From contig CALKXD010000277.1 of the NCBI GenBank assembly GCA_938003855.1, forward strand, positions 1 through 32,639: a DNA stretch of 32,639 nucleotides, in the 5' to 3' direction. The position numbers and the translations under genes were made by a program. The DNA is from an uncultured Granulosicoccaceae bacterium (GTDB lineage Bacteria > Pseudomonadota > Gammaproteobacteria > Granulosicoccales > Granulosicoccaceae). Under the pieces are notes generated by a model. The model searched no databases. It worked only from the letters and a program-made list of their open reading frames with translations, and was not told where the DNA came from. Below are positions 1 through 32,639 of the stretch, in pieces (the stretch's first letter is position 1; the number at the start of each line of letters is the position of its first letter).

Positions 1-153
1 AAACTGCCTTGGCGGATGATACCTCGCTCGGGAGCCTCGTTGGTGTTTTCTTCACCTTCCAAATAAATTAATTACCATCTTGCAAATTGTTTTACCTACA
101 AGTTGTAAGCGTTTATAGGCATCCTGTTTCATTTCAGAAACAAAAATGTACCC
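1..153. other. Left edge, no supportable gene
   Basis: I see no supportable gene here. The + strand frames close with stops within the first 75 bases. A minus-strand frame running off the left edge is open, but it has no ATG with a ribosome binding site; a GTG near 46 sits directly against a GGAAG motif, which is too close. The AT-rich part (60-150) probably holds the promoter and leader of the M23 gene, but no clear -35/-10 pair stands out. Confidence 0.4.
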
Positions 154-1014
154 ATGACCCAAAGTAACCGATTTTTATCCCTGCTTTGCACGCTATTATT
201 CTGCAGTTTTTCAGTCCACACAAACGCGGCTGACGAACCGCAATATCGGCAGCTACCCCGGACTCAGACAACTCCGGGAGGAGTGGTTATTCTGGATCTC
301 GGCAGCACCGACTCGACCAGCCCAACAGCGACTTATAACGAGGTGCCAGTTGCCGTGGTTCGCACCACTGCCGGCTGGCGCGCGATGATCGGCATCCCAC
401 TGTCTGCCAAACCCGGCCCGCACAGCGTTGAGGTAACAAGATACGACGGCAGCGTCGAGTTAAAGACCTTCGAGGTGGACTTGAAAGCCTACCCCGAGCA
501 ACACCTGACCATCGAAAACAAACGCAAAGTCAATCCAAATGACGAAGACATGGTGCGTATCCGACGCGACCGTACCGACATCGCGAATGCCAAACGCTAC
601 CGCCATCCCACTATTCTGAGCACCCGACTTGACATCCCGGTCGAGGGTATTCGCAGCAGTTCTTTCGGCTCACGCAGAATTTTGAACAAGCAACCTCGCC
701 AACCGCATGGCGGTATGGATATCGCGGCAGCATCCGGCACACCCGTGTATGCACCGGGTGACGCCATTGTGGTCGAAAGCGGCGATTATTTCTTCAGCGG
801 CAAGTGCCTCTTTCTCGGTCATGGGGCGGGCCTGCAAACTTTCTACGCTCACCTAAGTAAAATTCACGTGAAGCCAGGCGATATCATAAAGCGCGGCCAG
901 CTCATTGCCGAGGTTGGTGCAACCGGCCGGGTGACCGGCGCTCACCTGCATTGGTCAGTCGGCCTGAACAGAACCTGGGTCGACCCGGAGTTGTTTTTGG
1001 CGACCACGGAGTAA
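154..1014 (+). CDS. Secreted M23 family metallopeptidase (LytM-type endopeptidase)
   Basis: Predicted periplasmic zinc endopeptidase of the LytM/M23 family, which cleaves peptide cross-bridges in peptidoglycan. The 286-residue protein begins with a signal peptide whose cleavage is likely after the TNA at residues 23-25. Residues 30-150 look like the N-terminal domain common in proteobacterial M23 proteins (PGG, then GWRAMIGIPL, then a proline/glycine turn). The catalytic domain is complete: HxxxD zinc ligands H185 and D189, the mid-domain H233 in FYAHLS, and the HxH pair H264/H266 in GAHLHW. It ends in the usual VDPELFL. The start is the first in-frame ATG; no strong Shine-Dalgarno precedes it. 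With all metal ligands present it is probably an active enzyme rather than an EnvC/NlpD-like activator. The exact substrate bond is not deducible. Confidence 0.9.
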   Translation: MTQSNRFLSLLCTLLFCSFSVHTNAADEPQYRQLPRTQTTPGGVVILDLGSTDSTSPTATYNEVPVAVVRTTAGWRAMIGIPLSAKPGPHSVEVTRYDGSVELKTFEVDLKAYPEQHLTIENKRKVNPNDEDMVRIRRDRTDIANAKRYRHPTILSTRLDIPVEGIRSSSFGSRRILNKQPRQPHGGMDIAAASGTPVYAPGDAIVVESGDYFFSGKCLFLGHGAGLQTFYAHLSKIHVKPGDIIKRGQLIAEVGATGRVTGAHLHWSVGLNRTWVDPELFLATTE

Positions 1015-1380
1015 CTACCCTGCCCTTTCTCCCGCATCTCCATGCAGGAAAAATATCTTTTCATCTTCCTTTCAGTGAAGTTCCGCCCCCCGGAAACTCA
1101 GCCTACCCCGCATTTATTGCGCTTAATCTGCTGAAACTAACTTTAGGATAGTTAACATTACTTTTAAGTTTACAAACAGCCTGCCGTAACAATGGTCCAG
1201 TGAGATTGCGGGCGTCGCCATCGTCCAGCGATCTTGCTCAAAACTATAACTATTTCACATTCGTCTAAAACGTTGAAAGACGCGATAGAAAAATAAAAAT
1301 AGTCGCAGGTTAGCCCAACGAAAGGCCAACCATTTGATACACGTCCGCCTCGGCGGCGCGTTTAAATTGGGGTTGTGTTA
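1015..1380. other. Intergenic region with putative structured leader of the astacin gene
   Basis: This 366-base gap between the M23 and astacin genes holds no convincing reading frame. Its right part has an inverted repeat, GGTTAGCC (1309-1316) and GGCCAACC (1324-1331), separated by eight bases and with one internal A/C mismatch. Just before it, GCGA and TCGC flank an A-rich loop (about 1282-1305). This looks like a folded 5' leader for the downstream protease, but I could not match it to a known riboswitch. The bases from 1140 to 1300 are AT-rich and probably contain the promoter. Confidence 0.35.
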
Positions 1381-2853
1381 ATGAACAATAATAATCCGTG
1401 CAAGACACGGGAGCTTCGCGTGAGCCTGTTATTCCTACTGGGAGCAACAGCCTACTCACATGCAGCAACATCAGAAACAATGCCGAATACTTCGGATGCC
1501 ACACCATCTGCGGTGGAGCGTGTCCGCACCACTTTCACATTCCGCAATGGAGAAGAACACATTCGCACTGTTGAGCGTGTCGGCGACCACGCAGTTGCCG
1601 AGGGCGACATGATCATCGGAAGCGCCGAGCACTTCTTTGCACTCGCCGATAAGCGCACCGCCAAAGGCTTGAGCAACACCGCCTATGGTCGCACCTGGCC
1701 GAACGGAATCGTTCCTTACAACATCAATACTGATTTATCAGCATCCGTTGTTGCTAAAATCCGTGCTGCCGTGGATCACTGGAACTCAATCGGCGCGATC
1801 ACGATGGTCGAACGCACTGCAGCAAACTCGACCACCTATCCAGACTACATCGATTTTGTCAACGCCAACCGTTGCGCCAGCTGGATAGGTTATCAAGCCA
1901 CCGGTCCACAGCAAATCTATACCGGTGACCGATGCAGTGCTGGCAGCATGATTCACGAGATTGGCCATGCACTGGGGCTACTGCACGAGCACACCCGGCC
2001 GGACCGGGACAGCTTTGTAAAAATACACTGGGATCGTATCACCACTGATATGGAACTCAACTTTGAGATAATTGCCGGCGGTGTGCCACTCGGTGCTTAC
2101 GACTATGGTTCGATCATGCACTACGGCACCGGCTTCTTCAGTAACGATGGTAATCCAACACTGGAAGCAATTCAGCCCACCAGTGCCACTATCGGTCAGC
2201 GTGAAACCACCAGCACCGGAGACAAGCAATCTGTCGCCACGTTATACCAAAGCAACTTATCTCTGGTCATGAGTGCGGCAGCACAATCTATAAATGCCGG
2301 GGGCGCTGTCGATATGACGCTGTATGTCACTAACAATTCAGCCACTGGTGCCAATTCTCTGCAAGTGAGTTTACCGGTAGCATCTGACTCAAGCTTACTG
2401 TCAACGTCATCCACCGACTGGGTTTGCACACAAAATGGCACGGGCGCTAATATACTATGTGACTCGTCGCTGCTGGAAGCTGGTGCAGACACCTCGATTG
2501 GTTTGCGCATCTCTGCAGCAACGACTGCCGGGCAACAACTTTTCGACGCCACGCTGTCGAGTCGCACGCCGGACACCAACGAGAACGACAATCATGACTC
2601 CGCAATCATCAACGTGGTAGGAACCACCGGTGATGAACCAATCATCGCCGCACTGAGCCCTAACCCGGGCACATCCACGACCGATCCATTTGCAGAAATC
2701 GCAGCAAAGCAAAATACACAACAAGCGACCGGTGGCAGTGCGGGTGGCGGTGGAGCATTCAACTGGCTAAGCCTGGGCTTTCTGCTGGTGCTGTTTCCAT
2801 TCATTCGAGTGCAGCGAAAGCAAGGATTGACGGGCTGCTGCAGACATCATTAA
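1381..2853 (+). CDS. Secreted astacin-type (M12A) metalloprotease with DUF11-like domain and GlyGly-CTERM tail
   Basis: Predicted extracytoplasmic zinc endopeptidase. The M12A signature is intact: HEIGHALGLLHEH has ligands H192, H196 and H202 with catalytic E193, followed by RPDRD. The Met-turn SIMHYG gives M246 and Y248. A signal peptide (residues 1-28, ending SHA) precedes a propeptide-like stretch. Residues of about 290-425 resemble a DUF11/Ig-like repeat, with the TNNSATGANSL and DTNENDN motifs. Residues 451-490 are a sorting tail: a GGGG run, a hydrophobic segment, then R/K residues, as in GlyGly-CTERM proteins processed by rhombosortase. The ATG at 1381 is preferred because GGGG lies eight bases upstream; the in-frame GTG at 1375 is too close to it. 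The protein is probably cleaved and released or surface-anchored after secretion. Substrate unknown. Confidence 0.9.
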   Translation: MNNNNPCKTRELRVSLLFLLGATAYSHAATSETMPNTSDATPSAVERVRTTFTFRNGEEHIRTVERVGDHAVAEGDMIIGSAEHFFALADKRTAKGLSNTAYGRTWPNGIVPYNINTDLSASVVAKIRAAVDHWNSIGAITMVERTAANSTTYPDYIDFVNANRCASWIGYQATGPQQIYTGDRCSAGSMIHEIGHALGLLHEHTRPDRDSFVKIHWDRITTDMELNFEIIAGGVPLGAYDYGSIMHYGTGFFSNDGNPTLEAIQPTSATIGQRETTSTGDKQSVATLYQSNLSLVMSAAAQSINAGGAVDMTLYVTNNSATGANSLQVSLPVASDSSLLSTSSTDWVCTQNGTGANILCDSSLLEAGADTSIGLRISAATTAGQQLFDATLSSRTPDTNENDNHDSAIINVVGTTGDEPIIAALSPNPGTSTTDPFAEIAAKQNTQQATGGSAGGGGAFNWLSLGFLLVLFPFIRVQRKQGLTGCCRHH

Positions 2854-2864
2854 TAAGAGATTCT

Positions 2865-2897
2865 GATCGGGGATGTTTGTCAGGAACATCCCCGATC
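2865..2897. terminator. Strong perfect stem-loop between the astacin gene and lpxB
   Basis: Arms GATCGGGGATGTT (2865-2877) and AACATCCCCGATC (2885-2897) pair perfectly over 13 bases around a seven-base loop. It lies 12 bases after the protease stop codon. Neither strand has a run of U after it, so it does not meet the usual intrinsic terminator pattern. It may instead be a 3'-end-stabilising hairpin or an attenuator before lpxB. Confidence 0.5.
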
Positions 2898-2943
2898 ACT
2901 ATGATAGGCTCGGACGCACTCTAACGATCGACGCCTTGATTCA

Positions 2944-4110
2944 ATGAAAATTATGATCAGCGTGGGCGAGGCCTCGGGAGACATGCACACTGCAAATGTG
3001 CTGCATAAGCTCCAGTCTCTAGACACGCAAGCAATTGAAGCATTTGGTATGGGCGGCAAGCGCCTGTCTGCCGCCGGTATGGAACTGATTGTCGATAATG
3101 CCGAACACTCGGTGATGGGTTTGGTTGAAGTACTGCACAAATACCCAACGCTACGTGGCCATCTAAACCTGCTGCGCCGTACCCTGAGCGCCAGAAAACC
3201 AGATCTTCTGTTGTTAGTGGATTATCCGCACTTTAATATGAAACTTGCGATCACGGCCAAGGCGCTACGCATTCCGGTTCTGTACTACATCACACCAAAA
3301 GTCTGGGCATCCCGTGCCGGTCGGCTACAGGAACTGAAAAAAACCATTGACCACGCAGCGGTTATTTTCCCTTTCGAAGCAGATCTCTTCGAACAGCACA
3401 ATATCAGCGCCACCTATGTCGGCAACCCATTGCTGGACAATCAGGCCCTGATTGCTGTCAGCAATCGCCATAAAGCACCTGACACCGATACACTTATCGC
3501 ACTTCTGCCTGGCAGTCGAAAGAGCGAAGTTAACTACCTGTTACCCTCGATGCTCGACGCATCGCTTAAGATCAAGACAAAATTTCCTGACGCGAAGTTT
3601 GTATTGCCGGTAGCTGAGACCATCGACAAATCAGTCATCATCGATATCGTCGGCACCCGCAACATCTCTGTAGAGCTAATCGAAGCAGCAAATTACAGTC
3701 GCCTGGCGGAATGCAAAGTAGCGCTGGCCGCGTCAGGTACAGCCACTCTCGAGCTTGCGATCATGGGTATCCCGATGGTGGTCGCCTACAAAATGAATCC
3801 GCTGAGTTATATGGTCGTCAAACGATGGCTGACGATTAAAAACGTAAGCCTGGTTAACATCATTGCCGGAGCCGCAGTGGTGCCCGAACTGCTGCAGGAT
3901 GATGCTACCGCAGACAATATATTTAACGAAGCCGATAAACTATTGACCGACAAAGACACCTACAAAGATCAGGTTTCAAAATTAGCGTCCGTCTATAACC
4001 AACTGGGGTCCGGCGGCGCGGCACTGCGTCTGTGCAACATTATTACCACTATGGTGGGCGACTCTAAAAGCAGCGCCGGTGAACAATCCAAGGGTGCTGT
4101 TTGTCGTTAG
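2944..4110 (+). CDS. lpxB: Lipid-A-disaccharide synthase
   Basis: Peripheral membrane GT19 glycosyltransferase that joins UDP-2,3-diacylglucosamine to lipid X to form the disaccharide core of lipid A. Family motifs are in order: GEASGD near the N-terminus, GMGGKRL, TPKVWASR, LPGSRKSEV in mid-protein, and ASGTATLELAI towards the C-terminus. The length of 388 residues is close to the usual 380. The ATG at 2944 starts the protein directly at the conserved N-terminus (KIMISVGEASGD), although no strong ribosome binding site precedes it. In most Gammaproteobacteria lpxB follows lpxA on the same strand. Here the two genes converge tail to tail with 21 bases between them, so lpxB must have its own promoter. 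Confidence 0.97.
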   Translation: MKIMISVGEASGDMHTANVLHKLQSLDTQAIEAFGMGGKRLSAAGMELIVDNAEHSVMGLVEVLHKYPTLRGHLNLLRRTLSARKPDLLLLVDYPHFNMKLAITAKALRIPVLYYITPKVWASRAGRLQELKKTIDHAAVIFPFEADLFEQHNISATYVGNPLLDNQALIAVSNRHKAPDTDTLIALLPGSRKSEVNYLLPSMLDASLKIKTKFPDAKFVLPVAETIDKSVIIDIVGTRNISVELIEAANYSRLAECKVALAASGTATLELAIMGIPMVVAYKMNPLSYMVVKRWLTIKNVSLVNIIAGAAVVPELLQDDATADNIFNEADKLLTDKDTYKDQVSKLASVYNQLGSGGAALRLCNIITTMVGDSKSSAGEQSKGAVCR

Positions 4111-4127
4111 TCATCCCGCCGACAAAC
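4099..4127. terminator. Stem-loop at the lpxB/lpxA convergence
   Basis: GTTTGTCG (4099-4106) and CGACAAAC (4120-4127) form an eight-base perfect stem around a 13-base loop that includes the lpxB stop codon. It sits between two converging genes, where a bidirectional terminator is expected. It lacks U tracts, so intrinsic termination is uncertain. Confidence 0.35.
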
Positions 4128-4131
4128 CCCA

Positions 4132-4902
4132 CTAGACTGTGCCACGCTTGCCCTTGCGGAGAAACTCAACAAAACCCGCCACACCGGGGTAGTTTTTTGC
4201 CAGAGCGTCAACCTCAGCATACACCTCGTCGGTTTTAACTCCCTTGCGCTTGACCAGTTTGACAAAGGCCTTCTGGATAGCTGAAATCTCCTCAGCCGTA
4301 AACCCGCGACGCTTCAGTCCTTCTCTATTGATGCCAATTGCCTCCGCGTAGTGACCACTGACCAGCACGTATGGCGGCACATCCTTGTTGATAACAGACC
4401 CCATACCGGAAAAACTGTGGCTCCCGACCCGGCTAAACTGATGAACCAGAGAAAAACCACCGAGAATAGCAAAATCACCGACTTCAACATGCCCCGCAAG
4501 CGATGCTGAGTTAGCAAAAACGGTATTGTTACCGACGAGGCAGTCGTGCGCAATGTGCACATAAGACATCAGCAGGTTATCGTTGCCAACGCGTGTCACA
4601 CCACCGCCACCCGTCGTGCCGCGATTAATACTGACAAATTCGCGTATCTTGTTTCGATCACCAATTTCCAACCGGCTCTGCTCACCGTCAAATTTCAGGT
4701 CCTGCGGATCATCGCCAATTGAAGCAAACTGGAATATTCTGTTTTCCCGGCCAATTACGGTTGGGCCTTTAACAACAACATGCGGTCCGAGCACGGTCTC
4801 CGCACCAATCTCGACTTGCGCACCGATCACACAATACGGCCCGATTTCGCAGGTTTCGTGGACAAAGGCACTTTCATCGATTACCGCCGTCGCATGAATC
4901 AA
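4132..4902 (-). CDS. lpxA: Acyl-ACP:UDP-N-acetylglucosamine O-acyltransferase
   Basis: Catalyses the first step of lipid A synthesis, transferring a 3-hydroxyacyl chain from ACP to the 3-OH of UDP-GlcNAc in the cytoplasm. The 256-residue protein has the left-handed beta-helix hexapeptide repeats and the HIAHDC motif with H116 and H119. H119 corresponds to the catalytic H125 of the E. coli enzyme. With that six-residue offset, M167 (in FSGMGSV) falls at the E. coli G173 'hydrocarbon ruler' position. A Met there in Pseudomonas selects C10 rather than C14 chains, so a short 3-hydroxyacyl chain is inferred. The start codon is TTG and overlaps the fabZ stop in the four bases TTGA. It is the last gene of the minus-strand envelope cluster. 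Confidence 0.97.
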   Translation of the reverse strand: MIHATAVIDESAFVHETCEIGPYCVIGAQVEIGAETVLGPHVVVKGPTVIGRENRIFQFASIGDDPQDLKFDGEQSRLEIGDRNKIREFVSINRGTTGGGGVTRVGNDNLLMSYVHIAHDCLVGNNTVFANSASLAGHVEVGDFAILGGFSLVHQFSRVGSHSFSGMGSVINKDVPPYVLVSGHYAEAIGINREGLKRRGFTAEEISAIQKAFVKLVKRKGVKTDEVYAEVDALAKNYPGVAGFVEFLRKGKRGTV

Positions 4903-5348
4903 GAGTCTATCTCGTTTTTGGCTATCAGGACCTCAGCGCTGCAACAAAGCGCATCATCAACCATTGCGGTTGCTGCGAATCTCCAGATCCCACGCCTGGT
5001 GCGCTCAAGCGTCACCTTCACCGTTAGGCGATCTCCCGGAACCACTTGACGCTTAAATCGGGCTTTGTCTATGCCAACCAACAAATACAGAGTCTCCTCA
5101 CTGGGATAGCCTCCGAGCTCACGAAACGCAAAAACAGCGCAACTCTGAGCCATAGACTCTAGAATCAGCACACCGGGGAACACCGGAAACTGCGGAAAGT
5201 GGCCGGTAAATATCGGCTCATTGATGGTTACGTTTTTTATCGCCGTCAGACTGACACCGGGATCCATCTCGACGACTTTGTCGATCAACAAAAAGGGATA
5301 ACGATGCGGTAAGTACTTTACGATCTCTGTAATATCTAGCTGTTCCAA
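4899..5348 (-). CDS. fabZ: 3-hydroxyacyl-[ACP] dehydratase FabZ
   Basis: Cytoplasmic dehydratase of type II fatty acid synthesis, converting 3-hydroxyacyl-ACP to trans-2-enoyl-ACP. It therefore competes with LpxA and LpxD for the same substrate pool. The 149-residue hot-dog fold shows PHRYPFLLID (residues 14-23), GHFPQFPVFPG with catalytic H50, and ILESMAQ with E64. The only possible start upstream of PHRYPF is TTG at 5348: an in-frame stop lies seven codons further upstream and no ATG or GTG lies between. GGGAA about eight bases before the TTG serves as ribosome binding site. It sits between lpxD (18-base gap) and lpxA (four-base overlap). Confidence 0.97.
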   Translation of the reverse strand: MEQLDITEIVKYLPHRYPFLLIDKVVEMDPGVSLTAIKNVTINEPIFTGHFPQFPVFPGVLILESMAQSCAVFAFRELGGYPSEETLYLLVGIDKARFKRQVVPGDRLTVKVTLERTRRGIWRFAATAMVDDALCCSAEVLIAKNEIDS

Positions 5349-5366
5349 ACGTGCGTTCCCGGTTCG

Positions 5367-6383
5367 TTAGCTGCGCGGTGGTTTTCGTGACTGGCGGACA
5401 AATTCATCCAGCTTGTGAAGGCGTATTGCGTTTTTCCGCCATTGCGCAGAGGTTTCCAGCGGATACCCGGAAGAGTAGCTTCCCGCTGTCGCAATGGAGC
5501 GATTCACAAATGAATCCGCTGTGATCATAACGTTATCACAGATGGAAAGATGGCCAACTATTGATACCGCCCCACCGATACGACAGTTCCGGCCTATTTT
5601 TGTACTACCGGCAACACCGGTACACCCGGCGATCGCAGTATTGCTGCCAATCACAACATTGTGGGCAATCTGAATCTGGTTGTCCAAAATGACACCATCC
5701 CCGATAACCGTGTCATCAAGAGCACCACGATCTATAGTCGTCGATGCCCCGACACTGACTCGATCACCTAGTGTCACCCCGCCAAGCTGATGTATTTTCT
5801 GCCACCCCTCGGACGAGGGCGCCCAGCCAAAACCATCTGCGCCGATTACCGCAGCAGAGTGAATTTCACAATAGCGACCAACGGTACAATCATGCATCAC
5901 CGTCGCATTCGGGAACAAATGCGACCCTTCACCGATATGACAGCCATTGCCGACAAACGCCCCAGCGTCAATACGCACATTATCACCAATGACGCTGTGA
6001 TCAGCGATTACAGCATGCGGCCCAACAGTAGCCGAAACGGCAAGCTCTACACCTTCACCAATAACAGCAGACGGATGCACCCCGGTGGTGATCGATTGTT
6101 GATTAACCCACAATTGAGTGAGGCGTGCATAACACAGATAGGGATCATCGCTATGCAGCCGAACGGCCGATGTCTCTGCGACAAACGCTTGCGGCATAAT
6201 CACCGCCGTCGCCTGAGAAATTTGCAGCGCCGGTAGAAAACTCCGACCGGTAACAAAAGTTATACTTCCGGGCATTGCATTATCGACTGGCGCAATGCGG
6301 TTTATTTCAAGCGTAGGATCGCCTGCAATAGTGAGGTTGAGCGCATCGGCAATCTCGCCGGTGGTAAAGGATATACGGCCCAC
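5367..6383 (-). CDS. lpxD: UDP-3-O-(3-hydroxyacyl)glucosamine N-acyltransferase
   Basis: Third step of lipid A synthesis: adds a second 3-hydroxyacyl chain to the amino group of UDP-3-O-acyl-glucosamine. The N-terminal uridine-binding domain covers about residues 1-100. The hexapeptide-repeat beta-helix covers about 105-310 and includes GADGFGWAPS, TTIDRGALDDT and DNQIQIAHNV, with catalytic H241. A short C-terminal helix ends in RKPPRS. The length of 338 is normal (E. coli 341). The start is GTG at 6383, eight bases after the skp stop; there is no ATG nearby. It is co-directional with skp, fabZ and lpxA, so outer-membrane protein and lipid A functions share a transcript. Confidence 0.97.
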   Translation of the reverse strand: MGRISFTTGEIADALNLTIAGDPTLEINRIAPVDNAMPGSITFVTGRSFLPALQISQATAVIMPQAFVAETSAVRLHSDDPYLCYARLTQLWVNQQSITTGVHPSAVIGEGVELAVSATVGPHAVIADHSVIGDNVRIDAGAFVGNGCHIGEGSHLFPNATVMHDCTVGRYCEIHSAAVIGADGFGWAPSSEGWQKIHQLGGVTLGDRVSVGASTTIDRGALDDTVIGDGVILDNQIQIAHNVVIGSNTAIAGCTGVAGSTKIGRNCRIGGAVSIVGHLSICDNVMITADSFVNRSIATAGSYSSGYPLETSAQWRKNAIRLHKLDEFVRQSRKPPRS

Positions 6384-6391
6384 CCGCTTAG

Positions 6392-6937
6392 CTATTTTTT
6401 GTTTTCATCAGAAGAACTGCCGTCTGACTCAAAGTCTCCGGCCAGGTGCAACTCACGTAACACCTGCTCGGTAACGTCAACATTTTTGTTGGCAAACAAC
6501 ACCCCGTCACTAATGATTAGATCGTAGTCCTGTTCCTTTGCAAACGACGCTATGGCATCGAGCACATAGATCCGGACTTGCTTGAATTCCTGATTTTTCT
6601 GGATGTTGAGCTCTTCCCTGAATTCCTGCTCGTCTCGCTTAACACGCCGCTCGGTTTTGCGGAACTCCCGCTCAACGCTGGCGCGTTCGTTACCATCGAG
6701 CTCGCCGTCTTCCCCATCCAGTTTCTTTCGCAACTGAGCGAGTACGACCTTCTGGGCTTTAATACCCTCCTGCCGAGGCGCAAACTCCCGCTCAAGCCTG
6801 TTGCTTGCAGCCTGAGCCTGAGGCGCTTCGTCAATCAAATACGGAATATCGACAAACCCGATCTTCATCTCGGCTGCATTAGCCATAGACATAGGAAGCA
6901 GGCAAGCTGCCAGTATCAGCGATAGGCGACTCAGCAC
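6392..6937 (-). CDS. skp: Periplasmic OmpH/Skp family chaperone
   Basis: Periplasmic holdase that carries unfolded outer-membrane proteins from the Sec translocon towards the BAM complex. The mature part begins AEMKIGFVDIPYLIDEAPQ, like Skp, followed by a long charged coiled coil (EREFRKTERRVKRDEQEF) and the C-terminal YDLIISDGVLFAN strand. The start is uncertain. The frame stays open to a TTG at 7000, just after the bamA stop, but that would give a 43-residue presequence. The GTG at 6937 gives a normal 21-residue signal peptide cut after ANA, so I prefer it. The acidic tail (ESDGSSSDENKK) is longer than in E. coli. It lies directly downstream of its functional partner bamA. Confidence 0.88.
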   Translation of the reverse strand: MLSRLSLILAACLLPMSMANAAEMKIGFVDIPYLIDEAPQAQAASNRLEREFAPRQEGIKAQKVVLAQLRKKLDGEDGELDGNERASVEREFRKTERRVKRDEQEFREELNIQKNQEFKQVRIYVLDAIASFAKEQDYDLIISDGVLFANKNVDVTEQVLRELHLAGDFESDGSSSDENKK

Positions 6938-7000
6938 GAGATTACAAACCCGAACTGGCACAGAGACTGTGAGTGCGGACAATCCGCATAGACCCGGCAA

Positions 7001-9322
7001 TTAGAACAGAGAGCCGATAGTAAATTGAAATGCCTGCTTGCTGTCGGTGATATCATCATTAAAAGTTTCGGCAAAGCTGAAGGTAAGAGGGCCGACCGGC
7101 GCCAGCCAGACAAACGCCAATCCGTAGGAACCACGGAGTTCGTCCGCGTCGAAGTCTGACACATCGCTAAATACATTGCCAAAATCGGCAAACAAACTCA
7201 AGCGCGTGGACCCTGCACTCTCGACAAATGGGGGCGGAAAGATCACCTCAAGCGACCCGATCGTCCTGAAATCCCCCCCTTGTGCATCTCCGTCGGAGTC
7301 GACCGGACCAAGCGTACTGCGCCGATATCCGCGAACCGACTGAATACCACCGGCGTAAAAGCGCCGGAAAAAAGGCAGAGTCTCCAGGCCGTCTTCACCT
7401 TCTCCGTAGTTGAGACGGGTACTGAATGACAACGTGTAACGCTCTGTCATTGGATAGAAATACTCAAAACTATACCCAAGTTTGATGTAGCTCAGATCGC
7501 TGTTTGGTGTGGTTGCCTCAAGGCTCAGCGAGTTACGGGTTCCGCGCGTCGCAAACACGGTTCGATCCCGGGTATCATGCGTGTAGCCAATGTTTATATC
7601 GAATAGATCGTAGTCACTACCGAATTTATCAATAAAACCAAGAATTTCGTCCGAGGATTCTTCCGTTCTAATGGCATCGACTCTTTCATAACCGAATCCA
7701 AAATTAAAGGTTGAGAACTCGCTCATCGGCACGCCATAACGGACCTTGGCACCGTAGCTGTCTAGAATAAATTTGGTGGTTGAACTCAGTTGACTGGTGT
7801 CAGTTTTTTTGATGAATGCCCGCACGTTGCGACTAATGCCGTCAGGCGTGTAGTAGGGATCGGTGTAGGAAACAGAAAAGTTATCCTGACTGGTGCTGTT
7901 GTCAAAAGTTACCGCAATACGCTCACCGGTTCCGAACAGATTTTCCTGAGTAAAATTTATATTAAAGATGAAGCCATCGGTACCATAGCCGGCACCGGCA
8001 CCAAACGACCCCGACGCACCTTCAGTCACACTTACGGCAATGTCCACTAACTCTTCCGAGCCAGGTACACGCGGAGTGTTAATCGAGATACGTTCTATAT
8101 AGGGCAATCGCTGCAAGCGGGTCTGTGAGCGTGTCAGTGCGAGCGGCGAAAAGCGGCTGCCCTCCATTTGTCGCATCTCGCGCCGCAATACCTCATCGCG
8201 GGTTCGATTCTGACCCGTGAAAGTGATACGTCTTACGTAGACCCGCTTGCCCGGGTTGACGTTTAAATTCAGCCCGACAGTGTTTGAAGTGTCGTCAATA
8301 TCCGGAATAACATTCACATCGGCAAATGCATAGCCGTCTTCGCCTAGACGATCAACAATCGCACTGTTGCTCTGGGTCATTAACTTGCGCGAGTAGATAT
8401 CTCCCGGCGCCATCACCAGCAATTTTTTTAACTGCTCTTCAGTGACACTGAGATTGTTGCCGGAGATAGCGATGTCACCCACTTTGTACTGCTCTCCTTC
8501 ATCAACGTTAATGGTCACGTTTATGTCTCGTTTGTCCGGAGAGATCGTCACTTGCGTGGAAGAGATATCAAACCGCAGGTAGCCACGATCCAAATACCAG
8601 GCGCGAAGTTTTTCGGTGTCGGCGGTCAATTTTGCACGGGAGTATTTGTCGCGTGCGCTTAACGGATTCCAGCCAGCGACCCCTGAGTCGAGTAACTTCA
8701 GCAATTGCTTTTCAGAAAATGCGCTATTGCCAACGATGTTTACATGACTGATTTTCGCTATAGCGCCTTCCGTCACCTCGACGTTGACGTTGACGCGATT
8801 GCGCTCCAGCTTGTCCACTGACGAGGTGACTGTGGTTCCATACTGGCCGCGGCTGAAATAAACCTGACGCACTTCAGTTTCAAGGTTATCCAGCACAGAC
8901 CGGCGAAAGATTCTGCCGGGCGCAAGACCGATCTGGCGAAGAGTGTCATCCATCTGTTCTTTTGGAAGAGCCTTGCTGCCTTCTACATTGACTTCGACAA
9001 TGGAAGGACGTTCGGCGACAGTAACGATGAGCACACCGTCGTCACGGGATAGACCGACATCATCGAACAGCTCGGTATCGTACAAGGCCCGTATCACACG
9101 ACCGCTGTCGCGGTTCGTCTCGAAACGTTCGCCGGCACGTACCGGCACATAGCTCAATACCGTGCCTTTCTCGACCCGCTCAATACCACGTACAACGATA
9201 TCGCTAATGATAAACGCGCGCTCGGCCGCAGTGACATTCAAGGAACTGAGTGCACTGAGCGCAAAGCAGAGGAAGACAAGTGACCGGAGGCCACTGAGTT
9301 TAAAGGCGGAACCTGATGGCAT
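7001..9322 (-). CDS. bamA: Outer membrane protein assembly factor BamA
   Basis: Central component of the BAM complex, which folds and inserts beta-barrel proteins into the outer membrane. A signal peptide (cleavage likely after VTA near residue 32) is followed by five POTRA domains up to about residue 430; the first begins FIISDIVVRGIERV. The rest is a C-terminal 16-strand barrel. The lid-loop signature VRGYRR is at residues 663-668. The protein ends in a terminal Phe (FTIGSLF), the signal its own class uses for insertion. Length 773, slightly below the E. coli 810. ATG start at 9322. It lies between rseP and skp, the conserved arrangement that links envelope stress control to barrel assembly. 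Confidence 0.97.
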   Translation of the reverse strand: MPSGSAFKLSGLRSLVFLCFALSALSSLNVTAAERAFIISDIVVRGIERVEKGTVLSYVPVRAGERFETNRDSGRVIRALYDTELFDDVGLSRDDGVLIVTVAERPSIVEVNVEGSKALPKEQMDDTLRQIGLAPGRIFRRSVLDNLETEVRQVYFSRGQYGTTVTSSVDKLERNRVNVNVEVTEGAIAKISHVNIVGNSAFSEKQLLKLLDSGVAGWNPLSARDKYSRAKLTADTEKLRAWYLDRGYLRFDISSTQVTISPDKRDINVTINVDEGEQYKVGDIAISGNNLSVTEEQLKKLLVMAPGDIYSRKLMTQSNSAIVDRLGEDGYAFADVNVIPDIDDTSNTVGLNLNVNPGKRVYVRRITFTGQNRTRDEVLRREMRQMEGSRFSPLALTRSQTRLQRLPYIERISINTPRVPGSEELVDIAVSVTEGASGSFGAGAGYGTDGFIFNINFTQENLFGTGERIAVTFDNSTSQDNFSVSYTDPYYTPDGISRNVRAFIKKTDTSQLSSTTKFILDSYGAKVRYGVPMSEFSTFNFGFGYERVDAIRTEESSDEILGFIDKFGSDYDLFDINIGYTHDTRDRTVFATRGTRNSLSLEATTPNSDLSYIKLGYSFEYFYPMTERYTLSFSTRLNYGEGEDGLETLPFFRRFYAGGIQSVRGYRRSTLGPVDSDGDAQGGDFRTIGSLEVIFPPPFVESAGSTRLSLFADFGNVFSDVSDFDADELRGSYGLAFVWLAPVGPLTFSFAETFNDDITDSKQAFQFTIGSLF

Positions 9323-9379
9323 TAACGGTTTATGGCGTGTTGGATTCTGCGCCAGAATAGCAAGTCGACTCTGGCAGAG

Positions 9380-9406
9380 GCATTACCGAATCTAAACGTA
9401 TGTCAA
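9380..9406 (-). promoter_or_regulatory. Possible sigma-70 promoter upstream of bamA
   Basis: On the minus strand TTGACA (9401-9406) matches the -35 consensus exactly and is followed, after 15 bases, by TAATGC (9380-9385). The spacer is short and the -10 is weak, so this is only a candidate. It lies in the 135-base rseP-bamA gap, where an internal promoter for bamA-skp-lpxD-fabZ-lpxA would be useful. No clear sigma-E promoter (GGAACTT) is visible there. Confidence 0.3.
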
Positions 9407-9457
9407 AGTGTTTCAGTCACCAAAAACCCTATAGCCACAGCCCATAACAGCGATAAC

Positions 9458-10834
9458 TCACGAGGGCAGTATGCGCAGAATATCCTGGTAGAAAACAAAG
9501 GTCATCAGACCGGCCAGAAGCAACAGACCGATCTGCTGACCATAGATTTGAATTTGCTCGGAAACCGGTTTGCCGGTGACCGCTTCAACCGCAAAATACA
9601 CCAGATGCCCACCATCAAGCATTGGCACCGGAAACAGATTAAAGATACCGAGACTGATTGACACCAGCGCAATAAAATTAAGGTAATGATCAACGCCGAC
9701 ACTCACCGACTGACCGGCAAACTGAGCGATGGATATCGGCCCGCTGACGGTATTTTTCAAAGACGCCTCACCGGTAAATAACTTACCGATCATGCCCAGG
9801 CTTACCGAGATCATCTTACCGGTGCGCTGTACAGCCTTGCCAAATGCCACGCCCGGAGAATACCGCTCTACGGTTCGGAGTTTTTCATCGATCAACTGCT
9901 GCGACTGTGTTTCCCGCGCCCCGATAAAACCAATAGTGCCATTATCCAATTGCTTTAACGCCGGAGTAAGAGCAATAGTCATAGGCGACGCATCACGCAG
10001 CAGTTCGATCTGCAACGTTTTCTCCGGACTGTCACGGATGATATGCACCCAATCGGTCCACGTCTGCACCAACTGCCCGTCACTTCGTACCACCCGATCA
10101 CCTGGCAGCAGTCCAGCTGCTTCAGCCGCTCCACCCGGTACAATTCCACCAATCACCGGATCAACGGTTGGCCACCAGCGCTGCAGACCAAGCTTGCCAA
10201 TCAAATCTCCCTGATCGGCGAGCAACTCCCGACTGTCTATCGGCAAACTGCGTGTCACTTCACTACCGGACTCGGTCAGAACTGTGATCTCAAGCGTCTC
10301 TCTACTTTCAACAATCCCGTCGAGAATGGCGACAAACGCGGTATCCCAGGTTGGTGTGTGCATGCCGCCTATGCGGGTAATTTTATCCCCTTCAGTGAAA
10401 CCAGCCTCTACCGCCGGGGTGTTGGCCAATGGCGCACTAAGAATGGGGGCAATGCCGGTAATACCAACGATAAACACCACCCAGTAAACCAGTACCGCCA
10501 GGATAAGATTGGCCAGCGGGCCTGCCAGCACGATGGCACTGCGAGCCCAGACGCTTTTTCGGTTAAATGCCCGGTCGAGCTCATCCGGTGGTACGTCACC
10601 CTCGCGCTCATCGAGCATCTTGACGTAACCACCCAGCGGGATAGCCGCCAGTACATACTCTGTGGCGTCCTCGCCGGCTATTTTTTTCCACAGCGGCTTG
10701 CCGAACCCGACAGAAAACCGGAGCACCTTAACGCCCATCTTTCTGGCCACCCAGTAGTGACCAAATTCGTGCACTGTGACAAGAATGCCTATTGCCAGAA
10801 TAAAAGACACCACACTCAACAGAAAACTCTGCAT
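9458..10834 (-). CDS. rseP: Site-2 intramembrane metalloprotease RseP
   Basis: Inner-membrane zinc protease that makes the second cut in the anti-sigma factor RseA, releasing sigma-E during envelope stress, and clears remnant signal peptides. The first membrane segment carries HEFGH (H22, E23, H26, the same numbers as in E. coli). The last-but-one segment has NLFPVPMLDGGHL with D407 as third metal ligand. Between them lie two PDZ domains, roughly residues 115-290. The length of 458 is standard. The ATG at 10834 is preferred over the in-frame TTG at 10837 because AGGAG lies seven bases upstream. That ATG shares one base with the dxr stop (TGATG), so translation is coupled. Upstream of bamA, as is common. 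Confidence 0.96.
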   Translation of the reverse strand: MQSFLLSVVSFILAIGILVTVHEFGHYWVARKMGVKVLRFSVGFGKPLWKKIAGEDATEYVLAAIPLGGYVKMLDEREGDVPPDELDRAFNRKSVWARSAIVLAGPLANLILAVLVYWVVFIVGITGIAPILSAPLANTPAVEAGFTEGDKITRIGGMHTPTWDTAFVAILDGIVESRETLEITVLTESGSEVTRSLPIDSRELLADQGDLIGKLGLQRWWPTVDPVIGGIVPGGAAEAAGLLPGDRVVRSDGQLVQTWTDWVHIIRDSPEKTLQIELLRDASPMTIALTPALKQLDNGTIGFIGARETQSQQLIDEKLRTVERYSPGVAFGKAVQRTGKMISVSLGMIGKLFTGEASLKNTVSGPISIAQFAGQSVSVGVDHYLNFIALVSISLGIFNLFPVPMLDGGHLVYFAVEAVTGKPVSEQIQIYGQQIGLLLLAGLMTFVFYQDILRILPS

Positions 10835-12090
10835 CAAATTACTCCTGCCGGTGGCTTAACCGGGCTCATGCCGTTATCAATATAATCGACCGTGTAACGC
10901 CTGACTTTTTGATCCAGCGCGCACAAGTCGTTAATTGTTCGGGATTTTTCACTGTTGTAACTCCGCAGCACATAGGCGTTTATACGCGCTACATCGATAA
11001 ATCCGATGCGCTCATCGATAAAGCTTTGCACAGCTACCTCGTTAGCGGCATTTAGCACGCCAGTTGCAGAGTTGCCTCGTCGCATCGCCTCACGAGCAAG
11101 CGCCAGACACGGAAATCGTGTGTCGTCAGGAGGAATAAACTCCAGACCACCCAGCAAATGAAAGTCGAGAGGTTCAACCCCGGCGTCGATTCGGGAGGGC
11201 CAGGCAAGTGCGTGCGCTATCGGAGTTCTCATGTCAGCCCTGCCCAGTTGCGCCAATACTGACCCATCACAATATCGCACCATCGAGTGGATAACACTTT
11301 GTGGATGAACGACGACCTCAATGTTGGCTTCATCCACCCCAAAAAGGTAGCTGGCTTCGATGATTTCAAGCCCTTTGTTCATCATTGTGGCTGAATCAAC
11401 AGAAATTTTTGCCCCCATGCTCCAGTTCGGGTGCTTAAGCGCCTGAGCGACCGTCACTGATTCCATTTGCTCAGTCGAATACGCGCGAAACGGCCCGCCC
11501 GATGCCGTCAGCACCAGAGATCGAATCTCATGCCCCTGACCAACCTGTGCATCATTCGTCCCTGTCTGCATAAGACCAGTCGTGCGCGCCATCTTGTCCG
11601 GCAAACACTGAAATATTGCATTGTGCTCGCTGTCGACAGGCACAATAGTGGCTCCCCCTTGTCTTGCGGCGGCGATCAACAGATCTCCAGCAACGACCAT
11701 GGCTTCTTTGTTCGCCAACAGTATTCGCTTGCCGGAACGCGCTGCTATGAGTGTCGACTCCAGCCCCGCAAAACCGACGATTCCTGCCATAACAACATCA
11801 ATGTCAGGACTGGAAGCTATCTGCTCATGCGCCGAAGACACTGGCAGGACCACCGTCGCGGATTGAATCGCCTTCAGCCGTCGCGTCAATTCGTCAGAAG
11901 CCTGAGGATCTGCCATCGCGGCAAATCGGGGTTGCAGCTGCTGGCACTGCAGAAACAATAATTCGACATTCTTATGCGCACACAAAGCGCTGATGCGATA
12001 TCGATCCGGGTTATTCCGGATAACCTTAACCGTGTTAACACCGATCGATCCGGTAGATCCGAAAATGGCGACAGTTTCAATTTTTGCCAT
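10834..12090 (-). CDS. dxr: 1-deoxy-D-xylulose 5-phosphate reductoisomerase
   Basis: Cytoplasmic enzyme of the methylerythritol phosphate pathway, converting DXP to MEP with NADPH. The Rossmann motif GSTGSIG is at residues 11-17, and the metal and substrate regions VDSEHNAIFQ, TASGGPFR, HPNWSMGAKISVDSATMMNKGLE and HPQSVIHSMV are all intact. It has 418 residues, about 20 longer than E. coli; the excess is split between the stretch just before TASGGPF and the C-terminus (VKPPAGVI). ATG start at 12090, three bases after cdsA ends. It provides isopentenyl units that UppS, encoded two genes upstream, uses to build the lipid carrier. Confidence 0.97.
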   Translation of the reverse strand: MAKIETVAIFGSTGSIGVNTVKVIRNNPDRYRISALCAHKNVELLFLQCQQLQPRFAAMADPQASDELTRRLKAIQSATVVLPVSSAHEQIASSPDIDVVMAGIVGFAGLESTLIAARSGKRILLANKEAMVVAGDLLIAAARQGGATIVPVDSEHNAIFQCLPDKMARTTGLMQTGTNDAQVGQGHEIRSLVLTASGGPFRAYSTEQMESVTVAQALKHPNWSMGAKISVDSATMMNKGLEIIEASYLFGVDEANIEVVVHPQSVIHSMVRYCDGSVLAQLGRADMRTPIAHALAWPSRIDAGVEPLDFHLLGGLEFIPPDDTRFPCLALAREAMRRGNSATGVLNAANEVAVQSFIDERIGFIDVARINAYVLRSYNSEKSRTINDLCALDQKVRRYTVDYIDNGMSPVKPPAGVI

Positions 12091-12093
12091 GAA

Positions 12094-12903
12094 CTACAAC
12101 CAAAGTACCGCAAATGCCATCCAGGGAACCGCAGCGAGCAAACCATCGAAGCGATCCAGTACACCACCGTGACCCGGCAGCAACACACCGCTATCTTTCA
12201 CTCCTCTGGTTCGCTTAGCCCGACTTATGAATAGATCCCCTGCGATAGAATAAACCGCTGCAAACCCCGCCATAATAACCAGTGCCAGCCAGGACAGCTG
12301 ATCACCGGAGAAGTATCCTGTAACACTTACGGCCAGCACACCGGCTAACAGTAATCCACCCAATGCCCCCTCAATTGTTTTACCCTGAGAAATTTCAACC
12401 GCCAGTTTGCGACGACCGAACTTTCTGCCGGCAAAGTAAGCCCCAGTATCGGCACAGGCAACCAGCGCAACAATAAACACGACATACGCTGCTGATACGT
12501 TTGACCGCAGCCAATACAATGAAAGTAAAGATGTCAGTAGTATCAGTGAGGCCAGCAGCAGCAAGGGCAGCCGTATCTTTGGTGGACTGCTTTGGGCAAT
12601 AACAGGCTGCAAATGCAAATGGAATCCGATCGCGACCCAAGCCAGCACCACAAAAAGTGTCACCGGTTTTAACAATGCCTCACCACCGAACCGAAAACAC
12701 AGCGCCGCAATGACCACAATCACCAGGCTGTAGGCGGATCGGCTTTGCACAGACTTCAGGTTACACAAGTTACTCCATTCCCACGCACAGCTGCCGGCGG
12801 CCACCAGTAAAAACATAGCGAACCAGAAATCGGACCAGTAAAACAGTGCCCACGCCGCCACCGCTGCCAGCAACACAGCGGTAATAATGCGCTGCATCAG
12901 CAT
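12094..12903 (-). CDS. cdsA: Phosphatidate cytidylyltransferase
   Basis: Integral inner-membrane enzyme that makes CDP-diacylglycerol from phosphatidic acid and CTP, the branch point for all bacterial phospholipids. The 269 residues are mostly hydrophobic, with about eight membrane segments. The family signature is near the C-terminus: SRAKRTRGVKDSG followed by LPGHGGVLDRFDG, containing the metal-binding Asp residues. The start at 12903 is ATG, with a second ATG two codons on (12897); neither has a strong ribosome binding site, so the start could be two residues shorter. It lies 18 bases after uppS and three before dxr, the conserved order. Confidence 0.96.
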   Translation of the reverse strand: MLMQRIITAVLLAAVAAWALFYWSDFWFAMFLLVAAGSCAWEWSNLCNLKSVQSRSAYSLVIVVIAALCFRFGGEALLKPVTLFVVLAWVAIGFHLHLQPVIAQSSPPKIRLPLLLLASLILLTSLLSLYWLRSNVSAAYVVFIVALVACADTGAYFAGRKFGRRKLAVEISQGKTIEGALGGLLLAGVLAVSVTGYFSGDQLSWLALVIMAGFAAVYSIAGDLFISRAKRTRGVKDSGVLLPGHGGVLDRFDGLLAAVPWMAFAVLWL

Positions 12904-12921
12904 GACATTATCAGTCGGTAT

Positions 12922-13662
12922 TTAGTCATTTTGATTTTGCTGTTCGATTTGATCACCTGTCTGCCCAAACCGGCGCTGGCGCTTGGAAAAGTGCGTGATG
13001 GCCGCATCCAACTCAGCCACATTAAAGTCGGGCCACAGAGTGTTAGTGAAAAAAAGCTCAGTGTAGGCCAGATGCCACAGCAGAAAATTACTCAGCCTTT
13101 GCTCGCCGCCCGTTCGAATAAATAAGTCCGGCTCAGGCACATCCTGCAACCAGGTATGCCGGGTGACCAACGCTTCGTCGATATCGTCAGGGTTTAGTTC
13201 GCCACGTTGCACGCTGGCCGCGATGGCGGTCACTGCCCGCGCCAACTCACGCCGCCCACCGTAGTTCACTGCGATATTGAAACGCATGCCCGAATTAGCT
13301 GCCGTTTTTTCGGTTGCATGCCGGATCTCCTCGCGCAACGCATGCGGAAACACATCCAGCTCACCGATAAACCGCACAGCAATATTGTTTTCGTGAAGCT
13401 TATCCACCTCGCTGCGCAACGCACGCACAAAAAGCTCCATCAGAAAACTGACTTCTTTCTCCGGTCGCTGCCAGTTTTCGCTACTGAATGCATAAACAGT
13501 CAACGCCCCCACTCGCAGACGAGCGCAATGCTCGACCACCTGACGAATGGTTTTAACCCCAGCTTGATGGCCAGAGCTTCTCGGCAAACTTCGTTGCCGG
13601 GCCCATCTGCCATTGCCATCCATGATGATAGCGATATGATCTGGAGGAATACTCAATGTCAT
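12922..13662 (-). CDS. uppS: Di-trans,poly-cis-undecaprenyl-diphosphate synthase
   Basis: Cis-prenyltransferase that adds eight isopentenyl units to farnesyl diphosphate, giving the C55 carrier for peptidoglycan and O-antigen. The N-terminal motif HIAIIMDGNGRWA contains catalytic D15. Downstream are YAFSSENWQRP, NYGGRRELA, PDLFIRTGGEQRLSNF and LWPDF, all family hallmarks. The length of 246 is normal. The start is ambiguous. The ATG at 13662 overlaps the AAAGGA motif that would be the ribosome binding site, whereas TTG at 13656, two codons on, is spaced five bases from it and may be the real start. It follows frr after a 134-base gap. Confidence 0.96.
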   Translation of the reverse strand: MTLSIPPDHIAIIMDGNGRWARQRSLPRSSGHQAGVKTIRQVVEHCARLRVGALTVYAFSSENWQRPEKEVSFLMELFVRALRSEVDKLHENNIAVRFIGELDVFPHALREEIRHATEKTAANSGMRFNIAVNYGGRRELARAVTAIAASVQRGELNPDDIDEALVTRHTWLQDVPEPDLFIRTGGEQRLSNFLLWHLAYTELFFTNTLWPDFNVAELDAAITHFSKRQRRFGQTGDQIEQQNQND

Positions 13663-13796
13663 CCTTTGTTGTTCAGGGTGCAGGATATTTTGAATCAGAG
13701 ACGACTACCGCGATGTGCACGGGTGACTTCTGCGTTGCATGAACAGGCACGGTACAGACGCCTTCGGCGCAGAAGACGCCCGGCGGCATGCACTCT
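13663..13796. other. frr-uppS spacer
   Basis: This 134-base gap is unusually long for this otherwise tightly packed cluster. No reading frame with coding character is visible. A GC-rich part (about 13755-13790) has only short possible stems such as CGCC-TTC-GGCG and no U tract. It may hold an internal promoter, but no clear -35/-10 pair was found. Confidence 0.35.
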
Positions 13797-14354
13797 TTAG
13801 ACTTCCATCAACTCCGCTTCTTTGGCCTTCAACAATTCGTCCACTTTAGCGACATGCTCGTCGGTTACCTTTTGAATCAGGTCTCCGCCCTTGCGCTCAT
13901 CATCTTCGGAAATCTCCTTCTCTTTTTGAAGTTCTTTCAGATCACTGTTGGCGTCTCGACGAATATTGCGAATGCTGACACGCGCATTTTCCGCCTCCCC
14001 TCTAACCACTCGAACCAGGTCTTTTCGACGCTCTTCAGTCAGCGGCGGCATTGGAATTCGAATAACCGTACCGGCACTCGACGGGTTGAGGCCTAAGTCA
14101 GAATTTAGAATCGCTTTCTCTATGGGTCCGACTAAATCTTTTTCCCACGGAGTCACACTGAGCGTGCGGGAATCCTCGATGGTTATTTTAGCCACCTGAT
14201 TCAGCGCTGACGCATTGCCGTAGTAATCCACCTTGATGTGGTCAAGCAAGCTGGTGTGTGCCCTGCCGGTGCGAATGCGACCAAAGTCCTGCTGCAACGA
14301 CTCGAGGCTTTTTGTCATCCGTACCGACGCATCTTTTTTAATATCTTCTATCAC
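13797..14354 (-). CDS. frr: Ribosome recycling factor
   Basis: Soluble factor that, with EF-G, splits the post-termination ribosome so that it can start again. The 185-residue protein shows the conserved N-terminus ([19 protein letters not shown]), [15 protein letters not shown], the hinge and domain II ([27 protein letters not shown]), and the final helix [16 protein letters not shown]. The start codon is GTG at 14354, directly abutting the pyrH stop (TAA then GTG), so translation is probably coupled. Its position after pyrH is the standard bacterial arrangement. Confidence 0.97.
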
Positions 14355-15086
14355 TTATACGTCCCCATTCTCGACTATTGACCCGACTGAATCGCTGGTG
14401 ACTGCGCGCACCATCTCTCCAGGCGTGTTCATATTGAATACTTTCAGCGGTAAGTTGTGGTCACGGCACATAACAATTGCCGTAGTATCCATAACGGCTA
14501 GCTTCTTGTGGATTACCTCATCATAGGTAATTCGATCAATTTTACGGGCATCGTCGTGCCGTTGCGGATCCATATCGTAGATGCCATCCACTTTTGTCGC
14601 TTTCATCATGATGTCGGCGCTCATTTCAACAGCCCTCAAGCTTGCTGCGGTGTCCGTGGTAAAAAATGGATTCCCGGTGCCCGACGCAAAAATCACCACC
14701 CGCCCCTTCTCAAGATGTCGCACCGCACGACGCCGAATATAATCTTCACAGACCTCGTTTATTTTCAACGCTGACATTACTCTGCAATGCACACCGATCT
14801 GCTCGAGAGAATCCTGCAGCGACAGCGCATTAATGACAGTCGCCAACATACCGATGTGATCGCCGGTTACTCGATCCATGCCGCCCTCGGCCAGAAAAGC
14901 GCCCCGAAAGATATTACCACCACCAATAACAATGGCGACTTCGACCTTCAGGGCAACAAGGTCGGCGATTTCCCGAGCAATTCTGCCCATAAAATCAGGG
15001 TCGATGCCATATTGCAGGTCGCCCATCAACGCCTCACCACTGAGCTTCAGCATGATACGTTTGCCGCGCTCGCCATCATTTGACAT
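14355..15086 (-). CDS. pyrH: Uridylate kinase
   Basis: Hexameric UMP kinase of the amino-acid kinase family, making UDP from UMP and ATP; in E. coli it is inhibited by UTP and activated by GTP. Motifs: [63 protein letters not shown] and FNMNTPGEM. The frame stays open to 15161, but that longer start would extend to the edge of the tsf terminator. The ATG at 15086 has AGGTG about eight bases upstream and gives 243 residues, matching E. coli (241). The strong terminator just upstream means it likely has its own promoter in the roughly 75 bases between. It runs directly into frr. Confidence 0.97.
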
Positions 15087-15161
15087 ACAGATAACACCTG
15101 AGAATAAGCTGCCGGCATAATCACATGCCATATCGATGAGTAATCCTTCAGATTGTGCCAC

Positions 15162-15190
15162 AAAAAAGCCGGCACTCTAGCCGGCTTTTT
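15162..15190 (-). terminator. Intrinsic terminator after rpsB-tsf
   Basis: GCCGGC (15168-15173), loop ACTCTA, GCCGGC (15180-15185), flanked by six A on one side and five T on the other. Read on the minus strand the stem is followed by six U, so it should stop the rpsB-tsf transcript before pyrH. The symmetric flanks could also work on the plus strand, but no plus-strand gene precedes it. Confidence 0.88.
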
Positions 15191-15255
15191 GCGTTTACTT
15201 GATTGCGAAACAGTATCTCACAATCTCTTCGGCACTTGCCCTGTACAACAGGTGC

Positions 15256-16134
15256 CTAGTCGCCCTTGACCTGCGCCATTACTTCCTCGGCGAAGTTCTC
15301 TGTCTTCTTTTCGATTCCTTCACCGACTTCAAACCGTGCAAAAAATCTGGCAGACGCTTCACTGGATTTCAATAGCTTTTCAACTGACTGATCCGGATCC
15401 TTCACATACGGTTGTCCCAACAGGGTGATTTCTGCCAGATACTTACGCAGTCGGCCTTGTACCATTTTCTCGATGATCTCTGCCGGCTTACCACTCTCTG
15501 CCGCCTCTGCCACCAGAATTTGCTTTTCTTTGTCGAGCAGATCTGCAGGCACCTCCGCCTCAGACAAACACACCGGTTTGCTGGCGGCAATATGCATGGC
15601 GATATCTCGCGGCAAGGCTTCCGGTCCACCGGCGACTTCCGTGATCACGCCGATTTTTTCACCGTGCTGATAAACCCCTACTTTGCCATCGGACACCTGA
15701 TGCGTAACAAATCGGCGAACCTGAATATTTTCACCAAGCTTGGCGACTAACTCGTGACGCACCTGTTCGAGCGTTTGATCGCCAAACGCAGAACCCCCAA
15801 GTGACTCAACATCCGCTGGACCGTCAGTCAGAACAGCTTTACAGACAGCTTGCGCGAAGCCGATAAAATCGTCACCTTTGGCAACAAAATCTGTTTCACA
15901 GTTAACCTCTGCCATCGCAACCGACTTACCGTCGCCACTCAGCTCAACCGCGATTACGCCTTCTGCTGCAGTACGACTGGATTTTTTATCAGCCTTCGCC
16001 AGGCCGGAAATTCGCATTTGCTCAACTGCGGTCTCCATCTCACCACCGGCCTCAACCAGTGCCTTTTTGCACTCCATCATTCCTGCGCCAGTTCTCTCGC
16101 GCAGCTCCTTAACCATTGCCGCTGTAATAGCCAT
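15256..16134 (-). CDS. tsf: Elongation factor Ts
   Basis: Nucleotide exchange factor that releases GDP from EF-Tu. The N-terminal UBA-like domain [26 protein letters not shown] is textbook, followed by [13 protein letters not shown] (the TDFV motif that contacts EF-Tu), HIAASKP, and the C-terminal [15 protein letters not shown]. The frame extends to 16152, but ATG at 16134 is chosen because the conserved MAITA begins there and AGGT lies about six bases upstream. Length 292 (E. coli 283). It is preceded by a hairpin-rich spacer after rpsB and followed by a strong terminator, so rpsB-tsf form a unit that is shut off before pyrH. Confidence 0.97.
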
Positions 16135-16164
16135 AACTTGACCTGATCTCACTCAATAATATCC

Positions 16165-16236
16165 GCCCGCAGCATGCGGGCAGACGATGCGTCACTACGC
16201 ATCAGATGGGACGGAAGCACGCCACTGCGGCTTCCG
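16165..16236 (-). promoter_or_regulatory. Three consecutive stem-loops in the rpsB-tsf spacer
   Basis: Three perfect seven-base stems follow each other: CGGAAGC/GCTTCCG (16212-16218 with 16230-16236), GATGCGT/ACGCATC (16186-16192 with 16197-16203) and GCCCGCA/TGCGGGC (16165-16171 with 16175-16181). None has a following U tract. In E. coli the rpsB-tsf spacer lowers tsf expression relative to rpsB; a similar attenuating or RNA-processing role is inferred here. Confidence 0.55.
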
Positions 16237-16263
16237 ATATTCACTGCCGTTTAAAAAGCGGTA

Positions 16264-17196
16264 TTACGAAGCAGCGTCGCCGGCAGGACTGTCAGCAGCT
16301 GGCGCTGCCGGAGGTGTTGCTGCAGTCGCCTCTGCTGCCGGGGCTGCCTCAGCTACCGGGGCTGCTTCCGCCTCTGCCGGGGCTGCTTCCGCCGCTGGCG
16401 CTGCTGCTTCTGGTGCTTCTGGTGCTTCTGGTGCTGCTGCAGCTTCTGCCGAAGCGATTGGCGCCGCTGCCGGCTCCTTCACTTCAACAAAATCCTTGCT
16501 GTCAGCGATAGACCCGGTGGCCTTACCCGCCTGGATTGCGTCTGCGGCAGCGTCCACATACAACTGAATCGCACGTACTGCATCGTCATTGCCGGGGATA
16601 ACGTAATCGACAAGATCGGGTGAGTTGTTGCTATCGACAACGGCCACAATGGGAATTCCCAACTTGCGAGCTTCTGCGATGGCAATCTTTTCGTAACCGG
16701 TGTCGACGATAAACAGTGCATCCGGCAGGCGCTCCATTTTCTTGACTCCACCCAGACTTTTCTCAAGCTTCTCAAGCTCGCGGCGCAGAGTCAGCGCTTC
16801 TTTTTTGTTTAACTTTTCTTCACCGCCACTTTCAAACATCGCTTCAAGCTCAAGCATGCGCTTGACTGATTGCTTGACGGTTTTGAAATTGGTCATCATA
16901 CCGCCGGGCCAGCGGCGATTCACATAAGGCATGTTACAGGCATTCGCCGCATCTTTGATCGCATCACGTGCTGCGCGCTTGGTGCCGACAAACAGAATTC
17001 GACCGTTTTTCGACGCCAGCTTACCAACGAAGTTCAGCGCATCATCTAACGCTGGAACCGTGCTTTCCAGGTTAAAGATGTGGATTTTGTTGCGCTCACC
17101 ATAGATGTACTGAGCCATTTTCGGGCACCAGTAGCGTGTCTGATGGCCGAAGTGAACACCAGCTTCCAACATCTGGCGCATGCTTACTTTAGACAT
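16264..17196 (-). CDS. rpsB: 30S ribosomal protein S2 with long Ala/Pro/Glu tail
   Basis: Small-subunit protein that binds late in 30S assembly and is needed for S1 to join. The conserved core runs from [23 protein letters not shown] through [12 protein letters not shown] and [13 protein letters not shown] to [14 protein letters not shown] at 17196 is chosen because the family starts there and AGAGAGAAG precedes it; the frame also runs up to 17241. The protein has 310 residues against 241 in E. coli. Residues 240-310 are a low-complexity tail built almost only from Ala, Pro and Glu, with one initial Lys and ending SPAGDAAS. It is presumably disordered and solvent-exposed. First gene of the cluster, with its own promoter and leader. 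Confidence 0.96.
16267..16479 (-). repeat. Low-complexity GCT-rich coding repeat in the rpsB tail
   Basis: The tail-coding DNA is a degenerate GCT/GCC/TCT triplet repeat. A nine-base unit GGTGCTTCT repeats at 16412, 16421 and in part 16430, encoding EAP repeats on the minus strand. Such tracts can expand or contract by slippage in nine-base steps without shifting the frame. Confidence 0.8.
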
Positions 17197-17376
17197 ATCT
17201 TCTCTCTTGTAATGGGTTGGGCCTCCGACCTGCCGACGCATCGCAACCAGTTTTCACTGGCACCCGGCGTTACGCTTTACTAACAGGACGTGTGAATTCC
17301 AATGCCGTCATTGTCGAGGACAACCGCATCGGTAGATGTCGCTGGCCAACGCCTTGCAGCGTCGATCACCAGTTAA
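17197..17376 (-). promoter_or_regulatory. Long structured 5' leader of rpsB
   Basis: About 180 bases separate the inferred transcription start from the rpsB ATG. On the minus strand several small stems can form: CCAGT-GAAA-ACTGG (17247-17260), TTGTC-CTC-GACAA (17311-17323) and GACGC/GCGTT (about 17350-17365). E. coli rpsB is autogenously controlled by S2 through a conserved leader; the same is inferred here by position and structure, not by a checked covariance match. Confidence 0.5.
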
Positions 17377-17382
17377 CCCACA

Positions 17383-17411
17383 ATTATATTCCAGTATTGC
17401 TCATGTTTCCA
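17383..17411 (-). promoter_or_regulatory. rpsB promoter
   Basis: On the minus strand TGGAAA (17406-17411) and a perfect TATAAT (17383-17388) are separated by the ideal 17 bases. The -35 matches four of six consensus positions. This would start the rpsB-tsf transcript near 17376. It lies in the divergent rpsB-map region (17197-17553), which otherwise contains no gene. Confidence 0.7.
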
Positions 17412-17553
17412 TACAATATTGCTGGTAGGCGGGGTCGAATACCTCACACAAAGTTTGCACCAGATTACTCTGTTGACTGACTATTCGCCCAAAAACACCG
17501 GAATTGCTACCGCAGCATTCCTCAAAGAAATAATAACAGGACGAGTTAATCGC

Positions 17554-18330
17554 ATGCGCTCATCGCAGGAAGTACCAATAAAACAGCCGGATGAAATCGA
17601 AAAAATGCGCACTGCAGGGCGCATGGCTTCAGAAGTGCTTGATATGATTACCGAATATGTAAAACCGGGGGTCACCACTGACGAACTCAATACCCTCTGC
17701 CATGACTACATTACTAACGTGCAACAAGCGACGCCCGCACCACTGAATTACCGCGGATTTCCGAAATCGATCTGCACGTCCCTCAACCACCAGGTCTGCC
17801 ACGGCATTCCCGGTGAGCGTGTCTTAAAGAAAAAAGACATCGTCAACATCGATGTTACAGTGATCAAGGATGGCTACCATGGCGATACCAGTCGTATGTA
17901 TTACATTGGCGAACCAACCGTCAAGGGCCGGCGCATCTGCGAAGTCGCCTACGAGAGCCTGTTGCGTGGCATCGACATCGTAAAACCCGGGGCAACGCTT
18001 GGCGACATCGGACATGCCATACAGGTGTACGCCGAAGGCGAGCGATGCTCCATTGTTCAGGAATACTGCGGCCACGGGATCGGTCGCGCTTTCCACGAAG
18101 AACCCCAGGTACTCCACTATGGCAAACCCGGTCAGGGTCTGATTCTGCAGGCCGGCATGGTGTTTACTATCGAGCCGATGGTAAATGCGGGTAAGCGGCA
18201 CGTAAAAGTACTCGGCGATGACTGGACCGTCGTCACTAAGGACCGAAGTCTGTCTGCCCAGTGGGAGCATACCGTTCTGGTCACTGAAACCGGCTACGAG
18301 TTACTGACCTTGTCAGCCGGATCTGTGTAA
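17554..18330 (+). CDS. map: Type I methionine aminopeptidase
   Basis: Removes the initiator Met from nascent cytoplasmic proteins. All five metal ligands of the pita-bread fold are present: D100 and D111 (NIDVTVIKDGYHGD), H174 (YCGHGIG), E207 (FTIEPM) and E238 (QWEHT). H83 in VCHGIP matches the substrate-contacting His of the E. coli enzyme. The frame is open back to 17419, but ATG at 17554 gives 259 residues beginning like known type I enzymes (IKQPDEIEKMRTAGRMA) and GGACGAG lies eight bases upstream. Divergent from rpsB, as in many Proteobacteria, and followed after 125 bases by glnD. Confidence 0.97.
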   Translation: MRSSQEVPIKQPDEIEKMRTAGRMASEVLDMITEYVKPGVTTDELNTLCHDYITNVQQATPAPLNYRGFPKSICTSLNHQVCHGIPGERVLKKKDIVNIDVTVIKDGYHGDTSRMYYIGEPTVKGRRICEVAYESLLRGIDIVKPGATLGDIGHAIQVYAEGERCSIVQEYCGHGIGRAFHEEPQVLHYGKPGQGLILQAGMVFTIEPMVNAGKRHVKVLGDDWTVVTKDRSLSAQWEHTVLVTETGYELLTLSAGSV

Positions 18331-18455
18331 CGGCGTGGTGCGACCTCCACCAATGGCCGGACTGCAGCCAACCCTGACGCCGCGTTTATGAGTGCCTGCC
18401 GCCGCCCCCGCACACGGCCTTACCAGCGGCCAGCACTCGATCAGAGCGACATGCT

Positions 18456-21173
18456 ATGAAACGGCCTGTGCCCGCCGGCAGCAACGTACCTGCCGGCATC
18501 AAATCACAACCCCCTGCGGATGTCACCGAGCCACAGACTGAACTTCTTCACCTCGACGTCATGTTGCAGGAAATTGAAGCGCAGGGCTCGACGGTCAATG
18601 CCTATCGCGATGCGCTGAAACAAGCCAGAGACACACTTGACACCCTCTTCAATGCCGGGGCACCGGCAACTGACCTGATCGCCTGGCAATCTGCGGTTAC
18701 TGATTCACTGGTGCAACATCTGTGGGCCAGGACAATCCCTGCCTCGGCCAAAGATTCTCTGGCACTGATCGCGGTGGGTGGCTACGGACGCGCCGAACTC
18801 CATCCCTGGTCTGATATCGATATTCTGATTTTAACCAGCCCTGATTTTCGTGATGCTGACGAAGAGATAGGCCAGTTCATTACAGCGCTCTGGGATCTCG
18901 GCCTCGATATAGGGCACAGCGTCCGAGATGTTGATCGCTGTATCGAAGAAGCGCGCGCCGATGTCACTGTGATTACGAATCTACTCGAAAGCCGGCACCT
19001 GTGTGGGTCAATCAGCCTGTTTAATGCACTCCATACCGCCACCAGCACTGATAAAATCTGGCCAATGGCAGAGTTTTTCAGAGCGAAAAAACAAGAGCAA
19101 CAGCAACGCCATGTAAAATTTCACGGTTCAGCCTACCGGCTGGAGCCCAATCTAAAAGAAAGCCCCGGTGGTCTGCGGGACATACAGACAATTGCCTGGC
19201 TGCTCATCAGGCACAGCGGCGACGACAGCCTGGAGACATTGGTTGCGGAAGGATTCCTCACTACCGAGGAGCTCGATGAACTCATCGACAACCGAAACTA
19301 TCTGTGGCGGCTTCGCTTTCTGCTGCATTCCAAAAGCAAGCGCAAAGAAGACCGACTTTTATTTGACTATCAACGCGATCTCGCCAAAGACTTCGGCCAC
19401 AATCAAGACAACGGTAACGAGGCCGTCGAAGAATTCATGCAACGGTACTACCGCACCGTCACTGGCATCGAACGCCTTAACGAAATGCTGCTGCAACTGC
19501 TTGAATATTCTTTCGTCACCCGTGACGAGCATCGTGAACAAGTACCACTTAGCAAACGCTTCGATGTGATAAATAACTACATCGAAGTGAGCAACGACCA
19601 GGTATTCACTGACTACCCGCCAGCGATGCTGGAACTGTTCCAGGCATTCGCGTCAAGCGAAGATATCCAGGGCATTGGTGCTCGAACACTGCGCCTGCTG
19701 CGCAGCAATCTGCACAGGATCAACAAGCGCTTCCGGTCCGAGTTTGTCTCAAGGGATCTGTTTCTGCAGTTGTTTCGTGAGCCACAAAAAATCACCCGCA
19801 AGTTACGCATGATGAACCGCTACGGCGTGTTGGCCCGGTACCTGCCGAACTTCGAAAAAATAGTCGGCCGCATGCAGTACGACCTATTCCATATCTATAC
19901 GGTTGATGAGCACACCTTGATGGTGATTCGCAACTTGCGAAGATTCGCTATCCCCTTTCACAATGAAGAGTACCCGCACTGCTCAGAACTGATGCAACAG
20001 ATATCTAAACCAGAGCTGCTCTATCTGATCGGGCTTTTTCACGATATCGCCAAAGGAAGAGAGGGAGATCATTCTATTCTCGGCGCCGAGGATGCCGATG
20101 CATTTTGCCAGCAACACGGACTTAATGCGGTAGACAGCAAACTGGTTGTCTGGACCATCCGGCATCATCTGACCATGTCAATGACAGCACAGCGCAAAGA
20201 CATCTCCGACCCGGAAGTGATCCTTGAGTTCGCAAGTTTCGTCGGCTCTCTGCGCTATCTGAACTTTCTATATCTGTTAACGGTGGCGGATATCCGTGGC
20301 ACCAACCCGGAACTATGGAATTCATGGAAAGCCAACCTGCTTCGACAACTCTATGACAGCACAGAACAGGCTCTGAAACGCGGATTGGATAACCCCATAG
20401 ACAAATTTGAAATTATCGAAGAAAAGAAAAGCGATGCGCGGGCACTGCTGGCACAGACAAAACTGAATGTAGCCACAATTCACACGGTTTGGGATCAATG
20501 CGACGAAAACTATTTTCTCCAATACACCGCGGATGAAATATGCTGGCACACTGTCAACATTGCTATGGCCAGCCCGGAAGAACCTCTGGTTCTGCTGCGT
20601 CGCGAGACAAGCCGTGGGTCGACAGAAATATTTATCTGTGTTGACGACTACGATCTGATATTCAGCGACATTGTCACCGCGATCGACCAGCTCAGCCTGT
20701 CCGTCGTCAGTGCGCAAATCCTGACGTCAAACAATGGCCGCACGCTGGATACCTTTTTTGTTCTTGATCGCGATGGCGAGTCCATTCAGGACAACAGCAG
20801 GCTGGAACACATCTATAAAAACCTGTCACAGATGCTGGCTTCTCCCACCACATTATTACGCCCCGAGCCAATGACATCCCCACGCCGCCTTAGACACTTT
20901 GATTTCACGCCGGTCATTCAGTTCGACAATAGCGTCTCCGATGACTACACCAGCCTGTTTTTAAAAGTGATCGACCGACCGGGACTACTGAGCGCGATTG
21001 GCTACAGCTTCGCGCAAAACAACATCCGTGTGCTGTCGGCCAATATTACAACACTCGGTGAAACTGCCGAAGACGCGTTTTTTATCCAAAGCAACAAACG
21101 ACAGAAAATAGACGACACAGACATCCTTGAGGCCCTGCGTCACTCACTACAAAAAAACCTGGAAGAACAATAA
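18456..21173 (+). CDS. glnD: Bifunctional PII uridylyltransferase/uridylyl-removing enzyme
   Basis: Nitrogen-status sensor: adds UMP to PII proteins when glutamine is low and removes it when glutamine is high, thereby steering glutamine synthetase and the Ntr system. Domains in order: a nucleotidyltransferase with GGYGRAELHPWSDID (residues 108-122), a helical linker, an HD phosphohydrolase domain with H529-D530 in LFHDIAKGREGDHS, and two C-terminal ACT domains (about 720-790 and 829-900; the second has KVIDRPGLLSAIG) that bind glutamine. Both active sites look intact and the length of 905 is typical. The start is the ATG at 18456; another ATG five bases upstream is out of frame. Its stop is one base before dapE, so the two are co-transcribed. 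Confidence 0.97.
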   Translation: MKRPVPAGSNVPAGIKSQPPADVTEPQTELLHLDVMLQEIEAQGSTVNAYRDALKQARDTLDTLFNAGAPATDLIAWQSAVTDSLVQHLWARTIPASAKDSLALIAVGGYGRAELHPWSDIDILILTSPDFRDADEEIGQFITALWDLGLDIGHSVRDVDRCIEEARADVTVITNLLESRHLCGSISLFNALHTATSTDKIWPMAEFFRAKKQEQQQRHVKFHGSAYRLEPNLKESPGGLRDIQTIAWLLIRHSGDDSLETLVAEGFLTTEELDELIDNRNYLWRLRFLLHSKSKRKEDRLLFDYQRDLAKDFGHNQDNGNEAVEEFMQRYYRTVTGIERLNEMLLQLLEYSFVTRDEHREQVPLSKRFDVINNYIEVSNDQVFTDYPPAMLELFQAFASSEDIQGIGARTLRLLRSNLHRINKRFRSEFVSRDLFLQLFREPQKITRKLRMMNRYGVLARYLPNFEKIVGRMQYDLFHIYTVDEHTLMVIRNLRRFAIPFHNEEYPHCSELMQQISKPELLYLIGLFHDIAKGREGDHSILGAEDADAFCQQHGLNAVDSKLVVWTIRHHLTMSMTAQRKDISDPEVILEFASFVGSLRYLNFLYLLTVADIRGTNPELWNSWKANLLRQLYDSTEQALKRGLDNPIDKFEIIEEKKSDARALLAQTKLNVATIHTVWDQCDENYFLQYTADEICWHTVNIAMASPEEPLVLLRRETSRGSTEIFICVDDYDLIFSDIVTAIDQLSLSVVSAQILTSNNGRTLDTFFVLDRDGESIQDNSRLEHIYKNLSQMLASPTTLLRPEPMTSPRRLRHFDFTPVIQFDNSVSDDYTSLFLKVIDRPGLLSAIGYSFAQNNIRVLSANITTLGETAEDAFFIQSNKRQKIDDTDILEALRHSLQKNLEEQ

Positions 21174-21174
21174 A

Positions 21175-22314
21175 ATGCCAGCATCCGCTTCTGATAATTC
21201 GATAGCACTGGCTCAGGCGCTAATCAGAAAGCCCTCGGTTACACCGGACGACGCCGGCTGTCAGCAGCTGTTGGCAGAACGGCTTGTCGCTGCCGGCTTT
21301 CAGATTGAGATGCTCAAATTCAACGACGTGACCAATATGTGGGCAAGCTACGGCACAGACGGGCCGCTGTTTGTATTTGCCGGGCACACCGATGTTGTCC
21401 CCCCCGGGGATACGCAAGCTTGGAGTCACTTACCGTTCGATGCCAGTATCGATCAGGGCATGCTATTCGGTCGCGGCGCAGCTGATATGAAAAGCAGCAT
21501 CGCTGCGATGGTGGTGGCGGTAGAAAGGCTACTGAGCAGTCATAGTATCAATGGCCGCATTGGCTTTTTAATCACCAGCGATGAAGAAGGACCCGCGGTT
21601 GATGGCACCGTCAAAGTAGTTGAACACCTTGAGACGCAAGGTATAAAAATGGATTGGTGCATCGTCGGCGAGCCCACCAGTACCACACACCTGGGGGACA
21701 TCATTAAAAACGGTCGTCGGGGATCTATGAACGGACACCTGAAGATCAATGGTACACAAGGCCACGTCGCCTACCCGCATCTAGCGCAAAACCCTGTGCA
21801 CGATGCACTGGCTGCACTTGATCAATTGAGCAAAGAGACCTGGTGTAACGGCAATGAGTTTTTCCCGCCAACCACCTTTCAAATTTCAAACATCCATGCA
21901 GGCACCGGCGTGGAGAATGTCATTCCCGGTCAGATGAATGTTACTTTCAACTTCCGGTTTTCTTCAGAGGTTACCGATCAGATTCTACGGCAACGCGTTG
22001 ACACTATATTAAATCAGCACAATGTAAACTATGAGTTAAGCTGGCGGGTCTCGGGACAGCCGTTTATCACCGGCCGCGGCACTTTGGTTGAAGCCACGAT
22101 GGCTGCGATCAAATCAATCTGCAACATAGAATCAGCGTTGTCGACCTCGGGCGGCACATCTGATGGTCGATTCATTGCACCGACCGGTGCCCAGGTGCTT
22201 GAACTCGGCCCTGTTAATGCCACTATCCACCAGGCCAATGAATGTGTTTCCTGCGCTGATATCACCAAACTGACCGACGTCTACGAAGATATTCTAAAAC
22301 GTTTGCTTACCTGA
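21175..22314 (+). CDS. dapE: Succinyl-diaminopimelate desuccinylase
   Basis: Zinc M20 hydrolase of lysine and diaminopimelate synthesis, giving LL-DAP for peptidoglycan. Metal ligands and catalytic acid: H71 in FAGHTDVVPPGD, D104 in GRGAADMKSS, and E137-E138 in TSDEEGP. The later EPTS, NGRRGSMNGHLKI and C-terminal ATIHQANECV motifs are also present. Length 379 (E. coli 375). The frame is open from 21127 inside glnD, but ATG at 21175 has GGAAG nine bases upstream and matches the family N-terminus. It lies one base behind the glnD stop. In pseudomonads dapC and dapD lie between glnD and dapE; here they are absent, so those steps are encoded elsewhere. Confidence 0.96.
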   Translation: MPASASDNSIALAQALIRKPSVTPDDAGCQQLLAERLVAAGFQIEMLKFNDVTNMWASYGTDGPLFVFAGHTDVVPPGDTQAWSHLPFDASIDQGMLFGRGAADMKSSIAAMVVAVERLLSSHSINGRIGFLITSDEEGPAVDGTVKVVEHLETQGIKMDWCIVGEPTSTTHLGDIIKNGRRGSMNGHLKINGTQGHVAYPHLAQNPVHDALAALDQLSKETWCNGNEFFPPTTFQISNIHAGTGVENVIPGQMNVTFNFRFSSEVTDQILRQRVDTILNQHNVNYELSWRVSGQPFITGRGTLVEATMAAIKSICNIESALSTSGGTSDGRFIAPTGAQVLELGPVNATIHQANECVSCADITKLTDVYEDILKRLLT

Positions 22315-22332
22315 GTTTTTCCGGCACACACA

Positions 22333-22800
22333 CTATCCCGGCCATTGGCTCCACGGGCTGTGATACAGCGATGCGTTGGTGTAACGTTTATCGCCGGTGA
22401 CCTCATGTTCAACCCATTCCGGTACCGTCAGTGGGTAGTCGGCGCGGGGTAACTCGACTTCAGCCACCACCAACCCCTGATTAGCATCGTGAAATTCATC
22501 GACCTCCCAAACCAGCCCGTCACACGCCACTTCGTGACGGGTTTTTGCTATTGGCGGCTTGCTGCATAATTTGCCAAGCATAGTCTCCCCATCCACTGAC
22601 GGGATCGGATACTCGTAGTCATAACTGGATTGATCATCAATGCGGGCTTTGATTGACAAATAATATTGCGAGTCCTTGTGCCGGACACGACAGACCAGAT
22701 TACCCTGTTGCGCCATGTACCCCTGCCGCATCACAATACTGCGGCGAGGTGCAGGCCAGGTGTTTTTGCGAACTAGAAATTTACGTTCAATTTCGATCAT
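22333..22800 (-). CDS. CYTH domain protein (inorganic triphosphatase or class IV adenylate cyclase fold)
   Basis: Small cytoplasmic protein of the CYTH superfamily, whose tunnel-shaped barrel binds triphosphates and two divalent metals. The defining ExExK motif is at the start (E3, E5, K7 in MIEIERKFLV). Charged strand motifs follow in family order: MRQGYMAQQ, VCRVRHKD, YYLSIKAR, WEVDEFHD, VVAEVELP and GDKRYTNASLY. With 155 residues it is the short bacterial type, like tripolyphosphatases such as NeuTTM, rather than the larger YgiF. Its ATG lies four bases after the stop of the ABC ATPase gene, with the ribosome binding site inside that gene. It is therefore probably the last gene of the importer operon. 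Actual substrate unknown. Confidence 0.85.
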   Translation of the reverse strand: MIEIERKFLVRKNTWPAPRRSIVMRQGYMAQQGNLVCRVRHKDSQYYLSIKARIDDQSSYDYEYPIPSVDGETMLGKLCSKPPIAKTRHEVACDGLVWEVDEFHDANQGLVVAEVELPRADYPLTVPEWVEHEVTGDKRYTNASLYHSPWSQWPG

Positions 22801-22804
22801 GAGA

Positions 22805-24460
22805 CTAAGAGCCCCCCACCTTGAAGTTGTTCATCCTGGGCACAGCCTCGAGTAATCGCTGTGTATACTCGTGGCGCGGAGCATGACACACGGTCGCGGT
22901 GGGGCCCACCTCCACCAGCTTACCGTGACGCATCACTGCCGTGGTATCACTGATGTATTCGACAACCGATATGTTGTGGGTAATAAACAGCAGAGTCAGT
23001 GAAAAGCGATCACGGAGATCGAGCAACAGTTGAAGTATTTCTGACTGCACCGAAACATCCAGTGCACTGGTTATCTCGTCACAGACAACTAACGCAGGAT
23101 TCACCGCCAGCGCACGTGCGATACCAATGCGTTGTCGCTGCCCCCCTGAAAATTCATGTGGAAAACGCCACAGCGAATCGGCAGGCATTTGCACATCCGA
23201 CAGCAGCTGCAATGCCAGTGACTCCCGATGTATATCCGATTCACCGATACCATGCACTTTCATCGGTTCAATTAATGTGGTGGCTATATTGAGTCGCGGG
23301 TTTAGCGACGACAGTGGATCCTGAAACACAATCTGCAAGTCAGTCCGCTGCGTACGCAGTTGCGACGCTGACAGCGTACCGATATCTGTTCCGTTAAACC
23401 TTACTGCACCTGAGGTTGGCTTCAGCAACCGTACTATAGCGCGCCCGAGCGTGGACTTGCCGCTGCCGGACTCTCCGACCAAAGCCAGAATCTCTCCACG
23501 CCTGATTTGCAGATCCAGATTATCAACAGCCTTGAGGTATCCATAGGTGCGCTTAAGCAAACCCCGACGCAGCGGAAAGTGCACCGATAAACCGCTAACA
23601 TCCAGTAACAATGGGGTCGATCGAACGGTTGACGGGAGGCGCTGAAGGTTTTCCGGCAGTGCAGACAGCAACTCTACAGTGTACTGATGCTGTGGGCGAA
23701 ACAATACTTCGTCCTTGCTGCCTTGCTCGACAATCAGACCATCACGCATTACCGCAACGCGATCCGCTATCTGCGCGACAACGCCGAGATCATGCGTTAT
23801 AAAGAGCACTGCCATGTTGGTTGCAATTTGCAATTGCGAGATGAGCTCGAGTATCTCTGACTGCACAGTGACATCGAGCGCAGTAGTGGGTTCATCAGCG
23901 ATAAGCAGATCGGGCTTGCAGGCCAACGCCATCGCTATCATTACACGCTGTCGCTGCCCGCCGGAAAATCGATGCGGGTATTCGTTAATTCGATTTTCAG
24001 GATCGTCAATCCGCACATCCGTCAGCGCCTGCAATGCCAGCACATTCGCCTCGGCATTACTGATATGCGGATGCGATAGCTGAATCGCTTCAACAATCTG
24101 CTCACCAACTGTATACACCGGATTCAACGACGACATCGGCTCTTGAAAGATCATGGCCATCCGTCGCCCTCTAATCGACGACATTGCCTGATTGTCTAGA
24201 GTGAGAAGTGACGTGCGGTGACTGCCACCGCCAGGCATTGCCCTATCCATCAGTGTGACAGAGCCGTGTGGATGCCTGGCAAGCCCCGTTGGCAGCAGCC
24301 CCATCAGTGACAACGCTGTCACTGATTTACCGCTACCGGATTCGCCAACAAGACAAAATGTTTCACCTTGATCAATCGTAAAATCGATTCCCCTGACGGC
24401 CTGTACATCAGTATCGCCAGTGGCGAGAGTGGTGTGCAAATTGACAACATCAAGCAACAT
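22805..24460 (-). CDS. yejF: Peptide ABC importer, double ATP-binding protein (YejF-like)
   Basis: Cytoplasmic ATPase driving the adjacent peptide importer. It is a fusion of two complete ABC domains of the DppD/DppF type in one 551-residue chain, like E. coli YejF (529). First domain: Walker A GESGSGKS at residues 39-46, signature SGGQRQRVMIAMAL, Walker B LLIADEPTTALD. Second: GESGSGKS at 329-336, SGGQRQRIGIARAL, LVVCDEITSALD. Each domain is followed by the oligopeptide-transporter C-terminal extension. Both nucleotide sites appear competent. Start at ATG 24460, sharing one base with the permease stop (TGATG); a TTG lies one codon upstream. E. coli YejABEF imports peptides and microcin C; the substrate here is inferred only from homology. 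Confidence 0.92.
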   Translation of the reverse strand: MLLDVVNLHTTLATGDTDVQAVRGIDFTIDQGETFCLVGESGSGKSVTALSLMGLLPTGLARHPHGSVTLMDRAMPGGGSHRTSLLTLDNQAMSSIRGRRMAMIFQEPMSSLNPVYTVGEQIVEAIQLSHPHISNAEANVLALQALTDVRIDDPENRINEYPHRFSGGQRQRVMIAMALACKPDLLIADEPTTALDVTVQSEILELISQLQIATNMAVLFITHDLGVVAQIADRVAVMRDGLIVEQGSKDEVLFRPQHQYTVELLSALPENLQRLPSTVRSTPLLLDVSGLSVHFPLRRGLLKRTYGYLKAVDNLDLQIRRGEILALVGESGSGKSTLGRAIVRLLKPTSGAVRFNGTDIGTLSASQLRTQRTDLQIVFQDPLSSLNPRLNIATTLIEPMKVHGIGESDIHRESLALQLLSDVQMPADSLWRFPHEFSGGQRQRIGIARALAVNPALVVCDEITSALDVSVQSEILQLLLDLRDRFSLTLLFITHNISVVEYISDTTAVMRHGKLVEVGPTATVCHAPRHEYTQRLLEAVPRMNNFKVGGS

Positions 24461-25674
24461 CAACTGGCGCCCACTGCTGTATCAACCTTTTTCGCATTAG
24501 ATGACCGCGACAGCGGGTCAAGCGCATCACGTAACGCTTCGCCAATCAGGTTATAGGAAAATACCGTCAGAAATATCGCCCCGCCCGGAAACAGCGCCAT
24601 CCACCAGTTAAATGTCGACGAACGTACAGCCTGATTGAGCATCTGACCCCACGACGGATCATCAACCAGACCTAGCCCCAGAAAACTCAGCGTCGCCTCT
24701 GCCAATATCGCTGACGCGACACCAAAACTGGCCGCTACCAGAACCGGTGCAACCGCGTTGGGCAGAATGTGGCGAAACAGAATAGATCCCAGAGGCAGCC
24801 CGGATGCAACAGCCGCCTGAACAAACTCCTGTTGTCGCAACCGCAGGAATTCAGCCCGGACATAGCGTGCGTAGCCCGGCCAGCTGGTCAAACCGATAAT
24901 CACCATCATCACGTACAGACTGCGATCAAAAAAAGCAACAAATGTCAGCAGTAGAAAAAGCGTGGGGATAGCTTCGAATATTTCGATCACACGCATGCAC
25001 AACATATCAATTATTCCGGCAAAATACCCCATTACGCCACCAATCAATACGCCGATAAACAGAGCAATCCCGGTCGCCAGCAGCCCGATCCCCAATGCCA
25101 GGCGCGTCGCGTGAATCATGCGGCTCAGTAAGTCAGCACCGTTTTCAGTTGTACCTAGATAGTGTGCCCGCCCATCATAAAAGCCCGGAGCCTGCAAACC
25201 GGTATCACCATAGTCACGCAGATAATCCTTGGCAGAGTATGGGATAGGCGCCAGCACTTCCCAGTCGGTCATCGACAAAGCCGGCTGTTCTCTGTGCTCC
25301 TCATAAACCGAAAGCTTCGGTACATTGACAAGTACCTGGCTTATCCCCCAGGTCAACGCGGCCACACACAGTACAATCACGACCTTATAAGGCAGGCGTG
25401 TGCGCCACACCGCAACCGTTAGCACGAACGCGACAATCAAGGTGATATCCAGGGCGGAAAGATAAGCCAGTGCCGGGCTTTGTAACACACCGTTATAGCT
25501 GCCCAGCAGCGGCCTGCTATTGGCCAGCAATGGGGCAAACACTGCGGTAAACACCAGCAACAACAACCAGCCTGTGCCCAATTTTGCGCCAACAGAGCAA
25601 AACGTGTTGCGTATCAAAGCGGCACCAGGCCCCTCTCTGTGCCGCTGATCAAGCGGCTTGCCGGTATTAGTCAT
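24460..25674 (-). CDS. yejE: Peptide ABC importer permease (YejE-like)
   Basis: Inner-membrane permease of the DppC/OppC class. The C-terminal half is standard: LGTTENGADLLSRMIHATRL, then the EAA loop (FVQAAVASGLPLGSILFRHILPN) that contacts the ATPase, ending FNLIGEALRDALDP-like (YNLIGEALRDALDPLSR). The N-terminal half is longer than usual. After the first membrane segment (residues 33-51) come two further hydrophobic segments (about 73-115) before the periplasmic part, making 404 residues against about 340 in E. coli YejE. ATG start at 25674, overlapping the upstream permease gene by eight bases, so translation is coupled. Confidence 0.9.
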   Translation of the reverse strand: MTNTGKPLDQRHREGPGAALIRNTFCSVGAKLGTGWLLLLVFTAVFAPLLANSRPLLGSYNGVLQSPALAYLSALDITLIVAFVLTVAVWRTRLPYKVVIVLCVAALTWGISQVLVNVPKLSVYEEHREQPALSMTDWEVLAPIPYSAKDYLRDYGDTGLQAPGFYDGRAHYLGTTENGADLLSRMIHATRLALGIGLLATGIALFIGVLIGGVMGYFAGIIDMLCMRVIEIFEAIPTLFLLLTFVAFFDRSLYVMMVIIGLTSWPGYARYVRAEFLRLRQQEFVQAAVASGLPLGSILFRHILPNAVAPVLVAASFGVASAILAEATLSFLGLGLVDDPSWGQMLNQAVRSSTFNWWMALFPGGAIFLTVFSYNLIGEALRDALDPLSRSSNAKKVDTAVGAS

Positions 25675-27043
25675 AGCTCACTCTAGGGTCAGCCAACGCA
25701 TAACAGATATCGGCAAGTAAATAGCCCACCAGTGTCAGCACACCACTAATCAGTGTCAATGACAACACTAACTCACGATCCCTCCCCTTCACCGCTTCGA
25801 CCGCCAGCTTGCCCATGCCGTCAATGCTAAACAGACTCTCTACAATCACCGACCCCGCCAGCAAAGCAGGTAACAACGAGGCAGACACAGTAATCAATGG
25901 CAGCAAGCTGTTGCGAAAGACATGTCGCCAGAGAACAACATCATCAACAGCGCCCTTGGCTCGCGCCGTGCGCGCATAGTCGGCGGCGAGATTCTCCAGA
26001 ATGGCCGATCTCGACAACTTTGCAAGAAACGCAAAGCCGCCAAACGTCAGGCAGATAACCGGCAATACCAGATGCCAGACTCGATCAAACAAAAAGCCAC
26101 GGACAAATTCACCGGTCTGAAAGTGATTCGCTACCAGCGCCGCGACAACCACTCCGGTTAACCCGGCCACGACCACTCTCAGCGCATAGAATTCACTGGT
26201 GGCAATGGCACAAAACAGCAGGGCTAGACCCACACTAATCACAAACTCGCCCGCCAACCCAACGGGTTGCCCAATCACCGCTGTCATTTGCACACCAGCT
26301 ACCAGGCCAAGCAAAGTGGACAACACCATCCGAACCGGCGCAGCAAGCCTGGCATTCGCCACCAGCGCAATTGTGATTGCCGCTACGGTAATGGAAAAAT
26401 AGATCAGCACATCTCCAATACTTCCCCAATGGGGCAGGAAGGGCATGTCGTCAGCTTCACGGCGATTCAATCCCGCTTCAGGAAACCAGTGCCAGTTTTG
26501 CACACTGGCAAAAAAACCTATTAAAAGAGTACCCAGCAGCATCACCGGGACTGACCACATAGCCAGCAATACCGTCCCGGAGGTGACATCAAAAGACTTG
26601 CCCTGCAGCGTTGCAGCGCGGACGCCGATGGCGATTGCAACAATATAGACAATTGGTATCGATATCAGATTGAGGAGCAGCGTGATCGGCAGACGCTCAG
26701 TAATGATCTCCGCCACCGGGCGCCCATAAAGAAAGCTGTCCCCCAGGTCCGACCCCTTAGAAAAACTGAAGCCCCCCAGCGACAAACCGTCCTGCACAAA
26801 CCCGAACGGCGATATGTTATTCAACCAACGCAGATACTGAACCGGCGGTGAGGCATCCAGACCATAGCGACGGTTGTAATATTCTTCCATCGCCGCCCTC
26901 GCCTCAGGCTGCATAACACCCTGAGTAAGGTTCTGGCTGCTCAGGCCTCCGGGAGAGGAAGCCATTACCGCAAATACCACCAGCGTTATGCCGAGCAAAG
27001 TCGGCACCAGCAGCAACAGTCGGCGCAACAAGTAGGTCAGCAT
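25667..27043 (-). CDS. yejB: Peptide ABC importer permease (YejB-like) with large hydrophobic insertion
   Basis: Inner-membrane permease of the DppB/OppB class. It starts like YejB (MLTYLLRRLLLLVPTLLGI), with the conserved SFLYGRPVAEIITERLP region. After the insertion it resumes with DRVWHLVLPVICLTFGGFAFLAKLSR, the EAA loop YARTARAKGAVDDVVLWRHVFRN, and an end at LADPRVSYD. The protein has 458 residues against about 364 in E. coli. The extra material, about residues 205-318, contains roughly four hydrophobic segments where E. coli YejB has only a short loop. ATG start at 27043 with AGGGTG about six bases upstream. It lies 48 bases after the binding-protein gene and overlaps yejE by eight bases. 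Confidence 0.9.
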   Translation of the reverse strand: MLTYLLRRLLLLVPTLLGITLVVFAVMASSPGGLSSQNLTQGVMQPEARAAMEEYYNRRYGLDASPPVQYLRWLNNISPFGFVQDGLSLGGFSFSKGSDLGDSFLYGRPVAEIITERLPITLLLNLISIPIVYIVAIAIGVRAATLQGKSFDVTSGTVLLAMWSVPVMLLGTLLIGFFASVQNWHWFPEAGLNRREADDMPFLPHWGSIGDVLIYFSITVAAITIALVANARLAAPVRMVLSTLLGLVAGVQMTAVIGQPVGLAGEFVISVGLALLFCAIATSEFYALRVVVAGLTGVVVAALVANHFQTGEFVRGFLFDRVWHLVLPVICLTFGGFAFLAKLSRSAILENLAADYARTARAKGAVDDVVLWRHVFRNSLLPLITVSASLLPALLAGSVIVESLFSIDGMGKLAVEAVKGRDRELVLSLTLISGVLTLVGYLLADICYALADPRVSYD

Positions 27044-27091
27044 GCGGGCACCCTGACTTTCATTGAGCCCGGCAACGGCTGATCAACCGCA

Positions 27092-28927
27092 TTATGGTTG
27101 GTACTTTTGCTGGTTAGCGGGCACGTAGTTTTCAACTGGTACCTGCGTAATATTGAGCCCGAGCCGGTTAACATCAATGTTCCGGATTCGCTTATCCACA
27201 AACTCAATAGACTGCTTGCGCATCAGGAAGGTGTAGGGTTGATCCTCGTGCAGCAATGCTTCCACCTGCCACCACAAAGGCATTCGATCTTGCTCATCAA
27301 CAGTTGCACGCGCCTTGTCTATCAGTGCATCCACACCGGCATTGCGATAGTTGATGAAATTGTCGCCGCCGTCTTCTATCTGGCTGCTGTGGAACATTTG
27401 GTAGACATCTGTTTCTACACCGCTACCCCAACCTAGCGTTATTGCATCAAAGTTTCGCGTATTGAGCAGATCTATCATGACCGACCACTCAGCCGGTTTA
27501 GGCAGCAATGACACACCGGCGCGTGCGTATAAATCTTTAAGCAGCAACACGATGCTACGGGTTACGTCGCTGTCCTGATAATAGACAAGCTCAAACTCCA
27601 GCATCGTCCCCTCGCTGTTCTCGAGCACCCCATCGCCATCGCTGTCATTAAAGCCAGCCTCGGTCAGCAACGCTTTGGCCGCCTCTGTATCGGCCGGCCA
27701 GGCCTTGATCTGTGGATCGTGCTGGACACTACGAGGGTTGAATGGGCTCACCGCAATCTCCGCGTAACCCAACATAACATCGTCGACAATGCGCTGACGA
27801 TTCGACAGCAGAGTCATCGCACGTCGAACCCGGGAATCAGCAAACACCGTTGGTTTGCCTTCGCGTTCCGAGTTCCAGCCAATAAAACTATAGCCCGCGG
27901 TCGGGCTCATGTACTCGAGGTTGTTGGCTGTATCCTGCAACTGCTTATCGTCCAGCAGTTTCTGATATTCGCGGGGGGTCGACGAATAGCTGTCAATTGT
28001 GCCGTTGCGAAACGCAGCCAATCTCGCGCTGTCGTTTTCGATCACATTCCAGATTAACTTCTCGAACGCTGGCTGCACGTCGCCCCAGTAGCGTTGGTTG
28101 CGCGACAATTCTACTCTACCCCCATCCGGCGTCCAGGAAGTCGGGTCCTCCAGCTGATAAGGCCCGGAGCCAAACAATATCCCCTTGGACTGATTGTATT
28201 CTTCTGCCTTATCGAGCCAAGGCTCATAAAAATGCTGTGCAAGTATGTCCATTTGGCCAGCAAGCCCCAGACTCTCAAAGTAAGGCTCCGCAAAAACAAA
28301 CTGCACACGACGGTCATCAAGCGCTTTTACTGTGGCAATTTTCTCCAGTGACCCACGATGCCTGGGGGCAGCAATCGCCTCATCCATGACGAAGCGAAAA
28401 GAAAAGGCCACATCATGAGCGGTCACGGGCTTCCCGTCGGCAAAAGCAACATCGTCACGCAACTTGAAATCGATGGTAAGACCGTCGTCGCTTGTATGCC
28501 ATGACTCGGCCAGTAACCCTGTCCACTCCAGCGTATCGGGATCACGCTTTAACAATGATTCAAGTACGTAGCTCTGCACGGTGAACGCGTATAAATCTGA
28601 CGAAATCAACGGGGTAATAGTTTTCAAACCCGCTGGAAACGCACGTACCAGCCAATCCCCTTCAGCGAAGTCAGGCTGCTGGCTCGCGAGTAGAGCCCGA
28701 GAAAAAGCGCTACCGGCGGTGGTCTGCAGCTCATCGGCGTTATCAGATGGCGTAACCGGCGCCATGACCACAGAATTACCAAACGACTGCAAAGTGCGCC
28801 GTAGCTCGCGGAGATCCTGTGCCTGGCCGTCTAGCGTTGTCCGCATTTGCGCCATTGTCCGCCATTGGCGATCAACCATATACATCGATAAAAGAACCAG
28901 ACAACCCACGGCAATAACCGAGGTCAT
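27092..28927 (-). CDS. yejA: Family 5 extracellular solute-binding protein, probably membrane-anchored (YejA-like)
   Basis: Periplasmic receptor of the peptide importer. The SBP family 5 core is clear: LLAESWHTSDDGLTIDFKLRDDVAFADGKPVTAHDVAFSF, SGPYQLED, RNQRYWGD, RVRRAMTLLSNRQRI and the AGFNDSDGDGVLE loop common in this family. The N-terminus is unusual. A hydrophobic segment (about residues 1-19) is followed by a charged heptad-like helix (RTMAQMRTTLDGQAQDLREL) instead of a signal-peptidase site. It therefore looks like a signal anchor with a coiled-coil stalk. The AVGC within the hydrophobic stretch is a weak lipobox match. Start chosen at ATG 28927; TTG 28930 is possible, and the frame is open about 20 codons further without ATG or GTG. 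First gene of the operon. Confidence 0.88.
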   Translation of the reverse strand: MTSVIAVGCLVLLSMYMVDRQWRTMAQMRTTLDGQAQDLRELRRTLQSFGNSVVMAPVTPSDNADELQTTAGSAFSRALLASQQPDFAEGDWLVRAFPAGLKTITPLISSDLYAFTVQSYVLESLLKRDPDTLEWTGLLAESWHTSDDGLTIDFKLRDDVAFADGKPVTAHDVAFSFRFVMDEAIAAPRHRGSLEKIATVKALDDRRVQFVFAEPYFESLGLAGQMDILAQHFYEPWLDKAEEYNQSKGILFGSGPYQLEDPTSWTPDGGRVELSRNQRYWGDVQPAFEKLIWNVIENDSARLAAFRNGTIDSYSSTPREYQKLLDDKQLQDTANNLEYMSPTAGYSFIGWNSEREGKPTVFADSRVRRAMTLLSNRQRIVDDVMLGYAEIAVSPFNPRSVQHDPQIKAWPADTEAAKALLTEAGFNDSDGDGVLENSEGTMLEFELVYYQDSDVTRSIVLLLKDLYARAGVSLLPKPAEWSVMIDLLNTRNFDAITLGWGSGVETDVYQMFHSSQIEDGGDNFINYRNAGVDALIDKARATVDEQDRMPLWWQVEALLHEDQPYTFLMRKQSIEFVDKRIRNIDVNRLGLNITQVPVENYVPANQQKYQP

Positions 28928-29272
28928 CAATATCCAGTCTTTAGCATGGAATTTACTTTCGATGATCAGCTCCGGGGTAAAGACAGCAGACTAACAATGA
29001 CAGGGATATCCTGTCCGGGCATTCAGAAGTTACCGCGGGGGTTAAGGTTTCGATCGGCTAACACCATCCATATAATCAAGAATAACCACCCAGCTCCATC
29101 GATCAATCTAGCGGATCAATATCGCACTACCACGCCACGGCTCGAACTCTCACAGGCTCCTGCAGGAAGTATAGATCCTGCAACACTGACCGCACGCACA
29201 GATGAGGTTACGAGATGCGCTTTGCGCGTATAATGAGTAAACATTCACAGCCATCATTATCAGGGGCAATCA
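28928..29272. other. Divergent yejA-fabI intergenic region
   Basis: The 345 bases between the divergent importer and fabI genes contain no plausible gene. It holds the fabI -10 box and an inverted repeat: TGCAGGA (29161-29167), eight bases, TCCTGCA (29176-29182), partly overlapping a perfect palindrome TCCTGCAGGA (29158-29167). The inverted repeat could be an operator or a small hairpin. A promoter for the importer operon must lie here, but no convincing minus-strand -35/-10 pair was found. Confidence 0.4.
29229..29234 (+). promoter_or_regulatory. fabI promoter -10 box
   Basis: A perfect TATAAT lies 38 bases before the fabI ATG. The -35 region is poor (GGTTAC at 17 bases, TTACGA at 15), so an activator or an upstream element may help. 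The fabI ribosome binding site is strong: AGGGG at 29262-29266, about seven bases before the ATG. Confidence 0.5.
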
Positions 29273-30058
29273 ATGAGTTTTCTTGCTGGAAAAAAAGCGT
29301 TGGTCATCGGAGTGGCGAGCAAACGTTCAATTGCCTGGGGAATAGCCCAGTCAATCCACCGTGAGGGCGGAGAATTAGCCTTTACCTACCAGAATGACCG
29401 TTTGAAAGACCGCGTTGTGGGTTTCGCTGAGGAATGTAATTCCAGCCTGGTGTTCCCTTGTGATGTAGAGCACGACAGCGAAATCGATGCGTTAATGGCG
29501 TCGCTCAAGGATGCCTGGGGCACATTCGATATTCTTATTCATGCTGTCGGCTTTGCACCCAGAGAACAACTAGAGGGCGACTACCTCGACAGTGTGACAC
29601 GCGAAGGCTTCCGCATCGCGCACGACATCAGCTCTTACAGCTTTGCTGCATTGGGCAAAGCGGCGCGACCACTTCTGACCGAAAACGCAGCACTGCTGAC
29701 GCTAAGCTACCTGGGTGCTGTACGGTCTATGCCAAATTACAATGTCATGGGATTAGCGAAAGCAAGCCTTGAGGCCAACACTCGGTTTATGGCCCACTCG
29801 CTTGGTTCGCAAGGTGTGCGCGTTAATGCCATTTCAGCCGGGCCGATCCGAACACTGGCGGCTTCCGGCATCAGCGACTTTAAAACACTGCTGAACTACG
29901 TCGCTGACACAGCGCCCCTAAAGCGCAACGTCACCATCGAGCAAGTCGGTGATACGGCTGCCTTTTTATGCTCGGATATGGCAGCGGGAATCACCGGCCA
30001 GGTGGTTTATGTCGATAATGGGTTCAATAATGTAGCGATTCCACCGTCCATGGCCTGA
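29273..30058 (+). CDS. fabI: Enoyl-[ACP] reductase (NADH) FabI
   Basis: Last reductive step of each fatty acid elongation cycle, reducing trans-2-enoyl-ACP with NADH. This SDR-fold protein begins [23 protein letters not shown] with the FabI-type cofactor loop. The active-site residues carry the same numbers as in E. coli: Y146 (in LSYLGAV), Y156 and K163 ([12 protein letters not shown]). G93, where substitution gives triclosan resistance in E. coli, is retained, so a sensitive enzyme is predicted. The length of 261 is typical. It has its own -10 box and a strong ribosome binding site. It converges on ppiD across a shared terminator. Confidence 0.98.
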
Positions 30059-30060
30059 CA

Positions 30061-30095
30061 AAAAAAAGCCAGGGACAATGTCCCCGGCTTTCTTT
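30061..30095. terminator. Bidirectional terminator between fabI and ppiD
   Basis: AAAGCCAGGGAC (30065-30076), loop AAT, GTCCCCGGCTTT (30080-30091), with one internal A/C mismatch. On the minus strand the stem is followed by a long U run, a strong terminator for ppiD. On the plus strand it is followed by CTTTC, a weaker one for fabI. The genes converge here. Confidence 0.85.
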
Positions 30096-30135
30096 CAATC
30101 GTAAGTCGTTATCCGGTACAGTTCACACTGGTGTA

Positions 30136-32073
30136 CTAATAACCACCACCGTACCCCATCGGGCTCTGCTCGGTGAGTAACGCATCGTTTTTCTCGATGT
30201 CGGCACTGGCTTCTATGGTCACCACCAGATTTTCAAAATCAGAAGTCGCTGGTGCAGTTGTCGCGGCTATAACCTCGTCACCCTCTGCTGCTGCGTCATC
30301 TTCTGCAACGCCACCGAAAATCAGGATTGCCACATCACCGCTTGAGGTGTTCAGGGTCTGATAGGCGTTCTGCCCCGCAGCCGGCTTTGGCATGGCAAAA
30401 ATTGCCCTGACCAACTCGCTGTCTGCTGCAGGATCACTGCGACCTACCGCTACGGTCTCATTGTGCTCAGCACCATTGGCTGCAGCCAATTCCGCTGGAT
30501 CGGCAGCCGCTTCCAGGGACTTTGTGAGTTCAGCAGCCAGAGTATTTAACTCGTCCACGGCTCGCTCTCGCTGCAAGGTGGCAACAACGGTATCCCTGAC
30601 TTCATCCAATGGTTTAGGTTTGGCAACCTCATGCTCCAGGGTACGAAGCACGATCACGTGATTGTCTGCAACTTCCAGAACCTCAGAGTTAATGCCATTG
30701 TTGAGTACATCGTCAGTCAGGGCAGCAGCAACCACCTGTGGGTATTGTCCAACCCCGTCAAAGGTATTTCGGTCAATCCAGTCTGTGGTCTGAATGGCCA
30801 GACCTGTCTCATCCGAAGCAGGCAGCAATGAGTCGTCGTTTTCGTAAGACGCATTGGATAACAACTCACTGACTTCGAAAAAACTGGTTTCTGCTTTCTC
30901 GATGCGATACTCGTCATCGAGTTCGGCCTTCACTTCTTCAAAAGTCTGACCGCGCTCGGGAATAATGTTGTTCAGTTTAATGATGTGATAACCAAAATCA
31001 GACAATACCGGCTCACTCAAATCACCCACCTGCATAGCAAAGACAGCCTCTTCAAATGGTGGCACCATCACGCCCGTTGCAAACTCGCCGAGGCTGCCTC
31101 CATTTTCGGCAGACCCGGTATCGTCAGACATCTCTTTCGCAATATCTTCAAATGCTTCGCCAGCGTTGATGCGGTCAATCAAGCCTTGCGCCACTGCCAG
31201 CTTGTCCTCTTTTGTCGAATCACTGGCATCACTGTCCATCGACAACAGGATATGCGACGCATCGCGTTTCTCCGGCGCCACCCACCGGGCCTTGTTTTGG
31301 TCGTAATAGGCTTGCAAATCTGACTCGGACGGATCTACACCATCTTTCAGATCGTCAATTTTTAACTCGATGTACTCTATCTTTACTTTTTCCGGATTGT
31401 TGTAACTGGCCTTGTTATCCTCATAGTAGGCAGTCACATCCTCATCGCTGATTTCGATAGCGTCCGCCTTTTCCTGCACGTTCAAGGTTATCGACGCCAG
31501 ATTCCGCTTCTGATTTTGTAGGCGATTCACCGCTTTATTTTCATCAGGCAGCATAAATCCTGTGCCAACCACAGACTCACGCAACTGCTGCGCAAGTAAA
31601 TCATCGCGAAATTGGGCCTCAAACTCGGCGGCAGAAATGCCCATCGACTGCAACTGCATTTGATAGCGGTCTGAATCAAACCGGCCGTCAACGTTAAACG
31701 CGTCTATTTCAAATAACCGCTGCGCTAAATCTTCGTCGCCTACTGCCAACCCGTTGTCAATGACTGCCTGGCGCAACACTTCCCGTGTGACAACCGAATC
31801 CATCGCCTGATTACCGACAATTGACACGGCATTAAACCCTTCCGGAATACGCCCACCAAAAGCCTGCGCGAGTTGGGCACGTTGGTTCTGGTACGCATTG
31901 TTAAATGCGTTCAGCGAGACTTTCTCACCATTGACTTTGGCAGCGTAGTCGGGGCCCCCGCCGTTGAAATAAGAGTTCACGCCGAACAGGGCAAAGGGTA
32001 TGCAGATAACGGTTACCAGCAAGTACTTCAGCCACTTTGAGTTGCGTATACCGTCTCTGAGATCAAGTAGCAT
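30136..32073 (-). CDS. ppiD: Membrane-anchored peptidyl-prolyl isomerase/chaperone PpiD
   Basis: Inner-membrane periplasmic chaperone that sits at the Sec translocon exit and helps fold secreted and outer-membrane proteins. A short cytoplasmic N-terminus (MLLDLRDGIRNSK) precedes one membrane anchor (residues 14-36). A SurA-like N-terminal chaperone region follows. The parvulin domain spans about 265-370, with RDASHILLSMDSD, NGGSLGEFATGVMVPPFEEAVF and DFGYHIIKL. The remainder is the C-terminal lobe. Length 645 (E. coli 623). The last residues form an odd MGYGGGY tail. ATG start at 32073. It is downstream of hupB as in E. coli, but two tRNA genes lie between, with a terminator ahead of it, so it needs its own promoter. 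Confidence 0.96.
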   Translation of the reverse strand: MLLDLRDGIRNSKWLKYLLVTVICIPFALFGVNSYFNGGGPDYAAKVNGEKVSLNAFNNAYQNQRAQLAQAFGGRIPEGFNAVSIVGNQAMDSVVTREVLRQAVIDNGLAVGDEDLAQRLFEIDAFNVDGRFDSDRYQMQLQSMGISAAEFEAQFRDDLLAQQLRESVVGTGFMLPDENKAVNRLQNQKRNLASITLNVQEKADAIEISDEDVTAYYEDNKASYNNPEKVKIEYIELKIDDLKDGVDPSESDLQAYYDQNKARWVAPEKRDASHILLSMDSDASDSTKEDKLAVAQGLIDRINAGEAFEDIAKEMSDDTGSAENGGSLGEFATGVMVPPFEEAVFAMQVGDLSEPVLSDFGYHIIKLNNIIPERGQTFEEVKAELDDEYRIEKAETSFFEVSELLSNASYENDDSLLPASDETGLAIQTTDWIDRNTFDGVGQYPQVVAAALTDDVLNNGINSEVLEVADNHVIVLRTLEHEVAKPKPLDEVRDTVVATLQRERAVDELNTLAAELTKSLEAAADPAELAAANGAEHNETVAVGRSDPAADSELVRAIFAMPKPAAGQNAYQTLNTSSGDVAILIFGGVAEDDAAAEGDEVIAATTAPATSDFENLVVTIEASADIEKNDALLTEQSPMGYGGGY

Positions 32074-32144
32074 GATATCTTTTCGTTAGTTATTGAATTT
32101 GAGAGAGTGCGTTGCACTGCACACTACAAATAATAGCATCAGAC

Positions 32145-32172
32145 ACAAAAAAGGGTGCCGTAGGACACCCTT
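32145..32172 (-). terminator. Terminator after the tRNA-Val/tRNA-Asp genes
   Basis: AAGGGTG (32151-32157) pairs with CACCCTT (32166-32172) around an eight-base loop. On the minus strand the stem is followed by a U run (T complement of the A's at 32147-32152). It lies 12 bases beyond the tRNA-Asp 3' end and should end that transcript before ppiD. Confidence 0.8.
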
Positions 32173-32183
32173 ATCTGCATTAT

Positions 32184-32260
32184 TGGCGGAGCGGACGGGA
32201 CTCGAACCCGCGACCCCCGGCGTGACAGGCCGGTATTCTAACCAACTGAACTACCGCTCC
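32184..32260 (-). tRNA. tRNA-Asp (anticodon GTC)
   Basis: A 77-base cloverleaf on the minus strand. The acceptor stem GGAGCGG pairs with CCGCTCC, the discriminator is G and CCA is encoded (32184-32186). The anticodon GTC is at 32224-32226 in the loop CTGTCAC, and the T arm is GGGTTCGAGTCCC. Close to E. coli tRNA-Asp. It is 10 bases downstream of tRNA-Val. Confidence 0.97.
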
Positions 32261-32270
32261 AATAATTAAG

Positions 32271-32346
32271 TGGTGGGTGCTGAGGGGATCGAACCCCCGA
32301 CCCTCGCCTTGTAAGGGCGATGCTCTCCCAGCTGAGCTAAGCACCC
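32271..32346 (-). tRNA. tRNA-Val (anticodon TAC)
   Basis: A 76-base cloverleaf on the minus strand. The acceptor stem GGGTGCT pairs with AGCACCC, with encoded ACCA at the 3' end. The D arm is GCTCAGCTGGGAGAGC, the anticodon TAC is at 32311-32313 in CTTACAA, and the T arm is GGGGGTTCGATCCCC. Close to E. coli tRNA-Val(UAC). Transcribed with tRNA-Asp, probably after hupB. Confidence 0.97.
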
Positions 32347-32357
32347 AATTAAGCCGC

Positions 32358-32630
32358 CTAGTTTATCGTTTCTTTCAGTGCTTTACCAGGCTTAAATCGC
32401 GGAACATTCGAAGCTGCAATATCAATTTCTTCGCCTGTTCGGGGATTTCTGCCCTTTCGAGCTTCCCTTTTGCTTACCAGAAACGTACCAAAGCCGATCA
32501 AAGTGATCTGTTCGTCCTTCTTCAGTGTATCACCAATCACTTCAACCATTGCATCAATTATTTTGCCCGCATCAGACTTTTGGACGTCGGCTTTATCAGC
32601 AATCGCATCAACAAATTCTGTTTTGTTCAT
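32358..32630 (-). CDS. hupB: DNA-binding protein HU-beta
   Basis: Small histone-like protein that bends and compacts DNA as a dimer. The 90 residues match the family end to end: MNKTEFVDAIADKADVQKSDA, the dimer core, the arm signature GFGTFLVSKREARKGRNPRTGEEIDI with the DNA-intercalating Pro (RNPRTG), and the C-terminal FKPGKALKETIN. The start is ATG at 32630; only nine bases of upstream sequence are in the window, so its ribosome binding site and promoter cannot be judged. The hupB-ppiD order (usually after lon) supports the beta rather than the alpha type. Two tRNA genes begin 11 bases downstream. Confidence 0.97.
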   Translation of the reverse strand: MNKTEFVDAIADKADVQKSDAGKIIDAMVEVIGDTLKKDEQITLIGFGTFLVSKREARKGRNPRTGEEIDIAASNVPRFKPGKALKETIN

Positions 32631-32639
32631 TAAGTGGTG

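Follow-up and report, generated by a model that had tools for sequence, protein, structure and literature searches.

The window, that is the whole stretch of 32,639 nucleotides that was analysed, belongs to the genome of an uncultured Granulosicoccaceae bacterium (6.8 Mb, 312 contigs) and carries a gene for an astacin-type protease (Table 1). Translation from the ATG at 1381 yields a protein of 490 residues, an in-frame GTG at 1375 is an alternative start that gives 492, and a TAA stop follows the codon ending at 2850. The N-terminus, read by eye, consists of a basic n-region, a hydrophobic core and the putative cleavage site SHA/A. The catalytic domain scores 147.1 bits with PF01400 over residues 107-292 (cut-off 22.5), and the solved chains that match it best in a sequence search are tolloid-like protein 1 (E 1.2e-28) and BMP1 (E 1.2e-27). 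The HExxHxxGxxH motif is present as HEIGHALGLLHEH and is accompanied by SIMHYGTGFF; we take the former to be the astacin zinc motif and the latter the astacin Met-turn. Between the DUF11 domain and the C-terminal tail lies a linker of low complexity. LegP, the astacin effector of Legionella (NF045530), shares the protease domain family, but the protein encoded in the window stays at 201.3 bits, under the 300-bit cut-off of that model, and differs by its type I signal (by eye) and its sorting tail.

Homologs of the protease (E<=1e-20) occur in 47 of the 48 genomes of its own family, the source genome included, and in one genome outside it, with 95 genomes searched; the nearest ortholog, from genome G012, is 65% identical. 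According to Pfam, window positions 154-13662 hold the astacin gene between a gene for an M23 peptidase and lpxB, beyond which the opposite strand carries genes of the lpxA, FabA/FabZ, lpxD, Omp85/BamA, M50/RseP, dxr, cdsA and uppS types. All five loci checked have these three genes, named after Pfam, in the order M23 peptidase, astacin and lpxB; one of the five, L044, comes from the closest relative with a name, Chromatiales bacterium (ex Bugula neritina AB1). A contig scan returned two loci, L044 and one distant match from the Planctomycetota.

Table 1. Features of the astacin locus and of related loci. Plain coordinates refer to the window, others are given as locus:positions (genome:contig), G000 being the source genome; a slash marks a predicted cleavage site.
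Feature	Position	Strand or orientation	Basis or remark
Astacin-type (M12A) metalloprotease gene	1381..2853	+	ORF list, PF01400
Type I signal peptide MNNNNPCKTRELRVSLLFLLGATAYSHA/A	1381..1464	+	read by eye
Astacin catalytic domain	1693..2250	+	PF01400
Zinc-binding motif HEIGHALGLLHE	1954..1989	+	sequence
DUF11 domain (PF01345)	2257..2604	+	36 bits, cut-off 24.6
Gly-rich signature GGSAGGGG, predicted rhombosortase cut region	2731..2754	+	sequence; TIGR03501; cut placed by comparison with VesB (PMC6219818)
Hydrophobic segment AFNWLSLGFLLVLFPFI, predicted membrane helix	2755..2805	+	sequence
Basic cluster RVQRK, predicted cytoplasmic side	2806..2820	+	sequence
Extension QGLTGCCRHH, absent from nearest ortholog	2821..2850	+	sequence, homolog comparison
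Rhombosortase gene	L013:7601-8227 (G000:C16)	divergent from gspG-N	TIGR03902
Rhombosortase and gspG-N cluster	L013:1645-8227 (G000:C16)		row reads gspG, H, I, J, K, L, M, N
Fused ORF: internal GlyGly-CTERM-like segment, then lipoprotein signal, then CHRD/CxxCH	L007:2153-9727 (G000:C64)		
Same fused architecture (second part CHRD or CHRD/CxxCH)	L047, L048, L049, L051, L052, L058, L067, L208		
Second double-signal ORF, unrelated	L139:2-3025 (G000:C98)		found by junction profile
Third fused case, 4079-aa ORF	L225:3226-15462 (G026:C88)		found reading matches in relatives
Double-signal run outside the family	L232:949-3132 (G173:C4)	minus	

The initial annotation had assigned a GlyGly-CTERM-like sorting tail to an astacin-type protease, and this assignment is confirmed. 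The segment in question comprises exactly the final 40 codons of the open reading frame, in which Gly motif, helix and basic cluster follow each other in this order, the predicted helix comprising 17 residues, none of them charged. The signature motif is devoid of Cys and falls on the GlyGly-CTERM side of the criterion by which a Cys in this motif separates MYXO-CTERM from GlyGly-CTERM tails (PMC3237569, published in 2011). The annotation had also proposed a check with TIGR03501, the outcome of which is divided. This model of 22 positions aligns to residues 458-478 (nucleotides 2746-2808); the 41-residue tail alone scores 20.6 bits and exceeds the cut-off of 15.5, whereas the full protein of 492 residues reaches 15.1 bits and remains 0.4 below it. 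The same site yields 20.5 bits in a six-frame search of the genome and 19.4 bits when the last 60 residues are used, and among sorting-tail models TIGR03501 is the only one matched by this tail. The genome search was run at a loose threshold (E<=10), the default E-value having given no match here or in any of 14 control genomes. Since 11 of these 14 also gave some match at the loose setting, one of them above the cut-off, a single TIGR03501 match is weak by itself.

Retention of the tail was assessed in homologs. We examined the last 60 residues of the 30 astacin proteins returned as loci, the one from the window included, for a Gly motif followed by a hydrophobic run and then by two or more basic residues. 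This three-part tail is present in 27 of the 30 proteins; when the same 60-mers are shuffled, 124 of 6000 sequences have it (2.1%). The C-terminal end is kept among the 30 homologs while the linker diverges. The tail thus occurs in astacin homologs more often than expected by chance. The three proteins without a tail by this rule are those of L036, L037 and L038, and the end of the L037 protein looks frame-shifted. In the window itself, two of 25 stop-to-stop ORFs of at least 200 aa conform to the rule, namely the astacin and an ABC permease-like protein. Two further controls were discarded: ORFs from all loci (112/563) were spoiled by the many loci that had been chosen for having such tails, and rhombosortase loci (24/81) by the last helix of the enzyme itself; shuffles and window ORFs were used in their place. 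At E<=1, TIGR03501 matches only 3 of the 30 tails and therefore sees this lineage poorly; as most tails escape it, the absence of a match would say little against a tail. Six of the 30 match MYXO-CTERM weakly, and six match the model for SVAGG GlyGly-CTERM proteins, likewise weakly.

The residues that trail the basic cluster had been called unusual, a view that does not stand. By a simple rule, the first basic cluster is trailed by at least five residues in 15 of the 30 lineage proteins (the window protein and the frame-shifted-looking one from L037 are counted here), and four have no such cluster under this rule. The trailing residues are unrelated in sequence between homologs, and the G012 ortholog ends in QRRH, one residue beyond its RR. 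In our view, nothing singles out the extension QGLTGCCRHH, which, in the topology that we infer, would be cytoplasmic and discarded along with the helix.

A rhombosortase and a type II secretion system had been predicted elsewhere in the genome, and genes for both were found. The rhombosortase gene is the only one in the genome above the TIGR03902 cut-off (about 152.3-152.8 bits versus 84), which no gene in the 14 control genomes exceeds, and its product exhibits the motifs GLSG and HLYG. Escherichia coli does not exceed the TIGR03902 cut-off, and its genus is reported to lack the tail system (PMC3237569). Two more rhomboid-like proteins (L002:1270-2055 and L003:1330-1935) remain below the cut-off with 41-42 and 32 bits, and three additional matches are at chance level. 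Adjoining the rhombosortase gene in the opposite orientation is gspG, the first gene of the gsp row. Type II secretion was called from the eight genes gspG-N. GspG, I, J, K and L score above their NCBIfam cut-offs, GspH falls short (66.3 of 80), and GspM and GspN exceed their Pfam cut-offs, GspN being without an NCBIfam match. In Acinetobacter, GspN is reported to function in the delivery of lipoproteins to the cell surface through type II secretion (PMC12802150).

This arrangement recurs within the family. A rhombosortase above the cut-off is encoded in 41 of 57 genomes searched and in 35 of the 36 from the own family, the one family genome without it being G032. All 26 other family loci that were fetched, from 34 other family genomes with the gene, have gspG and gspH divergent beside it, such that the rhombosortase gene adjoins gspG in each of the 27 family loci read, the own one included. 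For other families, the linkage is present in one of three loci (L098, not L070 or L097). The motifs GxSG and H(L/M)YG are retained in all 30 rhombosortase loci read (27 from the family and three from outside) and are shared with RssP (TIGR03902). According to the 2011 paper, rhombosortase co-occurs with type II secretion without marking a particular subclass, and its gene lies adjacent to single targets (PMC3237569); here, it is instead linked to gspG-gspH in the family loci read. The conserved adjacency to gspG provides an argument from gene order that the enzyme and type II secretion work together. Furthermore, it fits the coupling of cleavage, lipid attachment and export described for VesB of Vibrio cholerae, in which the cut exposes the second Gly, this residue is joined to glycerophosphoethanolamine, and surface display depends on the type II secretion system (PMC6219818).

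Based on the sequence, we therefore consider it highly probable that the gene encodes an exported zinc protease of the astacin-like type whose GlyGly-CTERM tail is cut by rhombosortase and which reaches the outer surface via the type II secretion system. Its N-terminal signal peptide would take the protein across the inner membrane, where the C-terminal helix would hold it, the Gly motif facing outward and RVQRK lying on the inner side. Rhombosortase would then cut within the Gly run, the new C-terminal Gly would, by analogy with Vibrio VesB, probably be joined to a lipid of the glycerophosphoethanolamine type, and the cut protein, which we infer to be active as a protease, would be delivered to the outer surface. 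GlyGly-CTERM proteins of Vibrio and Shewanella (VesB, VesC, Xds; TIGR03501) resemble the window protein in combining a Gly motif, a helix that here, by eye, is the only one beside the signal peptide, and a basic C-terminus on an exported hydrolase, and, as in their hosts, genes for rhombosortase and type II secretion are present in the genome. They differ in that the passenger here is an astacin (M12A) and that the tails of this lineage score low with TIGR03501. A GlyGly-CTERM tail also works on foreign passengers (PMC13393428). Our literature search revealed no astacin with GlyGly-CTERM or rhombosortase among the matches listed, and the astacin protease would constitute an addition to the passengers of the rhombosortase system.

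A hydrophobic segment with a basic flank would suffice to anchor a protein, and the tail could accordingly be a membrane anchor that remains uncut and keeps the astacin at the inner membrane. The Gly motif ahead of the helix, however, is kept in 27 of 30 homologs and a rhombosortase above the cut-off is present, which renders this improbable. Still less likely is the handling of the tail by another enzyme, be it one of the rhomboid-like proteins from L002 and L003, which do match TIGR03902 below its cut-off, a GlpG-type rhomboid, or a peptidase of the MYXO or JDVT type. In fact, GlpG cuts the VesB linker when RssP is absent (PMC13393428), and in a relative, JDVT-CTERM (cut-off 27) scores 35.9 bits on the tail of an unrelated passenger; yet the signature motif of the astacin has no Cys, and the match of its tail to TIGR03501 alone speaks against these options. 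That the tail is a fortuitous hydrophobic end without a role can practically be dismissed, for although the whole protein scores close to the cut-off of the short model, which is exceeded in one of 14 control genomes, the tail persists in 27 of 30 homologs despite the diverging linker, compared with 2.1% of shuffles.

The initial annotation had suggested a search for other proteins with the tail, and such proteins exist: beyond the astacin, the TIGR03501 search of the genome produced one match above the cut-off, located inside an ORF (C64), and five below it, of which three (C19, C26, C130) carry such a tail or a variant at their end and two (C135, C151) do not. A local profile gave 19 matches in the genome. 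Six of these loci were read in addition to C64; the tail is terminal in C152, C299 and C10 and internal in C98, and two matches (L133, L137) proved to be plain lipoproteins.

The internal match in C64 led to a set of fused ORFs. The ORF in C64 has 2524 codons and encodes FG-GAP, PKD, di-haem peroxidase and other domains. These are followed by GGGAFGLWSLIVVLLAGWRRS, then by VRQHRVAMAAVVVGTALTVTAC/GGGGGG, which by eye contains a lipobox, and finally by a CHRD domain and a CxxCH site. Eight fused ORFs of the CHRD type were encountered in 57 genomes and a ninth (G040) among the 48 genomes of the family, so that these fusions span nine genomes and four genera of the family. Those of G010 and G011 stop after CHRD, and both are without the N-terminal part of the passenger; that of G017 is interrupted by a contig end. 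Two further cases have other second parts. The ORF from G026, found in this one genome, joins an internal GlyGly-type tail and the lipobox LSSGC to a barrel-like region (under the Pfam cut-off) and an OmpA domain. In the C98 ORF, a short lipoprotein part follows the tail and looks frame-broken near its end. This fusion is not conserved, as the relatives L149-L153 end at their tails, and it is probably a broken case. Three of these relatives (L149, L150 and L153) have GGGCS or GGCS ahead of the helix and look intermediate between GlyGly- and Cys-type tails.

All 11 junctions are built alike: 12-20 residues separate a Gly motif from the first basic residue, next comes a loop containing 4-13 Arg/Lys and 0-2 Asp/Glu, and 12-17 uncharged residues lead up to a Cys. 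Their likeness is due in part to selection, as the later junctions were detected with a profile built from seven. When all ORFs of at least 120 aa in the loci gathered by then were scanned, exactly these 11 emerged. When cut out as short pieces, five of nine junctions score above the TIGR03501 cut-off, compared with one of ten longer C-terminal pieces. Between G000 and G012, pN/pS amounts to 0.44 in the junction and 0.17 in the passenger, a weak support as synonymous sites are near saturation. An NCBIfam model termed 'lipo-invert putative C-terminal anchoring domain' (NF058595) matches six of ten fused C-termini at E<=1 over helix, basic loop and lipobox, but the best of them scores 24.2 bits and none attains the cut-off of 37; moreover, its name denotes an anchor, but in the fused ORFs a second protein follows. 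Its existence means that curators have seen ends with helix, loop and lipobox, and what is new here is the reading of such ends as junctions between two proteins. The term 'lipo-invert' was not found in the literature searched, nor did the titles and abstract openings of the matches listed show a precedent for such internal signals, internal lipoboxes or bacterial polyproteins.

The search was extended beyond the family. A class-wide search with the fused C-termini covered 369 genomes, 18 of which gave matches (at most five candidates scored per genome); three outside-family loci read from it (L100, L101, L117) contain CHRD or cytochrome parts. A second class-wide search, with the junctions, likewise covered 369 genomes, 46 of them with matches and at most 18 candidates scored in each, and 30 loci were fetched. 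Besides the two junctions of the source genome, it yielded half junctions, and among the other 29 loci, which were viewed around their centres so that some views miss the match, a double signal was seen only in L232. In this locus, one frame combines repeats weakly resembling TSP3 (under the cut-off) with GSGTGSLGLLSLMLLSVLLALRYR, another signal-like stretch and a barrel that looks like that of OmpA. A TTG upstream of the second signal-like stretch could start the second part, and the type of this signal is ambiguous.

Whether the ORFs with internal tails encode polyproteins that are processed by both rhombosortase and lipoprotein signal peptidase is, in our judgement, evenly balanced. In each, a large exported protein would lead into a GlyGly-CTERM helix, and a basic loop in the cytoplasm would connect this helix to a lipoprotein signal with another envelope protein behind it. 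The helix would bring the chain back to the cytoplasm and let the second signal insert; rhombosortase would free the passenger, LspA (lipoprotein signal peptidase) would free the lipoprotein, a hairpin of two helices would be left between the cuts, and the two partners would arise in a one-to-one ratio. As an exported chain must return to the cytoplasm before a second signal can insert, this topology predicts a segment of Gly motif, helix and basic residues, and such a segment is indeed present in all nine CHRD-type fusions, least typically in L052 and L208. If cleavage occurs as predicted, two proteins encoded in one frame can be split at a sorting tail, and the GlyGly-CTERM tail, beyond its role as an end signal, would serve as a junction between proteins. 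The position of a motif at the extreme end of a protein may, as suggested in the 2011 paper, help rhombosortase to choose its substrates (PMC3237569); internal tails, if cut, offer a test of whether the enzyme needs the motif at the very C-terminus.

An independent start of the second protein was sought as ATG, GTG or TTG located 15-25 codons ahead of the Cys and followed by a basic residue. Three of the 11 fused ORFs possess such a codon, L049 (ATG), L052 (GTG) and L058 (TTG), the ATG of L049 being convincing with AAGGTG upstream. No ordinary internal start lies 15-25 codons ahead of the Cys in the remaining eight, among them L048 and L051. Most of the eight have start-type codons farther upstream in the first hydrophobic segment, including an ATG in L067 and L222. 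In most fused ORFs, the lipoprotein signal therefore seems to be reached only when translation runs on from the first protein.

Unfused relatives resemble only part of the passenger, with the exception of that from G029, in which the passenger ends in a GlyGly-type tail and the lipoprotein gene is divergent. Where the likeness is mainly C-terminal (G024, G014 and G030), the passenger is without a tail and a separate lipoprotein gene follows directly in all three cases. In six loci with N-terminal likeness (L209, L210, L211, L212, L213 and L214), the lipoprotein gene is situated upstream and the unfused passenger ends in a Cys-bearing tail; the one such tail tested is that assigned above to JDVT-CTERM (NF033191). 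The JDVT-CTERM motif contains a Cys, and the astacin of the window is without this tail. The genus may harbour a second sorting system.
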